A stretch of DNA of 64,000 nt from Pirellulimonas nuda. GTDB taxonomy: Bacteria > Planctomycetota > Planctomycetia > Pirellulales > Lacipirellulaceae. The notes below the pieces were generated by a model that did no database searches, had not been told where the DNA came from, and saw nothing but the letters and a program-made list of their open reading frames with translations. The position numbers were made by a program, and so were the translations under genes. This document shows, in pieces, positions 1-64,000 of the stretch. Numbering within the stretch: position 1 is the stretch's first letter; each line of letters opens with the position of its first letter. The DNA lies in the NCBI RefSeq assembly GCF_007750855.1, contig NZ_CP036291.1, forward strand, positions 1,178,001 to 1,242,000. Direction: 5' to 3'.

Positions 1-1008
1 GGGCTGTACGAGAAACTCGAGAGCAAGATCGCCGAGAAGATCGGCGTCGAGAGCGTGATCGTCTACCCGACCGTCACGCTGGCCAACCACGGGGTGATCC
101 CGCTGCTGATGCGGAAGCGGTCGCTGCTGCTGACCGACCAAGAGGTGCATAACAGCGTGCAGCGGGCCGCCATCGAGGCCAAGGGCGCCGGCGCCACGCT
201 GGGGTCGTTCATCCACGACGACTTCACGCAGCTCGAGCAAATCCTCGAAGCCCAGCGCGGCCAGCACAGCCACGCCATGATCGCGCTGGACGGCGTCTAC
301 AGCATGGCGGGCACCTACCTGAACCTGCCGCGCTACGAGGCGATCGCCAAGAAGTACGACGCGATGCTGTACATCGACGACGCCCACGGCTTCGGCGTGG
401 TCGGCCCCGAGGGACGCGGCATCGTCAGCCACTACGGCAGCAACTACGACAACACGATCTACGTCGCCTCGTTGGAGAAAGGCCTGGCGAGCCTCGGCGG
501 CTTCGTCGCCGTGCCGCAGGCCGCCCGCGACTACTTCCGCTACAACTCGTACACCTACACGTTCAGCGGGCAGTTGCCCCCGCCGTACCTGGCCAGCGCG
601 CTGACCGCGATGGAGATCCTCGAGCGCGAGAAGGGCGCCCGGCTCACACGGCTGCACGAGCTGATCGGCCGCGTGAAGACCGAGGTGCAAGAGATCGGCT
701 TCGAGGTGATCGGCGAAGACCACCCGTTCCCGCTGGTGATGGTCAAGGTGGGCGAGTTTGAGAACATCCCCGAGGTGTCGCAGTTCTTCTACGACGAGGG
801 GGTGCACATCCTTACGGTCGGATTCCCGGTCATCCCGCAGTCACGCGGCGCCATGGTGCGGATCAGCCTGTCGGCCACCCACGCCGACAGCCAGATCGAC
901 CGGCTGATGGCCGCGTTCCGCAAGCTGCACGCCAAGCTCAACCCGTCGCGAACCCAACAGGACAGCCGTGAATGCCTTGCAGATACTGCCAGCTCGGTCG
1001 CGGCGTGA
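1..1008 (+). CDS. Alpha-oxoamine synthase family PLP enzyme (5' truncated)
   Basis: The reading frame is open from base 1, so the N-terminus lies outside the window. The protein is a fold-type I PLP enzyme of the alpha-oxoamine synthase group (serine palmitoyltransferase, KBL, BioF), which condenses an amino acid with an acyl-CoA or acyl-ACP. Visible motifs are the cofactor-contacting DDAHGFGVVG stretch and the Schiff-base lysine in SLEKGLASLGG (codon 478-480), followed by the family-typical TFSGQLPPPYLASAL. Its 3' end overlaps the next gene by 41 bases, so the two are probably one transcription unit. Because that neighbour resembles bacterial ceramide synthase, serine palmitoyltransferase is the favoured member, but the sequence alone does not exclude the other AOS enzymes. 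The bioB gene in this window is 37 kb away and gives no support for BioF. Confidence 0.88.
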   Translation, partial: GLYEKLESKIAEKIGVESVIVYPTVTLANHGVIPLLMRKRSLLLTDQEVHNSVQRAAIEAKGAGATLGSFIHDDFTQLEQILEAQRGQHSHAMIALDGVYSMAGTYLNLPRYEAIAKKYDAMLYIDDAHGFGVVGPEGRGIVSHYGSNYDNTIYVASLEKGLASLGGFVAVPQAARDYFRYNSYTYTFSGQLPPPYLASALTAMEILEREKGARLTRLHELIGRVKTEVQEIGFEVIGEDHPFPLVMVKVGEFENIPEVSQFFYDEGVHILTVGFPVIPQSRGAMVRISLSATHADSQIDRLMAAFRKLHAKLNPSRTQQDSRECLADTASSVAA

Positions 1009-2098
1009 TCGGAAGCGGTTCCTCGGCCTGCCGGCGCGTATCTATCAAGGCGACCCGTTGTGGGCCCCCGCGCTGGCGGCCGAGGAAAAGGCGCTGGTGG
1101 GCTTCAAGAAGCACCCCTTCCACGCAGTGAACGACGCGCAGTGCTTCCTCGCGGTGCGGGGCGACGAGGCGGTCGGCCGGATCGCCGCGATCCACAACCG
1201 CGAGCACAACGCCCAGCACCAAGACCGCACGGGCTTCTTCGGCTTCTTCGAGTGCCAAGACGACGCCGAGGCTGCCGCGGCGTTGTTTGCTGCCGCGAGC
1301 GGATGGCTGGCCGAGCGCGGCCTCGACCGAATCCGCGGCCCGGCGAACCCCAGCATCAACTACACGCTCGGGACGCTGGTTGAAGGGCACGACGTGCCGC
1401 CGACGTTCATGACCCCCTACAACCCGCCGTATTACGCGGGGCTGATCGAGGGCGCCGGCTTCCAGAAGGAGCACGACCTGTGGGCGCTGCGGATGACGAT
1501 GCCGCAGATGGAAACTATGGCGAGCAGGGTCGAGCGAATCACGCAGCGGCTCACGAAGCAGTACGGCCTGAAGCTGCGGACGTGGTCCGCCACCCCGCGT
1601 CCAGAAGAATTGCGCGAGTTCCTCGGCGTGATCAACAGCTCGCTTCAAGACCACTGGGGCTTTGTGCCGCTCACCCAGAAAGAACTGCAGCGCGCCGCCG
1701 CGGGGCTGCGGCTGCTGCTAGTGCCGGAGCTGGTGATCGGCATCGAGATCGAGGGCCGGTTGGTAGGGGTCACGCTGGCTCTGCCCGACTACAACCCACG
1801 CATCAAGAAGATCGGCGGCCGATTGTTCCCGTTCGGCTTCCTTCAACTGCTCGCCCGCAAGCGGAGCATCAAGAAGCACCGCGTGATGGCCGCCAATGTG
1901 CTGCCGGAGTACAACCGCGCGGGGCTGGGGGTAGTGCTGATCCACGCCTTGATCCTGCGGGCCCGCGAGCTGGGCTGCCAGGAGGTGGAGTACTCGTGGA
2001 TCGCCGAGTCGAACGCGGCGTCGTTCGGCACGCTGGAGAACGCGGGGGCCCATAGGTGCCGGACGTTTCGGGTTTGGGAGCAGTTCATCGCTTATTAG
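968..2098 (+). CDS. GNAT-fold acyltransferase, bacterial ceramide synthase (bCerS)-like
   Basis: This 376-residue protein starts at a GTG inside the end of the preceding synthase gene. The N-terminal half carries LPARIYQGDPLWAPAL and a GNAT-like beta-strand segment FLAVRGDEAVGRIAAI. The C-terminal half has a second GNAT-like segment (GVVLIHALILRARELGCQEVE, here quoted from about residue 317, and ESNAASFGTLENAGA), so it looks like a tandem or extended GNAT fold. From memory, proteins of this length and layout include the bacterial ceramide synthases that N-acylate 3-ketosphinganine and are often encoded near serine palmitoyltransferase genes. Overlap with an AOS gene fits that pairing. The specific function is inferred; an unrelated N-acyltransferase is the main alternative. 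Confidence 0.7.
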   Translation: MNALQILPARSRRDRKRFLGLPARIYQGDPLWAPALAAEEKALVGFKKHPFHAVNDAQCFLAVRGDEAVGRIAAIHNREHNAQHQDRTGFFGFFECQDDAEAAAALFAAASGWLAERGLDRIRGPANPSINYTLGTLVEGHDVPPTFMTPYNPPYYAGLIEGAGFQKEHDLWALRMTMPQMETMASRVERITQRLTKQYGLKLRTWSATPRPEELREFLGVINSSLQDHWGFVPLTQKELQRAAAGLRLLLVPELVIGIEIEGRLVGVTLALPDYNPRIKKIGGRLFPFGFLQLLARKRSIKKHRVMAANVLPEYNRAGLGVVLIHALILRARELGCQEVEYSWIAESNAASFGTLENAGAHRCRTFRVWEQFIAY

Positions 2099-2211
2099 GC
2101 ACTCTATTGCAGTTCCATCGATCAACCTGAGCGGTGGCCGAATTTCATTGACACCACCCCTCTTCGGTGATAACTTCCTGTGGAATCTCATCAATTAGTG
2201 GGGACAATCTG

Positions 2212-4068
2212 ATGTCAATCTTTGCTCCGATACTCACATCTGCTAGTTGTGGCGGGCCCTTTCGCGGTTTCTATATGGGATTAGTTGTTCCCTGGCTGCT
2301 GTCCATTTCGGCTGACAGCGCTTCGGCGATCCAACTGTACTATCACCTAGACGATCCAGGAAGTCTGACGACGGCGGAGAAGGAGGATCCAGTTCGGTAC
2401 GAGCGGCTACTGGGCAATCCAGAGTTCATAGGGAATGACGTTTCACTTTTTTCGTCGGCGCCATTCTATGGGGCGAACCCTTCACAGTTCCGCCCGCACA
2501 TCAATAGCTATGCAACATGGGACCTTTCGGGTGTTGGTCGCAAGTATGCAGGTAGTGGCCCACTAGGCAATCCAGAGGGTAATCACGCGACTATGATAAC
2601 GGAGAGTTGGTTTCTAACCTCTACTCACAGAAGCAGCAATCTTCTGGGGAACCCAATCCGTTTCTACCGTGACAACACTGCTTCCAGTGAATGGTGGGAG
2701 GGAACTGTTCGGGAGGTTGGGGCAGTTGGCAGCAGTACAGACGTGTCCATAGCTCAGGTTCTCGGCTCAAATGACGAGCCTCCACCAGAATGGGTGCGCC
2801 GATACCCGGTGATGAAGCGAAATATTGCTAGTTGGGACAAGTTCCTTGACCCAACGATAGTCCTCGTTGGTACGGCTACGTTCGGCGACCTGCTTGACAC
2901 TTGGGTAGGTTTGAATCGAGTTGACGACGTCGTCGGCGCCAGGACTGGAAATTACACGGGTCCGGGCATCGCCTTTTCAATGACTGAGGATGGTGAGTTC
3001 GGACACGATGAAGCCGTCACGATCGGTGGTGACTCGTCGGGTGCGACATTCGCATACTCGCCAGCTGGGCTCGCGTTGCTTGGAATTCACTCCCAAGCGG
3101 GCATGGATGCGGGCATGGATGCAGACGTCTCTGCGATGTCTTCAGACCTGGAAGCAGCCTTTATTAGTAAGCCTGGAGAGTCAGTGAGATTTGTCACTGA
3201 TCTTAGAGGAGATATGAATGCCGACTTCTCGGTTACCGTGTCAGATCTGCAAATTGTTGCGTCGAACATCGGACAGCCGCATCCTACTGGCGGAGTCTAT
3301 ACTTATTTTGAAGGTGATTTCAATGGAGACGGAATGGTTAGCGTCTCTGATCTGCAGGTTATTGCAGCGAGTTTGAACCAAGGACCGTTGACTCTTCCGG
3401 CCGACTTCAATAAGGACTTTCGAGTGGATCGGGATGACGTAGCAGAGCTAGGCAATCATTGGAATCAGTCCGTTGCTCCAGGTACCGCTGGTGATGCGAA
3501 TCGTGATGGCGTGGTGAATCAGTTGGACGTGTTCCTGGCTGACATGCATAGCAGTATTGATGTCTTTGAACTGCCGACTCCTCCTAGTGGCGCCCCCGTG
3601 CTTCCCGGCGACTGGGTGTACTCAGGATCCGTTAATCACCTCGATCTAGGTGTGTTAACGGCACATTACATGGATGGAATTCAATACGATCCGGGAACGA
3701 ACGGCGACTTAACCGGTGACGGATTTGTACGCATCGCGGACCTTCAGGCGTTTGCAGGTATTCTTGGAGATCCAGAGAGGGTGAGGATTCAGTTTGACGT
3801 GAACTTTGACGGCAAGGTTACAGCCGAAGATTTGGATTCGTTCGCAGTGAATTGGGAAAGCAGTGTATCGGGCGGTTACTCGGATGGCGACTTTGATCTC
3901 AGTGGATATGTGGACAACAATGACTTTATCCTGTATGCACAGTGGTGGGGGTACGGCACTGGGTCTTCCATTGTTCCGCCTGGATCGGCGGTGCCAGAGC
4001 CGAGTGGCTTTGCTGTGTTGGTCATGGTCTGCTTCGGGGCGACTTTGGTGAAGCGTCTCAGGAGGTGA
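2212..4068 (+). CDS. Secreted trypsin-like serine protease with dockerin-type repeats and PEP-CTERM tail
   Basis: An upstream GTG at 2167 would give 633 residues. I prefer ATG 2212 because a GTGGGG ribosome site precedes it and it leads into a hydrophobic signal segment (GLVVPWLLSISA). Numbering from the longer form, a trypsin-like triad is visible: His154 in LTSTH, Asp192 in TDVSIAQV and Ser290 in GGDSSG. From about residue 345 there are roughly seven dockerin-type calcium loops (GDMNADFSVTVSDLQ, GDFNGDGMVSVSDLQ, GDANRDGVVNQLD, GDLTGDGFVRIADLQ, GDFDLSGYVDNND and degenerate copies). The protein ends in a PEP-CTERM signal: VPEPSG, a hydrophobic helix and KRLRR. It is predicted to be exported and sorted by an exosortase system. 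The gene is visibly lower in GC, with more A/T-ending codons, than both neighbours, which suggests transfer or surface-protein turnover. Confidence 0.8.
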   Translation: MSIFAPILTSASCGGPFRGFYMGLVVPWLLSISADSASAIQLYYHLDDPGSLTTAEKEDPVRYERLLGNPEFIGNDVSLFSSAPFYGANPSQFRPHINSYATWDLSGVGRKYAGSGPLGNPEGNHATMITESWFLTSTHRSSNLLGNPIRFYRDNTASSEWWEGTVREVGAVGSSTDVSIAQVLGSNDEPPPEWVRRYPVMKRNIASWDKFLDPTIVLVGTATFGDLLDTWVGLNRVDDVVGARTGNYTGPGIAFSMTEDGEFGHDEAVTIGGDSSGATFAYSPAGLALLGIHSQAGMDAGMDADVSAMSSDLEAAFISKPGESVRFVTDLRGDMNADFSVTVSDLQIVASNIGQPHPTGGVYTYFEGDFNGDGMVSVSDLQVIAASLNQGPLTLPADFNKDFRVDRDDVAELGNHWNQSVAPGTAGDANRDGVVNQLDVFLADMHSSIDVFELPTPPSGAPVLPGDWVYSGSVNHLDLGVLTAHYMDGIQYDPGTNGDLTGDGFVRIADLQAFAGILGDPERVRIQFDVNFDGKVTAEDLDSFAVNWESSVSGGYSDGDFDLSGYVDNNDFILYAQWWGYGTGSSIVPPGSAVPEPSGFAVLVMVCFGATLVKRLRR

Positions 4069-4296
4069 GGTAGTCGGGGTGGGCTTCTTCCATGGCGACT
4101 TGGTTGCTTTTCGTTTCTACCGCCGACTTGCGCCGTTCGGACGGCGAAATCCCCCGTATTCCAGATTCCCCAAAAACCGATCTTGACCCCTTCCCCACTC
4201 CGCCCCTAACATCCCGCCAACCGTGCAGGGGATCTACTACTGGTTGGCCTGATGGCCCGCCTCCCTGCCGGGAAAATCGTTGTTGGAGTTACGACG

Positions 4297-4386
4297 ATGG
4301 CTGCTAAGCCGACCAAGCCCGCTGCTTCCACCAAGACCCCCGCCGCCCCCACCAAGGGCAAGCCGCAGGCGAAGAAGGGCAAGTAA
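4297..4386 (+). CDS. 29-residue Lys/Ala/Pro-rich basic mini-protein
   Basis: A short open frame encodes MAAKPTKPAASTKTPAAPTK followed by GKPQAKKGK. A GGAG ribosome site lies 9 bases before the ATG, and a strong hairpin terminator starts 30 bases after the stop. This makes it a complete small transcription unit rather than a chance ORF. The composition (Lys, Ala, Pro, Thr only, with Gly/Gln/Ser) resembles the C-terminal tails of histone H1-like or AlgP-like DNA-compacting proteins. Such a tail would be disordered and polycationic. Function is not known; nucleic-acid binding is an inference from composition. Confidence 0.55.
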   Translation: MAAKPTKPAASTKTPAAPTKGKPQAKKGK

Positions 4387-4415
4387 CCCCCTTCTTTGAG
4401 CTACGTCACACACCA

Positions 4416-4454
4416 GGCGTCGCGGGCATCTGCCCGCGGCGCCTTGTTTCGTTT
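4416..4454 (+). terminator. Rho-independent terminator after the basic mini-gene
   Basis: A 13-bp GC-rich stem (4416-4428 with 4431-4443, one G-U wobble, 2-base loop) is followed by the T-rich run TTGTTTCGTTT. It lies just downstream of the mini-gene on the plus strand. Confidence 0.7.
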
Positions 4455-4467
4455 CCAGACGGACGCT

Positions 4468-4538
4468 TGACCACGGATAGCACGGATTTCGCGGATACGG
4501 AAACGCCCTATCCGTGAAATCCGTGCTATCCGTGGTTC
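4468..4538. repeat. Family A inverted repeat (CCACGGATAGCACGGAT)
   Basis: The arms TGACCACGGATAGCACGGAT (4468-4487, continuing TTC to 4490) and its near-reverse complement at 4516-4538 flank a 25-base centre. The same arm sequence recurs as paired inverted copies at 5799-6052 and 23910-24040, always intergenic. The longer ORF start for the next gene would fall inside the right arm, which argues against that start. Confidence 0.85.
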
Positions 4539-4558
4539 AACCCCGTAGAATTGCCGGC

Positions 4559-5800
4559 ATGGCAACTCCCCACGCAATCGAAGAAGTCGAGCTCCGCGGG
4601 CACATCATCGATAGCCTGCTGCTCCCCAAGGTGCTCGACGCCATCACGGCCGGAGGCGCCGCGTTTACGATCAAGCAGGTCGCTATCGGCAACGGTCGAC
4701 ACGACCCCAGCTACGCGCTGCTAGAAGTGACGGCGCCGACGCAGGCGGTGCTCGACGCGGTGCTGGCGCAGGTGAGCGACCACGGCGCCGTGCCGACCTC
4801 GGCTGCCGACTGCACGCTGGTGGCCGTCGACATGGACGGCGTCTTCCCCGAGGGCTTTTATAGCTCCACCAACCAGAAGACCGAGCTGCGGCTCGGCGGC
4901 AAGTGGCTGCCGGTGGCCGATCAAGAGATGGACTGTGGCGTCGTGGTCGATCCAGACACCAACGCGGCGCGGTGCGTGCCGATGGCCGACGTACGCGTGG
5001 GCCAGCAGGTCGTGGTGGGGCACGCCGGCGTGCGCGTCTTCCCGTTGGAGCGGATCGACGCCGGCCACGCGTTCGCGTTCATGAACAGCCCGGTCTCGAC
5101 CGAGAAGCCCAAACGCGTGGTCGTGCAGCAGGTGGCGCGCGAACTATTCAGTAACCGCAACGGCACAGGAAAGAGCCTGCTGGTCGGCGGGCCCGCGATC
5201 GTGCACACCGGCAGCGGGCCGCTGGTGAGCGAGCTGATCCGCCGCGGCTACCTCGACAAGCTGTTCGCCGGCAACGCGTTGGCGACGCACGACATCGAGC
5301 AATCGTTCTTCGGCACCAGCCTGGGCGTGCATTTAAGCGACGCCCACCTCGCCGAGGCGGGGCACGAGCACCACCTGCGGGCCATCAACCGGGTGCGCCG
5401 CGCCGGGAGCATCCGCGCCGCGGTCGAGTCGGGCCTGATCAAGTCCGGCATCATGCACGACTGCGTGAAGCACAACGTCCAGTTCCTGCTCGCCGGCAGC
5501 ATCCGCGACGACGGCCCGCTGCCGGACGTAGTGACCGACGCCCTCGAAGCCCAGGCCCAGATGCGCGCGGCGGTGCGCGATGTGACGTTCTGCCTGATGG
5601 TCGCCACCACGCTGCACTCGGTCGCGGTGGGGAACCTGCTCCCCGCGTGGGTGAAGGTGGTGTGCGTTGATATCAATCCATCGACCGTGATCAAACTCTC
5701 CGACCGCGGCAGCTTCCAGACCGTCGGCCTGGTGACCGACGTGGAGCCGTTCTTTCGTTCGCTGCTGGCGGAGCTGGACGCGCTGGAGAAGGACGCTTAA
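4559..5800 (+). CDS. TIGR00300/LOR-SDH family ornithine cyclodeaminase (ArgZ/AgrE C-terminal-like)
   Basis: This 413-residue protein belongs to the TIGR00300 LOR/SDH bifunctional-region family. The family includes an archaeal ornithine cyclodeaminase and the C-terminal domain of the cyanobacterial ArgZ/AgrE enzyme, which converts ornithine to proline plus ammonia using NAD. Family features visible are the N-terminal LOR segment (EVELRGHIIDSLLLPKVLD), the FPEGFYSSTNQKTELRLGGK region, and the NAD-binding C-terminal half with LLVGGPAIVHTGSGPLVSEL and VDINPSTVIKL. ATG 4559 is chosen because the upstream extension runs through a repeat arm. The next plus-strand gene encodes the matching arginine dihydrolase domain as a separate protein, so together they would run arginine to ornithine to proline. 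Confidence 0.85.
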   Translation: MATPHAIEEVELRGHIIDSLLLPKVLDAITAGGAAFTIKQVAIGNGRHDPSYALLEVTAPTQAVLDAVLAQVSDHGAVPTSAADCTLVAVDMDGVFPEGFYSSTNQKTELRLGGKWLPVADQEMDCGVVVDPDTNAARCVPMADVRVGQQVVVGHAGVRVFPLERIDAGHAFAFMNSPVSTEKPKRVVVQQVARELFSNRNGTGKSLLVGGPAIVHTGSGPLVSELIRRGYLDKLFAGNALATHDIEQSFFGTSLGVHLSDAHLAEAGHEHHLRAINRVRRAGSIRAAVESGLIKSGIMHDCVKHNVQFLLAGSIRDDGPLPDVVTDALEAQAQMRAAVRDVTFCLMVATTLHSVAVGNLLPAWVKVVCVDINPSTVIKLSDRGSFQTVGLVTDVEPFFRSLLAELDALEKDA

Positions 5801-6052
5801 CCACGGATAGCACGGACCAGCACAGATGAGCGGGGCCAACAGCACTCCCCTCCCCGGCAGGGGGAGGGGCCGGGGGAGGGGGTTGGAGCGGTACACGCGT
5901 TGACGTTGCAATAGCGCGTCGGTCGGAGTTTAGTCCGACAGAACCCGGAGCGTGTACCCGCATCAAACCCCCTCCCCTAACCCCTCCCCCTGCCGGGGAG
6001 GGGGACAGCGCGAGGCCTGCGGCCTTCGCTCGTCCGTGCTATCCGTGGTCAA
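5799..6052. repeat. Nested inverted repeats between the two arginine-module genes
   Basis: The outer arms are family A (5799-5816 and 6033-6052), the first overlapping the TAA stop of the cyclodeaminase gene. Inside them is a second G-rich/C-rich pair, about 5844-5883 (CTCCCCTCCCCGGCAGGGGG and on) with 5965-6004, which can form a long hairpin. No coding sequence is supported here. Confidence 0.8.
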
Positions 6053-6076
6053 ACTTTGTCGCATCAGGAACTAATC

Positions 6077-6925
6077 ATGCCCACGCCGCGGATCTTGATG
6101 TGCCCGCCGGACTACTTCGGCATCGAGTACGAGATCAACCCCTGGATGAACGTGGCGGTCGACGCCGACCACGCGCTCGCCAATTCTCAGTGGCGTGGGC
6201 TGCACGACCTGCTGGTTGATTCGGGCGCTACCATCGAATTGATGGCCCCGGTGAAGGGGCTGCCCGACCTGGTGTTCACGGCAAACGCGGGGCTGATCTA
6301 CCAGGATCGCGTGCTGCTGTCGCGATTCCATCACACGCAGCGGCAGGGGGAGACGCCGCACGACCGGGCGTGGTTCGAGGCCGCCGGGTTCGAGGTGGTC
6401 GACGACCCTCAGGTCAGCGCGGGCGCCTTCGAGGGCGCCGGCGACGCGCTGTTCTGCGGCGACACGCTGCTGGCCGGGTACCGTCAGCGGAGCGACGCCC
6501 TGTTCCACCAAGCGATCGGCGCCCTGCTGGGGGTCCGTGTGCTGCCCGTGGAGCTGGTCGACGCGCGCTACTACCACCTCGACACCTGCTTCTGCCCGCT
6601 GGCGCCGGACGAGGCGGTCTGGTTCCCCGCCGCGTTCGACCGGTACGGCCAAGAAGCGATCGCCGCGGCGGTGCCCAAGCTAATCTCCGTCGAGCGGGGC
6701 GAGGCGCAGCGGTTCGCCTGCAACGCGGTGGTTGTCGGCCGGCGGGTCGTCACCAACACCGGCTGCCCCAAGCTGCACGCAGAGCTCGCCCGGCGCGGCT
6801 ACGAACCCCACGAGACGCCGCTCGACGAGTTCGTCAAAGCGGGCGGCAGCGCCAAGTGTCTGACGCTGCGGCTCGACGGTGAAGAAGCCGCCGGGTGGCG
6901 GGCGCCCCCGTCGGCCGCCCCCTAG
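6077..6925 (+). CDS. Arginine dihydrolase / amidinotransferase-fold enzyme (ArgZ/AgrE N-terminal-like)
   Basis: This 282-residue protein starts at ATG 6077, seven bases after an AGGA site. It has the guanidine-modifying pentein fold seen in DDAH, arginine deiminase and the N-terminal domain of cyanobacterial ArgZ/AgrE. Shared residues include INPWMN near the N-terminus, FTANAG with Asn70 (the Asn reported to distinguish dihydrolase from deiminase chemistry), FEGAGDAL, the catalytic His in YYHLDTCF (His167) and the nucleophile Cys261 in GGSAKCLTL. The expected reaction is arginine to ornithine, CO2 and two ammonia. In ArgZ/AgrE this domain is fused to a LOR/SDH cyclodeaminase; here it is separate and downstream of it. 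DDAH-type activity is the alternative. Confidence 0.85.
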   Translation: MPTPRILMCPPDYFGIEYEINPWMNVAVDADHALANSQWRGLHDLLVDSGATIELMAPVKGLPDLVFTANAGLIYQDRVLLSRFHHTQRQGETPHDRAWFEAAGFEVVDDPQVSAGAFEGAGDALFCGDTLLAGYRQRSDALFHQAIGALLGVRVLPVELVDARYYHLDTCFCPLAPDEAVWFPAAFDRYGQEAIAAAVPKLISVERGEAQRFACNAVVVGRRVVTNTGCPKLHAELARRGYEPHETPLDEFVKAGGSAKCLTLRLDGEEAAGWRAPPSAAP

Positions 6926-8838
6926 TTGCTCGCGCTGCGTTGGTCCTTCATCTGTTGGAAGAGCCGCCGCACGTACTCGTCGGTCGACCGGTCGGACAGT
7001 GCGCGGTCGATCCAGGCGTCCGGCGCGTCGTCCATCGCGTCGGCGTCGCGCACCGCGTTGAGCAGCAATACGGTCTCTTCGGCGTTCAGCCCGCGGTCGA
7101 ACTGCTCGAACAACGCGGCCTTGCCCCGCCCGGCGTCGCCCAACGCGGCCAGGGCCCGCGCCGCGGCGACGCGGTTGGTCGCCTCGTCGTCGTCAAGCAG
7201 CTTCTCGAGCGCCGGCTTGGCGGCGAGGGCGGCTTTGCCTAGCGTCATGCACCCCACGGCGCCCCAGTAGCGGGTCACCGGATTCGGGTCGGCCAGGGCC
7301 GCCTCGATGGCCGGAAGCTTCGCCGGGTCGCCCGAAGTGGCGTCGAGCGCGAGCGTTAGCGTACGCGACACGTCGAACCGGTCGCTCCGCACGTAGTCGT
7401 ACATCGTCCCTTGGCCGGCCAGCGACTTGAACATCGACTCCGGCACGAGGCCGGTGTCGACCGCCTCGATCATTTCAGCGCTCAGCCGCGACCTCATCCG
7501 CCGCAGGACGGCCGTGTGCGCGGGGTCGTCCGCCAGGTTGTTCACCTCCCACGGGTCGGCCGCGGTGTCGAACAACATCTCTACCGGCTGCGGCGTCTCC
7601 CAGATCTGGTTGAAACGCTCGGGCAGCGTGCCGGCCTTCCAGGCGTCGCGCCAAGCGACCCAGGCGGGCTGGCCGAACAAGTAGGTGCTGTAGGGCGCCG
7701 CGGGGAGGTAGGGGGTGAACCGACGGATGTACTTCCAGCGCCCGTTGGTCACGCCGCGACGCATGCCGACGATCTCGTCAAAGCGGTCGCCGTACAAGAA
7801 CGCTACGTCGTTCTTGGGGGGCTCGACGCGGTGCTCGCCCAAGAACGCCCGCCCTTGCATCTGCGACGGCTTGTCCAGGCCGACGAGCGAGAGCGCCGTC
7901 GGCGCCAAATCGACAAACGCCACTAGCTCGTCCACCTTCTCGCCGGCGGAGAACGGCGAGAGCCCCCGCCACTTCTCCGGCACGTGGATCAGCATCGGCA
8001 CGCGCACCCCCGTATCGGTCAGGTAGCGCTTGCCGCGCGGCGTCACGCCGCCGTGGTCGCCGTAGTAGAAGACGATGGTGTCTTCGGCCAGCCCCAGGCT
8101 TTCCAGCTCGTCCAGCAGCTCGCCGACCTGGGTGTCGAGTGCGGTGATGGTGTCGTGGTAGATGGCGATGTCCTCACGCACCTCCGGCAGGTCGGGCAGG
8201 TGGGGAGGGACGGTCACCTTGGCGGGATCGTTGCGGGGCTGCTGCGGGATCAAGCCACGCTTGCGGTTCTGCCGCACCTTGTCGGGGAACAGCGAGCTCT
8301 CGTGCGAGGTGGTCAGGTTGAAGATCGCAAAGAAGGGGCTCCCCTCGGGCCGGTTCTTGTAGTGGGCCTTGCCGGAGCACGCGTCCCAGTACGAGGCGTC
8401 GTTAACCTTCGCTCCCGGGACGCGGAAGTTGTAGTCGGTCTTCGAGTTGTTGGTGCAGTAGTAGCCCTGCTCGCGCAGGTAGCTGACGTACGGCTTGATC
8501 GACGCCGGGATGGCGTGCCGGCTGCGCATGTGCTGGGTCCCCAGCGAAACGGCGTAGACCCCCGTCAGCAGCGTGCAGCGGGCGACCGCGCACACCGGCG
8601 CGTTCGAGTAGGCGTGGTTGAACTGCACCCCCTCGGCCGCGAACGCGTCGAGCCTCGGCGTCTGGATCTCGCTGCGGGCTTCGGGGGCGGCGTAGCACCC
8701 CAGCCAGTAGGCGGCGTTGTCCTCGCTGGTGATCCACAGCACGTTGGGCCGATCCGCCGCCGCCGACCGGCCGGCCGCGGGGCCCAGCAGCAACAGGACG
8801 GCGACAGCAGCAGCGAAAGCCCGGGAGTGAAGAGGCAT
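6922..8838 (-). CDS. Secreted sulfatase with C-terminal HEAT-like repeats
   Basis: The 638-residue protein starts at MPLHSRAF, which leads into a clear signal peptide (AAAVAVLLLLGPAAG). The alkaline-phosphatase-like core begins with PNVLWITSEDN, metal-site acidic residues included, and YGDHGG is present further on. The sulfatase signature site reads PVCAVARCTLLTG, with the formylglycine-precursor Cys83 and Arg87. Its third position is Val rather than the usual Pro or Ala of C-x-P/A-x-R. From about residue 520 there are helical HEAT-like repeats (ALADPNPVTRYWGAVGCM, DDDEATNRVAAARALAALGD). Planctomycetes use many such enzymes on sulfated algal polysaccharides; the substrate here is unknown. Its stop codon shares the CTAG with the stop of the convergent arginine dihydrolase gene. 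Confidence 0.88.
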   Translation of the reverse strand: MPLHSRAFAAAVAVLLLLGPAAGRSAAADRPNVLWITSEDNAAYWLGCYAAPEARSEIQTPRLDAFAAEGVQFNHAYSNAPVCAVARCTLLTGVYAVSLGTQHMRSRHAIPASIKPYVSYLREQGYYCTNNSKTDYNFRVPGAKVNDASYWDACSGKAHYKNRPEGSPFFAIFNLTTSHESSLFPDKVRQNRKRGLIPQQPRNDPAKVTVPPHLPDLPEVREDIAIYHDTITALDTQVGELLDELESLGLAEDTIVFYYGDHGGVTPRGKRYLTDTGVRVPMLIHVPEKWRGLSPFSAGEKVDELVAFVDLAPTALSLVGLDKPSQMQGRAFLGEHRVEPPKNDVAFLYGDRFDEIVGMRRGVTNGRWKYIRRFTPYLPAAPYSTYLFGQPAWVAWRDAWKAGTLPERFNQIWETPQPVEMLFDTAADPWEVNNLADDPAHTAVLRRMRSRLSAEMIEAVDTGLVPESMFKSLAGQGTMYDYVRSDRFDVSRTLTLALDATSGDPAKLPAIEAALADPNPVTRYWGAVGCMTLGKAALAAKPALEKLLDDDEATNRVAAARALAALGDAGRGKAALFEQFDRGLNAEETVLLLNAVRDADAMDDAPDAWIDRALSDRSTDEYVRRLFQQMKDQRSASN

Positions 8839-9013
8839 CGAAACTCGGCGTGTTGGAGGAGAGGTAGCGGCCGGCCCTGCGGCCGCCCCAGCCGCCAGTT
8901 TACGAACCAGAAGCCCGCGCCGCGACTCTTCCCGGCGACCGGGCCCCCCACCCTTGCCCAACAACCCAGCAGCAGAGAAACTAGGGGGCTGTCACCGGCG
9001 CCCGGCCCAACAC

Positions 9014-9086
9014 GCCCCCATCGTCTAGTGGCCCAGGACACCGCCCTCTCACGGCGGAGACAGGGGTTCGACTCCCCTTGGGGGTA
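9014..9086 (+). tRNA. tRNA-Glu (anticodon CTC)
   Basis: A full cloverleaf is readable. The acceptor arms are GCCCCCA (9014-9020) and TGGGGGT (9079-9085) with discriminator A. The D arm is GTCTAGTGGCCCAGGAC. The anticodon stem CCGCC/GGCGG encloses loop CTCTCAC (anticodon CTC at 9047-9049 plus neighbour, read as U-CUC-A). The T arm is AGGGG TTCGACT CCCCT. No CCA is encoded. The CTC anticodon reads the GAG codon, which is frequent in this GC-rich window. Confidence 0.93.
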
Positions 9087-9168
9087 TTTCTATGGCCTTG
9101 GGGCCTGCGGCTCCTAGAAATCAACGGGTTTCCTGCGAAATCCCCGGTTTCTCCACCCAGGCGAGTCG

Positions 9169-9195
9169 CCGGCGTCAGCCGCCGGATTTTTTTCC
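9169..9195 (+). terminator. Candidate terminator downstream of tRNA-Glu
   Basis: A short perfect stem CCGGCG/CGCCGG with a 5-base loop is followed by a run of T beginning at 9187. It lies 83 bases after the tRNA. The stem is also a member of the recurring GCCGGCG...CGCCGG intergenic repeat family, so a repeat with an accidental T run is possible. Confidence 0.5.
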
Positions 9196-9310
9196 GGAAG
9201 TTTCTCCCCCGGATCTCCCGAGAACTGACACATCGTCGCCCCCGGTCCCGGCCGCTAGGCGGCTCCGGCTCGCCTTGGCTCGGTGGGGGCGTTTCGCTAC
9301 GCTCCCGCGC

Positions 9311-10051
9311 ATGTCTCTCAACCCCCTCGCCCCCGTCACCGATTACCCGTCGATGCTCAACCGCATCTTCTGGTTCACCTCGGCGGCGACGCTGGGGGGC
9401 GTCTGGCTGCTGCGGGCGCACGTGGCGGGCATCGAAGCGGCGCTGGCGCCCCTGGACGGGCTGCTGGTGTTTGGCGAGGACCGTGTCTCCCCCGTGCCGG
9501 CCGGGTCGCTGGCGCCGGCGCTGGCCGTGGGGCTGCTGACGCGGGCGTGCCGGATCCATGCGCAGCTTTCGGACTGGTTGGGGATCCGAGAACGCTTTGA
9601 TATCGACGTCATCCTTCATCGGCTCGCGGGCCGCACGGGGGTCGACCTCACCGGCGTGCCGGACGAGGCCCTGGTGCGGCGCCGCCACCGCCTGATGCGC
9701 GACGCGTTCTACTCCCACACCGGCGGCCGCCACGCGGTGGTCGACGAGTCGCTGGTGCATCAGGCGCTCGACGCGTGGAGCTGGTTCTGGGTGGGCCTCG
9801 AGGCGGCGACGGTGCTGTCGGTCGTGTCGCTGCTGCTGGTCGCCTGCGGCGCGCAGGCCGTTGGACTCAAGACGCTGGCTTGGTCGATCGCGTTCGCGGT
9901 GATCGGCCTGCCGATGCTGCGGAACCAGTGCAAGCGCTACGCGTGGGCGCAGGTGAGCGTGATCGTTTCCGATACGAAGCGCGCCGAGCAGGTCCGGCGT
10001 GCGTTCGATTGCTTGGACGATCGAGACGAGAGCGTGCGGCTCGCGGCTTGA
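9311..10051 (+). CDS. Hypothetical membrane protein
   Basis: The 246-residue protein starts at ATG 9311; the longer open frame upstream runs through the terminator-like sequence. An N-terminal hydrophobic segment (IFWFTSAATLGGVWLL) may be a membrane anchor. Residues about 155-200 form one or two strong membrane helices (EAATVLSVVSLLLVACGA and LAWSIAFAVIGLPML). The central region is soluble and rich in charged residues with several His. No family was recognised. It stands alone between the tRNA and a DinB gene. Confidence 0.6.
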   Translation: MSLNPLAPVTDYPSMLNRIFWFTSAATLGGVWLLRAHVAGIEAALAPLDGLLVFGEDRVSPVPAGSLAPALAVGLLTRACRIHAQLSDWLGIRERFDIDVILHRLAGRTGVDLTGVPDEALVRRRHRLMRDAFYSHTGGRHAVVDESLVHQALDAWSWFWVGLEAATVLSVVSLLLVACGAQAVGLKTLAWSIAFAVIGLPMLRNQCKRYAWAQVSVIVSDTKRAEQVRRAFDCLDDRDESVRLAA

Positions 10052-10148
10052 TGGAAACTATCAGGGCCGGCTGCCCACGATACGCTCCAAAAAATCTGGT
10101 AGGATGCTGGCGCGGTCGCACATTCGCCTACTCGTGAGGAGCCCTGCC

Positions 10149-10640
10149 ATGAACGCCGTCGACGTTATCCGCCAAACCAACACCACCAGCCAGATGGTGG
10201 TCAAGGCGTACGTAGAAGACCTCTCCGACGCGGACCTGATGCGTCGCCCCGCGGCGGGCTGCAACCACTTGGCCTGGCAGCTCGGTCACTTGATCAGCTC
10301 GGAGTGCATGCTGCTCAACAGCCTGGCGCCCGGCGCGGCGCCGGAGCTCCCCGCGGGGTTTGCCGAGCAGCACGCCAAGGACAAGTGCGGCAGCGACGAC
10401 CCGTCGCAGTTCTGCACCAAGGCCCAATACCTCGAGCTGTGGGGCCAGGTTCAAGCGGCCATGATGGGGGCGCTAGACCACGTCAGCGAGTCCGACCTCG
10501 ACAAGCCGGGGCCAGAAAACATGCAGCCGATGTTCCCCACGGCGGGCGCGGTGTGGGTGCTGTTGGCGACGCACGCCCTGATGCACGCCGGTCAGTTCGT
10601 TCCGGTGCGACGCGCGTTGGGCAAGCCGGTGGTGATCTGA
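10149..10640 (+). CDS. DinB-family protein
   Basis: This 163-residue four-helix-bundle protein of the DinB/YfiT-like superfamily starts at an ATG preceded by GAGGAG. Candidate metal-binding histidines sit in the expected places: NHLAWQLGHL in helix 2 and LATHALMHAGQ in the last helix. DinB proteins are often metal-dependent thiol transferases or hydrolases, but most members have no known substrate. It has its own upstream spacing and no obvious operon partner. Confidence 0.82.
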   Translation: MNAVDVIRQTNTTSQMVVKAYVEDLSDADLMRRPAAGCNHLAWQLGHLISSECMLLNSLAPGAAPELPAGFAEQHAKDKCGSDDPSQFCTKAQYLELWGQVQAAMMGALDHVSESDLDKPGPENMQPMFPTAGAVWVLLATHALMHAGQFVPVRRALGKPVVI

Positions 10641-10699
10641 CAGAGTGTCGGTGCTCTCGCAGAGAATTGTTCATTCCGAAACCGGGCGATTTTCCATCG

Positions 10700-11398
10700 T
10701 CAAGCGAAGTAATGGATCGGGTCCGCAAGCCCCGCGTCGGCGAACCCCTGCAGTCTCAGTTGGCAGGCGTCGCACGCGCCGCAGGCGGCGCCGTCCTCCG
10801 GGTTGGGGCTGTAGCAGGTGTGGGTGAGGGAGTAGTCGACCCCCAGCGCCGCGCCGCGGCGGATGATGTCTGCCTTGGTCAGGTCAATTAGCGGCGCGTG
10901 GATGCGGAACTTAAGCGTCCCCTCTACTCCCGCCTTGGTCGCCAGATTGGCCAGCCGCTCGAACGCCGTGATGTACTCGGGCCGGCAGTCGGGGTAGCCG
11001 CTGTAGTCGACGGCGTTCACGCCGACCCAGATGTCGGCGGCGCCGATTACTTCCGCCATTCCGAGCGCCACGCTCAGCATCACCGTGTTGCGGGCCGGCA
11101 CGTAGGTGACGGGGATCCCGCCCGCCATCTCGCTGGCGCTGCGGCCCTGGGGCACGGGGATGGCGTCGGTCAGGGCGCTCCCCCCCATCTCGGCCAGGTC
11201 GACCCGCACGGTCCGGTGCTCCGCGGCCCCCAGCGACTGGGCGACGCGCCCCGCGGCGGCAAGCTCGAAGCGGTGGCGCTGGCCGTAGTCGATGCTCAGG
11301 GCGTGCAGGGCGTAGCCTTGGGAGCGGGCGATGGCGGCCGTGGTGGCGGAGTCGAGGCCCCCGGAGAGGAGCACGACGGCTTTGGGTTGGGGGGGCAT
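10700..11398 (-). CDS. queC: 7-cyano-7-deazaguanine synthase QueC
   Basis: The 232-residue protein converts 7-carboxy-7-deazaguanine to preQ0 with ATP and ammonia in queuosine biosynthesis. The PP-loop motif SGGLDS is at residues 12-17, followed by the typical [10 protein letters not shown]. The zinc-binding cysteines are Cys195 (THTCYSP) and Cys206, Cys209 and Cys212 in CGACDAC. It is divergently transcribed from the queF-like gene 150 bases away, placing two consecutive steps of the pathway together. Confidence 0.95.
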
Positions 11399-11453
11399 CG
11401 GCGTGCGAGGGTGGGGGGAGGGTGATCGGCAATGGCGGACGCGACGCCCGTCG

Positions 11454-11473
11454 ACGGGGCGGAGCCCGTCGGC
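11454..11473. repeat. Single arm of GACGGGGCGGAGCCCGTCGGC repeat family
   Basis: This 20-base arm lies in the queC-queF divergent spacer and is nearly identical to arms at 28676-28756 and 38902-38921. It is internally palindromic (CGACGGG/CCCGTCG). Confidence 0.6.
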
Positions 11474-11554
11474 TGTCCCTGGTTGGTGGGGGTTTATCGT
11501 GCCACAATGGCCCCCCGATCGGAAGAGAAGCCCCCTGGAAGGAGAAGCCCGCCC

Positions 11555-11911
11555 GTGTCCGCCACGCGTGACTTACTAGAAGTTTTCGACAACGAGTTCC
11601 CCGAACGCGACTACCTGATCGAGATCGTGGCGCCGGAGTTCACGTCGCTCTGCCCCAAGACGGGGCAGCCCGATTTCGGCACGGTCACCATCCGCTACAA
11701 CCCGAACAAGAAGTGCGTCGAGCTCAAGAGCCTGAAGTTCTACCTCGGCAGCTTCCGGATCGAAGGGATCTTCTACGAACACATCACCAACACGATCCTC
11801 GACGATCTGGTGGCGGTGATGAAGCCGCGGTGGATGAAGGTGGAGACCTCGTGGAACGCCCGCGGTGGGATCACGTCGAAGATCACGTCCCAGTACACCG
11901 CGTCTGTATAA
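11555..11911 (+). CDS. queF: NADPH-dependent 7-cyano-7-deazaguanine reductase QueF (type I)
   Basis: QueF reduces preQ0 to preQ1, the step after QueC. The catalytic cysteine is in [16 protein letters not shown] and the family motif [10 protein letters not shown] follows. GTG 11555 gives 118 residues and follows a GGAAGGAG site by about 12 bases. ATG 11507 would add 16 residues but has no visible ribosome site and no conserved sequence. Short unimodular QueF proteins of this size are normal. Confidence 0.93.
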
Positions 11912-11996
11912 CGACGACGGCTTCCCCCGTACGTCTCTGTGCCCTCCGTGGCTCTGTGGCTAACCCACCCTAGCTCATCCCAACCAAGAGGTTCTC

Positions 11997-13034
11997 GTGC
12001 CCGACGCCCCGCAGATCATCATTTCTGGCATCGCCGACGAAGCAGCCCCGCACCGGACCGCGCTCGAGCAGTTCGCGGCGCTCAGCGCGTTGGGGCTCCA
12101 GTACTACACGATCCGGAACATCGAGGTCGGCACCGGCGTCAAGAACGTGATGGACCTCTCCAAGGCCGACATCACCAAGGTGCGGCACCTGGAGGACGAG
12201 TTCGGCATGAACGTGGCGTCGATCGGTTCGCCCATCGGCAAGGTGAAGCTGATCAACAAGGATGACGGAACCAAGGCCCGCTTCGTGCCGTTCAAGAAGT
12301 ACTTGGAGAAGGACGTCAAGAAGGCGTGCGAGCTGGCGCACGCGTTCGAGACCAAGCTGATCCGCGGGTTCTCGTTCTACCCCCCGCGCGGCGCCGACCC
12401 CTACGAGCACCTCCCCCAGGCGGTCGATCAACTGGGCCAGATCGCAGAGGCCTGCCACCGCAGCGACCTGACGTTTGGACTGGAGGTCGAGGCGAACCTG
12501 GTCGGCAGCACCGGCCAATTGATGGCGGAGCTGCACCGCCAGGTGGGCCACCCGGCGATGGTGACCGTGTTCGACGGCGGCAACCTTATTAGCCAGGGCT
12601 TCTCTACCACCGAGTGTTACGAGCAGTACCTGGCGATGAAGCCGAGCCTCGGCTGGATCCACGTCAAAGACTACCGCAACCCGAACCCCCAGCTATCGAC
12701 GCAAGAAGACGGCTCGAAGAAGGTGCGGGAGGTAGACGAAGAAGCGCTCAAGCACTTCGTGCCGGCAGACCGCGGCGACAGCGGGTACGACCTGATCCTC
12801 CGCGACTTCAAGGAGATGGTCCCCAAGCTCGCCCGCAAGCTGAAGCGTCGCGGCATCCCCGGCGTGTTTGTTGAGCTCGAGCCCCACCTCAAGGCCGGCG
12901 GCCAGTACGGCGGCTTTAGCGGCGCCGATGGCATGGGGGTCGCCCTACGCAGCCTGTGCAAGGTGCTCGACTACGTCGGCCTCGACTACCACCTCCGCGA
13001 CTTCGACGACGTGTGCGTCGCCCGCGGCGTGTAG
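11997..13034 (+). CDS. Sugar phosphate isomerase/epimerase (xylose isomerase-like TIM barrel)
   Basis: The 345-residue protein starts at GTG 11997 with an AGAGG site upstream. It has the AP-endonuclease-2/xylose-isomerase-like barrel pattern: ISGIADEA at strand 1, FGLEVEANLVGS with the metal-ligand Glu, MVTVFDGGN, GWIHVKDYR (His-Lys-Asp motif) and a final VFVELEPHLKAGG. Planctomycetes carry many paralogues of this family acting on sugars or inositols. The substrate is not predictable here. Confidence 0.82.
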   Translation: MPDAPQIIISGIADEAAPHRTALEQFAALSALGLQYYTIRNIEVGTGVKNVMDLSKADITKVRHLEDEFGMNVASIGSPIGKVKLINKDDGTKARFVPFKKYLEKDVKKACELAHAFETKLIRGFSFYPPRGADPYEHLPQAVDQLGQIAEACHRSDLTFGLEVEANLVGSTGQLMAELHRQVGHPAMVTVFDGGNLISQGFSTTECYEQYLAMKPSLGWIHVKDYRNPNPQLSTQEDGSKKVREVDEEALKHFVPADRGDSGYDLILRDFKEMVPKLARKLKRRGIPGVFVELEPHLKAGGQYGGFSGADGMGVALRSLCKVLDYVGLDYHLRDFDDVCVARGV

Positions 13035-13053
13035 GGTCGGCCGGCCGCGTTGG

Positions 13054-15333
13054 TCAATCTTCGGCTTCGTCGCGGCTCGGCTTGGGCGCGGGGAGACGCT
13101 GCGTCTGCTGCATGGCCCGGATGGAGACGACGCCCCAACCCCCGGCCGCCAGCATCAGCGTCACGCCGCCCAGTAGTTGCAGGCTCAGCAGCTCCGTGGC
13201 GAAGAACGCCGCCGCGGCGCCGACCGCCGCGACGATGCCGCTGATCGCCAGGTTCGTGGTCCCTTGGTCCTTGCTCTGGCGGAGCGACGCCACGTCGATC
13301 GCCTGGCGGGCCGACTGGTTGGCCAGCTCGCGCAGCAGGCTCATGTCCGCCGGCCGCTCGGGCTGGGCGGTGCGCTGCATCTGGTCGAGGCTCGTGAACG
13401 GGGTAACGGGGGCCGCCGGGGGAGCGGCGACCGCCGCCGCTGCCGCGGGGGCCGGGGCGAACGGCTCTTCCGAGTCGCCACGTGAGCGACGCAGAAGCTG
13501 AGACATGTAGTCCTCGATCGACGACTCATCTGCCGCCGCCGGCGGGGCCGCTGGCTCGGGGGGGGCGGCGACCGCCATTGGCGCGATCGGGGCCGCCGGC
13601 TGCTCCGCCACGGCGGGGGCCGCGTCGTCCGCGAACAGGTGCGCGTAGCGAGAGATGAACGACTCGGGCTCGTGTCCCCCCGCGAAATCGACCGGCGCGA
13701 ACGGGTCTGCCTTGAGCCGCGGCGGCTCTACGTCCGCCAGCGGCGCCGGGGCGTCCGCGTCAACGGCGGAACCGACACGCTCCGGCTCGGCCTCGGTGGT
13801 CGGCTCGAGATCGGCACGAGGCTCGGAAACGGGCTCGGCTTCGGCGACCGGTTCGGCCGCGTCCAAGGGCTGGCCCTCGGCGCTCGGCAATGCGTCGGCG
13901 TCGGGCTCGGCCGCTACCGCTTCGGGCTCTGCGGGCCCGTCCCACGGCGAGTCGGCCGGCGCTGGGGCGGCCTCCGCCGCCGGTTCGGCGGCGGGGGCGT
14001 CTTCGTGCGGGGTGAGGATGTCTTCCGCGGCCAGCGAGGCGGGCGCCCACCAGTCGGAAGAAGCGGGCAGCGGCGCCACGGCCGCGGCGGCCGTATCGGC
14101 GTCTTCTTCCGACGGCGCCGGCTCATTGGCCTCGGCTTCCTGCCGCGGCGCGGAGGCGTCCGCGGGCGTCGGCTCTGGGCCCGCGTCGCTGGGCTCCGGC
14201 ACGGGGAACCGGTGCTGCAGTGCCTCGATCGTGTCGGCCGCGGTGGTCAACTCGTCGCTGAGTTCGTCCAGCCGCTGACGGTCGTCCGCGCTGTTGGCCT
14301 CGAGCCGCTCGCGTTCCAGACGTAGTTGGGCCACTTGGCTGGTGAGTGTTTCTAGTTCGGCGCGGAAGGCGTCGCGTTGGGTTGTAGCTTCCAGCAGCTC
14401 CGAGGCGCGTGCCTCGAACCCCGCGCGTTCGCGGCGTAGCGTCGCCACCAGGGCGCGGACGCGCGTCCGCAGCGCCGCGACACGCAGCCCCGCGTCCGCA
14501 TCCGGGACGCTCTCACGGGCTTCATCCGTCCAGGCATGGACCGCCTCCGCGGCGGGGGCCTCGTCTTCCGAGAGGTCGTCGGCCTGGGCGGTCGCGCACG
14601 GCAGGGGCGCCTCAACGGGGGGGCTGGCGGCCACGGGGGAAGCGGGGAGATCGAGCGACCAGACGTCATCGGCCGCGGCGCCGGCGGCCGGCGCCGGCGA
14701 GGGTTCGGATGCTTCGGCGTCGGCGGGCCCAGCGGGTTGGCGGTCGAGCCACGGCTTGAGCAGCTTGGCCGGCACCGGGGGGACGAACGAGGGCGCCGTG
14801 CTGGGGGCGTCGTGGGCCGGCGCCTCGGCCGCTTCGGCCTCCGGCGCGGGCTCCACCCGCCACGGGTCACTGCTCCAGTCGTCCTCTGCCTCTGCCTCGA
14901 CCTCGACCTCTAGGGCGTCCTCTTCACAGGCCAGTACGCTTGAGACGGGCTCGGCCTGTGGGACGACCTCTGGCTCGGCGGGGGCCAGCTCCTCCTGCAC
15001 GGCGGCCGACTCTAGGCGGATCGTGGTGGCGCCCAGGGTCAGCTCGTCGCCGTCGTTCAGGTCGCTGTCCGCGAACGGCCGGCCGTTGAGCGTGGTGTCG
15101 CTGGCCCAGCGCCGCACGCGCAGGCCGTCGGGGCCGCGGGTGATCAAGCAATGGAGCGGGCGGGCGCCCCGGTGGTAGACACGCAGCGTGCACTGGGGGC
15201 CGCCGCCGATGGAGACCGAGTCGCGGTCGATCGGCACCACGCGATCGGCCTGGCCCGGAGTCGCCACCCGCAGCAGGTGGGTCGAGACCGAGTCACAGCG
15301 AACGACAGGGAGGGCCGGGGTTTGGGTCGCCAT
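13054..15333 (-). CDS. FHA-domain protein with long Ala/Pro/Glu linker, coiled coil and two C-terminal membrane helices
   Basis: Starting at MATQTPALP (15333) the protein has 759 residues. Residues about 20-105 form a forkhead-associated domain (VSIGGGPQCTLRVYHRGARPLHCLI, first part quoted, then TTLNGRPFADSDLNDGDELTLG), expected to bind phosphothreonine. A long acidic Ala/Pro/Glu-rich low-complexity region follows, interrupted at about 290-375 by a coiled coil (LRRERAGFEARASELLE, RLERERLEANSADDRQRL). The C-terminus has two hydrophobic helices (ISGIVAAVGAAAAFFATELL and LLGGVTLMLAAGGWGVV). It may be a membrane-tethered reader of Ser/Thr kinase signalling; a candidate kinase is at 41318-43066, but no direct link is shown. 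Confidence 0.75.
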   Translation of the reverse strand: MATQTPALPVVRCDSVSTHLLRVATPGQADRVVPIDRDSVSIGGGPQCTLRVYHRGARPLHCLITRGPDGLRVRRWASDTTLNGRPFADSDLNDGDELTLGATTIRLESAAVQEELAPAEPEVVPQAEPVSSVLACEEDALEVEVEAEAEDDWSSDPWRVEPAPEAEAAEAPAHDAPSTAPSFVPPVPAKLLKPWLDRQPAGPADAEASEPSPAPAAGAAADDVWSLDLPASPVAASPPVEAPLPCATAQADDLSEDEAPAAEAVHAWTDEARESVPDADAGLRVAALRTRVRALVATLRRERAGFEARASELLEATTQRDAFRAELETLTSQVAQLRLERERLEANSADDRQRLDELSDELTTAADTIEALQHRFPVPEPSDAGPEPTPADASAPRQEAEANEPAPSEEDADTAAAAVAPLPASSDWWAPASLAAEDILTPHEDAPAAEPAAEAAPAPADSPWDGPAEPEAVAAEPDADALPSAEGQPLDAAEPVAEAEPVSEPRADLEPTTEAEPERVGSAVDADAPAPLADVEPPRLKADPFAPVDFAGGHEPESFISRYAHLFADDAAPAVAEQPAAPIAPMAVAAPPEPAAPPAAADESSIEDYMSQLLRRSRGDSEEPFAPAPAAAAAVAAPPAAPVTPFTSLDQMQRTAQPERPADMSLLRELANQSARQAIDVASLRQSKDQGTTNLAISGIVAAVGAAAAFFATELLSLQLLGGVTLMLAAGGWGVVSIRAMQQTQRLPAPKPSRDEAED

Positions 15334-15418
15334 AAGTTCTTGAGCGGCATAAAGGTTGCGGTATCGGCGAGGCAGGCAGGACGCGGCCTTGTCTGGGCCA
15401 CGGACCTTCCGCCATGGG

Positions 15419-15447
15419 GATGTAGCTTTCGCCTGCCGCACGGTCAA
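15419..15447 (-). promoter_or_regulatory. Candidate sigma70-type promoter for the FHA gene
   Basis: On the minus strand a -35 TTGACC (15442-15447) and a weak -10 TACATC (15419-15424) are separated by exactly 17 bases, about 85 bases upstream of the chosen start. The -35 match is 5/6 and the -10 match only 3/6. Confidence 0.35.
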
Positions 15448-15875
15448 AACCGCTGGCGCCACAGGGGGGGAGATCGGCAACCCGTCCAGAACGGCTCACC
15501 GGATCGTTCCGGTTGTGCCGATGTAAGAGTCGCTGGAAACCGTGGCCAGCGTCTTCTGGGCGGGGCCGAGGGAGGCCGGAAAAGGGCGTATTTTTCCTAC
15601 AATCGGCGGTTGCTGCGGAAAAATCAGCCGGAAGCGAGAATTGCTTTTTTCGGGCGCAAACCTTTTTCGGCGTGATGCGTACTATAGTTCGGTTGCAGAC
15701 CGACTCGGACCCAGAGGTCTCGGGATGCAGCCAAAGAAGAAGCACCGGCCGCCGACACCCCGTCGTAGCGGCCACCCAGCAGAGCACCAGGCGAACCCCA
15801 GAAGCCCCGCCGGCGTCCTCCCTCAGAGGCGCACCGACGGCTGATGCGGCGCCTCCGGCACCGAGGCAGACCAAG
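15448..15875. other. Intergenic region with no supported gene
   Basis: This stretch lies between the divergent FHA and DksA-like genes. Longer open frames run through it on both strands but lack codon bias and family sequence. A TACTAT -10-like hexamer at 15680 has no matching -35. I see no RNA gene. Confidence 0.5.
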
Positions 15876-16316
15876 ATGGCCCGAAACGACTCAATCCAGA
15901 AGATGCGCGACCTGCTGGTGATGCGCCGCGACGCCCTGCGCAAGGCCCTGTCGGGCGACCTGAGCATGCTCAAGCAGATGCGCGACCAGACCAGCGGCGA
16001 CGTGATCGACGCCGCCCTCGACGCGGCCCAGGACGAGATCAGCTCGCAACTGGCCGAGGTCGAGAGCCGCGAGCTGTCGCACATCGAACGCGCTCTCGAG
16101 CGGATCCGCCTGGGCGTGTACGGCGTGTGCGAGTACTGCTCCGGCAAGATCCCCATGGCCCGGCTCAACGCGCTCCCCTACGCCACGATGTGCATCGAGT
16201 GCCAGCGGGCCGCGGAAGACGGCAGGCTGGACGAGAACGACCGCGCGGACTGGAGCCGGATCATCGACGAAGGGGGCGACGCAGAGCTGTCGATCTCCGA
16301 CCTCGAGATGTCGTAA
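15876..16316 (+). CDS. DksA/TraR-family zinc-finger protein
   Basis: This 146-residue protein has an N-terminal coiled coil (MRDLLVMRRDALRKALSGDL and DEISSQLAEVESRELSHIE) and a C-terminal four-cysteine zinc finger, CEYCSGKIP...CIECQ. That is the architecture of DksA-like factors that insert into the RNA polymerase secondary channel. The acidic pair at the coiled-coil tip expected of true DksA (DxxDxA) is seen as DVIDAALDAA. The longer upstream frame is not conserved-looking, so ATG 15876 is used. A hairpin terminator follows. Confidence 0.85.
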   Translation: MARNDSIQKMRDLLVMRRDALRKALSGDLSMLKQMRDQTSGDVIDAALDAAQDEISSQLAEVESRELSHIERALERIRLGVYGVCEYCSGKIPMARLNALPYATMCIECQRAAEDGRLDENDRADWSRIIDEGGDAELSISDLEMS

Positions 16317-16343
16317 TCCACGACCCGGCTGGCCAGCGATCAC

Positions 16344-16402
16344 GCAAGCCCCGATGATCAAGCCCCGCAGGTAGCTGCGCGTCTTGGTCATCGGGGCTTT
16401 GC
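16344..16402 (+). terminator. Long hairpin, probable terminator of the DksA-like gene
   Basis: The arms GCAAGCCCCGATGATCAAG and CTTGGTCATCGGGGCTTTGC pair with one mismatch and one bulge around a 20-base loop, and are followed by ATTT. The right-arm sequence recurs at about 18844-18861, so this is also a dispersed repeat. Confidence 0.5.
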
Positions 16403-16549
16403 ATTTGGCCACCCAATTTGGCCCCACTACGGTCGCCCCGCCGGCCCCAACCGGGCTATACTCTTCTGGCGCTGGCCGGTGGTTCCCGTAGTCCGTTCGC
16501 GAGGGTGCGAACGGCGCCCCCGCTAGCGCCGTGTTGGGCAGCGCCGAGC

Positions 16550-17656
16550 ATGGATCATCGTTTACTTGCGTTCGCGACCTCGCTCGCGATTACCCTCGGC
16601 GGCGGGCCCGCGCTGGGCCAACGCGCCCCGCTGTCGGCCGATAGCGAGCGCAACCAGCAGTTCGCCCAGCTCGCCCGCGACGTCGAGGCGATGGAGCGCG
16701 AGCTGGGGATCGTCAAACGCGTCGTCGCCCTGGTGACCCCCACCGTGGTCCACATCGAGGCCCGCCCGCTACGCGAGTACCGCGTGCGGAGCAACGTGCA
16801 GGAAGCGGGATCGGGGGTGATCGTTCGGTTTGGGGTCCGCGACTTTGTGCTCACCAACCGCCACGTGGTCAAGAACTCGTCGGAGCCGTACATCCGCATC
16901 CAGCTAGCGGACGGCCGGGTGCTGACCCCGCAGCGGATCCTGAGCGACCCGCTGACGGACGTCGCCGTGTTGGAGGTCGAAGCAACCGACCTGATTCCGG
17001 CCCGGCTGGGGGACAGTGACGCGGTGGAGATCGGCGAGTTCGCCCTGGCGGTCGGCAGCCCGTTCGGCCTGAGCCAGAGCGTCACCCGCGGCATCATCAG
17101 CGCCAAGGGGCGTTACAACCTCGACCTCGGCGACGGCGAGGTGAAGTACCAGAACTTCCTGCAGACCGACGCCGCCATCAACCCCGGCAACAGCGGCGGC
17201 CCGCTGATCAACCTACGCGGCGAGGTGATCGGTCTGAACACCGCCATCGCCAGCAACTCGGGCGGGAACGAGGGGATCGGCTTCTCCATCCCGATCAACG
17301 TGGTCATGCGCATCGCCCGGCAGTTGGTCGACCGGGGCGAGGTCCGCTGGGGCTTCTTGGGCGTCACGCTCGACGGCCTGTTCGACGACAAACGGGCCCG
17401 CGCCATCGGGCTCCCCCGGCTGGTGGGCGCCCGCATCAAGGAAGTCACCCCCGGCTCCCCCGCCGAGTGGGCCCAACTGCGGCCGGACGACGTGGTGATC
17501 TCCTTCGCCGGCACCCGCATCGAAGACGACGACCACCTGATCAGCCTGGTGAAGCTGACCGAAGTAGGCCAGAGCGTCGAGCTGGTGGTCTTCCGCGACG
17601 GCGCTCCGATGCGCACCCGCGTCGAGATCGCCGCGGAAACCGGGGCAACGAATTAA
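16550..17656 (+). CDS. S1C (HtrA/DegP-like) serine protease with PDZ domain
   Basis: The 368-residue protein starts at MDHRLLAFATSLAITLGG, an export signal ending near ALGQ. The trypsin-like domain carries His105 (TNRHVV), Asp137 (LTDVAVL) and Ser215 (GNSGGP), all in canonical HtrA contexts. One PDZ domain spans about residues 275-360 (GFLGVTLDGL, PGSPAEWAQLRPDDVVISFAG). It would act outside the cytoplasmic membrane in protein quality control. The start lacks a good ribosome site, but the signal peptide supports it. Confidence 0.9.
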   Translation: MDHRLLAFATSLAITLGGGPALGQRAPLSADSERNQQFAQLARDVEAMERELGIVKRVVALVTPTVVHIEARPLREYRVRSNVQEAGSGVIVRFGVRDFVLTNRHVVKNSSEPYIRIQLADGRVLTPQRILSDPLTDVAVLEVEATDLIPARLGDSDAVEIGEFALAVGSPFGLSQSVTRGIISAKGRYNLDLGDGEVKYQNFLQTDAAINPGNSGGPLINLRGEVIGLNTAIASNSGGNEGIGFSIPINVVMRIARQLVDRGEVRWGFLGVTLDGLFDDKRARAIGLPRLVGARIKEVTPGSPAEWAQLRPDDVVISFAGTRIEDDDHLISLVKLTEVGQSVELVVFRDGAPMRTRVEIAAETGATN

Positions 17657-17676
17657 CCACCAAGGGCACGAAGAGC

Positions 17677-17809
17677 GGGAGATGATAGATGATCGAGGCT
17701 AGATGATAGAGAGGAACGACCCAACGTTTCTATCATCTAGCCTCTATCATCTAGCCTCTATCATCTAGCCTCTATCATCTAGCCTCTATCATCTATCATC
17801 TCCAATACG
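17677..17809. repeat. 14-base tandem repeat (TCTATCATCTAGCC) with an inverted copy
   Basis: Four perfect tandem copies of TCTATCATCTAGCC run from 17729 to 17784, then a partial copy and TATCATC. An inverted, diverged copy (GATGATAGATGATCGAGGCT and on) lies at 17677-17713, so the block can fold back on itself. It sits between the convergent HtrA-like and nucleoside hydrolase genes. Unit length and the absence of spacers rule out a CRISPR. Confidence 0.9.
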
Positions 17810-17813
17810 TCCC

Positions 17814-18737
17814 TCAGCCCTTGACGCCCCGCAGCAAGCAGTCGCGCACCGCCGCCACGTCCATCTCGGTCACGACTTCCATGTTCGGCTGCGAGTCGGG
17901 CTTCGACCGGCGGTCGAACACCGTGGCGCCGTAGGTGAGGTCGCCGGCGGTTTCGACGTCGCCCGACATCGGCTCGGTGGTGAACAGCTCGGGGTGCATC
18001 GCCATCACCACGCCGACCGCGTCGTGCACAAAGATCCCCTCCATCCCCATGCGGTGCCGGTAGGCGCGGTAGTAGCCCGGGAGGATGCGATCGAGCAGCC
18101 TGGCCGTCCGCCCGTCGCCCTGCTTGACCAGGTCGAGCAGGTCGAAACGCATGCTGAGCTGACGCGTGACGTCCAGCGGCAGCAGCGTCTTAGTGATCCG
18201 CGACCGCAGCACGTCGCGGGCGCTCTCCGCGTCGCAGTAGATGTTGAACTCCGCGGCCGGGGTGATGTTGCCCCCGCACGCCACGGCCCCGCCCACCACG
18301 ATCACTTGGCCGATCGCCTGGGCGATATCGGGTTCGCGCTGCAGCACGGCCGCCAGGTTGCTCAGCGGGCCCGAGCAGACCACCGTCACCTCGCCCGGCG
18401 CCTGCCGGATCTCGTCGGAAATCACCTTGATCGAGGCGTGGCGGTTGGCCAGCTCGGCCACCTGAAACTCGGCGCCCCCCAGCCCGTCCGACCCGTGCAG
18501 GTCGCGCCCGTCGGTGCGCAGCGGCTGCTCGGCGGTTGCGGCGCCGATCCGTGGCCAGCGCTGCGGGTCGAGGTTTTCGATAATCGCCTGCACGTTCCGC
18601 GTGGCCAAGGCGGGCAGCACGTTCCCGCCGGTGGCGGTAACGGCGACCACCTCCAGCTCGTTGGACGCCAAAGCGACGCACAGCCCGAGCGCGTCGTCGA
18701 CGCCGGGGTCCATATCGAGGATGACTTTGCGGGGCAT
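17814..18737 (-). CDS. Inosine-uridine preferring nucleoside hydrolase
   Basis: The 307-residue protein opens with the calcium-binding aspartate cluster DMDPGVDDALG characteristic of IunH-type nucleoside hydrolases. Other family segments are VVCSGPLSNLAAVLQ, VVVGGAV, AEFNIYCDAESA and the late VHDAVGV with the catalytic-region His. It hydrolyses the N-glycosidic bond of nucleosides for base salvage. No operon partner is apparent. Confidence 0.92.
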   Translation of the reverse strand: MPRKVILDMDPGVDDALGLCVALASNELEVVAVTATGGNVLPALATRNVQAIIENLDPQRWPRIGAATAEQPLRTDGRDLHGSDGLGGAEFQVAELANRHASIKVISDEIRQAPGEVTVVCSGPLSNLAAVLQREPDIAQAIGQVIVVGGAVACGGNITPAAEFNIYCDAESARDVLRSRITKTLLPLDVTRQLSMRFDLLDLVKQGDGRTARLLDRILPGYYRAYRHRMGMEGIFVHDAVGVVMAMHPELFTTEPMSGDVETAGDLTYGATVFDRRSKPDSQPNMEVVTEMDVAAVRDCLLRGVKG

Positions 18738-18942
18738 AGCAGAAGAGGTATGAGGCGTTAGGTTTTAGTCGTTTGCAAAGATGGCCTGCCCAGCCGCGCG
18801 GGCCGCGCACGCCGGTTAGCGGAGAATCGGTCCTCCGCTATTTTCTTGGTCATCGGGGCTTGGTCATTGGGTATTCTGTGCATTAGCCCCCTTTATCCTG
18901 CAATGCGCAGCGGCTAGCAACACGGATATCCCCTACTTAACG

Positions 18943-19980
18943 ATGGATTTTGCCTTGAACGAAGGCCTGAACGCGTTGATCGGCCAGGTTTCGGCCGGGC
19001 AAAACCTGACGCTCGAAGAGGCCTCGGCCGCGATCGAGGCGCTCATGCGGGGCGAGGCCGCCGAGCCCCAGATCGCCGCGCTGCTCACGGCGCTGGCCCA
19101 CAAGGGAGAAACCGTAGACGAGGTGGCCGGCGCGGCGCTCGCCATGCGGCGCTGCATGACGCCGATCCGCAGCAGCCGTCGCGGGATCGTCGACACCTGC
19201 GGCACCGGCGGCGGGGGGTCGCAGACGTTCAACATCAGCACCACCGCGGCCATTGTTGCCGCGGCGGCCGGCGCCGTGGTCGCCAAGCACGGCAACCGCA
19301 GCGTCACCAGCCGCAGCGGGTCGGCCGACGTGCTGCAAGCGCTGGGGGTGAACCTCGACGCGTCGGTCCCGCAGGTCGAGGCCTGCCTGGAGGAGCTGGG
19401 CCTCTGCTTCTGCTTTGCTCCGCTCCAGCACCCGGCGATGCGGCACGTCGGCGCGGTGCGCAAGAAGCTGGGGATCCGCACCATCTTCAACACGCTGGGC
19501 CCGCTGGCGAACCCCGCCGGCGCCGAGCACCAACTGCTGGGGGCGGGACGCTCCGAGCTCCCCCCGCTGCTGGCCGGCGCCGCCGCCAGGCTGGGGACCC
19601 AGCGGACCCTCGTGGTCCACGGCGCCGACGGACTGGGTGACGTGTCGATCACCGGTCCCACGCAAGTGATCGAGGTGACCCCCGCCGGTGAGCGACGCCT
19701 GGAGTGGACCCCGGCCGACTTCGGCGTCGCCGAGGGCCCGCTCTCCGCGCTGCTGATCGAGTCGGTCGAGCAGAGCGCTGCGGTCGTCCGCGCGGTGCTC
19801 GCCGGCGAGCAAGGGCCGCCGCGCGACATCGTGGTCCTGAACGCCGCGGCCACGCTGATCGCCGCCGAACAAGAAGCCGACCCCAAGCTCGCCGCGGAGC
19901 GTGCGTCCGAGGCGATCGACTCGGGCGGCGCGGCTCGGCTCCTCCAACGCCTCGTCGAGCGATCGCATGAGCCCGCTTGA
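18943..19980 (+). CDS. trpD: Anthranilate phosphoribosyltransferase
   Basis: The 345-residue protein transfers phosphoribose from PRPP to anthranilate in tryptophan synthesis. Hallmarks are DTCGTGGGGSQTFNISTTAA, KHGNRSVTSRSGSADVLQAL and the helical N-terminal dimerisation part (LTLEEASAAIEALMRGEA). Length is standard. There are no other trp genes nearby. The next gene overlaps its last 14 bases, implying translational coupling. Confidence 0.96.
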   Translation: MDFALNEGLNALIGQVSAGQNLTLEEASAAIEALMRGEAAEPQIAALLTALAHKGETVDEVAGAALAMRRCMTPIRSSRRGIVDTCGTGGGGSQTFNISTTAAIVAAAAGAVVAKHGNRSVTSRSGSADVLQALGVNLDASVPQVEACLEELGLCFCFAPLQHPAMRHVGAVRKKLGIRTIFNTLGPLANPAGAEHQLLGAGRSELPPLLAGAAARLGTQRTLVVHGADGLGDVSITGPTQVIEVTPAGERRLEWTPADFGVAEGPLSALLIESVEQSAAVVRAVLAGEQGPPRDIVVLNAAATLIAAEQEADPKLAAERASEAIDSGGAARLLQRLVERSHEPA

Positions 19981-20467
19981 AGAAACGCCCGACCGCGATG
20001 GGCCCGTTGCGCCCCCCGCCAGACGCGAGCGTTGGCGCCCGCCGAAGGACATCTACAGCGTGCCGCGGCGGTTCGACCTGGCGTCGATGCTAATCGTGGC
20101 GACCGCGTACGCGCTGCTGCTAACGGCGCTCAAAGCGCTGGGCGCCGACGAGTGGCTGTCACTCTGGATGGTGGTTTTCGTTACATGGGTTGGGGGGGCC
20201 CAGGTGGTGCTGTTTCGCGGCGACGACCCACGCAAGGCCTCCTGGATCGCGGGCGCCGTGTTCTGCGGTCTGACGCCGGCGGTCTATATGGCGTGGGGGT
20301 ACTGGCGCGGCCAACTCGCGGTCGGCCCGGCGTTTGTCGCCACGACGATGCCCGCGATTCTTTCGGGGGCTGTGCTTGGCTATCTGACCGGGGGGCTGGC
20401 CGCGGGGGTGTTCCTGCTGATCGACTTGGTGCGGCACTGGATGGAGCGTTCGAAGCGTGCAGAGTGA
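19967..20467 (+). CDS. Hypothetical four-helix membrane protein coupled to trpD
   Basis: ATG 19967 lies inside the end of trpD. The 166-residue product has a Pro/Arg-rich cytoplasmic start (PPARRERWRPPKDIYSVPRRF) and four hydrophobic segments at about 40-57, 66-84, 93-110 and 127-155. I recognise no family. The overlap suggests co-expression with trpD, but nothing in the sequence links it to tryptophan synthesis. Confidence 0.65.
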   Translation: MSPLEETPDRDGPVAPPARRERWRPPKDIYSVPRRFDLASMLIVATAYALLLTALKALGADEWLSLWMVVFVTWVGGAQVVLFRGDDPRKASWIAGAVFCGLTPAVYMAWGYWRGQLAVGPAFVATTMPAILSGAVLGYLTGGLAAGVFLLIDLVRHWMERSKRAE

Positions 20468-20500
20468 CGGACTCCGCCGGCTCACGCCGGCGGCTCGCCC

Positions 20501-22102
20501 CTAACGCGTTGTGCTTTCTTGTGCTTCTTCGTGGCTATCCGTCACGTCGCCCCAACTCTCGACGCCGATCACCGGCAGCGCAAACCGGAACGCTTCGTCT
20601 TCTTGGGGCGTCCCCGCGGCGCGGTACAACTCCCACGCCGGCTTCTTGCCCAGCGGGTCGTCCTTGTCGTCCGGGAACCGACGCAGGCCGATCCGCAGGC
20701 CCCCTTCGTGGCGGTTGTCGATCCAGTTGTGGTACTGCATCGCTTGGATCTCCGGGAGCGCAGCGGCCTTCTTCCAGAAGTACGCCAGCCCCGCGGCTTG
20801 CAGCTCGAGCTGACGGGGGCTGTAGTCGCGTGAGTTGAGCCCCTGCTCGGAGAGGTGGATCACGCGCTGCCGCTCGCCTCGGAAGAACGTGTCGGGCCGG
20901 CAGGCCCACTCGGCCAGCACTTCGAGGTTCTTCGGCGTGATCTTGGGGGTGTCGAGGCGCCGTGTGGCGCCCGGGTCGTCCCAGGTCGCCGGCTCCAACA
21001 GCGAAGCAGGGTAGGGATGGTACGCCAGCGCCCAAGCGAAGTCTCCCTCCGTGCGGCAACGCTCTAGCAGCAGGTCGAGGATCGCCCGCGAGCTGTAGCC
21101 GTGGTTGGGGTAGGCCGCGTTCCAGTGGTGCGTGAGCGACACAAACGCCTGGGCGTGCGGGTCGTACTGCCGCGCGGTGAGGTGCACGGCGCGCAGCGAT
21201 CGGTAGTAGAGGTCGAAGAACTCCGCCAGCGGCAGTTCGCCCGCGTTGGTCCACTCCCACCCGGCGTCTACCTCGTTGTGGACGATCCAGTGGTGGATGC
21301 GGCCATGCTCGCCGCTGGGGCGGCTGTACCGCTCGCACAAGAAGTCGAGCGCCGCCGCGTAGAGCCGCATCCCCTGCTCGGAGCGGACGTTGGGCATCGC
21401 GAAGTGCGCGCCGGGATCGCAGTTAGGGTCGGCCATCACCGCGACATCGGGGGGCAACTGGTCGGGCCGGGGCATCAGCAAGATGCCAAGCACCAACAGG
21501 TTGCGTTTGTAGGTGTGGGCCATCGTGCGGTCGAGCCGCGCGATGGCGCCCGCATCTGCCCAGTACTCCCGGCCCGCGTGCCGCAGCGCGATCGCGCCCC
21601 GCTGGGGCGTGACGCGCAAGAAGCTCAAGGGGATGTTCACCGTCACGCTGGTGATGCCCAGCGCGTCGAGGTCCTGGTCGGGGCCGCGCCCGGCCGAGTA
21701 GCCGCCGAGCCCCTTCTTGCTGCGCGGCAGGACGCGGGGCAGCTCGGCGCGCGGCGCTACTTCGTCTGCGAAGCGTGGCGCGGAAAGCGAGCGGCCTGCG
21801 CCCTCGCCGCTCGCCACGACCCACCGCGAGAGCAGCCGGTCCCGCAACGCGCCGGCCTCGCCCGCGACGCGGTCGACCGTCACCTCCGCCACGCCGGGGG
21901 GCAGCTCCTGCACCCGGATCAGGTCGGCCGCGTCGCGCTCGTCGGCCCAGAGGGGGGCTTCGTACAGCGTCGCGCCCTGCGGGGCGTCGCTCGCGAGAAC
22001 GATGCTGGTGGGCGTCACCCGGACCTGGGAGACCCGGGGCGGGGCGCCGACCGCGGTGTGCGGGAGAAGGAGCAACGTAAGCAGTAGAATCTGGGAGCGC
22101 AT
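20501..22102 (-). CDS. DUF5722-family secreted glycoside-hydrolase-like protein
   Basis: Using MRSQILLLTLLLLPHTAVGA as start gives 533 residues with a cleavable signal. The body resembles the DUF5722 family with a TIM-barrel glycosidase look: IHHWIVHNEVDAGWEW (Asn-Glu pair typical of a clan A acid/base), HPYPASLLEP and VIHLSEQGLNSRDYS (candidate nucleophile Glu), and a late MQYHNWIDNRHEGGL. Carbohydrate hydrolysis is inferred; no substrate is known to me. It lies 22 bases downstream of the TPR gene, in the same direction. Confidence 0.75.
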   Translation of the reverse strand: MRSQILLLTLLLLPHTAVGAPPRVSQVRVTPTSIVLASDAPQGATLYEAPLWADERDAADLIRVQELPPGVAEVTVDRVAGEAGALRDRLLSRWVVASGEGAGRSLSAPRFADEVAPRAELPRVLPRSKKGLGGYSAGRGPDQDLDALGITSVTVNIPLSFLRVTPQRGAIALRHAGREYWADAGAIARLDRTMAHTYKRNLLVLGILLMPRPDQLPPDVAVMADPNCDPGAHFAMPNVRSEQGMRLYAAALDFLCERYSRPSGEHGRIHHWIVHNEVDAGWEWTNAGELPLAEFFDLYYRSLRAVHLTARQYDPHAQAFVSLTHHWNAAYPNHGYSSRAILDLLLERCRTEGDFAWALAYHPYPASLLEPATWDDPGATRRLDTPKITPKNLEVLAEWACRPDTFFRGERQRVIHLSEQGLNSRDYSPRQLELQAAGLAYFWKKAAALPEIQAMQYHNWIDNRHEGGLRIGLRRFPDDKDDPLGKKPAWELYRAAGTPQEDEAFRFALPVIGVESWGDVTDSHEEAQESTTR

Positions 22103-22124
22103 TAAGGCCCTCGGTTGGTTCGGC

Positions 22125-23432
22125 TCAGTCTCGCCAACGGTTGGCGGCAAGGGCGTTGGCCAGCAGCAGCACCGCCAGCGGCGAGTAGGGCAGCAGCTTG
22201 ACCGCGGGGGCGTACACGCCGTTGAGGAAGGCCGCGGGCAGCACCTGGGGCGCGCGGTCGGGGCCCAGCAGCTCAACGCTCATCACGCTCACCGACAGCA
22301 CGGCCACCAGGGCCGTCACCCCGATCATAATCCGCAGCGGCTTGGGGTGTTCGAACTTGAACGCCATCGTGGCCGGCACCCAGGTCAGCAGCAGCGCAAT
22401 GGCGATCGAGGCGTAGACGTGCGAGTTGGTTACCGCCGCGGCGACCCCGATCCCGATCCCCACCGCCAGCCAACCGACCACCACCACCGCTTCGAGTTTC
22501 TCTTTCGGGCGCAGCGCCAGCCGTCCGAACGGGTGGAGCAAGAGCGCGGCGTTCGACAGCGGCCGGGCGATCCAGGTGGTTAGGCAGAACAGCCCGTACA
22601 GCACCAGCACCCCGTACAGCACCGGCGCCGCCTTGGGCCAGCGGTCGGCGGCGCCGCCGACCATGCGGGCGCCGATCCAAAGCCCGAACAGCACGCCCAT
22701 CTGCACCTGCGGCGTCTGCCGGCTCATCCAGAACAAGTAGCTGAGCCACCAGCGGTACGGGGGCGCCTTGGCCTTGACCGTCTCGAGCACCCCCTGCCGG
22801 GCCGACTCGAGCGAGGGCTCCAGCCGGATCGCCTCGCGGAAGTGCCGCTCGGCGTCCTTCAGCTCGCCCCGTTCTAGGTGCGACCAGCCGAGGTTGGCGT
22901 GCGACCAGGCGTTCTCCGGGTCGCGCCGCAGCGCCTCGGTCAGCGTCTGGCGGCCCGCGGTTGTGTCTCCCACGCCGCGTTGGGCGACCGACAGCAGGTT
23001 TAGCGCCAGCGCGTTGTCTGGCTCGAGCTGCAGGGCGAACTTCAAATCGACCATCGCTTCACGCCACGCGCTGCGGGCCACGCTCACCTGGGCGCGGAGC
23101 GCAAAGTAGTCGGCGTCGTGCGGGTTGAGCTCGATCGCCTCGGTCGCTAGGCATTGGGCGACCGGCAGGTCGTTGCGCATCAGGGCAACCTGGGCCGCCA
23201 GGTAACGGATCGGCGCCGAGTCGGGGGCTAGCCCCACGGCGCGTTGGCTCAGCTCGGTGGCGTCGTCGTAGGCCTTTTGTTGCGCCCGGCAGATGGCCAG
23301 CAACGCGTGCGCCTCGGCGCTGTCGGGCTGCTGGGCGAGCGCTTGGCCGAGCTCGCGCTGGGCCTCCGCCACCATGCGGCGGCCCAACAACATCTGGGCG
23401 CGGGTCAGGTGCGGGTTGTCGGCGTGCGGCAT
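22125..23432 (-). CDS. TPR-repeat membrane protein
   Basis: The 435-residue protein has about six tetratricopeptide repeats in residues 1-210 (for example AEAHALLAICRAQQKAYDDA, AWSHANLGWSHLERGELKDA). The C-terminal half is a membrane domain with roughly five or six hydrophobic helices (VQMGVLFGLWIGARM, LYGVLVLYGLFCLTTW, VVVVGWLAVGIGIGVAAAV and more). It is probably a scaffold at the cytoplasmic membrane. It precedes the DUF5722 gene with a 22-base gap, so the two are likely co-transcribed. Confidence 0.78.
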   Translation of the reverse strand: MPHADNPHLTRAQMLLGRRMVAEAQRELGQALAQQPDSAEAHALLAICRAQQKAYDDATELSQRAVGLAPDSAPIRYLAAQVALMRNDLPVAQCLATEAIELNPHDADYFALRAQVSVARSAWREAMVDLKFALQLEPDNALALNLLSVAQRGVGDTTAGRQTLTEALRRDPENAWSHANLGWSHLERGELKDAERHFREAIRLEPSLESARQGVLETVKAKAPPYRWWLSYLFWMSRQTPQVQMGVLFGLWIGARMVGGAADRWPKAAPVLYGVLVLYGLFCLTTWIARPLSNAALLLHPFGRLALRPKEKLEAVVVVGWLAVGIGIGVAAAVTNSHVYASIAIALLLTWVPATMAFKFEHPKPLRIMIGVTALVAVLSVSVMSVELLGPDRAPQVLPAAFLNGVYAPAVKLLPYSPLAVLLLANALAANRWRD

Positions 23433-23449
23433 GGGGTCGGGTAAGAAAC

Positions 23450-23555
23450 GAATGGGACGCGGATCGGCGCCGATGAAAAAAATGGTGGCGCCTCAAGACG
23501 CTGCTTTGGCAATCCGCGCGTGTCCGCGTCATCCGCGACAATCCGCGTCCCATTC
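23450..23555. repeat. Inverted repeat with GAATGGGACGCGGAT arms
   Basis: The arms at 23450-23464 and 23541-23555 are near-perfect reverse complements separated by 76 bases. They occupy the gap upstream of the TPR gene. Confidence 0.75.
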
Positions 23556-23570
23556 TTTAAGCCTGAACCC

Positions 23571-23876
23571 TTAAGCGCGCAAGAGTTTGGCCAGCTCTTC
23601 TTGGATCGAGCTCTCGACCTTCCCCTTGAAGGGGGCGGCCATCATCGGCAGGTCGCCGGCGACAGACACGCCGCTGTCGGTCGATTCGACCACGCCGCCG
23701 ATCTTGAAGCCGAACGTGGTGAAGCCGAAGTTCAGCTTGTCGCCGTCCCAAGACTGGCTGATGTCTTTCACCTGCCCGGCGTAGCGATTGCCGATCAGGT
23801 CGCTGAACCGCTTCAGGCGTTCGAGGGCTTCTTCCTTGGACAGCGTGTGCGGGACAGTCACGTTAAACTTGGGCAT
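23571..23876 (-). CDS. Polyhydroxyalkanoic acid system family protein
   Basis: The 101-residue protein matches the short PHA_gran_rgn-type family found near PHA granule genes: MPKFNVTVPHTLSKEEALER, then LIGNRYAGQVKDISQSWDGD, FGFTTFGFKIGG and a final GKVESSIQEELAKLL. M17 of the longer frame is the natural start. Function in PHA metabolism is by family name only; there is no PHA synthase nearby. Confidence 0.8.
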   Translation of the reverse strand: MPKFNVTVPHTLSKEEALERLKRFSDLIGNRYAGQVKDISQSWDGDKLNFGFTTFGFKIGGVVESTDSGVSVAGDLPMMAAPFKGKVESSIQEELAKLLRA

Positions 23877-23909
23877 CGGCGGCGGCCTGTAAGCTGAGCG
23901 ACAAAGTGG

Positions 23910-24040
23910 AACCACGGATAGCACGGATCACACGGATGAATGCACTCCGAGAGACCCCCCTTCGTCTTGATCTCGGCGGTTCGACATCAAAATAAACTTT
24001 CGGGGGGGTCATCCGTGTGATCCGTGCTATCCGTGGTCAA
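23910..24040. repeat. Family A inverted repeat
   Basis: The arms ACCACGGATAGCACGGATCA (from 23911, continuing CACGGATGA) and the matching right arm 24010-24040 enclose about 70 bases. The same arm consensus occurs at 4468 and 5799. Confidence 0.85.
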
Positions 24041-24043
24041 GCG

Positions 24044-24304
24044 TCATTCCAGCAACTTCTCGTAATCTAGCCGATCCTCTTCGTGCCACAAAGGCAGCCC
24101 GCGTTCGGCCCGCGCCGCCATGACGGCGATCTTCTCGTTGCTTCCCGGCAGCGCGACGGTTGAGTCGTACAGACGCGACGGTAGCTCCGCCGGTTCAAAG
24201 TCCCACTGACCCTCTCGCACCGCATCGACAACACTTCTTCGCATGGCGTCCCCTCCCAATAATTCGACCAGTGGTTCTGCGTCGTTGGATCCGCCTCTCT
24301 CCAT
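24044..24304 (-). CDS. Small hypothetical protein (planctomycete-type DFEP...YDST...WHxxD family)
   Basis: The 86-residue frame starts at MERGGSND, seven bases after a GGAGG. An internal ATG at 24244, also preceded by GGGAGG, would give 66 residues. The conserved-looking part is VREGQWDFEPAELPSRLYDS and LPGSNEKIAVMAARAERGLP followed by LWHEEDRLDYE. I recall similar short proteins as frequent in planctomycete genomes but know no function. Confidence 0.65.
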   Translation of the reverse strand: MERGGSNDAEPLVELLGGDAMRRSVVDAVREGQWDFEPAELPSRLYDSTVALPGSNEKIAVMAARAERGLPLWHEEDRLDYEKLLE

Positions 24305-24436
24305 CGGCAACCTCCGGGTCGCCCGCGAGCGCGTCCTTGGAAGAGTGGAACGACTCGGCCAACCCCCGATCGCTCCCCGTCTGCCCCTCGCCAAGCAACG
24401 CGCAGTATGCCCCTTCGCGCGCCGGTGTCAAGCAAA

Positions 24437-25195
24437 TCAGCCGGCGTCCGCGGCCTCTGCGCCGCCCGGGTGGTTGACAGCGGCGCGCACAGTTGATCCC
24501 AAAATCGTGCGCCGCGCGGCCGCTACGCGCGGCCGCGAAACCACCCCGCCGCGTCCCCCGTCGCACGCCAGCGATCGCACGCCGACCACCGCGGGGCCGA
24601 GCGCCGCCGCGACGCGCAGCGCGTGCTCGTCGAGCCGCCCGGCGAGCACCACGCGCAGCGTCGTGCTGCGCAGCGCAGCGTCGGCGTCGCGCTGGGGCCA
24701 GTGGTCGAAGAGGCTTCCGCGCGACTTGTCGAACGTGTCGATCACGACCCACCCGAGGCCCGCGCCCAGCGCAGCATTCATCACCGACTCAACACTGGGG
24801 CACCCGGCCGCCGCGTGGTCGGCGTAGGCGACCGGGACCACGCGGACCCGCGCAGGGAGCAGGCGTTGGGCCGCGCCCAGCGCGTCGGTCCAATCGTCCA
24901 GCGCCGCCGCGCCCGCCAGCCCCAGCTTGAGCACGCCGACCCCCGGCACGCCCGCCAGCCCCGCCAACCACCGGGGCGCCAACCGCGTCAGCTCTCCGCC
25001 GGCGACCGAGAGCGGGCGGCGCCCGTGCAGGGCGCGTGCGACCGCGCGGACGGCGCCGATCGCGGGGGCGCCCATCGGTCCGCGGGCGGGCTCCTTGACG
25101 TCGATCCAGTCGGCGCCGCCGTCGAGCGCCGCGCGTGCTTCCGACGCACAGCGGACGCTCACCAACAGTTGCGGCCCGGGGGCAGTGGGGGGCAT
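24437..25195 (-). CDS. mfnB: (5-formylfuran-3-yl)methyl phosphate synthase-like (MfnB/DUF556)
   Basis: The 252-residue protein resembles MfnB, which makes the furan precursor of methanofuran from two glyceraldehyde-3-phosphate molecules. Key segments are LLVSVRCASEARAALDGGAD, WIDVKEPARG with the Lys34 Schiff-base candidate, VLKLGLAG and DTFDKSRGSLFDH with a second active-site Lys. In planctomycetes a methanofuran-like cofactor supports H4MPT-linked formaldehyde oxidation. No other C1 genes lie in this window. Confidence 0.82.
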   Translation of the reverse strand: MPPTAPGPQLLVSVRCASEARAALDGGADWIDVKEPARGPMGAPAIGAVRAVARALHGRRPLSVAGGELTRLAPRWLAGLAGVPGVGVLKLGLAGAAALDDWTDALGAAQRLLPARVRVVPVAYADHAAAGCPSVESVMNAALGAGLGWVVIDTFDKSRGSLFDHWPQRDADAALRSTTLRVVLAGRLDEHALRVAAALGPAVVGVRSLACDGGRGGVVSRPRVAAARRTILGSTVRAAVNHPGGAEAADAG

Positions 25196-25461
25196 GGGGT
25201 CTCTTGGAAGGGGCCCGCCGGCCGCGGCGGGGGCGCTCCCCGGGTTCGGGATGCGCCGGTTGTGCGGCCGGGTGGGGTGGGGGTGTGGCGGAAAAGCCAC
25301 GGCGTTTGGCCGCAGCGTCGCCGGGCGTTGCTAGCGGCCTAGGCTTTTTCGCCACACGCTAGCTACGCGCCGCCGTACCGGGCGCAGCCGATAGACGAGA
25401 TTTTACACGACCGCTAGTCTTACCGCCTACGCTCCTCGCGAGTGGCGGAACGATTGAGATC

Positions 25462-27180
25462 ATGAAGGAAAACGGAATGTCGATGGATCCCGAGCACGCT
25501 GGCGACCACCACCACACCCCGGGGGGCGCGCGCACGGCTGTGGTTGTTCCCATCGTCGTGACGATGGCCCTGTACGTCGGCGCCCTGGCGATGGGGTTCC
25601 CGCAACTGGGCACCCAGATGGTGGTCGATGGCGAGGCCGCCCACGCCGCGGCCCACGACGAGCACGCCGCGCTCGATGGGCAAGCAGAGCACTCTGCCAG
25701 CGAGCTCGAGACAGGTGAACCTGCAGGAGTTGAGCAGGAAGCAGCCGAGCACGCAGAGGGCGAGGGCGAGACGCAAGCCGCCGAGCAGCCCCACGAAACA
25801 GAACACCTGACGCCGCCGCCGATCTGGACGGTCGTGCCGTTCGTGCTGCTGCTGGGCGCCATCGCTATCTTCCCGCTGGTGCCCGCCATCGAGCATTGGT
25901 GGGAGTCGAACGTCAGCCGGCTGATCGTCGCCGGGGGCTTGGGGCTGTTGGTGCTGGCCTACTACGGGCTGGTCCACAACGCGCCGATCGAGGGGCACTG
26001 GCCTGCGCACAAGATCGTGGCCCCCAACTCAGGCGGCTTTAACCTCGCGGAGGTCAGCACGGTCCTCGAGAACGCGCTGCTGCAGGAATACATCCCGTTT
26101 ATCGTGCTGCTGTTCAGCCTGTACACCATCAGCGGCGGCATCCGCATCCAGGGCGACCTTCAGGCCAACCCGATGACCAACGCCATCTTTATGCTGGCCG
26201 GCGGCGTCCTGGCGAGCTTCATCGGCACCACCGGCGCGGCGATGCTGCTGATCAGGCCGCTGCTAGAGACCAACCAGGAACGCAAACACGTGGCCCACAC
26301 GGTGGTGTTCTTTATCTTTATCGTCTGCAACTGCGGCGGCTGCCTGCTGCCCATCGGCGACCCGCCGCTGTTCCTCGGCTACCTGCAGGGGGTCCCCTTC
26401 TTCTGGACCCTCGGGCTGTGGCAGGAGTGGGCCGAGTGCGTCGGCATGCTGCTGGTCGCGTACCTGCTGATCGACGAGTACTTCTACTCCCACGAGACCG
26501 AAGCGGACATCACCCGCGACATCCGCCACATCCGCCACCTCAAATACAGCGGCATGGCGCTCAACGTGCCGTTGCTGCTGGGGGTCGTGCTGGCCGTGGC
26601 GTTGCTCGACCCCTCCAAAACGGTCCCCGGCACCCAGTGGCACCCGTGGATGTACCTCCGCGAGATCGCCCAGCTCGCCCTGGTGGCGGTTTCGCTGTGG
26701 TTCGGGAGCCGCGAGGTGCGGATCGCCAACAACTTCAACTTCCACGCGATCGTTGAGGTGGCCGCGTTGTTCGTCGGCATCTTCATCTGCATGCAGCCCG
26801 CGCTGCAGATCCTCAAGATCGAGGGCGCCTCGCTCGGCATCGAGTCGCCGATGCAGTTCTTCTGGATCACCGGGGGCCTTTCCAGCGTGCTGGACAACGC
26901 GCCCACCTACCTGGTGTTTTTCGAGACCGCCCGGGCGCTCCCCAGCGTCGACGGGATCCACCAGATCGCCGGGGTCGACGAGCACCGCCTGGTGGCCATC
27001 AGCCTCGGCGCCGTGTTCATGGGCGCCATGACCTACATCGGCAACGGGCCGAACTTCATGGTCAAGGCCATCGCCGAGAAGTCGGGCGTGAAGATGCCCA
27101 GCTTCTTCGGCTACATGCTGTGGAGCGTCGCCATCCTGCTGCCGATCTTCGGCTTCCTGGCGTGGCGGCACCTGTTGTAG
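25462..27180 (+). CDS. NhaD/CitM-type sodium:proton antiporter with His/Glu-rich loop
   Basis: The 572-residue protein is an ion transporter of the IT superfamily. There are about 11-13 hydrophobic helices; motifs include [39 protein letters not shown] and [20 protein letters not shown], all typical of NhaD/arsenite-type permeases. Between the first helix and the rest, residues about 53-115 form a hydrophilic insert rich in Glu, Ala and His. Starts at 25462, 25477 and 25483 are all possible. The antiporter role is by family; the ion is not proven. Confidence 0.82.
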
Positions 27181-27207
27181 GAGGGGGCTCTCGCGGCGAC
27201 AAAAGAG

Positions 27208-27357
27208 CCTCTCGCAAAGGCGCGGAGACGCAGAGGACGAACGCGGTGTTCGAAGACACAAGCCTCAAAGATCAATCTTCGTGATCAACAGCGATTGACC
27301 ATCGAGGCTTGATCGACTCTCTGCTGATATCTCTGCGTCTCCGCGCCTCTGCGAGAG
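27208..27357. repeat. Family B inverted repeat (CTCTGCGTCTCCGCGCCTCTGCGAGAG)
   Basis: The left arm 27209-27236 and right arm 27331-27357 are near-perfect reverse complements with about 95 bases between. A third, single copy lies at 40046-40073. Confidence 0.85.
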
Positions 27358-27423
27358 ACCGCCCCCTCCGCGTCCCTTGGAACCCGTCTGGGAGTTTCCA
27401 CCCCGGTTCGCTAAACTCTCCCA

Positions 27424-28620
27424 ATGCCCCAAACGAACGACTCCACGCACGACACCATCAACTCCCCGGCGCAGCTCGCCGAGCTGTGCGAGCGGCTCTC
27501 TTCCGCCAAACGGATCGGGTTTGACACGGAGTTCGTCTCCGAAGACACGTTCCGCCCGGAGCTGTGCCTGGTGCAGGTAGCGGCCGACGGCCTGCTGGCG
27601 GTAATTGATCCCTACGAGGTGGGCGACCTCACCCCCTTCTGGCGCCTGCTGGCGGACGGCGACCACGTGACGCTGGCCCACGCCGCGCGGGAGGAAATCA
27701 ACTTCTCGCTGGAGGCCATCGGCGCCCCCCCGGCCAACCTGTTCGACACGCAGCTCGCCGCAGCGTTCTGCGCAGCAGAGTACCCGGCCGCCTACAGCTC
27801 GGTGGTCACCCGCTTCCTCGGCATCCGGCCGGAGAAGGGAGAGCAGCGGACCGACTGGCGCCGCCGGCCGCTCACCACTGATCAAATCAACTACGCCCTG
27901 GAGGACGTCCGCTACCTCGACGCCCTGCACGACGCCATCGGCGGAGAGGTTGAGAAGCTGGGCCGCACCCAGTGGCTGGCGGACGAGACCGCCGGCTTTG
28001 TCCAAGAAGTCACCGAGGCCCGCGGCCGCGAGCGTTGGCGCCGGGTGTCGGGCATCGGAAACCTCGGCCCGCGCAACCTGGCGGTGGTCCGCGAGCTGTG
28101 GCGTTGGCGCCAAGCCGAAGCAGAGCGACGCAACCTTCCACCCAAACGGGTGCTGCGGGACGACCTGATCGCCGAGATCGCCAAACGCAAGCTGTCCAGC
28201 GCCGACAAGATCAAAGCCATCCGCGGCATGCAGCACGGCCAGCTCAAGAAGGCCACCGACGAGATCGCGGCCTGCGTGCAGTGCGGGCTCGAGGCCTCCC
28301 TGGACGGCATCCGGGGCGGCAGCCGCAAGCCGCCACCCCCGCAGTTGAACCTGCTGGGGCAGTTCCTGGCGCCGGCCGTGAACAGCATCTGCCGCGAGCA
28401 AAACATCGCCGCCAGCCTGGTGGGCTCCGCGACCGACCTACGCGAGTTGATCGCAGAACGCCTGGGCTTCGCCTCGCCCGAAGACGACCCCCCCGCGCTC
28501 GCGTGCGGCTGGCGGGCCGAGCTGATCGGCAACCTGATCGACGACCTGCTCGCGGGCAAGACCAGCATCCGCATCAGCAACCCGCGTAGCGAGCACCCGC
28601 TTTCGATCGACGGTCTGTAA
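27424..28620 (+). CDS. rnd: Ribonuclease D-like 3'-5' exonuclease with HRDC domains
   Basis: The 398-residue protein has a DEDDy exonuclease domain followed by an HRDC region (about 210-290) and a second helical part. Exo motifs are Asp34/Glu36 in GFDTEF and Tyr157/Asp161 in YALEDVRYL. The middle acidic residue appears as Glu91 in HAAREEINF where many RNase D proteins have Asp. It trims tRNA and other structured RNA 3' ends. It begins just after a family B repeat and stands alone. Confidence 0.88.
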   Translation: MPQTNDSTHDTINSPAQLAELCERLSSAKRIGFDTEFVSEDTFRPELCLVQVAADGLLAVIDPYEVGDLTPFWRLLADGDHVTLAHAAREEINFSLEAIGAPPANLFDTQLAAAFCAAEYPAAYSSVVTRFLGIRPEKGEQRTDWRRRPLTTDQINYALEDVRYLDALHDAIGGEVEKLGRTQWLADETAGFVQEVTEARGRERWRRVSGIGNLGPRNLAVVRELWRWRQAEAERRNLPPKRVLRDDLIAEIAKRKLSSADKIKAIRGMQHGQLKKATDEIAACVQCGLEASLDGIRGGSRKPPPPQLNLLGQFLAPAVNSICREQNIAASLVGSATDLRELIAERLGFASPEDDPPALACGWRAELIGNLIDDLLAGKTSIRISNPRSEHPLSIDGL

Positions 28621-28675
28621 GCAACCTGGCCGACGACCCATCCTGGGCGCCAAGCCGCCAATCCCCTCTCGAGCC

Positions 28676-28756
28676 AGCCGACGGGCTCCGTCCCGCCGGA
28701 GCGGCTCGATCGAGATAGCGCTCTTGCCCCTGCCGACGGGGCGGAGCCCGTCGGCT
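28676..28756. repeat. Inverted repeat with AGCCGACGGGCTCCGTCCCG arms
   Basis: The arms 28676-28695 and 28737-28756 pair with one mismatch around a 41-base loop, between the convergent RNase D and PEP-CTERM genes. Related single arms are at 11454 and 38902. Confidence 0.8.
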
Positions 28757-28791
28757 AGCGCTGACCGATTACACAGCGTGCCGGGCGCTGC

Positions 28792-29751
28792 CTAGTGCGT
28801 ACCACGCCTGCGGCGGAGGAAGTAGACCCCGGAAACGGCCCCGAGTCCCAGCAGCACGGCGCTGGCCGGCTCTGGCACGACTTCGGTGACGCTGATGTTG
28901 TCGAACACGGTGTAGACCCCTGCGCCGGCCGCGGAGTTAAAGGCGTCGGTCAGCCCGAGCATGATCGAGCCGCCGGCAAATGCACCGCCCGAATTATCAA
29001 AGGTGTTGATGGTGGCGCCGTTAATGCCGAACGAGACCAGGCCGTTGATGCTGGTAATCGAAAACGTCACCCAGCGATTTTGAAAGCCGAACTGCTCAAA
29101 CGGATTATTAGGGTTGCCGGCGCCCGTCGTCACACCGGGGATCGTGCCAAAGGGGATGGAGTCCAGGGAGCCAAGGTTGCTTTGCGACCCAGTATCGGCG
29201 TTGCCGGCGTCTTCGTAGCGGACGATGTCGGTTGCAGAGCCGCCGTCGCCCGTGATCTGCCATGCAAGCCCGTTGCCGTTGGAGACGGAGAACCGGAACG
29301 GGACCTCATCGTCGGGCGCTGCCGTGGCGGGAGACTTGATCGGGCCGGTGAAGGCGCCGAGCGTGACGTACTCAGTCGCGGAGTCCTCGGAACCCGGCAG
29401 AACCCGAAAGTAGACGTCGGCGGAAAGAACGAAGTTGGCGGCGGGCAGGGTTAGCCCGCTGGCGATGATGCCGATCGCCTCGCCCTCGTCTCCGGCGCTG
29501 TTATCGGTCGGGTTTGCGAAGAACTGCACGCCGATGGAGCTTCCTCCTCCGGGTGCGGCCGGGATCCCAGCCGCGCCGTAGTCGAACGCGTAGTCGACCG
29601 ATCCGTCCTGCACGCCGGTTTCCTCATCCACAATGGGCGCCGACCAACGCGTCGAGGCGACTCCGTCGTCAAAGGTTTCAAGGAAAGGGAGTTGTGCTTG
29701 AACCGGCGCGGCTGCCAGCCCCAACAACGCGAACGACTTCCACATTCTCAT
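28792..29751 (-). CDS. PEP-CTERM exported protein
   Basis: The start MRMWKSFALLGLAAAPVQAQ follows GGAGAAG and gives 319 residues. After the signal peptide the protein is a beta-rich, Gly/Asn/Ser-rich domain beginning LPFLETFDDG, which looks like a lectin-like or jelly-roll fold. It ends in VPEPASAVLLGLGAVSG plus an Arg-rich tail, a PEP-CTERM sorting signal. It is therefore predicted to be exported and processed by exosortase. No enzymatic motif is visible. Confidence 0.82.
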   Translation of the reverse strand: MRMWKSFALLGLAAAPVQAQLPFLETFDDGVASTRWSAPIVDEETGVQDGSVDYAFDYGAAGIPAAPGGGSSIGVQFFANPTDNSAGDEGEAIGIIASGLTLPAANFVLSADVYFRVLPGSEDSATEYVTLGAFTGPIKSPATAAPDDEVPFRFSVSNGNGLAWQITGDGGSATDIVRYEDAGNADTGSQSNLGSLDSIPFGTIPGVTTGAGNPNNPFEQFGFQNRWVTFSITSINGLVSFGINGATINTFDNSGGAFAGGSIMLGLTDAFNSAAGAGVYTVFDNISVTEVVPEPASAVLLGLGAVSGVYFLRRRRGTH

Positions 29752-29827
29752 CAGGTCTTCTCCAGTCGAGGAACAACAGGGGTGTTTTCGAGTCGCCTGT
29801 TCGAATTGAGTAACCCGCACAAGGGAG

Positions 29828-31180
29828 TTACCGCTTAAAGAAAAATCGCCGGGTCGCCGGAGCGATCGCTAGGCTTAGAATCAACCAAGCCGAGGGTTCT
29901 GGCACGGAAGAACCCGCGATAGCAGCAGAAGCAGGCATGCCGAAGTTCGCCCTCCAAACGTCGTAGTCGCCGGCGGTGAAGGTGTCTCCGAGCCCGTCCC
30001 TCCAGGTGGTGTAGTCCGCGGCGTCCACGAACCCGTCGAGGTTAAAATCGCCGGGTTGTGTAGTCGAGGACTGCGTCACCAGCACGTTGTCGAACAAAGC
30101 GAACGACAGGTTCAGGTTCGAGCCGGCCCCCGCGAAGAAGTCGACCAGGAACAGAGCGATGCGACCCTCCATGTTCACCGGCACGTCGCCGGCCAGGGGG
30201 TCCACCGTGTTGACGCAAATGTCTTCAGACCCGGCCGAGTCGTCGCAGTCGTCGCCGTCGCCGTCGTCGTCCAGTACGTCGGGAACGCTGTTGTCGACGG
30301 TCCCGATCACCAACACCTGAGACGTGGCGGGGTTGATGACCGAGAATTTGGCAGTTCCCAGTGCAGTGCCCGGCCCTATACCGACGGCTGTGGGATCGAC
30401 CTCGGCCACAATCGTAAGCCACTGAAATCCCGCGGCGCCGGCCGGTTGCGCAACGCCGGCGTTCTGTAGCCCGCCGGTGGCGGCGTCGATGTCGAAAGTC
30501 GGCAAAAACGCCGGCAGATTGATGAGGTCACCGTTGGCCGGGTTGGTGTTCAGGTCGTCCGCATCAATACCCGGCTGGTTACCAAAACCAAAGTCTCTGA
30601 CGGAATATTGGCCGCTAAACGTGTCCATCTCAAAACGGTCTTTCAGCAGGATGTAGTCGCAGTTACCACAGTCGCCGTCGGTGTCTGCAATGAAGCCTGC
30701 GCCGCGTTGAGCGGGGAAGTTGGCGTTCACGTTCCCGGGCAGCGAGTCGCCGACATACATACCCCCGTGGATCGTAGTGCCGACCGCGGCGGGATCCGGG
30801 GGCCAATTCAGCCACATATCGACCTGTACGGAGTACTTGCCGGAGAAGCTTGCGTCGGTGAGCGACAGCGCCGCTTGATCGCGCGGCAGGCCCGTAGTGT
30901 TGGTGCGGAGACGGACGCCGCGCGTCGCTGCATCGGCTACGCCAGAATTTGGCGCCTCAGGGATGCCTAGCGCCGAGTAATCAAACCCAAACACCGCATC
31001 GCTGCCGGCCAGGCCGAAGCTGCCCGTGAGTGACTCAAGGACCCAACCCGAGGTGTTGTCGTCCAGGTCGTCCTGGAACAAGACCTGAGCAGAAGAGGTC
31101 CGGGAGATCGCAAAAAGAGCTACGCCGATCAATAGCGCACGAAGCGCGCTAGGGCGCAGGAAAAACCGGGGGATGGACAT
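29828..31180 (-). CDS. PEP-CTERM exported protein with a dockerin-like pair of Ca loops
   Basis: Starting at MSIPRFFLRPSALRALLIGV the protein has 450 residues. Its beta-rich body starts VLFQDDLDDNTSGW and resembles the adjacent PEP-CTERM protein in layout. It contains an acidic stretch DDDGDGDDCDDSAGSED. Near the C-terminus GDFNLDGFVDAADYTTWRDG and GDYDVWRANFG form a dockerin-like repeat pair, followed by SVPEPSAWLILSLAIA and a basic end. It probably forms an operon or array with the downstream gene 77 bases away. Confidence 0.82.
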   Translation of the reverse strand: MSIPRFFLRPSALRALLIGVALFAISRTSSAQVLFQDDLDDNTSGWVLESLTGSFGLAGSDAVFGFDYSALGIPEAPNSGVADAATRGVRLRTNTTGLPRDQAALSLTDASFSGKYSVQVDMWLNWPPDPAAVGTTIHGGMYVGDSLPGNVNANFPAQRGAGFIADTDGDCGNCDYILLKDRFEMDTFSGQYSVRDFGFGNQPGIDADDLNTNPANGDLINLPAFLPTFDIDAATGGLQNAGVAQPAGAAGFQWLTIVAEVDPTAVGIGPGTALGTAKFSVINPATSQVLVIGTVDNSVPDVLDDDGDGDDCDDSAGSEDICVNTVDPLAGDVPVNMEGRIALFLVDFFAGAGSNLNLSFALFDNVLVTQSSTTQPGDFNLDGFVDAADYTTWRDGLGDTFTAGDYDVWRANFGMPASAAIAGSSVPEPSAWLILSLAIAPATRRFFFKR

Positions 31181-31532
31181 CAGCCTGAATCCTTCGAGGG
31201 CGATACGCGAAGGCAGAGGCAGGCAGCTCATCTGCTGCACCGCCGCCACACTCCGCTTAAACAAACGCACGTTCGCCTGAACTCTGTCCAACCGCAGGTC
31301 ACCTTAGAGTAAAAAAACTTAACGTCAACGAACTTCTGACTCGCGTGCGCCGGAGTGAGAAACCGCTGCGCGAATGTGTGAATCGCTGCAGCTCTGCATC
31401 GGTATACTCGTTTGCGGTTGGATCTTCGCGCGATTCGCAATGAGCGGCCGTGCGGGAAGAGGCAGGCGTTTTACACCCTGAGAGGCGCTCGCTGATTTCG
31501 CGTGCGCATCGCTTCCCCCTCTGGAGACCGCT
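31181..31532. other. Divergent intergenic region, no gene seen
   Basis: This 352-base gap separates a PEP-CTERM gene on the minus strand from the DUF1559 gene on the plus strand. It contains an A-rich run (GTAAAAAAACTTAACG near 31308) and a TATACT hexamer near 31403 that could be a -10 element, but I find no convincing -35. No RNA or coding feature is supported. Confidence 0.4.
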
Positions 31533-32657
31533 ATGCGCTCGGTTAGTTTCAGGAACCCGCATCGGTTGTCCGCATTCACGCTCGTTGAGCTGCTTGTGGT
31601 GATCGCCATTATCGGGATCTTGGTCGCTCTGCTGCTGCCCGCCGTTCAAGCCGCCCGCGAAGCTGCCCGGCGCGTGAGCTGCCAAAGCAACGTCAAGCAG
31701 ATCGCACTGGCGAGCCTAAATTACGAATCCGCGCGGGGAGGGCTACCGTCGTTTTCCAAGTTTGGCGAACTCCCCTTCGGCGACGACTTGTTCGTCGGCC
31801 CCACCGACAGCGGCTCCTCACAAGGGGGGCTCATGTACAGTTGGGTGGTTTCGATCTTGCCTCAAATCGAAGAGCAGGCGCTTTACGATCAATTCGATCT
31901 TGATCTGCCGGTCGACAATCAGGTGCGGGGCGGCGTCCAGATTGATCCTCAGGCCACGCCGATCGCCTCGATGCTTTGCGCCTCCGATCAGGCCTCCCAG
32001 CGATTCTACCAAGACGCAAGCAAGAACTTTGGAAGGAGGTTCGCGCGATCGAACTACGCCGCCTACGTGAGCCCGATCCACCTGGAGTGTCTCCGACACT
32101 ACCCAGGCGCTATTGCGGAGATCGAACAGCCGCTCCGTAAGCTCGTCGACGGAACAAGCCACACGATCGCCTTCGCAGAAGTGCGCACGCGAGAAGACCC
32201 GACCGACGAGCGCGGCGTGTGGGCGCTCAACTTGGCCGGCGCGTCGCTGCTGGCCTTCGACATGCACAACAGCGCGAAGATCACCGGCGGCAGCGTCGCC
32301 ACGGCTTGCAGCGGAGACGTACGCAAGCGGGGGACCAAGCCCTATTCACCCGCCCAGCAGAGCGCCGGCGGGGACGACTCTACTAAGACGCCCAACCTGG
32401 TCGCGAACACCAACAGCGGCCTGATCCCGGAAGAGCTGCGCACCTGCCCGGCCGACGCAAGGTTTGAGGGCATGGGATGCCGCGCCAGCGGATCCAGCGG
32501 TTACGCGGCGCCACGCAGCCTGCACCCGGGGGGGGTCAACTCCGCGTTTGTGGACGGCAGTGTGCAGTTCCTGCCGGACGACGTCGATCCGTGGCTGATG
32601 GCTCGCTATATCAGCATCAACGACGGCGAGACCGACATCGAAGGCCAGACGAACTAG
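31533..32657 (+). CDS. DUF1559 prepilin-like protein
   Basis: The 374-residue protein has the type IV prepilin-like N-terminus [20 protein letters not shown], with a Phe-Thr-Leu-Val-Glu methylation context and a long hydrophobic helix. The typical [14 protein letters not shown] and SCQSN follow. The C-terminal signature is [18 protein letters not shown], the planctomycete DUF1559 (H-x-DG) motif. These proteins are massively expanded in planctomycetes and are presumed pseudopilins or surface proteins. GGAG lies nine bases before the ATG. A small membrane-protein gene follows 71 bases later. Confidence 0.93.
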
Positions 32658-32728
32658 CCGGCCGACGTCGCTGGCGGTGTTGAGTCGGTTGTAGAGCGCC
32701 CCTTTAGGTCCGTTGTAGAGAGAGTTTG

Positions 32729-33106
32729 ATGAAGCAAGTCTTGCCTATGGCGCTGATCGCTCTCGGAGTGGTTTTGGTTGGCGCGTCGTTCTTGCTTCCG
32801 ATGATGTCCTCGCCGCGCGCTGCGCTCGATCCGGCCGAGTACGACGAGCTCGAGATGCTGGAGGACAAAGTGGTCGCTCTCTACCAGCAGATTGAACGCG
32901 TCAAATCCCGCACCGGCCAAACCGCCAAGGCCGAGGAGGCGTCCGCCGGGTATAACCTAGCGGTCGAGCAGCGTGACGCCCTGCGGGCCAAGCTGGAGTC
33001 CGGTATCGAAGGCCCCAAGACTACCGCGTCGATCCTGTTTTACTCTGGCCTTGGTAGTCTCGCCGCGGGCGCGATCGCGGCCGTCGTCATGAAACGCGAG
33101 GTGTGA
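32729..33106 (+). CDS. Hypothetical membrane protein with coiled-coil middle
   Basis: The 125-residue protein has an N-terminal hydrophobic helix (VLPMALIALGVVLVGASFLL) and a C-terminal one (ASILFYSGLGSLAAGAIAAV). A charged, coiled-coil-like segment lies between (DELEMLEDKVVALYQQIERV). It follows the DUF1559 gene closely and may share its transcript. I recognise no family. Confidence 0.65.
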   Translation: MKQVLPMALIALGVVLVGASFLLPMMSSPRAALDPAEYDELEMLEDKVVALYQQIERVKSRTGQTAKAEEASAGYNLAVEQRDALRAKLESGIEGPKTTASILFYSGLGSLAAGAIAAVVMKREV

Positions 33107-33157
33107 TCCGCTCTTAGGTCACACAGGCGAAAGCTGGCTCCGGTTGCCGCAAGCCGC

Positions 33158-33508
33158 CTAGTCAAACCACTCATCCGTTTCGTCAAAGGCCGGCACCGGC
33201 ACGTTTAGCACCCGCAGTGGCCCGGCCGACGGCACCGCCCGGTGGCGGCACCCTGGTTTGATCAGCACGGAAGTGCCCGCCACGATTGGAAATGATTGGC
33301 CGTCGAGCTCGATCGTCCCTTCCCCCTCCAGCACGTAGTACAGCTCGGTCAGACGCTTGTGGTAGTGGGTGCGAGAGTTTGCCGTCACCTCAACCACGTG
33401 CATCGACGCGACGCCGTCTGGGTCTTCCACGAACGCGCGACGCGTCTGACCGCAGGGGCAGGGGACGGGCGGAGCGTCGTTCAGTTGAGTGATGGCGTAG
33501 CGGGGCAT
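33158..33508 (-). CDS. Cupin-domain protein
   Basis: Start MPRYAITQL gives 116 residues. It is a single small beta-barrel cupin with motif 1 THYHKRLTELYYVLEGEG (two His and Glu as metal ligands, third His later) and motif 2 SVLIKPGCRHRAV. Many such proteins are metal-dependent dioxygenases or isomerases or bind small molecules; no substrate is suggested here. It sits 50 bases downstream of the OYE gene in the same direction. Confidence 0.85.
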   Translation of the reverse strand: MPRYAITQLNDAPPVPCPCGQTRRAFVEDPDGVASMHVVEVTANSRTHYHKRLTELYYVLEGEGTIELDGQSFPIVAGTSVLIKPGCRHRAVPSAGPLRVLNVPVPAFDETDEWFD

Positions 33509-33558
33509 GGCAATGGGCCTAAGGGGGACGCTCGACACAACCCCGGGGTCTGGCTAGC

Positions 33559-34647
33559 TTACGCCGACGCGCTGGGGTAGTCGACATAGCCTTCGACGCC
33601 GTGCGAATACCAAACCGACATCGGCGCCGGTTCGGCCAGCTCGATCCCGTCGCGGAAGCGCGTCACCAGGTCGGGGTTGCTGATAAACGGCCTGCCGAAG
33701 GCGATCAGGTCGGCGTCCCCCGCGGCGATCGCGGCCTCGGCGGTTTCCTGGTTGTAGCCGACGTTGCCGATCAGCGGGCGATCGAACACGCCGCGGAACT
33801 CGCGTAGCGTTATCGGCTCGCCTAGCTCGTGGAAGCCGAAGCCCAGGCCGTCCATCACGTGCAGGTAAGCCAGCGGGAATCGGTTGAGCCCGCCGGCGGC
33901 GGCTAAGAACTGCTCGCGGAAGTCGGGCGAGCCCATATTGTTGTACACGCCGTTGGGCGACAGCCGCACGCCAACCCGCCCCGCTGGGAAGACGCTGCAC
34001 ACCGCCTCGGCCAATTCGAACAAGAACCGACACCGGTTCTCGATGCTGCCGCCGTAGGCGTCCGTGCGGTGGTTGGTTTTCGACTGCAAGAACGAGTCGA
34101 TCAGGTAGCCGTTGGCGCCGTGGATCTCAACGCCGTCAAATCCCGCCTGCTGGGCCCGCTCGGCCGCTGCGCGGTACTCCTCGACGACACTGGCGATCTC
34201 AGCGGTTTCGAGCGCGCGAGGCGTCTCGTGTGGCTGCTTTCCTTGCGGGGTGTGGATGTACTCTTCCTCGATGGGGATGGCCGACGGCGCCACAGCGCGA
34301 CCCTCCTCGAAGAAGGCGCTGTGCGAAGCCCGGCCGCAGTGCCATAGCTGGAGAAAGAAGGGCGCCCCAGCGTCGTGCACCGCTCGGACGATCGGCGCCC
34401 AACCGGCGGTCATCGCGTCGGTGTAGATGCCTGGCGACTGCACCCAGCCGCGGGCGCGGGGGCTGATCGATACCCCCTCGCTGATGATGAGCCCTGCGCC
34501 GGCCCGTTGGGTGTAGTATTCCCGCATCAGCTCGTTGGGAAGACGCGATTCGCCGGCCCGCGCACGCGTCATCGGCGCCATCACCACGCGGTTGCGCAGC
34601 GCGAGGCCCGAGAGGTCGAACTTAGAAAGTAAGTGGGGCGATTGCAT
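33559..34647 (-). CDS. Old yellow enzyme-family alkene reductase
   Basis: The 362-residue FMN TIM-barrel flavoprotein shows VVMAPMTRARAG at the N-terminus, FLQLWHCGRASH, the substrate-binding HGANGYLIDSFLQ, NHRTDAYGGSIENRCRF and IAFGRPFISNPDLV. It matches the NemA/OYE group that reduces activated alkenes with NADPH. The following cupin gene may be co-transcribed. Confidence 0.93.
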   Translation of the reverse strand: MQSPHLLSKFDLSGLALRNRVVMAPMTRARAGESRLPNELMREYYTQRAGAGLIISEGVSISPRARGWVQSPGIYTDAMTAGWAPIVRAVHDAGAPFFLQLWHCGRASHSAFFEEGRAVAPSAIPIEEEYIHTPQGKQPHETPRALETAEIASVVEEYRAAAERAQQAGFDGVEIHGANGYLIDSFLQSKTNHRTDAYGGSIENRCRFLFELAEAVCSVFPAGRVGVRLSPNGVYNNMGSPDFREQFLAAAGGLNRFPLAYLHVMDGLGFGFHELGEPITLREFRGVFDRPLIGNVGYNQETAEAAIAAGDADLIAFGRPFISNPDLVTRFRDGIELAEPAPMSVWYSHGVEGYVDYPSASA

Positions 34648-34796
34648 GGCGGCGGTCGGTGGGTGAGCTGGGTCAAACGCACGGCCAGATGGTAGTGCGG
34701 AATCCCAAATTCGGCCACCATCGCTCGTCAGGCTTTGCTTTACGGGGGCCCGTTACCCGGCCGCACCGTCACCCGCTGCCTGGAGCCCAGCCTACC

Positions 34797-37484
34797 CTAA
34801 CGCGGCTGCGAGAAGCGGTCGGCGGCCGCGCTGGAGCCGCTGGCTACCGCGTCGCTGCGGTAGAACCGCGTGGTCTCTTCGGCCGCCAGCTTGAACTCCT
34901 GGTCGCTGCACTGCGCCTCGGCCCGGAACACGTGCGTCCCCGGCTCGAGCGGCTTGGCCCGCACGGTGAGCACCAGCTCGCCGCCGGCCGGCAGGCTGGC
35001 GATCGGGTCGAAGGCCACCCGGCCGTCGGAGATGGCGTAGCGGCCCCCCTCGGCGGAGGTCGGTTCGATGCCGCGCGAGAAGAGCCCCGCGACCCGCACC
35101 GACTCGGCCGCGATCTGGCCGCGGTTCTTCACCTTGATCTGGTAGACCACCTCTTCGCCCAGCGGCAGCGGCCCCTTGGGGTCGAGCACTTCGAGGCGGA
35201 TGTCGGCGATAGCCACCACGCTCATGCTGGCGGTCTTCCGCGCGGTGGCCAGACCGTCGCTGGTTTCTGCGGCGATCTCCATCGCGTTGGCGCCCGGCGT
35301 GTTGGCGCTGCCGGTCACCTGCAGGTAGAAGTCGTCGCCCGGCAGCAGCGTGCCGACGTTCCACGCCAGGCGCCGGCTGGCGGCGTCGAAGCTGCGGCCG
35401 TCGCCCGCGGCGGTCGGCTCGAAGCCGGGCGGCAGCTCAACGGTGAACGTGGTCCCTTCCGCGGCGGCCGTGCCGGAGTTGTGCACGCGGAAGTAGTAGG
35501 CGCCCGACGCGCCGGCGTAGCTCTGCTGCGGGCCGCGCCAATCGACCTCGAGTTCCGGCTTCACGCAGCGGAGCGGTTTGGTGCAGTTGGCGGTGAGGCC
35601 CCCGGTGGCGTCCGCGCTCGCCTTGACGTAGAGCTGGCCCGCCTCGCGGGCGGTCAGCTCGACCTCAACGGACCGCGACGTTCCGGCCGGCAGGTCGCCG
35701 AACACGTGGCTGCTAACCGCGCCGTCTCCCTGGCCCGGGGGCAGCAGGTGGACGCGGACGTTCTCGGCGACGCCGGTGCCCGGGTTGGAGAGCGTGAGGC
35801 GGTAGCGTTGCGAGCGTCCGAACAGCACCTCCTCGGGCCCGGTGACGCTCATCGCCAGCTTGGGTTCTTCGACCACCACGGTCGCCGCGGAGCCGACCGG
35901 AGCATGACTCCAGCGGACCCCCAGCTCGATCGGCTTGCCGGCCCGGGCGATGAGCGTCAGGTCGAGGTTGGCCTCGGCGCCCGCTTGCAGCGTCGGCATC
36001 CGCCACGAGAGCGTCCCGGCCGGGGTCGACGTGCTCGGGTCCATGGCGCCCTGCGACGGCGCAATCGACGCCACTTCGGCCCAGCTCGGGATGCTGATGG
36101 CGGCCACCAGGTCATCGGCAGCGACCTCGCCGCGGTTCTCGATGGTGACGCGGAACCGCGCCTCGCGACCCACCACGATACGCTGCGGGCCGGCGACACG
36201 GGACTGGATCTGCGGCATCCGTTGGCTGATCAACAGCGGCCGGCCGTCGGCGGCGGTGCGTTGCTGCGAGAGCTCACCGGGCGCCGGGCGCTGGGCGGGC
36301 TGCGGCGTCATCGCCGGCGTGGGGGAGCCGATCGTGATCGGCGACATCGTTTGCGCAGTGTTGTCGGCGGCCGCAGCGCCGTAGCGGTCGTCGCCCTGGG
36401 GCGCGCCGCTCGTCGGGCGGGTTTGAAGGACGTCCAGCGTGGGCCCGTCGCCCGCGCCGCTGTCGGCGTCCGCTCCGAACTTCTTGCTCGCGGCCCAGTC
36501 AGACTCTGTTTCTACGACTGCCGCCGGCGCAGCAGGGGCGACTTCTTGGTTCTGGCCGGCGCCGGTGGGCCCCAACCTAAAGGCGGGCTTGGCGGCGATC
36601 GGCGCCGCGACGACCGGCTGTTCCGCGACCGGCTCGGCGGCCTTCGGCTCGGTGGTTTTTGGTTGGGTGGTCTTCGGCGCGGCGGCCGCAACCGGCTGCG
36701 CGGCGGGCTCGGCCATTTGCGCGGCTACTTCCGCGGCGATCGAACGCGACAACGCCGCCCGCTCGCTCGTGGGGGCTGGGCTTTCGACGAGCTGCTTACG
36801 CATCGTCTCGACGTCGGCCGGCTGACGCGGGGCCGACGCCGGCACGCCGCCGGTGAGCCAGTCGGACTCGGACGAGAGGACACTGCCCGCCCGCGGAGCC
36901 GCACGGCGTCGGAGCGCCGTCGGCGATTGCGGGTCTTGCGACGGGTCGGCATCGCTCTGCATGCCTGCCGCGACGCTTTGGCTAGTCGAGGCGGCCTGGC
37001 TGGGCTGCATGGCGGGAGACTGCTGACGCATCTCGCGGTAGAGCCGCGACTGGGCCGACCCGCTCGTGGCGGGCTTGCCAGCCGAGGGCTGTGGCGGGGT
37101 AGCGGTGCGCCGCGCCGCCGCGGGATTCGGCGGGGTCGTGCTCCCCCCGACGCCGGCCGGAAAGTCGCTCGGCAACAGGTTGCGCTCGTTGATGCGCGGC
37201 AGCTTGGTCGTCGACGTGCCGGCCGCGGGGCGGCTCCCCACGGCGTTGGACGTCGAGAAGCCGGGGGACGACGGCATGGGCATCACCGGCATCTCGGCGA
37301 TCGTGTCGCCGCCGATCGGGGCGGGCGCCTCGTCGGTTTCACTCCCCCAGCCCTGGCGCAGGGCCGCGATCCGGTCTCGCAGAGACCAGCCGTGGCCGCT
37401 GGACGTGTCGTCCGACTGCGCTAGCGAGATCGACGGGAGTAAGACCAGGGCCGCCGCCCCAACGATGAGATTCAGCCGCGTCAT
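34797..37484 (-). CDS. Large secreted DUF11-repeat protein
   Basis: Starting at MTRLNLIVGAAALVLLPSIS the protein has 895 residues with a signal peptide. Residues about 30-420 are low-complexity and Pro/Ala/Ser-rich, probably extended. From about 420 to the end there are four or five Ig-like DUF11/CARDB modules, each with a ...ENRG/NPGTG/NSGTA/NRGQIAAE... turn (FRVTIENRGEVAADDLV, YRLTLSNPGTGVAENVRV, FRVHNSGTAAAEGTTF, YQIKVKNRGQIAAESVRV). Such modules are common in bacterial surface and cell-envelope proteins. An antisense frame of 921 codons across it is an artefact of GC bias. Confidence 0.8.
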   Translation of the reverse strand: MTRLNLIVGAAALVLLPSISLAQSDDTSSGHGWSLRDRIAALRQGWGSETDEAPAPIGGDTIAEMPVMPMPSSPGFSTSNAVGSRPAAGTSTTKLPRINERNLLPSDFPAGVGGSTTPPNPAAARRTATPPQPSAGKPATSGSAQSRLYREMRQQSPAMQPSQAASTSQSVAAGMQSDADPSQDPQSPTALRRRAAPRAGSVLSSESDWLTGGVPASAPRQPADVETMRKQLVESPAPTSERAALSRSIAAEVAAQMAEPAAQPVAAAAPKTTQPKTTEPKAAEPVAEQPVVAAPIAAKPAFRLGPTGAGQNQEVAPAAPAAVVETESDWAASKKFGADADSGAGDGPTLDVLQTRPTSGAPQGDDRYGAAAADNTAQTMSPITIGSPTPAMTPQPAQRPAPGELSQQRTAADGRPLLISQRMPQIQSRVAGPQRIVVGREARFRVTIENRGEVAADDLVAAISIPSWAEVASIAPSQGAMDPSTSTPAGTLSWRMPTLQAGAEANLDLTLIARAGKPIELGVRWSHAPVGSAATVVVEEPKLAMSVTGPEEVLFGRSQRYRLTLSNPGTGVAENVRVHLLPPGQGDGAVSSHVFGDLPAGTSRSVEVELTAREAGQLYVKASADATGGLTANCTKPLRCVKPELEVDWRGPQQSYAGASGAYYFRVHNSGTAAAEGTTFTVELPPGFEPTAAGDGRSFDAASRRLAWNVGTLLPGDDFYLQVTGSANTPGANAMEIAAETSDGLATARKTASMSVVAIADIRLEVLDPKGPLPLGEEVVYQIKVKNRGQIAAESVRVAGLFSRGIEPTSAEGGRYAISDGRVAFDPIASLPAGGELVLTVRAKPLEPGTHVFRAEAQCSDQEFKLAAEETTRFYRSDAVASGSSAAADRFSQPR

Positions 37485-37693
37485 ATTGCTGTGCGTCCTT
37501 GCCGGTTCTCGCGGCCCGATCGGGTCGGGTCGGGGAGGAGGTTTATCGAGCAAACGCCCCCGGCTCGGGCCGGGGAAAGTCCGCTATCGATGTTCCATCG
37601 GCCAGAGCGCCCGAAGCGGTTGAATCAAAAGATCCAACTTTGCCGGTTTTGTCGAATGGGATACCTGGGGGCTTTGCGTTCACGCGCGGTGCG

Positions 37694-37777
37694 TGTGAGC
37701 CGGGGTGTCCCCGCCCCCGGCGCGTCGGGTTGGAGAGCGCCTCGCGCCGCGCCGGGACCGAGGACGGTCCGGCTCGC
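37694..37777. repeat. Two GC-rich palindromic repeat arms upstream of the DUF11 gene
   Basis: The arms GAGCCGGGGTGTCCCCGCCC (about 37697-37722) and GCCGGGACCGAGGACGGTCC (about 37752-37777) belong to the families found as perfect inverted pairs at 59925-59996 and 41131-41214. The 309-base gap 37485-37793 otherwise holds nothing I can identify. Confidence 0.6.
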
Positions 37778-37793
37778 AGAGGGGCTGCCGCTG

Positions 37794-38807
37794 CTAGCAG
37801 GCGGCCGGCTCTTCGTTCTGCACGATCTCGAAGCCCAGGTCTTCAAGCATCGCGTAGTCGGCCTCGGGCGTCTGGCCGAGCGTGGTCAGGTAGTCGCCCA
37901 CGAAGATCGAGTTGGCCGCGTACAGCCCCAGCGGTTGCAGGCTGCGGAGGTGCAGCTCGCGGCCCCCGGCGATGCGGATCTCGCGGTCCGGGTTCACCAG
38001 CCGGAACATCGCTAGCACCTTCAGGCAGTAGCGTGGGTCGAGCTCTCCCTTGCCCGCGAGCGGCGTCCCCTCGATCGGGTTGAGGAAGTTGACCGGGATC
38101 GAGTGGACCCCCAGCTCCCGCAGCTCGATCGCCATGCTGACCACGTCGTCGCGAGTTTCGCCCATACCGACGATCCCGCCCGAGCACATCTCCATGCCGG
38201 CGTCGCGCACGGAACGCAGGGTATCTACGCGGTCTTGGAACGTGTGCGTGGTGCAGACCTGTTGGTAGAACTCGCCGCTGGTGTTGAGGTTGTGGTTCAC
38301 GCGGTCGACGCCGCACGCCTTGAGCCGGCGGGCCTGGTCGTCGGTCAGCAGCCCCAGGCAGGCGCAGATGTGCAGGCCGTACTTCTGCTTGATCTCCGGG
38401 ACCAGCGTCTCGACCGCCGCCATCTCGCGTTCGTTGGGGCCGCGGGCAGAGATAACGATGCAGTAGGTGCGCGCCTGGCGCTCGGCCGCTACGCGGGCGC
38501 CGTCCATCAACTTGTCGCGGCTAAGGATGTTGTACTTGGGGATCTCGGCGTCAGAGACCTTCGACTGCGAGCAGTAGCCGCAGTCCTCGGGGCAGAGCCC
38601 GCTCTTGGCGTTCATCAGCAGGTAGAGCTGGACGGTATTGCCAAAGTGATGGCTGCGGACCCGCCAAGCGGCCGCCAGCAGCGCCAGCAACTGGTCGTCC
38701 GGGCACTCGAGCACGGAGCGGGCCTGATCGGCGCTGAGCGGATCGCCGGCGAGCACCTGGTCGGCGAGGTCGTTCCAGCGGCTGGACGTGGTTGTGGGGG
38801 CGAGCAT
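37794..38807 (-). CDS. bioB: Biotin synthase
   Basis: The 337-residue radical-SAM enzyme converts dethiobiotin to biotin. The cluster-binding motif is in KSGLCPEDCGYCSQSK (C-x3-C-x2-C). Further family segments are CIVISARGPNEREM, HNLNTSGEFYQQVCTTHTF (quoted in part), GGIVGMGETRDD and VNFLNPIEGTPL with the Arg-containing IRIAGGRE near the end, as expected for the [2Fe-2S] site. No other bio genes are adjacent. Confidence 0.96.
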   Translation of the reverse strand: MLAPTTTSSRWNDLADQVLAGDPLSADQARSVLECPDDQLLALLAAAWRVRSHHFGNTVQLYLLMNAKSGLCPEDCGYCSQSKVSDAEIPKYNILSRDKLMDGARVAAERQARTYCIVISARGPNEREMAAVETLVPEIKQKYGLHICACLGLLTDDQARRLKACGVDRVNHNLNTSGEFYQQVCTTHTFQDRVDTLRSVRDAGMEMCSGGIVGMGETRDDVVSMAIELRELGVHSIPVNFLNPIEGTPLAGKGELDPRYCLKVLAMFRLVNPDREIRIAGGRELHLRSLQPLGLYAANSIFVGDYLTTLGQTPEADYAMLEDLGFEIVQNEEPAAC

Positions 38808-38901
38808 GGATTGGCGTGTGTTAGGGCTTGGGGGCCCGTAAGTATTGAATGTGGGCTGGGTGGTCGGAAGGGGGGCGATGCAATAGGTTGGAAGTTGAGG
38901 G

Positions 38902-38921
38902 ATCTGCGACGGGGCGTAGCC
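38902..38921. repeat. Single arm of the CGACGGGGCGTAGCCCGTCGG repeat family
   Basis: The arm lies between bioB and the PSP1 gene and is internally palindromic. It is close in sequence to the arms at 11454 and 28737. Confidence 0.55.
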
Positions 38922-38956
38922 CGTCGGCTAGCGGGTGTTTTTTGGTGGAGCCTTGA

Positions 38957-39523
38957 TTGAACTATCTGGTCCGCTACGGGGTGCTGGGAGACGTGGGGCG
39001 GTTTCGGTCGCCCGAGCGGAGGGTGTTTGCCCGCGCCGACCGTGTGGTGCTGCGGACCGCCCGGGGGCTCGAAACGGGGCTCGTGCTGGCCGAAGAGGGA
39101 GAATCGGGCCCCGGGACCGACGGCACCGTGCTACGCCGGATGGGGGTCGAGGACGACCTGCTGGCCTCGCGGATCGAGCGCCGCCGCGAACGGGCCTACC
39201 AGGCCTGCGCCGACCTGCTGGCCCAGCACGGCTCCAGCGCGGTGCTGATGGAGGTGGAGCACCTGTTCGACGGCCAGACGCTGCTTTTCTACTTCTTGGG
39301 CGAAGTATCGCACGAGGTCGAACGCCTGACGGCCCAACTGGCCGAGGCCTACGAAGCCAAGGCCCAGTTCCGCAAGTTCACCGAGACCCTCACCCAAGGC
39401 TGCGGCCCCGGCTGCGGCACCGCCGAAGCGATGGGGCAGGGGGGGTGCGCGTCGTGCAGCGGCTGCGCGGTGAGCGGCGCGTGCGGCACGAAAAACAAAG
39501 AGCCGCGGATGGCCGCAGATTGA
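38957..39523 (+). CDS. PSP1-domain protein with C-terminal cysteine cluster
   Basis: The 188-residue product starts at TTG 38957 with GGAG eight bases upstream. It has the PSP1 C-terminal-type domain (VVLRTARGLETGLVLAEE, YQACADLLAQHGSSAVLMEV, TLLFYFLGEVSHEVERLTAQ), found in Bacillus YaaT-like proteins that bind nucleic-acid or signalling complexes. The tail contains seven Cys in about 30 residues (CGPGCGT, CASCSGCAVSGACG), suggesting a metal site. It stands alone on its strand. Confidence 0.8.
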   Translation: MNYLVRYGVLGDVGRFRSPERRVFARADRVVLRTARGLETGLVLAEEGESGPGTDGTVLRRMGVEDDLLASRIERRRERAYQACADLLAQHGSSAVLMEVEHLFDGQTLLFYFLGEVSHEVERLTAQLAEAYEAKAQFRKFTETLTQGCGPGCGTAEAMGQGGCASCSGCAVSGACGTKNKEPRMAAD

Positions 39524-39529
39524 CGCGGA

Positions 39530-40036
39530 TCAATGGTAGTCGCAGTCTTTCGATACGGTGCGAGAGCCTGCCTCCCGGAGGAGACGAAAGCTGTAGGTTG
39601 TGTCGGTCTGCCTAAGTATCTGTTTGGGTGTCGTACCAGCCGCCTCCGCGATGTCGGTGACCGATGCGTTCGGGTGCTTCAGAAGGTATCGCATCGCATC
39701 GACTTGCTTTCTTGGAGTGCCATTGTGGCCTCCAAAGGATCGGGAATACTCGTCTTGTAGCAGGCCTAGAGTCGTACGGGCGCCACCTTCAATTCGGGCA
39801 ATTTTGGCTCCGTCTGCGGATGTCTCCCTGGCGAGAAAAACTTCGAGGCATTCGAGCACTTCCCGCCATTCGCAGCGGAAAAGGTTCCGACTTGTGAGTC
39901 GGCCTAGGTAGAAGGGAACCGCAACTCCCTCTCCTCCCAAATTGTAGGAAGCGTCGTACTCAATCTCTCTAAAGAGCGGGTGCGCTGGTCCGGCGTCAAA
40001 TACGTTCGCCAGTTTTCGGCTCCAATCGCTCGGCAT
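39530..40036 (-). CDS. Hypothetical protein with C-terminal winged-helix-like segment
   Basis: Starting at MPSDWSRKL, the 168-residue protein has no family I recognise. Residues about 112-150 (QVDAMRYLLKHPNASVTDIA, EAAGTTPKQILRQTD) look like a MarR/IclR-type helix-turn-helix. The base composition is lower in GC than the neighbours. The end of the longer frame upstream runs into a family B repeat, so that extension is not real. Confidence 0.6.
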   Translation of the reverse strand: MPSDWSRKLANVFDAGPAHPLFREIEYDASYNLGGEGVAVPFYLGRLTSRNLFRCEWREVLECLEVFLARETSADGAKIARIEGGARTTLGLLQDEYSRSFGGHNGTPRKQVDAMRYLLKHPNASVTDIAEAAGTTPKQILRQTDTTYSFRLLREAGSRTVSKDCDYH

Positions 40037-40045
40037 CACCTGTCC

Positions 40046-40073
40046 CTCTGCGTCTCCGCGCCTCTGCGAGAGG
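40046..40073. repeat. Single family B repeat copy
   Basis: A 28-base copy (CTCTGCGTCTCCGCGCCTCT and on) matches the right arm at 27331. It sits in the 40-base gap between two minus-strand genes, so here it may be a lone or degenerate element. Confidence 0.75.
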
Positions 40074-40076
40074 CAA

Positions 40077-40400
40077 TCACTCCCCCGCCGCCCCAAGCGA
40101 CGCCAGCAGTTCGCTCATCTCCCCCGCGGCGTGCATGTCTTTCTGCTGGCGGGCGGCGTCGATGCCGTCGCGGAGCATCGCGCGGGCTTCGGTGATGCGT
40201 CCCAGCCGCGCTAGCTGTTGGCCCGACATGAAGAACGCCGGCACGTAGGGGGGCTCTTCTTTGGTCAGCTCTTCCAGGCGACTGAGGCTGGCGTCGGGCT
40301 GGCCTTCTTTGTCGAACTCCATCGCCAGGCTGTAGCGCAGGAACACGTCGCCGGGCTCGTCGGCCAGCATGGCTTCTATTTTTTCTCTTCGTGTCGGCAT
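40077..40400 (-). CDS. Small TPR-like protein
   Basis: The 107-residue protein reads as two or three TPR-like helix pairs: MLADEPGDVFLRYSLAMEF, LEELTKEEPPYVPAFFMSG, ARLGRITEARAMLRDGID. Similar short proteins are common in planctomycetes and are annotated simply as tetratricopeptide repeat proteins. Partners are unknown. Confidence 0.75.
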   Translation of the reverse strand: MPTRREKIEAMLADEPGDVFLRYSLAMEFDKEGQPDASLSRLEELTKEEPPYVPAFFMSGQQLARLGRITEARAMLRDGIDAARQQKDMHAAGEMSELLASLGAAGE

Positions 40401-40555
40401 GGTTGGGTCTTGGTCTGGGCGTCTGGTTTAGGTGTCGGGTTTAAGCGTGTCTGGGGCGGCGTGACAAACTGTGCGGGTCGACCCGGTATGGCCAAATGTT
40501 CGTGTTCCAGTGGCCGATCTTCCCTTTGCGTCACCTCCTGGCAAGGGCAATCAGC

Positions 40556-41104
40556 ATGGCCGCCATCGGCAAGCTTGGGTACTACCGACTCGCTTTCTTC
40601 TCGAAACCGAGAGAAGATCGCGCGCTCTACCGGCTCGTCAAGAAGACGTCCGCCCGCGGCATCGTCGAGATCGGGATGGGGACGCTCGGCCGGGCGGTGA
40701 ACCTGGTGCGGGTGGCGCAGCGTTACTCGCCCGGGGAGAAGATCGCCTACACCGGCCTCGACGCGTTCGACGAACGCTCTAGCGGCCAGCCGCAGATCCG
40801 CTTGATCGACGCCCACCGGGCGCTCAAGGCGACCGGCGCAAGCGTGCGGCTGATGCCGGGCGGCCCCGCGGGGGTGCCGGCCGTGGCCAACGCGTTGATG
40901 GGGACCGACCTGCTGGTCATCGGCCCCGACGCCACCGATGCCGAGCTGGCGCCGGTGTGGTTCTACGTGCCGCGGATGCGGCACGAGGGGACCGTGGTGC
41001 TGCGGGCCAGCCGCGACCCCGAGCAGCCCGCGGTGGTCCACTGGCGGAAGATCCGGGCAGAAGAGCTCGAGTCGCTGGCCGGGACGACGCGCCGGGCCGC
41101 GTAA
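40556..41104 (+). CDS. Rossmann-like protein, SAM-methyltransferase-like core
   Basis: ATG 40556 (MAAIGKLGYYRLAFFS) gives 182 residues; an upstream start at 40496 would add 20 less plausible residues. The segment ARGIVEIGMGTLGRAVNLVR followed by IAYTGLDAFDERS reads as methyltransferase motif I and an acidic strand-2 end, and DLLVIGPDATDAELAP as motif IV region. There is no obvious substrate-binding domain, so it may be a degenerate or minimal class I methyltransferase fold. Confidence 0.55.
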   Translation: MAAIGKLGYYRLAFFSKPREDRALYRLVKKTSARGIVEIGMGTLGRAVNLVRVAQRYSPGEKIAYTGLDAFDERSSGQPQIRLIDAHRALKATGASVRLMPGGPAGVPAVANALMGTDLLVIGPDATDAELAPVWFYVPRMRHEGTVVLRASRDPEQPAVVHWRKIRAEELESLAGTTRRAA

Positions 41105-41130
41105 AACCCCTTGCCACAGCGCCAAATCGC

Positions 41131-41214
41131 GCGAGCCGGGCCGTCCTCGGCCCCGGCCCCGCTCGGTGGCGGACCCTTTTTTGACGCGCCGGGGCCGAGG
41201 ACGGCCCGGCTCGC
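41131..41214. repeat. Perfect 27-bp inverted repeat
   Basis: Arms 41131-41157 (GCGAGCCGGGCCGTCCTCGG and on) and 41188-41214 are exact reverse complements with a 30-base loop that contains CCCTTTTTTGACG. It lies between the methyltransferase-like gene and the kinase gene. Confidence 0.9.
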
Positions 41215-41317
41215 GCCCGGGCGAATCGCCTGCTTTTTAAAGCGGCGAACCGAAACCGGGCCCCGCTTGTCTGTGCCGCTGGTGATTCTCCGCTTGATCG
41301 GGCGCGAACCAGGTACG

Positions 41318-43066
41318 ATGCTGGTGCGTACCTACCCGAATGCGGTAACCCCAATCCCGGTTGGCAAGGTCATGGCCGGCACTTCGCTGGAAAACGCCGA
41401 AACGATGGTGGCGCCCACGCCGCTGACCCCGGTCAACGGGACGGCGTCGGGCAGCAGCCGCACCAGCGGCAGCTCGCTGCGCGCCGCGGCCCGGGGGATG
41501 ATCGCCCTGGTGGAGGGGAGCACGCCGCACATGAGCGGCGAGACCCGCAGTCTGCTGCGGCATCGGCTGCGACTGGTGGCCGCCATCTTCTTCGGGGCGT
41601 TTGCTGCTTGGCTGGTGCGGGGTTTGCTGATCAAGGGCCCCGAGGAAAGCTTTTGGCTGCTGGGCTGGCACGCCTCGGTGACGCTGGTCATGGGGTTGAT
41701 GGTGGTCGTGCTGACGCAGCTCAAGTCCCCGAGCTTGCCGAAACTGAGGCTGTTCGAGCTGATCGTGTTCGGAGACCCCGCGGTCTATTTCGTCATCCTC
41801 AGCCAGCACAGCCTGCACAGCGCCGCCAACCTCAGCGATGGCGCCCACCTGCCGATCGTCGTCGTGCCGTGGATGATTCTGATCTTCACGTACGCGTTGT
41901 TCATCCCAAACACCTGGCGACGAGCCCTCCCCATCGTGGCCTTGATGGGCGTTGCGCCGCTGGCGGTGGTGCTGTTTCAGCGGCAGATGTGCCCCGCCTT
42001 CCAGAGCTGCGTGGCCGGCGGAGAGTACCGAGACTTCTTTACCGGCCAGGCCATGGAGATGCTGCTGGCGGTGGTGATCGCGGTCGCCGGCGTCCACACC
42101 ATCAACACCCTGCGGCGCGAGGCGTTTGCGGCCAAGCAGCTCGGGCAGTACCGGCTGAAGAAGCGGCTCGGCGCCGGCGGCATGGGAGAGGTCTACCTGG
42201 CCGAACACCAAACCATGAAGCGGCCCTGCGCGATCAAGATCATCCGCCCCGAGAAGGCGGGCGACCCGATGATCCTCGCCCGCTTCGAGCGCGAGGTCCG
42301 TTCGACCGCCAAGCTGTCGCACTGGAACTCGATCGACATCTTCGACTACGGCAGCGCCGCCGACGGCACCTTCTACTACGTGATGGAGTACCTCCCCGGC
42401 CACAACGTGGGGGAGCTGGTGAACGACTACGGTCCCCTGCCGCCGGCCCGCGTGGCGTACCTGATGGACCAGGTCTGCAAGGCGTTGATCGAAGCCCACG
42501 GCATCGGGCTGGTGCACCGAGACATCAAGCCGGCGAACATCTTCTGCGCCTACCGCGGGGGCGAGTTCGACGTCGCCAAGCTGCTCGACTTCGGCCTCGC
42601 CAAGCCGATGACCGAGGCGGCCGACGTGGCGCTGACCCAAGAGGGATCCATCACCGGCTCGCCGCTGTTTATGTCGCCCGAGCAGGCGACCGGCGAGCGC
42701 GAGGCCGACGCCCGCAGCGACATCTACTCGCTGGGATGCGTGATGTACTACCTGCTGACGGGGCAGCCGCCGTTCGCCTACAAGCAATCGGTGAAGGTGA
42801 TCATCGCCCACGCGACTGAGGAGCCGCTGCCGCCGCGCGAGCTTCTGCCGGAGCTCCCCGAAGCGTTCGAGGACCTGGTGCTCCGCTGCTTGGAGAAGGA
42901 CCCCGAAGACCGCTACCAGGACGCCCGCAGCCTGAGCCGCGCCCTGCAACACCTGCCGCTGGCCGACGTGTGGACCAGCGAGATGGCGGCCGATTGGTGG
43001 ACCTGCCACGGCTGCCCGGAGCGCAAGGCGCTGGCGGCCGCGGCGATCGAGGCGGCGGCGGTATAG
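41318..43066 (+). CDS. Membrane Ser/Thr protein kinase (N-terminal membrane sensor)
   Basis: From ATG 41318 the protein has 582 residues; ATG 41372, with AAGG just upstream, would drop 18. Residues about 85-265 contain six hydrophobic helices, a membrane sensor-like module. The Hanks-type kinase domain spans about 278-545: G-loop LGAGGMGEVY, Lys307 in CAIKII, HRDIKPAN (400-407), DFGLA (424-428) and MSPEQ. A short tail DWWTCHGCPERKA follows with a Cys pair. Unlike most PknB proteins the kinase domain is C-terminal and the sensor N-terminal. The FHA protein at 13054-15333 is a conceivable partner only by general association. Confidence 0.88.
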   Translation: MLVRTYPNAVTPIPVGKVMAGTSLENAETMVAPTPLTPVNGTASGSSRTSGSSLRAAARGMIALVEGSTPHMSGETRSLLRHRLRLVAAIFFGAFAAWLVRGLLIKGPEESFWLLGWHASVTLVMGLMVVVLTQLKSPSLPKLRLFELIVFGDPAVYFVILSQHSLHSAANLSDGAHLPIVVVPWMILIFTYALFIPNTWRRALPIVALMGVAPLAVVLFQRQMCPAFQSCVAGGEYRDFFTGQAMEMLLAVVIAVAGVHTINTLRREAFAAKQLGQYRLKKRLGAGGMGEVYLAEHQTMKRPCAIKIIRPEKAGDPMILARFEREVRSTAKLSHWNSIDIFDYGSAADGTFYYVMEYLPGHNVGELVNDYGPLPPARVAYLMDQVCKALIEAHGIGLVHRDIKPANIFCAYRGGEFDVAKLLDFGLAKPMTEAADVALTQEGSITGSPLFMSPEQATGEREADARSDIYSLGCVMYYLLTGQPPFAYKQSVKVIIAHATEEPLPPRELLPELPEAFEDLVLRCLEKDPEDRYQDARSLSRALQHLPLADVWTSEMAADWWTCHGCPERKALAAAAIEAAAV

Positions 43067-43142
43067 CGGACGGGTTGTGGGTATACTCGCGGGGGTGCGG
43101 CCGGTGCTCGGCCAAATCTACCCCCCTCATCTGGCGTACCCA

Positions 43143-44003
43143 ATGAAGACCCTGCTGTCCGTCGCTCTGATCCTGGTCTGTCCCACCGTCGAGGCGATCG
43201 CCCAGTCCACACTCACGGGCTACGTCGCCGTGGCAAGGCGTTCCGGCCAGCGCTACGCAGAGCTGCCGAGCGAGACGCTCAGCAGCATTGGGCAGGCTTA
43301 CGAGTTTCAGAAGCGACTGAGCGACACGGAGCAGCAGTGGTTCGGCCCAAAGGTCGGATGGAAAGTCGGCTACGCCAGCACCGCGGCCCAGCAGCAGTTC
43401 GGCGTCGATTCTCCGGCGCGCGGGCCGTTGTTCTTGTCGCAGCAGGTGCAGAGCGGATCAACGATTCCGGCCGACGATTTTGTCGAGATTATGCTGGAGA
43501 CAGAGGTCGCGTTCACCCTCGGCAAGACGATCAATGCGCCGGTCAAGGATGTCGCGGAGCTCAAGTCGTACGTCCGGTTCGTGCACCCGGCCTTCGACGG
43601 CAGCGACTACCGGTTCGAGGCAGACGCCGCGCCGACGCCCGTAGACATGATCGCGACCGACCTCGGCTCGCACCGCTTCGTGCTGGGCCCCGGCGTCGAC
43701 CCCAGCAAGGTCGACGTAGACAACCTTCGCCTCAAGTTGATACGCAACGGCGAAACCCTCCGCGAGAGCCCCTCGTCTGAGGTAATGGGCAGCCCCTGGA
43801 ACTCGCTCCTGTGGTGCGTGAACAGCGACCTTGAACTTCAGAGGCGGTACAGAAGCAGCCAACCGCAGAATGGCATCCCCGCCGGCACGGTCATCCTCAC
43901 CGGCACCGCCGACAAGGCGTACAAGGTGACCGGCGACGCCATCCGCGGCGAGTACGTGGCCGACTGCGGCGAGCTGGGGCAGGCGCGGATGACCATCGAG
44001 TAG
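43143..44003 (+). CDS. Secreted FAH/hydratase-family protein (2-oxopent-4-enoate hydratase-like)
   Basis: ATG 43143 begins MKTLLSVALILVCPTVEAIA, a convincing signal peptide with 286 residues in total. The body resembles 2-keto-4-pentenoate hydratase/4-oxalocrotonate decarboxylase: GPKVGWKVGYASTAAQQQFG, RGPLFLSQQVQSG, EIMLETEVAFTLGK with metal-binding Glu residues, and PWNSLLWCVN. These enzymes are normally cytoplasmic in aromatic-ring meta-cleavage, so an export signal is unusual. No aromatic catabolic genes lie nearby. Confidence 0.78.
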   Translation: MKTLLSVALILVCPTVEAIAQSTLTGYVAVARRSGQRYAELPSETLSSIGQAYEFQKRLSDTEQQWFGPKVGWKVGYASTAAQQQFGVDSPARGPLFLSQQVQSGSTIPADDFVEIMLETEVAFTLGKTINAPVKDVAELKSYVRFVHPAFDGSDYRFEADAAPTPVDMIATDLGSHRFVLGPGVDPSKVDVDNLRLKLIRNGETLRESPSSEVMGSPWNSLLWCVNSDLELQRRYRSSQPQNGIPAGTVILTGTADKAYKVTGDAIRGEYVADCGELGQARMTIE

Positions 44004-44024
44004 CCAGCAACCGGCGGTCTTGTT

Positions 44025-44936
44025 TCAGTCTCCGCCTACTGGTTCGCCCCGCGCATCGCTGTCGGCTCGGCCGAGTTCCAGCGGCTGCTTAAACGTGAGC
44101 GTGCGGTACGGGAACGGGATCTCGATGCCCGCCTCGTGGAGCGAGCGCTTCACGGCCGCCACTACTTGGTCGCGTGAGCGTCGCACCTCGGTCGGCGTCG
44201 GCCCGGTCCACCAGGTCACCTCGAAGTTGATGCTGCTGCTGGCGAACTCCTGGGCGAAGACCTCAATCGGTCGGCGGTCGTCGATGCTGTCGCAGGCCGC
44301 GACCGCTTGCTCGATGACCGCACGCGCGGCGTCTACGTCCTCGCCGTAGGCCACGCCGCAGATCACGGTGACGCGTCGGTGGGGCCGGTCGGTCAGCACG
44401 TTCACCGGCTGCTTAAGCAGTGCGGCGTTGGGAAGGATCACCAACTCGCCGTCGACCTGGCGGATGAGGGTCATCCGCACGGTGATCTGGTCGACCCGCC
44501 CCACGATGTCTCCCAAGCGGATGTAGTCTCCCGGGTCGAACGGGAACCGCCACAAGATCAGCACCCCCGCCAGGAAGTTCTCGACGATGTCCTTGAACGC
44601 GAACCCGAGCGCCACCGAGCCGATCCCCAGCCCGGCGAGCGCCTTGGTGGGCGTCATGCCGGGGAACACCACCACCGCGGTCACCAGCAGCCCGATCACC
44701 CAGACGGCCGTGACCCCCAGCTCGCGGAGCAGGTCCTTGAACCCGCGTTTGCCCCGCTGGCGCTCCAGCACCCGCCGGGCGACGGAGGCAAACAGGTTGG
44801 CCGCCGCCCAGGTGGCTGCCAGCACCACCACGCCGGCGACCAGCAGCGGCGCGTGGGCGACAAAGTCGCTAGAAATACCGACCACGTTCTCAACGGCGGC
44901 ATCGAGCGAGGGTTCCTTGTTGGGCGCGTCGGCCAT
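44025..44936 (-). CDS. MscS-family mechanosensitive channel
   Basis: MADAPNKEPSL follows AGGAG by four bases; 303 residues. There are three N-terminal hydrophobic helices, the last being the pore-type helix ALAGLGIGSVALGFAFKDIV with the Gly/Ala pattern of TM3. The MscS beta domain (FDPGDYIRLGDIVGRVDQIT) and C-terminal alpha/beta part (PNAALLKQPVNVLTDRPHR) follow. It would open under hypo-osmotic stress. Confidence 0.93.
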   Translation of the reverse strand: MADAPNKEPSLDAAVENVVGISSDFVAHAPLLVAGVVVLAATWAAANLFASVARRVLERQRGKRGFKDLLRELGVTAVWVIGLLVTAVVVFPGMTPTKALAGLGIGSVALGFAFKDIVENFLAGVLILWRFPFDPGDYIRLGDIVGRVDQITVRMTLIRQVDGELVILPNAALLKQPVNVLTDRPHRRVTVICGVAYGEDVDAARAVIEQAVAACDSIDDRRPIEVFAQEFASSSINFEVTWWTGPTPTEVRRSRDQVVAAVKRSLHEAGIEIPFPYRTLTFKQPLELGRADSDARGEPVGGD

Positions 44937-45130
44937 GCCGCTCCTGGGGTCAAAACGGTCGGTGTGGCCGCGAAACGCGCAGTTTTCGGGGCCGGATCGT
45001 CCGGTGTGAGACCTCCGCAACCGCCGTGCCGCTACCTCAGAGCGAACCAGTAACGTATCCTTAGAGTCCCGTCTGTCGCCGAGCAGTCTTGGCCCAAGCA
45101 CTCCCCCTTTCTCCGCCGCAATCGCCCGTT

Positions 45131-46546
45131 ATGTCCGCTCCCCGCACGCTTTTTGAGAAAATCTGGGACAACCACGTCGTCCTCAACGAACAGGGGCGGC
45201 AGACGATCCTCTACATCGATCTGCACCTGGTGCACGAAGTGACCAGCCCCCAGGCGTTCGAGGGGTTGCGGCTTGCCGGCCGCACGGTCCGCCGGCCCGC
45301 GAAGACCATCGCCACGGCCGACCACAACGTCCCCACCAGCGACCGCCGGCTGCCCATCGCCGACCCGATCTCCAAACAGCAGATCGACACGCTGCGGGCC
45401 AACTGCAAGGAGTTTGGGGTCACCTACTACGACCTCGGCGACCCGCGGCAAGGGATCGTGCACGTCATCGGCCCCGAGCTGGGTTACACGCAGCCCGGCA
45501 TGACCATCGTCTGCGGCGACAGCCACACCAGCACGCACGGCGCGTTTGGCGCGCTGGCGTTCGGCATCGGCACCAGCGAGGTAGAGCACGTGCTGGCCAC
45601 GCAGACGCTGCTGCAGTCGAGGCCCAAGACGCTTGAGCTGCGCGTCGACGGCAAGCTCGGCAACGGCGTCACGGCCAAGGACATGATCTTGTACCTGATC
45701 GGTCAGCTCACCACCTCAGGCGGCACCGGCTACTGCATCGAGTACACGGGCGACGTGGTCCGCGGGCTCTCGATGGAAAACCGCATGACCATCTGCAACA
45801 TGTCCATCGAGGCGGGCGCGCGGGCCGGCATGATCGCCCCCGACGAGACGACGTTCGCCTACCTCAAGGGGCGGCCCTTCGCGCCCGAGGGCGCGGCGTG
45901 GGACAAGGCGCTGGCCGAGTGGCGCAAGCTGCCGACCGATGCGGGGGCGACGTACGACAAGTCGCTCAAGTTCGCCGGCGCCGACATCGCCCCGCAAGTG
46001 AGCTGGGGCACCAACCCTGGCCAGGTGGCCAGCGTCACCGGCGCGGTCCCTAAGCCGAGCGATTTTTCCGACCCCACCGACCAGAAGACCACCGCCCAGT
46101 CGCTGGAGTACATGGGCATCCAGGGGGGCCAGCCGATCACCGAGCTGAAGCTCGACCGCGTGTTCATCGGCAGTTGCACCAATGGCCGGATCGAAGACCT
46201 CCGCGCCGCCGCCGCCGTGGCCAAGGGGAAACACGTCTCTAGTCACGTCAGCGCGATGGTGGTCCCCGGCAGCGGCCAAGTGAAGGAGCAGGCCGAGGCC
46301 GAGGGCCTGGACGTGATCTTCAAGGAGGCCGGCTTCGACTGGCGCGAAGCGGGCTGCAGCATGTGCCTGGCGATGAACCCGGACAAGCTCGAGCCGGGCG
46401 AGCGCTGCGCCTCGACCTCAAACCGCAACTTCGAGGGCCGCCAAGGCCGCGGCGGGCGGACCCACCTGGTAAGCCCCGCGATGGCGGCCGCGGCCGCGGT
46501 GGCGGGGCATTTTGTCGATGTGCGTGAGTGGGAACCCTCTAGCTAG
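45131..46546 (+). CDS. leuC: 3-isopropylmalate dehydratase large subunit
   Basis: ATG 45131 gives 471 residues. The aconitase-family enzyme isomerises 2- to 3-isopropylmalate in leucine synthesis. Motifs are [45 protein letters not shown] and [13 protein letters not shown], whose cysteines bind the [4Fe-4S] cluster. The matching small-subunit gene leuD is 754 bases downstream, beyond an interposed Uma2-type gene. Confidence 0.96.
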
Positions 46547-46555
46547 GAAAGAACC

Positions 46556-47275
46556 ATGCTTGCAAACGCCCAATCGTTGAGCGGCCTGGGGGACCACATC
46601 ACCATCGTCCCAGGAGGAGAGGCGCCGTGCGCCGCGATCCCTACCGCCGCGCTACAGAGTCACGATGCATTTCGAGACTGGGCGACATCGCCTTTGTTTC
46701 CCGAGCAAGTGGTGGTCACATACCTCAACGGCGAAGTGTGCATCGACATGAGTCCGGACAATCTTGACACGCACAATCTGCTTAAAGGGAAGGTGTTTCG
46801 AGTTCTTGACGAACTGGTTGAGCGAGAGGACCTCGGTGTGTTATTTGCCGACGGGTGCCTACTGTCCAACGCATTCGCCAAGCTCACCACAGTTCCCGAC
46901 GCGTTGTTTGCCTCTCACGAGTCACTGGAATCAGAGCTAGTACGCCCCACCGCAAGCAAGGCACAGCCGGGATCCCACGTTGAACTCAACGGTTCGCCGG
47001 ATTGGGTGCTAGAGGTGGTTAGTGCCTCCTCCGTCCATAAGGACAACCAAACCCTGCGTGACGGCTATTACCGGGCCGGCGTGAAGGAGTACTGGATCAT
47101 TGATGGTCGAGATGACGACCTCAGTTTCGTCATGCTGGTCCGCGGCCCGAACTCCTTCGTTCCCGTTGCGGCTGAGGGCGGCTTTCTCAGCTCGCCGACT
47201 TTCAATGCGAGGTTTGCTCTCACACGTCGCCGCGACCGGCATGGATTCTGGCAATACAGCCTCTCGACTCAGTAA
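46556..47275 (+). CDS. Uma2-family PD-(D/E)XK endonuclease-like protein
   Basis: The 239-residue protein belongs to the Uma2/DUF820 family. Landmarks are [20 protein letters not shown] near the N-terminus, [20 protein letters not shown] (PD and E-x-V/S nuclease core) and [13 protein letters not shown] at the end. Uma2 proteins are abundant in planctomycetes and cyanobacteria, and their targets are unclear. It lies between leuC and leuD on the same strand, 9 bases after leuC, and is lower in GC than both. This looks like insertion into a leuCD operon. Confidence 0.88.
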
Positions 47276-47300
47276 TGCATTTAGGAAGACTTGCAGTCTC

Positions 47301-47894
47301 ATGAACCCCTTCACCACCCACACCGGCCTGGTCGTCTCTCTCGACCGCGCCAACGTAGACACCGACCAGATCATCCCCAAGCAGTTCCTCAAGCGTATCG
47401 AGCGCACCGGGTTCGGCGAGTTCTTGTTCTGGGACTGGCGCCGGAACGAAGACGGCTCTGAGAACCCCGACTTCGAGCTCAACCGCCCGTCCGCCAAGGG
47501 CGCCAGCGTGCTGCTGGCCAGGCGCAACTTCGGCTCGGGTTCGAGCCGCGAGCACGCCCCTTGGGCGCTCGAGGACTACGGCTTCCGTGTGGTCGTGGCG
47601 CCCAGCTTTGCCGACATCTTCTACAACAACTGTTTCAAGAACGGCATGCTGCCGATCGTGCTCAGCGAAACGCAAGTCGATGACTTGTTCGATCGCGCCG
47701 AGCGGCACGCGCCGTACCACCTGACGGCCGACCTCGACAAGCAGCGGCTCACCGACGAGCACGGGCTCGACATCCCGTTCGAGGTCGATCCCATCCGCCG
47801 GCACTCGCTGCTCAACGGGCTGGACGACATCGGCATGACGCTCGCCCACGCCGACAAGATCTCCGCCTACGAGGCGGCCCACGGGGTGGCGTAG
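47301..47894 (+). CDS. leuD: 3-isopropylmalate dehydratase small subunit
   Basis: ATG 47301 gives 197 residues and matches the standard start [20 protein letters not shown] followed by [11 protein letters not shown]. Further family segments are [17 protein letters not shown] and [19 protein letters not shown]. It forms the catalytic complex with LeuC. A longer frame from 47100 overlaps the Uma2 gene and has no family sequence. Confidence 0.95.
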
Positions 47895-47948
47895 CCGGCA
47901 GGCAGATGGGTTTGTTCCGCTTGGGGCGTCTCTTGCAGGAGGGTAGCG

Positions 47949-48947
47949 ATGCGATGGCCGGCCGGCGCGTTCTTGCTGTTGCTGCACGGCGTCTGGCTGG
48001 CGTCAGCGACGCTGGCCCCCCAAACGCTGGCCGCCGAGCCTCACAGCGCGATGCCGGGCGTCGCCGTGTCGACCGCGCTCCGCGGGCTTGATCGGCCGAT
48101 CGGGGTCGCCGCGCGCCCTACCGCCGAGGGCGCCGGCCCGAACGTGCTGCTGATGGACGCCGAGGGGGTCGCGCGACTGACGACGGAGGGCCCGAGGCGG
48201 CTGATCGGGGCGCTGCCAGAGGGCTACGCCGCCGCGCCGGGTTGCTTGTTGCTGATCGACGCCGACTCGCTGATCGTGGGCGTATCGTCAACCGACGAGG
48301 GCGCCGCGGCCGGCCCGGCGCTGCTGGTGTACGACCTGCCGGCGGAGCCAGGCGCCGGCGACGTGAAGCCGGCCCAGACGATCGCGATCCCGGGCGCATC
48401 GACCGCCGCGGCGCCGTCGGCGCTCGCCGAGAACGGCCGCTACCTGTTCGTCGCGACATCCGGCGGTGTGGTGGCGCGGGCCAGGTACAGCTCGGGAGGG
48501 GTGGGCGCGTTGGCGCCGCTGCTTGCGCTCGGCGAGCCCGGCGCGCGGTCGGCCGGGTTCAGCAACCAGGGCTACCTCGTGCTCGGCCTCGTGGGCGAAG
48601 CGGGCGTCGACCTGTCGTTCCGGCGCCCCATGGGAACCTCGCCGGACGAAGCGCTGCGCGTCGCGACAGGCCTCGAAGAGGTGAGCGGCATGGCCTACGG
48701 GCTGGCCGGGCGTCCGAGCGATCGGCAGCTCTACGTGCTCAACCCACGCAGCGCCGAGCAGGGGGGGGGCGTCTACCGCATCGACGCGAACCAACAGAGC
48801 GGCAAGATGGGGTGCGACGCCGTGCTGGCGGCGGCCATCGACCGCCCGACGTCGCTGGCCTTTGCCGGCGAGAACGTGCTGTACGTGACCGCGCTCGGCG
48901 AGGAGGACGGCGGCGGCGTGTTGCTGCGGATCGAGGGGGAGCTCTGA
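47949..48947 (+). CDS. Secreted beta-propeller-like hypothetical protein
   Basis: ATG 47949 follows GGAGGG. The 332-residue protein has an export signal (GAFLLLLHGVWLASATLA). The body is a series of short beta-strand repeats such as LDRPIGVAARPTAEGAGPNV, LLIDADSLIVGVS, NGRYLFVATSGGVVARARYS and PTSLAFAGENVLYVTALGEE. The pattern is that of a six- or seven-bladed propeller, similar to NHL or glucose/sorbosone dehydrogenase-like proteins but without a recognised active site. Confidence 0.65.
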   Translation: MRWPAGAFLLLLHGVWLASATLAPQTLAAEPHSAMPGVAVSTALRGLDRPIGVAARPTAEGAGPNVLLMDAEGVARLTTEGPRRLIGALPEGYAAAPGCLLLIDADSLIVGVSSTDEGAAAGPALLVYDLPAEPGAGDVKPAQTIAIPGASTAAAPSALAENGRYLFVATSGGVVARARYSSGGVGALAPLLALGEPGARSAGFSNQGYLVLGLVGEAGVDLSFRRPMGTSPDEALRVATGLEEVSGMAYGLAGRPSDRQLYVLNPRSAEQGGGVYRIDANQQSGKMGCDAVLAAAIDRPTSLAFAGENVLYVTALGEEDGGGVLLRIEGEL

Positions 48948-48962
48948 CCCCCTCGGCAGGCG

Positions 48963-49541
48963 TCACGGGGTGCTTGGGTCGTCGTCCTGGTTGGCGTTGT
49001 GGATCGCTACCGGGATCGCGACGGCCGTTCCGACGATGCCGGCCACGGCCAGCGGATGGGCCAGCACTTTCTTGGCGCCGCGTAGGAAGCGGTTCGTGTG
49101 CGGCGGGGAGTACTGCCCCAGCACCGCGTCGCCGGTCGGCACGATCAACACGCTGCTGAGGGCGTTGGGGGGCGCCGTTTCGGGCGTCCAGACGCGGCAG
49201 GCCTGCACCGTGTCCCCTTGCTGCAGGCAGTAGACGCCGGGCGTTACCCCCTGGAACCCGAAGGCGCCGTCGGCGTTGGACGTGGCGGCGACCGAGCGGC
49301 CGAACGAGTCGTGCAGCAGCACGCGCGACTCGGCCCGGGCGACGCCCTGGGCGCTTGTGACCTGGCCGGTCAGGGCAGCCGGCTCGCCGAGCACGACGTC
49401 GAGCACCGTTGCCGGCGCGGGGACAAGCGGCAGGCGGACCGGTTGTGGCGGCCCCTCGGCCAGGCCGCTGCCGGGCGCCAGGGCGGCCAAGGCAGAGAAC
49501 AGGAGAACGCGGGTGCGCGTCGGTGTGTGTCGGCCGGCCAT
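48963..49541 (-). CDS. Secreted carboxypeptidase-regulatory-like protein, paralogue 1
   Basis: ATG 49541 (MAGRHTPTRTRVLLFSALAA) gives 192 residues with a signal peptide. A single CarboxypepD_reg-like Ig domain is visible (GQVTSAQGVARAESRVLLHD and DGAFGFQGVTPGVYCLQQGD). After a spacer the C-terminus has HPLAVAGIVGTAVAIPVAI and then DDDPSTP, closely matching the tail of the neighbouring paralogue. Function unknown; probably envelope-associated. Confidence 0.72.
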   Translation of the reverse strand: MAGRHTPTRTRVLLFSALAALAPGSGLAEGPPQPVRLPLVPAPATVLDVVLGEPAALTGQVTSAQGVARAESRVLLHDSFGRSVAATSNADGAFGFQGVTPGVYCLQQGDTVQACRVWTPETAPPNALSSVLIVPTGDAVLGQYSPPHTNRFLRGAKKVLAHPLAVAGIVGTAVAIPVAIHNANQDDDPSTP

Positions 49542-49612
49542 GGCGTATTCCTTTGCGGAACGGGTTCTCGGAATCCTTTCGGGGGCGGGAGGATAGCCGA
49601 CAACGCCTGGCG

Positions 49613-49658
49613 CCAAAAGAGCAACCCCCGCGGGCCGGGTTCGGCTCGCGGGGGTTGC
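49613..49658 (-). terminator. Rho-independent terminator of the second paralogue
   Basis: A 16-bp stem (49621-49636 with 49643-49658, one wobble, 6-base loop) is followed on the minus strand by TCTTTTGG. It lies 27 bases past the stop of the gene at 49685-50272. Confidence 0.75.
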
Positions 49659-49684
49659 GGCAGGTTGGACTGGTCGGGCGACGG

Positions 49685-50272
49685 CTACGGGGTGCCCGGG
49701 GTGTTGACGGGATCGTCGTCGTCGGCCAGGGCCAACGGGATGGCGATCGCGGCCGCCACGCCTGCTGCCACCAGCAGCGGGTGGCTCTTCATCCAGCCGA
49801 GCGCGCCGCTGGCGCCGCCGCCGGTACCGCCGGGCGGGCAGCCGCAGGGATCGCAGCCGCCGCACTGACCGCTGATGATCTCGTCACCGGTGACGATGAG
49901 CGCCCCGTTGTTGGCGGTGGGGGGCGCAGCGCCCGCGTCCCACAGCCGGTAGGTTACTTGTCCGCCGCCGGCCACAACATCGTACTGGCCCGAGCGGAGG
50001 CCCTGAGCGGCGAACACGCCGCGGGCGTCGGTGGTGCAGCTCACGACTTCCTTGCCGGCGAAGCGGACGGAGACGCCGGCTTCGGCAAGCGGCGCGCCGT
50101 GGGCGTCGACCACCTGGCCGACAAACACGCCTCCGGCGCGGAGCGCAACGTCGGAAACGACGACGGCTTGATGGCTGGCGACCGGCGCCGGCGCCGCTAG
50201 CGCCGCCTGCGGGATCATCATGCCGCCCAAGGCGAGCGCGATGGCGAGCTTATGGATGAACGTTACTTTCAT
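49685..50272 (-). CDS. Secreted carboxypeptidase-regulatory-like protein, paralogue 2
   Basis: The 195-residue protein starts MKVTFIHKLAIALALGGMMI with a signal peptide. A CarboxypepD_reg-like domain follows (GQVVDAHGAPLAEAGVSVRF, DARGVFAAQGLRSGQYDVVA), then a Cys/Gly-rich turn CGGCDPCGCPPGG. The C-terminus, SHPLLVAAGVAAAIAIPLAL then DDDDPVNTPGTP, matches the tail of the neighbouring gene. This points to tandem duplication plus selection on the tail. Confidence 0.74.
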   Translation of the reverse strand: MKVTFIHKLAIALALGGMMIPQAALAAPAPVASHQAVVVSDVALRAGGVFVGQVVDAHGAPLAEAGVSVRFAGKEVVSCTTDARGVFAAQGLRSGQYDVVAGGGQVTYRLWDAGAAPPTANNGALIVTGDEIISGQCGGCDPCGCPPGGTGGGASGALGWMKSHPLLVAAGVAAAIAIPLALADDDDPVNTPGTP

Positions 50273-50411
50273 GCTGGTTCCCCTTCGTCTGCTGTGTAAC
50301 TACGGCCGGGTGAAGCCGTAGCGAGTTTGTGCGATCCAACGAGCGTCCGCCCCGAGCCGCCGGCATCCTGTCCCTTCGGTTGCATCGGCGCGCGCTAGCA
50401 GACCGCTGCAG

Positions 50412-50437
50412 AAAACCGCGCCCAATCCAGCGGTTTT
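50412..50437. terminator. AAAACCGC/GCGGTTTT hairpin, possible bidirectional terminator
   Basis: An 8-bp perfect stem with a 10-base loop lies between two minus-strand genes. The T run is part of the stem, so it could act in either direction, but the gene beyond it reads the same way. Confidence 0.45.
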
Positions 50438-50505
50438 GGCGGAACGCTGCGCTGCGCGCCGTGCTGGCTTACGCAACCGTCGCGGTTTAACGCCGCCCGG
50501 CCTTT

Positions 50506-51339
50506 CTAGCGGAGCTGCACCCGCTCGGAGGCCGTCTGGCTCTGGGGCCAGTAGCGGAAGTGGCGCGCGAACCGGCCTTGCAGGTCGGGCACGCGGCTGG
50601 CGAGCCGCGCGGACAGCCGGCCCGGCGGCTCGCCCCGGCGGATCGAGGCGATGAACCCCCACAACGCTTCGGAGGCCTCGGGGGGGCCGTGCAGCATGAA
50701 GTGCGTCCACGCCCAGGCCGAGCGGTACTCCTCGGCCGACATCTCTTCGAGCTTCGTGTTGGCTTCGAGCTGCGCCACCGAGTGGACACGGCCCAGCGAC
50801 AGCTCGCGGCAGATGGCCGCCGCGTGGGGGTGCCCGAAGGCCCGGTCTGTTTCCTGGGGCTCGAAGTACTCGGCCAGCCCCTCATCCAGCCACAGCGGCA
50901 GCATCGCCAGGTCGGCGTGCAGCAGCGCGTGCGTGCACTCGTGGCGGAGGTCGACCGCCAGCTCGGGCTGGCGGTACGCGAACACTACCGCGGCCGCCCC
51001 CTGCTTCACGTACAACGCGCGGCGGTACGGCAGCCCCGGGAACCGCGCCGCGAGCACCGCGCGGTGCTGGTCCTCGTCCGCGGCCAGCATCACGGTCACC
51101 GGCGCGTTGCACGGGCGGGTCGCCAGCACGCGTCGGATCTCGCGCTCAAGCGCCGGCAGCTCGGCCAGCATCGGCTCGTACTGCGACAGGTCGAACTCGG
51201 CGGCGATGGCGAACGGCCCCACCTGGCGTTGGTCGATCCACCGCCCGGCGGGCTCGGCCGCCAGGGCGCCCAGCGCCGCGCCCCACGCCGCGAGCAGAAC
51301 AACGCATCGGCCTAGCCGGCTTTGGCGAAGAAGCGCCAA
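50506..51339 (-). CDS. Exported gluzincin-type metallopeptidase (peptidase MA-like)
   Basis: The best start is TTG 51339, five bases after a GGAGG that lies inside the end of the upstream gene; no ATG fits. It yields 277 residues with an N-terminal hydrophobic export segment (CVVLLAAWGAALGALAAE). The zinc motif is HECTHALLH (HExxH), followed by LWLDEGLAEYFE with the third ligand Glu. This matches peptidase MA-like/DUF1570-type proteins. The gene overlaps the CpsB-like gene by 28 bases, so translation is probably coupled. Confidence 0.75.
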   Translation of the reverse strand: MALLRQSRLGRCVVLLAAWGAALGALAAEPAGRWIDQRQVGPFAIAAEFDLSQYEPMLAELPALEREIRRVLATRPCNAPVTVMLAADEDQHRAVLAARFPGLPYRRALYVKQGAAAVVFAYRQPELAVDLRHECTHALLHADLAMLPLWLDEGLAEYFEPQETDRAFGHPHAAAICRELSLGRVHSVAQLEANTKLEEMSAEEYRSAWAWTHFMLHGPPEASEALWGFIASIRRGEPPGRLSARLASRVPDLQGRFARHFRYWPQSQTASERVQLR

Positions 51340-52106
51340 GCGGACCTCCGGGGCGTGTTGGTGGAGACCACGCCCGAAGGAACCTCGCGTCCCTCCGCGA
51401 CCAGTCTGGGGAACTCGCAGCACCACTGCAGCGCGGCGTCTTCGCCGGCCAGCTCGCACGCCCGAGCGAAGGCCGCTTGAATCTTCGGCCTGCGCGACTT
51501 CGATCCGTGCGCGTCGGTCGCCAGGAAGTGCACCAGACCCCTGCGGGCCATCTGCTCGGCCAGCGCGCGGCTCGCCGCGCCGAAGTGCCCGGTGAGGCTC
51601 CCGGCGGTCACCTGCATCAAGCAGCCGCCGGCCACCAGAGGCTCGAGCAGCGACGGCCGGCTGAGGATCCCTTGGTTGCGTTCGGGGTGGGAGAGGATGC
51701 CGGTGATGCCCTTGGCTTCCAGCGCGCCCAGCAGCGGCTCCAGCGGGAAGTAGACCTCGTGCGGCAGCTCCAGCAGCACGTGCCGGCCGTGCCCGCCGAG
51801 GGTCTCGACCTCGTCGGCCGCGATCCTTTCCGGAAGGTTGTTGTCGATCCGCACGTCGGCGCCCGGCAGCACGCGGAGCGGGATGTTGGCGCTATCGAGC
51901 AGCTCCTGCAGTTCCGTCACCGCCGCGCCCACGCGCTGCTTCGTGTTGCGGGCGAACTGGCCGAGTTGGTGCGGGGTGCAGATGACGGTGTCGAAGCCCT
52001 CGTCCACGGCGATCTGGGCCATCGCCAGCGACTCGTTTGCGTCGCTGGCCCCGTCGTCGATGCCGGGGACCATATGACAGTGAATATCAACGAACGGCGC
52101 ATCCAT
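51312..52106 (-). CDS. CpsB/CapC-like PHP-domain tyrosine phosphatase
   Basis: The 264-residue protein starts MDAPFVDIHCHMVPGIDDGA, the metal-binding HxH of the PHP domain used by CpsB/YwqE tyrosine phosphatases. Further ligands are in LPGADVRI, ILSHPERNQGI and FLATDAHGSKSRRP. Such enzymes dephosphorylate BY-kinases that control polysaccharide synthesis. The downstream metallopeptidase gene overlaps its end. No capsule genes are otherwise seen here. Confidence 0.9.
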   Translation of the reverse strand: MDAPFVDIHCHMVPGIDDGASDANESLAMAQIAVDEGFDTVICTPHQLGQFARNTKQRVGAAVTELQELLDSANIPLRVLPGADVRIDNNLPERIAADEVETLGGHGRHVLLELPHEVYFPLEPLLGALEAKGITGILSHPERNQGILSRPSLLEPLVAGGCLMQVTAGSLTGHFGAASRALAEQMARRGLVHFLATDAHGSKSRRPKIQAAFARACELAGEDAALQWCCEFPRLVAEGREVPSGVVSTNTPRRSAWRFFAKAG

Positions 52107-52177
52107 TGCGGAGCCTGTGGGGCGGGGGGGTCACGGTTGGGGGGCGGCCAGAATAGCAACGCCCGCCACCCCGTCAA

Positions 52178-52463
52178 GGCCGCTGCGCGGCCGGGGTGTG
52201 TTCGCTTCGCGAACGGGGCTGGGGGCTCGCCGCTTCGCGGCTGGTCGCTGCGCGACCGGGGCTGGGGACGCGCAAGCGGATTTGGAGACCGCTTGCGCGT
52301 GGCGGCTAAGATAGGATCGCGACGGTGAGACTTTAGCACTGCAAGCAGACCCCAACATCCGCTTGCGCGTCCCCCAGCCCCGTCCGCCGTCAGGCGGACA
52401 GCCGCGAAGCGGCGAGCCCCCAGCCCCGTTCGCGAAGCGAACACACCCCGGCCACGCAGCGGC
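52178..52463. repeat. Large composite inverted repeat made of small hairpins
   Basis: Left arm about 52178-52280 and right arm about 52358-52463 are imperfect reverse complements. Each arm is a chain of mini-hairpins (TTCGCTTCGCGAA, GCCGCTTCGCGGC, GTCGCTGCGCGAC, TCCGCCGTCAGGCGGA) separated by GGGGCTGGGG-type spacers. The inner ends are GGACGCGCAAGCGGA and its complement. It sits in the 586-base gap 52107-52692 upstream of csrA. No protein frame here is convincing. Confidence 0.85.
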
Positions 52464-52659
52464 CCGCCGAGATCGCTAGCAGCGTCTCACTCTCGGACGC
52501 TAGTCTCATTCTGGGACGCTTGTGGTTCGGGGGATAGAGGTACGGGCCGCCGATCAAGGGCGTGTTTCTCGGGAGTTTATCTCAAGTCGCAAATCCCGGG
52601 GGCATCGGTACAGGCTTTGCTCCTTTATTGCCGGCGGAGAAGGCCGACGTGCTGTCGGT

Positions 52660-52692
52660 TTGCCGGAACAGGAACTCAACCGAGGTAGCAAG
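52660..52692 (+). promoter_or_regulatory. csrA leader with GGA motifs
   Basis: The leader CCGGAACAGGAACTC (52663-52677) has two closely spaced GGA motifs, one in ACAGGA, followed by CGAGGTAG before the ATG. Such motifs resemble CsrA sites and could support autoregulation. Confidence 0.35.
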
Positions 52693-52983
52693 ATGCTGGT
52701 ATTAAGTCGCAAGGCAGGCGAGAAGATTCAGATCGGCGACGGGATCACGCTCGAGGTGCGGCGTGTAGCGGGCAACCGCGTCACGCTGGCGATCGAGGCC
52801 CCCAAGGACGTCCGCATCCTGCGTGGCGAGTTGGAGAAAGTGGTCGCCCAGTTTAACGAGCCGGAGCCGACCGTCCGCACGGTCCCCCCCGTGCCCCGCT
52901 CCGACTCCCGCTTCGGCGTGAACGGCCGCGGCTTGGCCGGGGCGGTTGCTAGCGCCCGGATGCGCGGACTGCGGATCGGCTGA
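52693..52983 (+). CDS. csrA: Carbon storage regulator CsrA
   Basis: ATG 52693 gives 96 residues. The 60-residue core is canonical: MLVLSRKAGEKIQIGDGITL, EVRRVAGNRVTLAIEAPKDV and RILRGEL, including the RNA-binding Arg in VRILRGEL. A 35-residue Pro/Arg/Gly-rich C-terminal extension is added. CsrA binds GGA motifs and represses translation; in many bacteria it controls flagellin. It precedes flhA-flhF-flhG-fliA on the same strand. No fliW homologue is present in this window. Confidence 0.95.
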   Translation: MLVLSRKAGEKIQIGDGITLEVRRVAGNRVTLAIEAPKDVRILRGELEKVVAQFNEPEPTVRTVPPVPRSDSRFGVNGRGLAGAVASARMRGLRIG

Positions 52984-53176
52984 TCGCGTCGGCGCTTGCG
53001 GGCGCCGGCGCCCCGCTGCGCGCCGATGAGGTGCGCAGCGTCCCTGGGGCCGATCTTAACGCGTCGATCTAGACGTACCCCGGGCCATCCGATACGGTCC
53101 CGCCTCACTCCGGGCAAAGGATTGCCCGGCTACACCGTCCCCCGAGCGGGGGCGCTACTGCGCAAGGACCGCACAG

Positions 53177-55258
53177 TTGGGTTCCGCTACGTCATCATCG
53201 CAGGGTTGGCTCGCGCGGCTGGGCGACCTAGTGCTGCCGGTCGCCATCATCGCCAGCGTGCTGGTGATCCTGGTGCCGCTCCCCTCGCCGGTGATGGACA
53301 TCCTGCTGGCGGGCAACATCGCGGTGAGCGTGCTGGTGTTGCTTACCACCATCTACGTCCGCACCCCGCTTGAGTTCAGCGTCTTCCCATCGATCCTGCT
53401 GGCCACCACGCTGGCGCGGCTGGTGCTGAACGTCGCTACCACGCGGCTGATCCTCACCCGGGCCAAGAGCGACGGGCTCGAAGCCGCCGGCGGCGTCATC
53501 ACGGCCTTCTCCGACTTCGTGGCCGGCGACGGCAAGATCGTGGTCGGGCTGATCATCTTTATCATCATCATCGTCATCCAGTTCGTGGTGATCACCAAGG
53601 GCGCCACGCGCATCAGCGAAGTCGCGGCCCGGTTCGCCTTGGACGGCATGCCCGGCAAGCAGATGGCGATCGACGCCGACCTGAACGCCGGCGTCATCGA
53701 CGAGAAAGAAGCCACCCAACGCCGATCAGAAATCACCCAGCAGGCCGACTTCTTTGGCGCCATGGACGGCGCCAGCAAGTTTGTCCGCGGCGACGCCATC
53801 GCCGGCATCATCATCACGGTGATCAACATCATCGGCGGTTTGATCATCGGGGTCAGCCAGGAAGGGATGGCGGTCAGCGAGGCCGCGTCGCTCTTCACGC
53901 GGCTGACCATCGGCGACGGGCTGGTGAGCCAGGTGCCGGCCTTCTTGGTGTCGCTCGCGGCCGCGCTGCTGGTGACGCGCAGCACGCAGAAAGTGAACAT
54001 GCCCAAGGAGTTCTTGGCGCAAATCTTCTCGCGGCCGCAGGCGCTGGCGGTCACCGGCGCGTTCCTGGGGGTGCTGATCTTCACCAGCCTGCCGCGGACC
54101 CCGCTGATCACGCTGGGCGCGGCGTGCCTGGGCCTGTCTCGCGTCATGACGCGTAAGGAGCAGCAGGCCGACCGGGACGAGGCCACCAAGACCAAAGCAG
54201 ACGCGGCCAAGCCGACCGAGGAGCGGGTGGAGGACCACCTGGCGGTCGACCCGATGGAGATCGAGTTGGGGGTGGGGCTGATCCGCCTCGCCGACCCCTC
54301 TCGCGGCGGTGACCTGCTGGACCGCGTGGGACGCGTCCGGCAGAACGTGGCTGCGGAGATCGGGCTGATCATGCCCAAGGTGCGGATCCGCGACAACATG
54401 CGGCTCGCAGAGAACCAGTACCGCATCAAGATCGCCGACATGCCGATCGCCGTAGACACGGTCGAGCCCGCGCTGCTGATGGCGATCGACTCGGGGGTCA
54501 CCACGGGCGAGATCGACGGGCTCCCGACCAAGGACCCGGCGTTCGGGGCCGACGCCAAGTGGATCAACCCCTCGCGCGCCGAGGAGGCCGAGCTGTTCGG
54601 GTACACGGTGGTCGAGCCCGGCGCGGTGCTGGCGACCCACCTGACCGAGGTGTGCCGGCGCCACGCAGACGAGATCCTCACCCGCGACGCCACGAAGCAC
54701 CTGGTGGACGAGCTCAAGGCGACCTCACCAACGGTGGTGAGCGAGCTGATCCCCGACCTGATGCCGCTGGCCGGCGTGCAGGGGGTGCTGCAGGGGCTGC
54801 TGCGGGAGCAGGTGTCGATCCGCCAATTGGGGCTGATCCTGGAGACCCTGGGCGACCACGCGGCCAAGACCAAAGACCCGGTGATGCTGACCGAGTTCGT
54901 CCGCCACCGCCTGGCGCGGCAGATCTGCACGCGCTACCGCGACGCCGACGAACGCCTGCACGTGGTGGCGCTCGACCCGGCGCTCGAGGACGCCATCCGC
55001 GGCGGCTTCGACCACAACGAACGCGGCATCTTCTTGCGGATGGCGCCCCCCACGATCGAGGCGCTGTGCAAGAAGATAGGGGACGAGGTGCAGAAGCTGG
55101 TCACCCAGAACCACACCCCCATCGTGCTGGTGAACCCGCAGATCCGCCCCGCGCTCAAACAAATCACCGAGCCGCACCTGCCTCAACTGGTGGTGCTGAG
55201 CTTCAACGAAATCACACGCGACACGAACATCGTCACCCATGGACTGGTTGTTCAGTAA
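53177..55258 (+). CDS. flhA: Flagellar type III export protein FlhA
   Basis: TTG 53177 follows AAGGAC and gives 693 residues, the usual length. The N-terminal half has about eight membrane helices (LVLPVAIIASVLVILVPLPS, VMDILLAGNIAVSVLVLL), then FHIPEP-type segment LEFSVFPSILLATTLARLVL, and GMPGKQMAIDADLNAGVIDE. The C-terminal cytoplasmic part (about 330-693) contains the family sequence SVTTGEID-like and ATHLTEVCRRHADEIL. It forms the export gate ring with FlhB. It is the first structural gene of this flagellar segment. Confidence 0.96.
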   Translation: MGSATSSSQGWLARLGDLVLPVAIIASVLVILVPLPSPVMDILLAGNIAVSVLVLLTTIYVRTPLEFSVFPSILLATTLARLVLNVATTRLILTRAKSDGLEAAGGVITAFSDFVAGDGKIVVGLIIFIIIIVIQFVVITKGATRISEVAARFALDGMPGKQMAIDADLNAGVIDEKEATQRRSEITQQADFFGAMDGASKFVRGDAIAGIIITVINIIGGLIIGVSQEGMAVSEAASLFTRLTIGDGLVSQVPAFLVSLAAALLVTRSTQKVNMPKEFLAQIFSRPQALAVTGAFLGVLIFTSLPRTPLITLGAACLGLSRVMTRKEQQADRDEATKTKADAAKPTEERVEDHLAVDPMEIELGVGLIRLADPSRGGDLLDRVGRVRQNVAAEIGLIMPKVRIRDNMRLAENQYRIKIADMPIAVDTVEPALLMAIDSGVTTGEIDGLPTKDPAFGADAKWINPSRAEEAELFGYTVVEPGAVLATHLTEVCRRHADEILTRDATKHLVDELKATSPTVVSELIPDLMPLAGVQGVLQGLLREQVSIRQLGLILETLGDHAAKTKDPVMLTEFVRHRLARQICTRYRDADERLHVVALDPALEDAIRGGFDHNERGIFLRMAPPTIEALCKKIGDEVQKLVTQNHTPIVLVNPQIRPALKQITEPHLPQLVVLSFNEITRDTNIVTHGLVVQ

Positions 55259-55260
55259 TG

Positions 55261-55440
55261 GTCCGTGGTCCGTGGTCCGTGGTCCGTGGTCCGTCGTCCG
55301 TTGCACGCGCAAGCGTCAAACCACTGACCACTGACCACTGACCACTGACCACTGACCACTGACCACTGACCACTGACCACTGACAACTGACAACTGACAA
55401 CTGACAACTGACAACTGACAACTGACAACTGACAACTGAC
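55261..55440. repeat. Heptanucleotide tandem repeats between flhA and flhF
   Basis: Three consecutive 7-base tracts occur: GTCCGTG (four perfect plus two variant copies, 55261-55302), CCACTGA (nine perfect copies, 55321-55383) and CAACTGA (eight perfect copies, 55384-55439). The last unit runs directly into the flhF start codon (CAACT-ATG). No Shine-Dalgarno sequence remains before flhF. Confidence 0.95.
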
Positions 55441-55444
55441 AACT

Positions 55445-56509
55445 ATGTCGTCCATCCACACCTTTCGAGCCAAGACCCTGCGTGAGGCGCTCGACGCCGT
55501 GCGGCGCCAGCTTGGCCCCGACGCCGCGGTGCTCGACGCGCGGGAGCGCGGAGTGGGCCTGATGGGGCGGCTGATGGGGACCCGTTGTGTCGAGGTCACG
55601 GCGGCCGAGCGCCGCGAGCTCACCCCGCCGCCCGAGCAGCGCGAGCTCGACTACCGCGGCCGGTTCCAGGACCAGCTCCGCGAGCGTTACGCCCCCCCAG
55701 CCGATCCCGGCGACGTGCAGCGGACCCAGCAGCAGGCCCTCGGCAGGCTTCTTGAGCGGCTTGGGCCGGAGTTCGGCCGCGAGCGGGCCCAAGCGTTGTT
55801 GGACGGCTTCCCGCCCCCCCCGGACGATCAGTTCGACGCGCGGCTCGAGGCCTGGGCCGCCCAGCGTCTGGCCGATCGCCTCGAGGTGACCGGCCCGATC
55901 GAGCCGGGCTCCGGCCGGCCCCGGGTGGTGGCGCTCGTCGGCCCGACCGGCGTCGGGAAAACGACCACCATCGCCAAGCTGGCCGCGGGCTACCGGTTGC
56001 GGCAGCACCGCCGGGTGGGGCTGGTGACGGTTGACACTTACCGCGTAGCCGCGGTGGATCAGTTGCGTGCGTACGCAGAAATCATCGACCTGCCGATGGA
56101 GGTGGTCTCCACCCCCCGGCAGATGATAGCGGCCATCGGCGGCATGCGGGGGCTCGACCTGGTGCTCATCGACACCGCCGGCCAGAGCCCACGCGACGCC
56201 GCCCGCCTGGCCGACCTCCGCGGCGTGCTCGACGCCGCCGAGGCCGACCAGACGCACCTGGTGCTCAGCGCCACCTCGAGCGTGCTGGGCGCCAAGGCGG
56301 TGCACAAGGCGTTCGCCCCCACAGGCTTCGACGCGATCCTGTGGACCAAGCTAGACGAATCGTCGTGCATGTCGGCCGTCGCGGCGCTGGCGCTCGACGG
56401 TGCGGCGCCGGTCAGCTACGTCACCGACGGCCAGGGCGTTCCGGATGATATCAGCGTTGCGGCGCCCGAGGCGCTGGCGACGCGTGTGCTGGAGGCGCGC
56501 CCGTTTTGA
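55445..56509 (+). CDS. flhF: Flagellar SRP-like GTPase FlhF
   Basis: The 354-residue protein has the SIMIBI GTPase domain at about 158-350: G1 GPTGVGKTTT (166-175), DTYRVAAVDQLRAYAEI, G3 DTAG and G4 TKLD. The N-terminal B-like region starts MSSIHTFRAKTLREALDAV. FlhF sets flagellar position and number, with FlhG as its activator. The stop overlaps the flhG start by three bases. Translation start is immediately after a heptamer repeat. Confidence 0.94.
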   Translation: MSSIHTFRAKTLREALDAVRRQLGPDAAVLDARERGVGLMGRLMGTRCVEVTAAERRELTPPPEQRELDYRGRFQDQLRERYAPPADPGDVQRTQQQALGRLLERLGPEFGRERAQALLDGFPPPPDDQFDARLEAWAAQRLADRLEVTGPIEPGSGRPRVVALVGPTGVGKTTTIAKLAAGYRLRQHRRVGLVTVDTYRVAAVDQLRAYAEIIDLPMEVVSTPRQMIAAIGGMRGLDLVLIDTAGQSPRDAARLADLRGVLDAAEADQTHLVLSATSSVLGAKAVHKAFAPTGFDAILWTKLDESSCMSAVAALALDGAAPVSYVTDGQGVPDDISVAAPEALATRVLEARPF

Positions 56510-57321
56510 CCACACCCTCCCGCTCACCTGACCGAGATCAGGCGGATCGGCTCCGCGCGCTTGTCGCGGAACGCCGCGCGCCGCGCAGCCCGGAATCGGC
56601 CGCCCCCGTCTTGTTCGCCGGCGCCAAGGGGGGCGTGGGGGTCACGTCCCTTTGTTGGCGGGCGGCTCAGTCGCTAGCGGGCGCCGGCACGCCGGTGCTG
56701 GCGGTCGACGCGTCGCTCGATCGTCCCGACCTGACGGTCGCGGCCGGCGCCAGCCGCGGCAGCGGGCCCGACCTGTCGGACGTCTTCGCACTGCGTTCGA
56801 CCTTGGCAGAGACTTCTATCCTCGTGGCGCCCGGCGCCCGGGTCGCGCCTGGGCAGTGGGGGCCCGAGTCTCCGCCGGTCTCCCTAGAACAGACGCAGAC
56901 GCTGGCCACGCAGCTAGCGCAGCACGACCAGGGCCTGACGCTGCTGGACGCCGGCGCAGGGCTCCGGCCGCTGCTGCTGCCGTTGTGGCGGTCGGCGGGG
57001 CTGGTGCTGCTGGTCACCACGCCCGACGAGCTATCGGTGCTCAATGCCTACGCGACGCTGAAGCTGGCCCAGTCGCGCGGCGTGTGCGACGCGGCGGCGC
57101 TGCTGGTCAACCGCTGCTACGACCAGCAAGAGGCCGACGCCACGCACGACCGTCTGGCGGCGGCCTGCGGCCGCCACCTCGGCTTCGAGCCCCCGCTGGC
57201 GGGCTGGATCGCGGAGCTCCCCCGGGGCTCGCTGCGCAGCCCCGCCGCCGCGGCCGCTGGCAGCCGGCTGGCCACCTACGTGCGCTACGCGCTGCGTCCG
57301 GCGGGCCGCGCGGCCGCCTGA
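56506..57321 (+). CDS. flhG: FlhG/FleN-like MinD-family ATPase
   Basis: TTG 56506 overlaps the flhF stop and has GGAGG 10 bases upstream; 271 residues. The deviant Walker A reads GAKGGVGVTSL: signature Lys41 is present but the P-loop Lys is Val46. Other segments are VLAVDASLDRPDLTVAAGAS, TLLDAGAGLRPLLLPLWRSA and VTTPDELSVLNAYATLKLAQ. FlhG normally binds ATP and stimulates FlhF GTPase to limit flagellar number. The Val suggests altered nucleotide handling, or a known variant subgroup. Confidence 0.85.
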   Translation: MTTPSRSPDRDQADRLRALVAERRAPRSPESAAPVLFAGAKGGVGVTSLCWRAAQSLAGAGTPVLAVDASLDRPDLTVAAGASRGSGPDLSDVFALRSTLAETSILVAPGARVAPGQWGPESPPVSLEQTQTLATQLAQHDQGLTLLDAGAGLRPLLLPLWRSAGLVLLVTTPDELSVLNAYATLKLAQSRGVCDAAALLVNRCYDQQEADATHDRLAAACGRHLGFEPPLAGWIAELPRGSLRSPAAAAAGSRLATYVRYALRPAGRAAA

Positions 57322-57454
57322 ACCTTGTTTTTTCTGAGAACTCCTCAAGCCCACGTGCCCCCTTTGACGATCCATCACGACATCCCATCGGCGCGCCCAC
57401 GGGCGTCAAGATGGAACGGTTGCTTCGACTTTAACGGCACGCCGAGGGCTTTCG

Positions 57455-57685
57455 ATGGCTCGCGCATACGCCCGCACCCTGGGCACGTTGGGCATGGCGG
57501 TCACGCTTCTGCGTGCCGCGGCGTCCGGCGCCGGGGTCGAAGAGGCCATGACGCAAGCCCTGGCGGCGCTGGCTGGATTGGCTGCGGTAGGACTGGTGGT
57601 GGGCTGGATCGCTCAGGCCACGATCGACGAGTCCGTGCGGCAGAGACTAGAAGCCGAGCTAGCTGAGACGCAACCAGCGACGTAA
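57455..57685 (+). CDS. Small membrane protein in the flagellar cluster
   Basis: The 76-residue product has one clear hydrophobic helix (LAALAGLAAVGLVVGWIA) and a charged C-terminus (SVRQRLEAELAETQPAT). It lies between flhG and fliA on the same strand. I know no family or function; position suggests co-expression with the flagellar genes. Confidence 0.6.
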   Translation: MARAYARTLGTLGMAVTLLRAAASGAGVEEAMTQALAALAGLAAVGLVVGWIAQATIDESVRQRLEAELAETQPAT

Positions 57686-57699
57686 ACGGATACAAAACC

Positions 57700-57770
57700 C
57701 CCGGGACGGAACCCGGGAACTCCGCGCGGCGGGCCTGGCCCTACCGCGCGGGTGTTGGCATCACGGAGGA
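57700..57770 (+). promoter_or_regulatory. Structured fliA leader with two GGA sites
   Basis: CCCGGG-ACGGAA-CCCGGG (57700-57717) forms a hairpin with GGA in its loop. A second GC-rich stem CCGCGCGG...CCGCGCGG (57722-57729 with 57743-57750) follows. The ribosome site TCACGGAGGATTGA then contains another ACGGA (57763-57767). The loop GGA and the SD GGA are 57 bases apart, the two-site arrangement described for CsrA binding. Confidence 0.45.
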
Positions 57771-57774
57771 TTGA

Positions 57775-58623
57775 ATGACGACGACCGTTGCCCCGACGCC
57801 TGTTGCTTCCACCACTGCCAGCCCCACGGATACGCCGCCAACGGCGAAAGAAATACGCGAAGCCGCCATCGCCGGCGTGTGGCTTCAGTTCCGCGAGGCG
57901 CCGAGCCAGCCTCTGCGCAACAAACTCGTTGAGCACTACCTGCCGCTCGTCAAGTACAACGGCGAACGCATCTGGAGCCGGCTGCCGGACGGCGTCGACC
58001 TCGACGACCTGATCTCGGCCGGCGTGTTCGGCCTGATGGACGCCATCAACGCGTTCGACCACAACCGCGGCGTTAAGTTCGAAACCTACTGCGTGCCGCG
58101 TATCCGCGGCGCCATGCTCGACGAGCTCCGCAGCATGGACTGGGTGCCCCGTTTGGTGCGCTCCAAGGCCAGCAAACTGAACGAGGGCGTCAAGCAGCTC
58201 GAGGCCAGGCACGGCCGCTCCCCGACCGAGATCGAGCTGGCCGAGCACATGGGCCTCAGCCGGCAAGAGCTCGAGAAGATGATGAGCGAGGCGAACGCCG
58301 TGGGCCTCATCAGCCTGAACAAGAAGTGGTACGAGACCGACAGCTACAAGGACGTCCGCGAGATCGACATCCTCGAGGACAAGAAGGGCGAGGATCCAAC
58401 CCGCCGGGTGCAGAAGTCGGACCTGATGAAGCTGGTCACTAAGGGCCTCAACCGCAACGAGCGGCTCATCATCATCCTCTACTACTACGAGGAACTGACG
58501 ATGAAGGAGATCGGCGCCACGCTCGATCTGTCGGAGAGCCGCGTCAGCCAGATGCACTCGGCCATTGTGTCGCGGCTGCAAAACCAGCTCGGCCGCCGGC
58601 GGCCTGAGTTCGGCGCCGCCTAG
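57775..58623 (+). CDS. fliA: FliA/WhiG-type flagellar sigma factor
   Basis: The 282-residue sigma70-family group 3 protein starts after CACGGAGGATTGA. Region 2 has VDLDDLISAGVFGLMDAINA, FDHNRGVKFETYCVPRIRGA and MLDELRSMDWVPR. Region 3 contains RSPTEIELAEHMGLSRQELE, and region 4 contains LTMKEIGATLDLSESRVSQM. It directs transcription of late flagellar genes. It follows the small membrane gene by 89 bases and is followed by a strong terminator. Confidence 0.94.
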   Translation: MTTTVAPTPVASTTASPTDTPPTAKEIREAAIAGVWLQFREAPSQPLRNKLVEHYLPLVKYNGERIWSRLPDGVDLDDLISAGVFGLMDAINAFDHNRGVKFETYCVPRIRGAMLDELRSMDWVPRLVRSKASKLNEGVKQLEARHGRSPTEIELAEHMGLSRQELEKMMSEANAVGLISLNKKWYETDSYKDVREIDILEDKKGEDPTRRVQKSDLMKLVTKGLNRNERLIIILYYYEELTMKEIGATLDLSESRVSQMHSAIVSRLQNQLGRRRPEFGAA

Positions 58624-58635
58624 CCACAGCGCACG

Positions 58636-58720
58636 GCGAGCCGTCGGCGTCAGCCGCCGGAGTGATGCTCCGATGGACGTTCCAACGCGACGCACTCCGC
58701 CGGCCGACGCCGGCGGCTCG
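58636..58720. repeat. GCCGGCGTCAGCCGCCGG-type repeat arms after fliA
   Basis: Two related arms, GTCGGCGTCAGCCGCCGGAG (about 58643-58662) and CTCCGCCGGCCGACGCCGGC (about 58697-58716), pair across a 35-base loop. Relatives occur at 9169 and 20468. Confidence 0.6.
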
Positions 58721-58743
58721 CAGTTTCTTACGCAAAACGAAGA

Positions 58744-58770
58744 ACGGCCGGCGCAAGCCGGCCGTTTTTT
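58744..58770 (+). terminator. Strong Rho-independent terminator after fliA
   Basis: A 9-bp perfect stem ACGGCCGGC/GCCGGCCGT with loop GCAA is followed by TTTTTG. It ends the flagellar segment. The remaining sequence to 59088 holds only degraded repeat sequence. Confidence 0.85.
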
Positions 58771-59088
58771 GTTGTACTGCGGCCGTGTTCGAGCGGATAG
58801 AATTAGGGGTGTTCAAGCAGCAGAGTAGCCTAAGGAAAGTCACCACGGACTCACCGAGGGCGCTGAGAAGCGACGGATTTCGCCCACGAATCTCACGAAT
58901 TAGACGGATGCGGCTGATGGGTGAGCTCGAAGCCGGCCGGTAGTCGTCACTCTTCGATTCGGACGTGTCCGATCGATTCGTGGGCAACGTCTCCGTCCGT
59001 CTCCGTGCTCTCCGTGACTCTGTGGTTAAATCTTGCATGCACTCCCCCAAACGCACTTTCGCCCCGTAGTTCAACCGGAGAATCAGGC

Positions 59089-59895
59089 GTGACGACCGAT
59101 CAGTTTTTCGATCGCTTGTGGCTCGACTACACGTCGATGACCCCGCAGGCGCAGCAGATCCGCAACGCGTTCGAGCAGCGCGGGGAGAAGATCGTCAACG
59201 ATCACGTCGCCTTCCGCACGCTGGCGCTCGAGCCGATCGGCATCGGCCGGCTCGAGCCCCACCTGTTGAATCTGGGCTACAAGCGTTTCGAGCCGTATCG
59301 GTTCGAAGAGAAGAAGCTGAGCGCTTGGGGGTACCTCCCCCCGGACCCCGGGCTGCCGCGCGTGTTCTTGTCGGAGCTGCTAGTGGACGAGCTCTCGCCG
59401 GCGGCCGCGGCCATCTTGCGGCGCATCGCGTCGGAGGTAGACGCCGGGCGCGTCGAGTCGCCGGAGGTGTTCTGGGCCGGCCGGCTCTGGCCGGCCGTGA
59501 GCTGGGAAGAGTACCAGACCCTCGCCGCCGAAAGCGAATACGCGGCCTGGTTCGCGGCGATTGGCGTCCGCCCCAACCACTTCACGATCAGCGTGAATCA
59601 CCTCCACGGCATGGACCAGGTAGAGCAGGTGCTGCAAGTAGTCGAGGGGCTTGGGCTGCCGGTGAACACCTCGGGCGGGCGGGTGAAGGGTTCGCCGCAG
59701 GTGCTGCTCGAACAGGCCTCGACGCTGGCCGACGAGGTCGAGCTGGAGTTCGCCGGCGGCGTCAAACGCACCGTGCCGTCGTGCTACTACGAGTTCGCGA
59801 AGCGGTACCCCGACCCCCATGGCAAGTTGTTCCAGGGGTTCGTTGCGGCCAGCGCGGACAAGATCTTCGAATCGACCGACGCAAAGCGTGGGTGA
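59089..59895 (+). CDS. DUF1338 protein, 2-oxoadipate dioxygenase/decarboxylase-like
   Basis: GTG 59089, eight bases after GGAG, gives 268 residues. It belongs to the DUF1338 family, whose member HglS converts 2-oxoadipate to 2-hydroxyglutarate in lysine breakdown. Visible metal-site candidates are His39 in NDHVAFRT, His in NHFTISVNHLHG and a late acidic pair in DEVELEFAGG. It is shorter than the Pseudomonas HglS. Downstream saccharopine/lysine dehydrogenase-like and ALDH7-like genes on the same strand support a lysine route. Confidence 0.85.
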   Translation: MTTDQFFDRLWLDYTSMTPQAQQIRNAFEQRGEKIVNDHVAFRTLALEPIGIGRLEPHLLNLGYKRFEPYRFEEKKLSAWGYLPPDPGLPRVFLSELLVDELSPAAAAILRRIASEVDAGRVESPEVFWAGRLWPAVSWEEYQTLAAESEYAAWFAAIGVRPNHFTISVNHLHGMDQVEQVLQVVEGLGLPVNTSGGRVKGSPQVLLEQASTLADEVELEFAGGVKRTVPSCYYEFAKRYPDPHGKLFQGFVAASADKIFESTDAKRG

Positions 59896-59924
59896 AGTAG
59901 CCGTTCGGGATCGATTTTTCCGCT

Positions 59925-59996
59925 GCGCCGGGGGCGGGGACGCCCCGGCTCGCACGCGGCTCGCTTTGCGAGCCGGGGCGTCCCCGCCCCCGGCGC
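59925..59996. repeat. Perfect 29-bp inverted repeat
   Basis: Arms 59925-59953 (GCGCCGGGGGCGGGGACGCC and on) and 59968-59996 are exact reverse complements around a 14-base loop. Related single arms lie at 37697. It separates the DUF1338 gene from the dehydrogenase gene. Confidence 0.92.
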
Positions 59997-60032
59997 CCCT
60001 CCAACCATCCCCTCCCTCCGTAACCCCCCGCT

Positions 60033-61178
60033 ATGGCCGAAAAACTCCCCGTCCTGATCCTTGGCGCCGGCAAGATCGGCGGCGCCATCGCGCGGCTGCT
60101 GCACATGCACGGCGGCTACCGCGTGCGTGTGGGCGACCTGCATCAGGAAGCGCTCGACTACCTCGCCAAGCAGACCCCGGTTGAAACGGTTCAGCTCGAC
60201 GTAACCGACGCGGCCGCGCTCAAGCGGCATATGGCGGGCCAAGCGGCGGTCGTCTCGGCCTGCTCGTACGACCAGAACGTGGCGATCGCCGAGGCGGCCC
60301 TCGCCACCGGCGCCAGCTACTTCGACCTGACCGAAGACGTGGCTACCACCGTGGCCGTGCGAGCGATCGCGGCCGAGGCCAAGGCGGGTCAGGTGTTTAC
60401 TCCGCAGTGCGGCCTGGCGCCCGGGTTCATCGGCATCTTGGCGCACGACCTGTGCGAGCGGTTCGAGCGGCTCGACCGCGTCAAGATGCGTGTCGGCGCC
60501 CTGCCGCTCTACCCGACCAACATGCTCAAGTACAACCTCACCTGGAGCACCGATGGGCTGGTGAACGAGTACTGCAACCCCTGCGAAGCGATCCGCTCCG
60601 GCGAGCGTGTCGACCTCCAGCCGCTCGAGGGCCTCGAGCGGTTCGCCCTGGACGGCGTCAGCTACGAGGCGTTCAACACCTCCGGCGGGCTGGGGACGCT
60701 CTGCGAGACCCTGGCGGGCCGCGTGGTCGACCTCGACTACAAGACCGTCCGCTACACGGGCCACCGCTACCTGATGATGTTCCTGCTGCAGGGGCTGCGG
60801 CTGAGCGAGCAACGCGAACTCGTAAAGCGGCTGCTCGAAGAAGCCATCCCCTGCACCAACCAAGACGTGGTGCTCGCCTTCTGCACCGCCACCGGATGGC
60901 GCGACGGCCGCTACGAGCAAATCGCCGACGCCCGCAAGGTGTACCACGGCGACATCCACGGCCTCCCGTCGAGCTCGATCCAGATCACCACCGCCACCAG
61001 CATGTGCGCGATGGTCGACCTGTGGCGTGAGGGCAAGTTCCCCAAGCAGGGATTCGTCCGCCAGGAAGACGTCCGCCTGGCCGACTTCCTCGCGAACCCG
61101 TTCGGCAAGCCCTACGCCAACGCCCAATCGGTACGAGAGCCCATCGCCCCCGACGACCGCACCGGGCCATTGCTGTGA
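60033..61178 (+). CDS. Saccharopine dehydrogenase-family protein / lysine 6-dehydrogenase candidate
   Basis: The 381-residue NAD(P)-binding protein starts LPVLILGAGKIGGAIARLLH, a Rossmann GxGxIG motif. Family segments follow: VVSACSYDQNVAIAEAALAT, GASYFDLTEDVATT, TPQCGLAPGFIGILAHDL and FNTSGGLGTLCETLAG. The length and sequence fit both saccharopine dehydrogenase (glutamate-forming) and the related lysine 6-dehydrogenase, each giving 2-aminoadipate 6-semialdehyde. The next gene is an ALDH7-type dehydrogenase, which uses that product. The split between the two activities cannot be read by eye. Confidence 0.82.
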   Translation: MAEKLPVLILGAGKIGGAIARLLHMHGGYRVRVGDLHQEALDYLAKQTPVETVQLDVTDAAALKRHMAGQAAVVSACSYDQNVAIAEAALATGASYFDLTEDVATTVAVRAIAAEAKAGQVFTPQCGLAPGFIGILAHDLCERFERLDRVKMRVGALPLYPTNMLKYNLTWSTDGLVNEYCNPCEAIRSGERVDLQPLEGLERFALDGVSYEAFNTSGGLGTLCETLAGRVVDLDYKTVRYTGHRYLMMFLLQGLRLSEQRELVKRLLEEAIPCTNQDVVLAFCTATGWRDGRYEQIADARKVYHGDIHGLPSSSIQITTATSMCAMVDLWREGKFPKQGFVRQEDVRLADFLANPFGKPYANAQSVREPIAPDDRTGPLL

Positions 61179-61195
61179 TGGCGTAAGCGTTCAAC

Positions 61196-61374
61196 CGCGA
61201 AGGGCGCCAAGGCGCACCGCGCAGTCAAGCCAACGGCGCAGGAGTCGCAGAATCGCGACTTGTTCCGCTTGGCTGCCTTTCTCCCATTGTCTTCCCTTCG
61301 TGCGTCTTCGTGTACTTTGTGGTAAATCTTTCCTTGGCGCTCGTGGCGTCCTTGGCGGTTCCCTTCCCTCCCAA
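61196..61374. repeat. Inverted repeat upstream of ALDH gene (AACCGCGAAGGGCGCCAAGG arms)
   Basis: The left arm AACCGCGAAGGGCGCCAAGG (61193-61212) pairs imperfectly with CTTGGCGCTCGTGGCGTCCT (about 61335-61354) and GGCGGTT after it. A single similar arm occurs at 17654. Confidence 0.55.
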
Positions 61375-61385
61375 GAGACCAGATC

Positions 61386-62918
61386 ATGCCGCTGCCAGAT
61401 GCTGTATTGCCCTCGCTGCTGCATGGGGCGTTTCCCGGGGTGATGATCGGCGACAAGGCGATCGTCGGCCACGGGCATCGGTTTGAACCCCGCAGCCCCA
61501 TCGACGGCCAGCCCACCGCCCAGGTAGGGGCCGCCGGCCTTGACGACCTGGACCACGCGATCGACGCGGCCGACGACGCCCACGCGAGCTGGCGGACCGT
61601 GCCGGCGCCGCGCCGGGGGGAGCTGGTGCGGCGGGTGGGCGACCTGGTGCGCCGCCACAAGGCGGAGCTGGCCGAGCTGATCACCCTGGAAGCGGGCAAG
61701 ATCCCTGCCGAATCGGCCGGCGAGGTGCAAGAGTGGATCGACATGTGCGACTTCGCGGTCGGGGTGTCGCGGCAACTGCACGGGCTCACGATCGCCAGCG
61801 AGCGCCCGGAGCACCAGCTCCTGGAACAGTGGCGCCCGCTGGGCGCCATCGGCGTGATTAGCGCGTTCAATTTCCCGGCCGCGGTGTGGGCCTGGAACGC
61901 CATGCTGGGCCTGGTGTGCGGCGACTCGATCGTGTGGAAGCCGAGCGAGCAGACGCCGCTGATCGCGCTGGCGTGCCACGAGATGGTGCGCCGCGCCGCG
62001 GCCGGCTTCGACGAGGCGCCCTCGGCGATTTCGTGCGTTGTGATCGGCGGCGCCGACATCGGCGCTGCGCTGGCCGCAGACGAGCGGCTGCCGTTGATCT
62101 CGGCGACCGGCTCGGTCGCCATGGGCCGCAAGGTAGCCGTGACGGTCGGCGAGCGGCTGGGGCGTTCGCTGCTGGAACTCGGCGGCAACAACGCGATGAT
62201 CGTCACCCCCTCGGCCGACCTCGAGATGGCCATCCGGGCGATCGTTTTCTCGGCGGTCGGGACCTGCGGGCAGCGTTGCACGTCGCTGAGGCGGCTGTTC
62301 GTGCACCGCAGCATCGCGGACAAGCTGGTCGGGCGGTTGGAGCAGGCCTACGCGTCGCTGTCGATTGGCGACCCCCGCACGCCGGGGGTGCTGGTGGGGC
62401 CGCTGGTGAACGAGCCGGCTTACGAGCGGATGCAGGCGAGCCTGCGTGCAGCGGTCGCTCAAGGGGGAAAGGTAGTGTGCGGCGGCGAACGCCTGACCGC
62501 CGGGGCGCCTAGCGGCGTGTACGTGCAGCCGGCGATCGTGCGCATGCCGGAACAGACGCCGATCTTGCAAGAAGAGACCTTCGCCCCGCTGCTGTACGTG
62601 GTTGAGTACGACGAGCTGGAAGAAGCGATCGAGCTGCAGAACGACGTGCCCCAGGGGCTATCGTCGGCCATCTTTACCAGCGACGTCCGCGAGGCGGGCC
62701 GGTTCACCGGGCCGGCGGGCTCCGACTGCGGCATCTCGAATGTCAACATCGGCACCTCGGGCGCCGAGATCGGCGGCGCGTTCGGCGGCGAGAAGGACAC
62801 CGGCGGGGGCCGGGAGTCGGGCTCCGACTCGTGGAAGCAGTACATGCGGCGCGCCACCACCACGATCAACTATGGCTCGACGCTGCCGCTGGCGCAAGGG
62901 ATCAAGTTCGGAGAGTGA
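61386..62918 (+). CDS. Aldehyde dehydrogenase family 7 (2-aminoadipate-semialdehyde dehydrogenase-like)
   Basis: The 510-residue ALDH has NAD-binding FNFPAAVWAWNAMLGLVCGD and WKPSEQTPL, Glu264 in LLELGGNNAM and Cys298 in VGTCGQRCTSLRRLF. The CGQRCTS context is typical of ALDH7A1/AMAB-type enzymes rather than general ALDHs. It would oxidise 2-aminoadipate semialdehyde to 2-aminoadipate. Preceded by a dehydrogenase that makes this semialdehyde and by a DUF1338 gene that could use 2-oxoadipate, it fits a lysine degradation set. The 207-base gap upstream holds a further inverted repeat. Confidence 0.92.
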   Translation: MPLPDAVLPSLLHGAFPGVMIGDKAIVGHGHRFEPRSPIDGQPTAQVGAAGLDDLDHAIDAADDAHASWRTVPAPRRGELVRRVGDLVRRHKAELAELITLEAGKIPAESAGEVQEWIDMCDFAVGVSRQLHGLTIASERPEHQLLEQWRPLGAIGVISAFNFPAAVWAWNAMLGLVCGDSIVWKPSEQTPLIALACHEMVRRAAAGFDEAPSAISCVVIGGADIGAALAADERLPLISATGSVAMGRKVAVTVGERLGRSLLELGGNNAMIVTPSADLEMAIRAIVFSAVGTCGQRCTSLRRLFVHRSIADKLVGRLEQAYASLSIGDPRTPGVLVGPLVNEPAYERMQASLRAAVAQGGKVVCGGERLTAGAPSGVYVQPAIVRMPEQTPILQEETFAPLLYVVEYDELEEAIELQNDVPQGLSSAIFTSDVREAGRFTGPAGSDCGISNVNIGTSGAEIGGAFGGEKDTGGGRESGSDSWKQYMRRATTTINYGSTLPLAQGIKFGE

Positions 62919-62944
62919 GGCCGCTACTCGGCCCGGGTTGGGGT

Positions 62945-63697
62945 TCAAGACCTCCGCGGACTGGTCCGCACGCTGCTCAACCCCCCGTCGACCGAGAAGA
63001 CCTGCCCGGTGATCCAGTTGTTGCTGGGATCCAGCAGCCAGACGACCAGCGACGCCACGTCAGCCGGTTCACCCAACCGGCCGAGCGCGTGAAGGTCTTC
63101 CGAGGCCTTGGCCGCGGTGTCGCGGGACCAGATCTGCTCGGTCATCGGCGTCTTCACCAAGCCGGGCGCTACCGCGTTCACCCGGATATTGCTGCTGGCG
63201 TACGTTGCAGCGGCCGAGAGTGTTAGGCCCGCGACGCCCGCTTTTGCCGCGGCGATCGCCTCGTGATTGGGCAGCCCTAGCCGAGCTGCCGCCGAGGAGA
63301 AGAGCACCACGGACCCGCCCGTTTTGCGCATCGTCTTGGCCGCTGCGCGGACAGCCGCGAACGCCGTGGTGAGGTTGGTCGACAGCGTTTGCTCCCACTC
63401 TTCCGCAGAGGTCAGGTGAGCCGGTTTGAGCAGAAGCGATCCTGCGCAGTTGATGATTCCGTCGAGTCGGCCGAACCTTTCGGCCGCGCCCGATGCACAG
63501 GCCTCTACGGCGTCCAGGTTGGTGGAGTCCAGTTGTTCGGATTCGCAGGAGATCGACCGGGCAAGCGCTTCTAGGGGCGCCACCGATCGCCCGGCCAGGA
63601 GAATCTGCGCGCCGGCGGTCGTCAGCCGCTTGGCGACCTCTGAGCCGATGCCGCCGGCGCCCCCGATGATCAAGTAGGCCGCGTTGTCAAATGCCAT
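62945..63697 (-). CDS. SDR-family protein lacking the catalytic tyrosine
   Basis: Start MAFDNAAYL gives 250 residues. The Rossmann motif is IIGGAGGIGSEV with GRS for cofactor choice; NCAG, SSAAAR and a C-terminal VAPGLVKTPM and ITGQVFSVDGG are all present. The catalytic Y-x-x-x-K position reads I-A-A-A-K (Ile148, Lys152 in NHEAIAAAKAG). I recall SDRs with this NHEAIAAAK stretch as a small conserved group, so loss of Tyr is probably ancestral. It overlaps the next gene's end by 11 bases. Confidence 0.85.
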   Translation of the reverse strand: MAFDNAAYLIIGGAGGIGSEVAKRLTTAGAQILLAGRSVAPLEALARSISCESEQLDSTNLDAVEACASGAAERFGRLDGIINCAGSLLLKPAHLTSAEEWEQTLSTNLTTAFAAVRAAAKTMRKTGGSVVLFSSAAARLGLPNHEAIAAAKAGVAGLTLSAAATYASSNIRVNAVAPGLVKTPMTEQIWSRDTAAKASEDLHALGRLGEPADVASLVVWLLDPSNNWITGQVFSVDGGLSSVRTSPRRS

Positions 63698-64000
63698 CTC
63701 CGCTCCCGAGGCTCGTCCCATCGAACTGTTCCAACAACTGATGCGCCGCGGCGATCCCCGACAGGAACGCCCCTTCTACCCGGGGCCCGCCGCACCAATC
63801 GCCGCAGGCGACCAGCGAGCCTTCCGCCGATTCAAGCACACGCGAAGGGAGCGCCGGATCGGGCAGGGCGTACCGCCAGCGGTGAGCGGTCCAAGACCCG
63901 ATCGCCGAGGCCGGCAGGTCCATCCTCTCCAAGAACTCCGAAACCAGCACGTTGCCCGCCTGCTCCTGCGATTCATCCACATGTTCGTCGGACCAAACGC
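63687..64000 (-). CDS. FAD-dependent oxidoreductase, renalase-like (C-terminal part)
   Basis: The frame is open to the window edge, so the N-terminus with the FAD-binding domain is missing. The 104 codons seen end with VACGDWCGGPRVEGAFLSGI and AAAHQLLEQ, the last FAD-binding segment of renalase/amine-oxidase-like flavoproteins. WTAHRWRYALPDP precedes it. Its stop overlaps the SDR start region by 11 bases, so the two are likely one transcript. Confidence 0.8.
   Translation of the reverse strand, partial: VWSDEHVDESQEQAGNVLVSEFLERMDLPASAIGSWTAHRWRYALPDPALPSRVLESAEGSLVACGDWCGGPRVEGAFLSGIAAAHQLLEQFDGTSLGSGDGI

Follow-up and report, generated by a model that had tools for sequence, protein, structure and literature searches.

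Here, we show that two adjacent genes in the window, the 64,000-nucleotide stretch of Pirellulimonas nuda DNA analysed, encode as separate proteins the two kinds of enzyme that cyanobacteria join in one, and that this couple, with the LOR gene first and the dihydrolase gene second, is conserved in six phyla. Very probably the two predicted enzymes catalyse a two-step conversion of arginine to proline. Comparisons of profiles, structural models, trees and gene order make it highly likely that the pair represents a two-protein arginine-to-proline route, with activities that are predicted, and a couple that seems to have been assembled apart from the fused ArgZ/AgrE.

Features of the arginine-to-proline gene pair (positions in the window)
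Feature	Positions	Strand	Basis or remark
ORF A, predicted ornithine cyclodeaminase of the LOR/SDH (TIGR00300) family, separate protein	4559..5800	+	413 aa from ATG
Nested inverted repeats filling most of the intergenic gap; dispersed repeat, not part of the enzymes	5797..6052	.	repeat analysis
ORF B, predicted ArgZ-type arginine dihydrolase (pentein, guanidine-modifying enzyme), separate protein	6077..6925	+	282 aa from ATG
Codon Asn70, equivalent of ArgZ Asn71 (FTANAG)	6284..6286	+	alignment mapping
Codon His167, equivalent of ArgZ His168 (YYHLDTCF)	6575..6577	+	alignment mapping
Codon Cys261, equivalent of ArgZ Cys264 (AKCLTL)	6857..6859	+	alignment mapping

The initial annotation described two adjacent but separate genes with the LOR/SDH gene leading, and both open reading frames, their order and their strand were recovered. 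A stop at 5798-5800 closes ORF A, 276 bases (5801-6076) follow before the ATG of ORF B, and the open frame of ORF B spans 314 aa, so the two are separate genes. ORF A has an alternative in-frame start, GTG at 4514; the ATG of ORF B is preceded by AGGA at 6066-6069, with an in-frame TTG at 6056 as alternative. The gap holds nested inverted repeats with outer arms at 5797-5821 and 6028-6052 and inner arms at 5847-5887 and 5963-6003, and their terminal motif has 33 exact copies in the genome versus 0 for the reversed control. In 53 relatives among the best 80 of 581 loci, the distance between the LOR and dihydrolase match ends is 14 to 215 bases, with one of 490. In the proposed route the window pair would be expressed jointly across its repeat-filled gap.

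ORF A likely makes proline from ornithine, as predicted from its family. It lies over the curated cut-off of TIGR00300 (512.2 vs 410.8 bits, profile positions 4-405 of 407), and PF04455, PF21571 and PF21570 all match far above their cut-offs. Its best match in both structure and sequence is the LOR/SDH protein of Methanococcus maripaludis, 3c2q (E 2.6e-106; Z 40.0, 48% identity), whose solved structure is that of LOR alone, with no dihydrolase domain attached. The C-terminal part of AgrE/ArgZ is also matched by sequence, and the model of ORF A reaches Z 36.5 to ArgZ. Its own C-terminal part resembles the NAD-binding deoxyhypusine synthase (Z 18.1), and the AgrE structure was solved with NAD+. 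The NCBIfam name of the TIGR00300 family gives a nickel-pincer nucleotide as cofactor; LarB, LarC and LarE are over cut-off in the window's genome. Across the class, LarC is over cut-off in 111 of 118 genomes and LarE in 113; the seven genomes missing LarC, six of them from one genus, all lack LOR, and LarE over cut-off is missing in two LOR-positive draft genomes (G287, G313). Since LarC and LarE are nearly universal in the class, their co-occurrence with LOR says little about this cofactor. Among the 50 structure matches listed for the ORF A model there is no LarA chain, an uninformative absence, and the literature searches returned no paper on a nickel-pincer cofactor of LOR. Plasmid records contain one LOR match, 31% identical.

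Profile, fold and tree support ORF B as an ArgZ-type arginine dihydrolase, in predicted activity, rather than an enzyme of the DDAH type. The initial annotation had left room for a DDAH-like pentein and proposed comparing the protein with ArgZ/AgrE and DDAH; that comparison speaks for ArgZ, with E 4.5e-73 versus 4.3e-8 against PDB sequences and a fold at Z 39.5 to the ArgZ domain (47% identity) versus 30.1 to the best DDAH, 1h70. Together with the TIGR00300 score of ORF A, this keeps the originally predicted dihydrolase and ornithine cyclodeaminase functions likely. The arginine dihydrolase profile NF052232 gives 275.5 bits, below its curated cut-off of 450. Two domains from planctomycete proteins fused in the ArgZ manner fall short of it too (319.9 and 340.5 bits), in a profile scan that omitted locus L115 because its match ran past a stop, and the cut-off is reached in 0 of 246 phylum genomes and 0 of 118 class genomes. 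Against the bifunctional ArgZ profile NF052231, ORF B scores 280.1 bits and ORF A 422.7, both under the cut-off of 1025.

Could the pentein instead be a DDAH or a citrulline-making deiminase, placed beside LOR by a loose association within nitrogen metabolism? The dimethylargininase profile NF045659 (DdahMtb) comes a close second at 254.9 bits, under its cut-off of 300, PF19420 DDAH_eukar is the sole Pfam family above cut-off on ORF B, and actinobacterial 'ddaH' proteins keep the active-site residues of ORF B. However, besides the fold, the tree sets ORF B in one clade with ArgZ (support 100/98) and four actinobacterial 'ddaH' proteins in a clade of their own (100/98), so that the pentein does not fall inside DDAH, the placement named at the outset as contrary to the first reading. 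Moreover, of the 78 class genomes with a dihydrolase, 75 carry LOR as well, although citrulline is not known to be a substrate of ornithine cyclodeaminase. We therefore regard this alternative as improbable. The 'ddaH'-type protein of M. tuberculosis, Rv2323c, is itself reported to be needed for proline formation from arginine (PMC4569260), so that the name 'ddaH' may be a misnomer for that family. Separately, an arginine deiminase identity for ORF B was set aside (TIGR01078 arcA, 17.2 bits against a cut-off of 489.1).

The active site is fully conserved and has to be read with some care. The motifs FTANAG, YYHLDTCF and AKCLTL, which had been called diagnostic, are all present in ORF B and map onto ArgZ N71, H168/D170 and C264, with D169 as the equivalent of Asp170. 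Equivalents of ArgZ N22, N71, E118, D122, R139, H168, D170 and C264 are identical in 35 of 35 split and 5 of 5 fused rows aligned, with translations ended at the first stop. The same residues, N71 included, also occur in the single-domain 'dimethylargininase' penteins of actinobacteria (Rv2323c / NF045659), here four 'ddaH' copies from actinobacterial plasmids. These residues are thus necessary and not diagnostic, and do not settle arginine versus methylated arginine as substrate. The actinobacterial proteins are 38-41% identical to ORF B, and no LOR was seen among the genes listed near the four copies, whose gene tables are incomplete. AstB, the N-succinylarginine dihydrolase, shares the fold of ORF B (Z 27.3), but at 17-19% identity and with succinylarginine as substrate. 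It performs the same kind of double hydrolysis.

The two genes travel together. In the class (118 genomes), 75 genomes have both, 3 only LOR, 3 only the dihydrolase and 37 neither (Fisher p 1.5e-23, not corrected for kinship), counting the best match per genome at LOR scores of at least 136 bits (78 genomes) and dihydrolase scores of at least 52 bits (78 genomes). Weaker matches did not enter the count, for example a 39-bit LOR fragment in G307 and further dihydrolase fragments in G324. Among the six one-sided genomes, the match is full-length only in G323 (LOR) and in G259 (dihydrolase), and without the four partial ones the Fisher p is 1.1e-27. In G307 the dihydrolase match, at 53 bits, is a fragment containing a stop, and the two fragments there may be remnants of both genes. 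The proposed survey of adjacency in planctomycetes gave LOR followed directly by the dihydrolase in 38 of the 75 class genomes with both; in 31 of the 75 the genes are widely separated or lie on separate contigs, so the two need not be transcribed jointly. In the wider phylum (246 genomes), all 13 genomes with a dihydrolase match of at least 249 bits carry LOR over cut-off.

The arrangement extends well beyond the class. Among the best 80 of 581 loci in genome_contigs, a set biased towards relatives of the window, LOR, whole or in part, lies upstream on the same strand in 53, from six phyla, and none of the 80 has LOR placed in any other way beside the dihydrolase. Of the loci outside Planctomycetota in this set, 34 of 38 have the LOR-first order, and the couple is present in Nitrospirota, Verrucomicrobiota, Myxococcota, Nitrospinota and Omnitrophota. 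The suggestion of a planctomycete form is therefore too narrow, the pair being present in five other phyla and fused genes in three planctomycete genomes. In five of the best 80 of 581 loci, from three phyla (L157 and L161, Nitrospirota; L169, Myxococcota; L184 and L190, Omnitrophota), genes of proline degradation adjoin the pair. The neighbour, beside LOR, is PutA in three loci (PutA_N and Pro_dh) and an aldehyde dehydrogenase of that cluster in two, one of these two being cut by a contig end. Proline degradation thus stands next to proline formation, which supports the two-enzyme route; beside the window pair itself there is no PutA-type gene. As for other neighbours, a polymerase X-like gene, identified by Pfam in one case, recurs near the pair in Verrucomicrobiota, and clusters of 6 and of 4 loci, again among the best 80 of 581, are each shared by two phyla. 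Other clusters run antisense to the pair and are probably spurious frames.

Might LOR serve proline synthesis from biosynthetic ornithine, with the dihydrolase used for nitrogen release alone? LOR evidently has a use of its own, being over cut-off without a dihydrolase match of at least 249 bits in 25 of 38 phylum genomes, and the control genomes of M. jannaschii and H. volcanii have LOR and no NF052232 match. However, ProC exceeds its cut-off in 116 of the 118 class genomes, the window's genome included, so that LOR is dispensable for proline. In the class, LOR nearly always comes with the dihydrolase (75 of 78 genomes), and the PutA or aldehyde dehydrogenase neighbours at five of the best 80 of 581 loci point to breakdown. 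We consider such separate roles improbable.

How does the pair relate to the fused enzymes? AgrE/ArgZ has the same two domains and catalytic residues, at 46-47% identity in the dihydrolase domain and 39-42% in the LOR part by structural alignment; the pair differs in being two proteins, in having the LOR gene first and in its LOR, which belongs to another subfamily. Among the genomes searched, three planctomycetes have fused genes (G077, G220 and G330), the last from the window's own class and in one frame of 816 aa, and together with the cyanobacterial enzymes the fused proteins form one clade. Trees were built from 55 dihydrolase rows and 54 or 55 LOR rows, hand-chosen for spread. In the dihydrolase tree, the 40 split and fused rows share the clade with ArgZ described above, apart from the actinobacterial 'ddaH' proteins and from lone planctomycete penteins. 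The free tree draws the fused domains inside the split ones, but constraining the split rows to form one group gives a tree that the AU test does not reject (p 0.83) and that is 10.45 log units better, so for this half the data do not decide between split-first and fused-first.

In the LOR tree, the fused domains form a group (100/98) with 11 lone LORs of planctomycetes, and this group lies outside the clade of operonic LORs (99/97); the grouping is the same under LG+G4 (100/99). Joining fused to operonic LOR gives AU p values of 0.0057 and 0.0001, which are underestimates of unknown size, since the groups were defined with the tree already in view. The outgroup of this tree is one archaeal row covering the protein core only, and one stop in L021 was read as X. 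As the fused LOR comes from another subfamily, the pair probably did not arise by breakage of ArgZ, and as a unit it is probably not the ancestor of ArgZ either. A secondary split, with the halves of a fused gene reordered, could draw on the fused genes that circulate in the phylum, one of them in the same class, but the differing LOR subfamily and the spread of the split arrangement over six phyla make it very improbable. Direct descent of ArgZ/AgrE from the pair, by a single fusion of the operon genes with swapped order, is unlikely, though less so: the shared dihydrolase clade and the free tree would accommodate it, whereas the all-split-together tree and the position of the fused LOR allow at most the dihydrolase half to derive from an operonic gene. 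The ancestral form first suggested is accordingly not supported for the unit as a whole. From the sequence trees, the coupling of LOR and dihydrolase seems to have arisen twice, with the pair independent of the fused protein. We somewhat favour a history in which the module was invented at least two times, as a LOR-dihydrolase operon in many phyla and as a dihydrolase-LOR fusion with a different LOR subfamily in cyanobacteria and a few planctomycetes.

From these comparisons we infer the activities and the direction of flow. In the proposed route, ORF B would hydrolyse L-arginine to L-ornithine, CO2 and two ammonium: Cys261 would attack the guanidine carbon with His167 as acid/base, and Asn70 would permit a second hydrolysis, so that ornithine leaves and not citrulline. 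This double hydrolysis is the mechanism of ArgZ, the support here being PDB titles, which describe an N71S mutant with a covalently attached reaction intermediate (6juz), C264S together with substrate (6jv1) and AgrE C264A with arginine (6lrh). ORF A would then cyclise ornithine to proline, releasing a third ammonium and using a cofactor in its C-terminal domain, and proline could pass to glutamate through the one proline dehydrogenase of the genome, part of a 1260-aa frame encoded elsewhere than the pair. The arginase family (PF00491) has no match in the window's genome.

No title or abstract among the literature matches listed, with most subscription papers outside the scope of the searches, describes a split ArgZ. 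The pair would extend the cyanobacterial route to other phyla, with Nitrospira (N. moscoviensis) and the planctomycetes among them; there the dihydrolase, below the NCBI naming cut-off, could be named dimethylargininase or deiminase-like. For AgrE, the conditions that set ornithine release versus full conversion had not been investigated (PMC8262935), and the existence in nature of both a fusion and a two-protein version makes ornithine channelling testable. If there were indeed two inventions, the split proteins would be expected to form a complex of their own, perhaps passing ornithine between active sites without a covalent tie.

The initial annotation, which had read this locus as a split form of the cyanobacterial ArgZ/AgrE arginine-to-proline module, was right and useful as an observation, and both genes are found as open reading frames where it had placed them. 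ORF A passes the cut-off of the LOR/SDH ornithine cyclodeaminase model (512.2 versus 410.8 bits) and carries three Pfam domains, of which PF21571 and PF21570 are families named after the C-terminal half of ArgZ. ORF B scores below the cut-offs of NF052231 (bifunctional ArgZ; 280.1 bits, cut-off 1025), NF052232 (arginine dihydrolase; 275.5, cut-off 450) and NF045659 (dimethylargininase; 254.9, cut-off 300), and reaches 17.2 bits with the arcA model TIGR01078. By PDB sequence search its closest solved structures are ArgZ (E-value 4.5e-73) and AgrE (2.3e-69); bacterial DDAH gives 4.3e-8.

Features in the window (plain positions), in surveyed genomes (G, genome:contig:positions) and at loci of relatives (L)
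Feature	Location	Strand	Basis or type
ORF A, LOR/SDH ornithine cyclodeaminase	4559-5800	+	TIGR00300, PF04455, PF21571, PF21570
ORF B, pentein of 282 aa	6077-6925	+	profile scores, nearest PDB structures
Dockerin type I protein, upstream of the pair	2167-4068		Dockerin_1 1.8e-19
Dispersed inverted-repeat element ending in CCACGGATAGCACGGA	4470-4536, 5797-6052, 23913-24035		REP/MITE-like
Fused dihydrolase-LOR (ArgZ-type) genes, planctomycetes	G330:C1:5567388-5569448, G077:C7:23016-25061, G220:C5:73929-75995
PutA neighbour	L157:1-2262, L184:1-2694, L190:1-1158	-
Aldehyde dehydrogenase neighbour	L169:1037-2524	-
Aldehyde dehydrogenase neighbour	L161:174-917	+

Could ORF B instead be DDAH-like, as the initial annotation had considered? 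The predicted model of ORF B (mean pLDDT 90.1) superposes best on the ArgZ domain (Z 39.5, rmsd 1.6 over 268 residues, 47% identity), with lower matches to DDAH (Z 30.1), AstB (27.3) and arginine deiminase (25.9); ORF B is nearer to ArgZ/AgrE than to DDAH by sequence and by fold. In an alignment of 55 penteins it has the equivalents of ArgZ N22, N71, E118, D122, R139, H168, D170 and C264, and these eight are kept in all 35 split rows, the window included, and in all five fused rows; N71 and C264 are the positions mutated in structures 6juz and 6jv1, according to the PDB titles. All of these residues are also present in four actinobacterial proteins annotated as dimethylargininase (ddaH), and therefore do not by themselves exclude that function. 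In the pentein tree, however, ORF B groups with the split and fused rows in a single clade (support 100/98), and the four ddaH rows form a separate one (100/98). Their name is itself doubtful, because loss of Rv2323c in M. tuberculosis results in poor growth on arginine and no proline made from arginine, according to PMC4569260.

A third clade (100/98) unites nine lone planctomycete penteins with one haloarchaeal row, and one further row with a long branch lies outside all three. These nine, a second group of penteins from other planctomycetes (L044, L045, L047, L058 in family f26; L059 in f11; L046, L055, L056, L060 in f17 and f30), are thus distinct from ArgZ and ddaH by clade; in them FxANxS or FxANxT replaces FTANAG, and F or Y precedes the catalytic Cys. 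The pentein at L053 (genome G191) has Asp at the ArgZ Asn71 position and a very long branch, and may be a deiminase.

Across 118 genomes of the class, evenly drawn at one per species, 75 have both genes, three LOR alone (two resting on partial matches), three the dihydrolase alone (two resting on partial or remnant matches) and 37 neither (Fisher p 1.5e-23, uncorrected for kinship). Genomes with both and with neither coexist within each of families f1, f4, f93, f94 and f95, which argues for joint gain or loss more than once. The adjacency that the initial annotation had suggested surveying is indeed conserved: in 38 of the 75, LOR is followed by the dihydrolase on the same strand, with match ends 29 to 309 bases apart, the window being the 309. 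The genes lie 0.9 to 11.6 kb apart in five, far apart on a single contig in 17 and on separate contigs in 14, and are fused as dihydrolase-LOR in one 816-aa frame in one (G330). Among 246 genomes of the phylum, LOR exceeds its cut-off in 38 and the dihydrolase reaches at least 249 bits in 13, all of which have LOR over cut-off; two of these 13 carry the fusion (G077, G220) and two besides the window the adjacent pair in the window's order (G105, G145). Thus, LOR also occurs without its partner, the ArgZ-type dihydrolase hardly ever.

Scanning genome_contigs with a profile from alignment A1 returned at least 581 relatives; the 80 best of these were retained. In 53 of these 80 loci LOR or part of it immediately precedes the dihydrolase on the same strand, with match ends 14 to 490 bases apart, and no locus has it in any other placement; of the remaining 27, four end at the contig edge and 23 extend at least 1.3 kb upstream. 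By the phylum in the record title, upstream LOR occurs in 34 of the 38 loci outside Planctomycetota among the best 80 (Nitrospirota 13/15, Verrucomicrobiota 13/14, Myxococcota 2/2, Nitrospinota 1/1, Omnitrophota 2/2, unassigned 3/3, Bacteroidota 0/1). Named strains include Nitrospira moscoviensis (NZ_CP011801.1, L189) and Paludisphaera soli (L160). LOR-first is therefore the usual state of the two-gene form, and the "reversed order" of the initial annotation is no oddity of this genome. One locus titled Bacteroidales (L151), with a dihydrolase 59% identical to that of the window, is probably a mis-binned planctomycete contig.

Nested inverted repeats make up most of the 276 bases between ORF A and ORF B; their outer ends bear CCACGGATAGCACGGA, and a hairpin of this motif also lies immediately upstream of ORF A. 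The genome holds 33 exact copies (18 + 15) versus none of a reversed control; in seven cases two of these copies face each other across 49 to 459 bases. Repeat copies flank ORF A on both sides, the downstream one containing an inner 41-nt inverted repeat, and the dispersed element probably inserted into a formerly tighter operon. The dockerin protein further upstream has a PEP-CTERM-like C-terminal tail, as judged by eye.

How do split and fused forms relate? The fused rows of the dihydrolase tree (ArgZ, AgrE, G077, G220, G330) form one clade (100/99) nested among split rows, but a tree uniting all split rows fits at least as well (log-likelihood 10.45 higher, p-AU 0.83), and this half therefore leaves the order of the two forms undecided. 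In the LOR tree, built with a single archaeal outgroup row on a planctomycete-rich sample, the fused rows once more form a single clade (100/99), which groups with 11 lone planctomycete LORs (100/98); the operonic LORs fall in another clade (99/97), together with the other LORs of the class and five lone ones. Adding ArgZ under LG+G4 gives the same grouping (16 rows, 100/99). With constraint groups chosen after the tree was seen, uniting the fused rows with the entire operonic clade lowers the log-likelihood by 37.2 (p-AU 0.0057), and uniting them with operonic and other class LORs only lowers it by 132.5 (p-AU 0.0001). Ten of the 11 genomes with these lone LORs have no NF052232 match, the eleventh (G045) has a weak one (148.6 bits) on a different contig, and no dihydrolase lies near the lone LOR at 18 loci with up to 1.5 kb of flanking DNA per side. 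As fused LORs group with lone LORs outside the operonic clade, the simplest account of these trees would be two separate couplings: an operon, and a fusion in the opposite order with another LOR. Both trees place the planctomycete fused genes with the cyanobacterial enzymes, and a fused gene was probably transferred between the two lineages.

In which direction might the pair work? One neighbour family on the LOR side recurs in five of the best 80 loci, in three phyla (Nitrospirota L157, L161; Myxococcota L169; Omnitrophota L184, L190); no PutA-type neighbour lies beside the window pair. At L157, L184 and L190 it is a divergent PutA with PutA_N and proline dehydrogenase, and the aldehyde dehydrogenase part where the contig extends far enough. 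It is a divergent aldehyde dehydrogenase at L169. L161 retains, at the edge of its contig, the C-terminal part of an aldehyde dehydrogenase, which shares the strand of the pair and stops about 30 bases short of LOR. Such proline-degradation genes fit proline as the product and breakdown as the direction. The P. nuda genome has no match to PF00491 (arginase/agmatinase) and one to proline dehydrogenase, in a 1260-aa frame of about PutA size. ProC is over cut-off here and in 116 of the 118 class genomes, so proline supply as such does not depend on the pair. A catabolic route from arginine through ornithine and proline to glutamate, like the cyanobacterial scheme with AgrE and PutA (PMC8262935), would fit best. 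As to the cofactor, the NCBIfam name of TIGR00300 reads nickel-pincer nucleotide-dependent and LarB, LarC and LarE are present in the genome; a limited literature search gave no paper in support of the nickel dependence. The solved AgrE structure, however, contains NAD+, and the predicted ORF A model resembles NAD-binding deoxyhypusine synthase in its C-terminal part (Z 18.1).

The chemistry of the pair is already known from ArgZ/AgrE. Within a limited literature search, what is new is the wide two-gene operon, its LOR-first order and its link with PutA, together with the evidence for fusion and operon as separate inventions.
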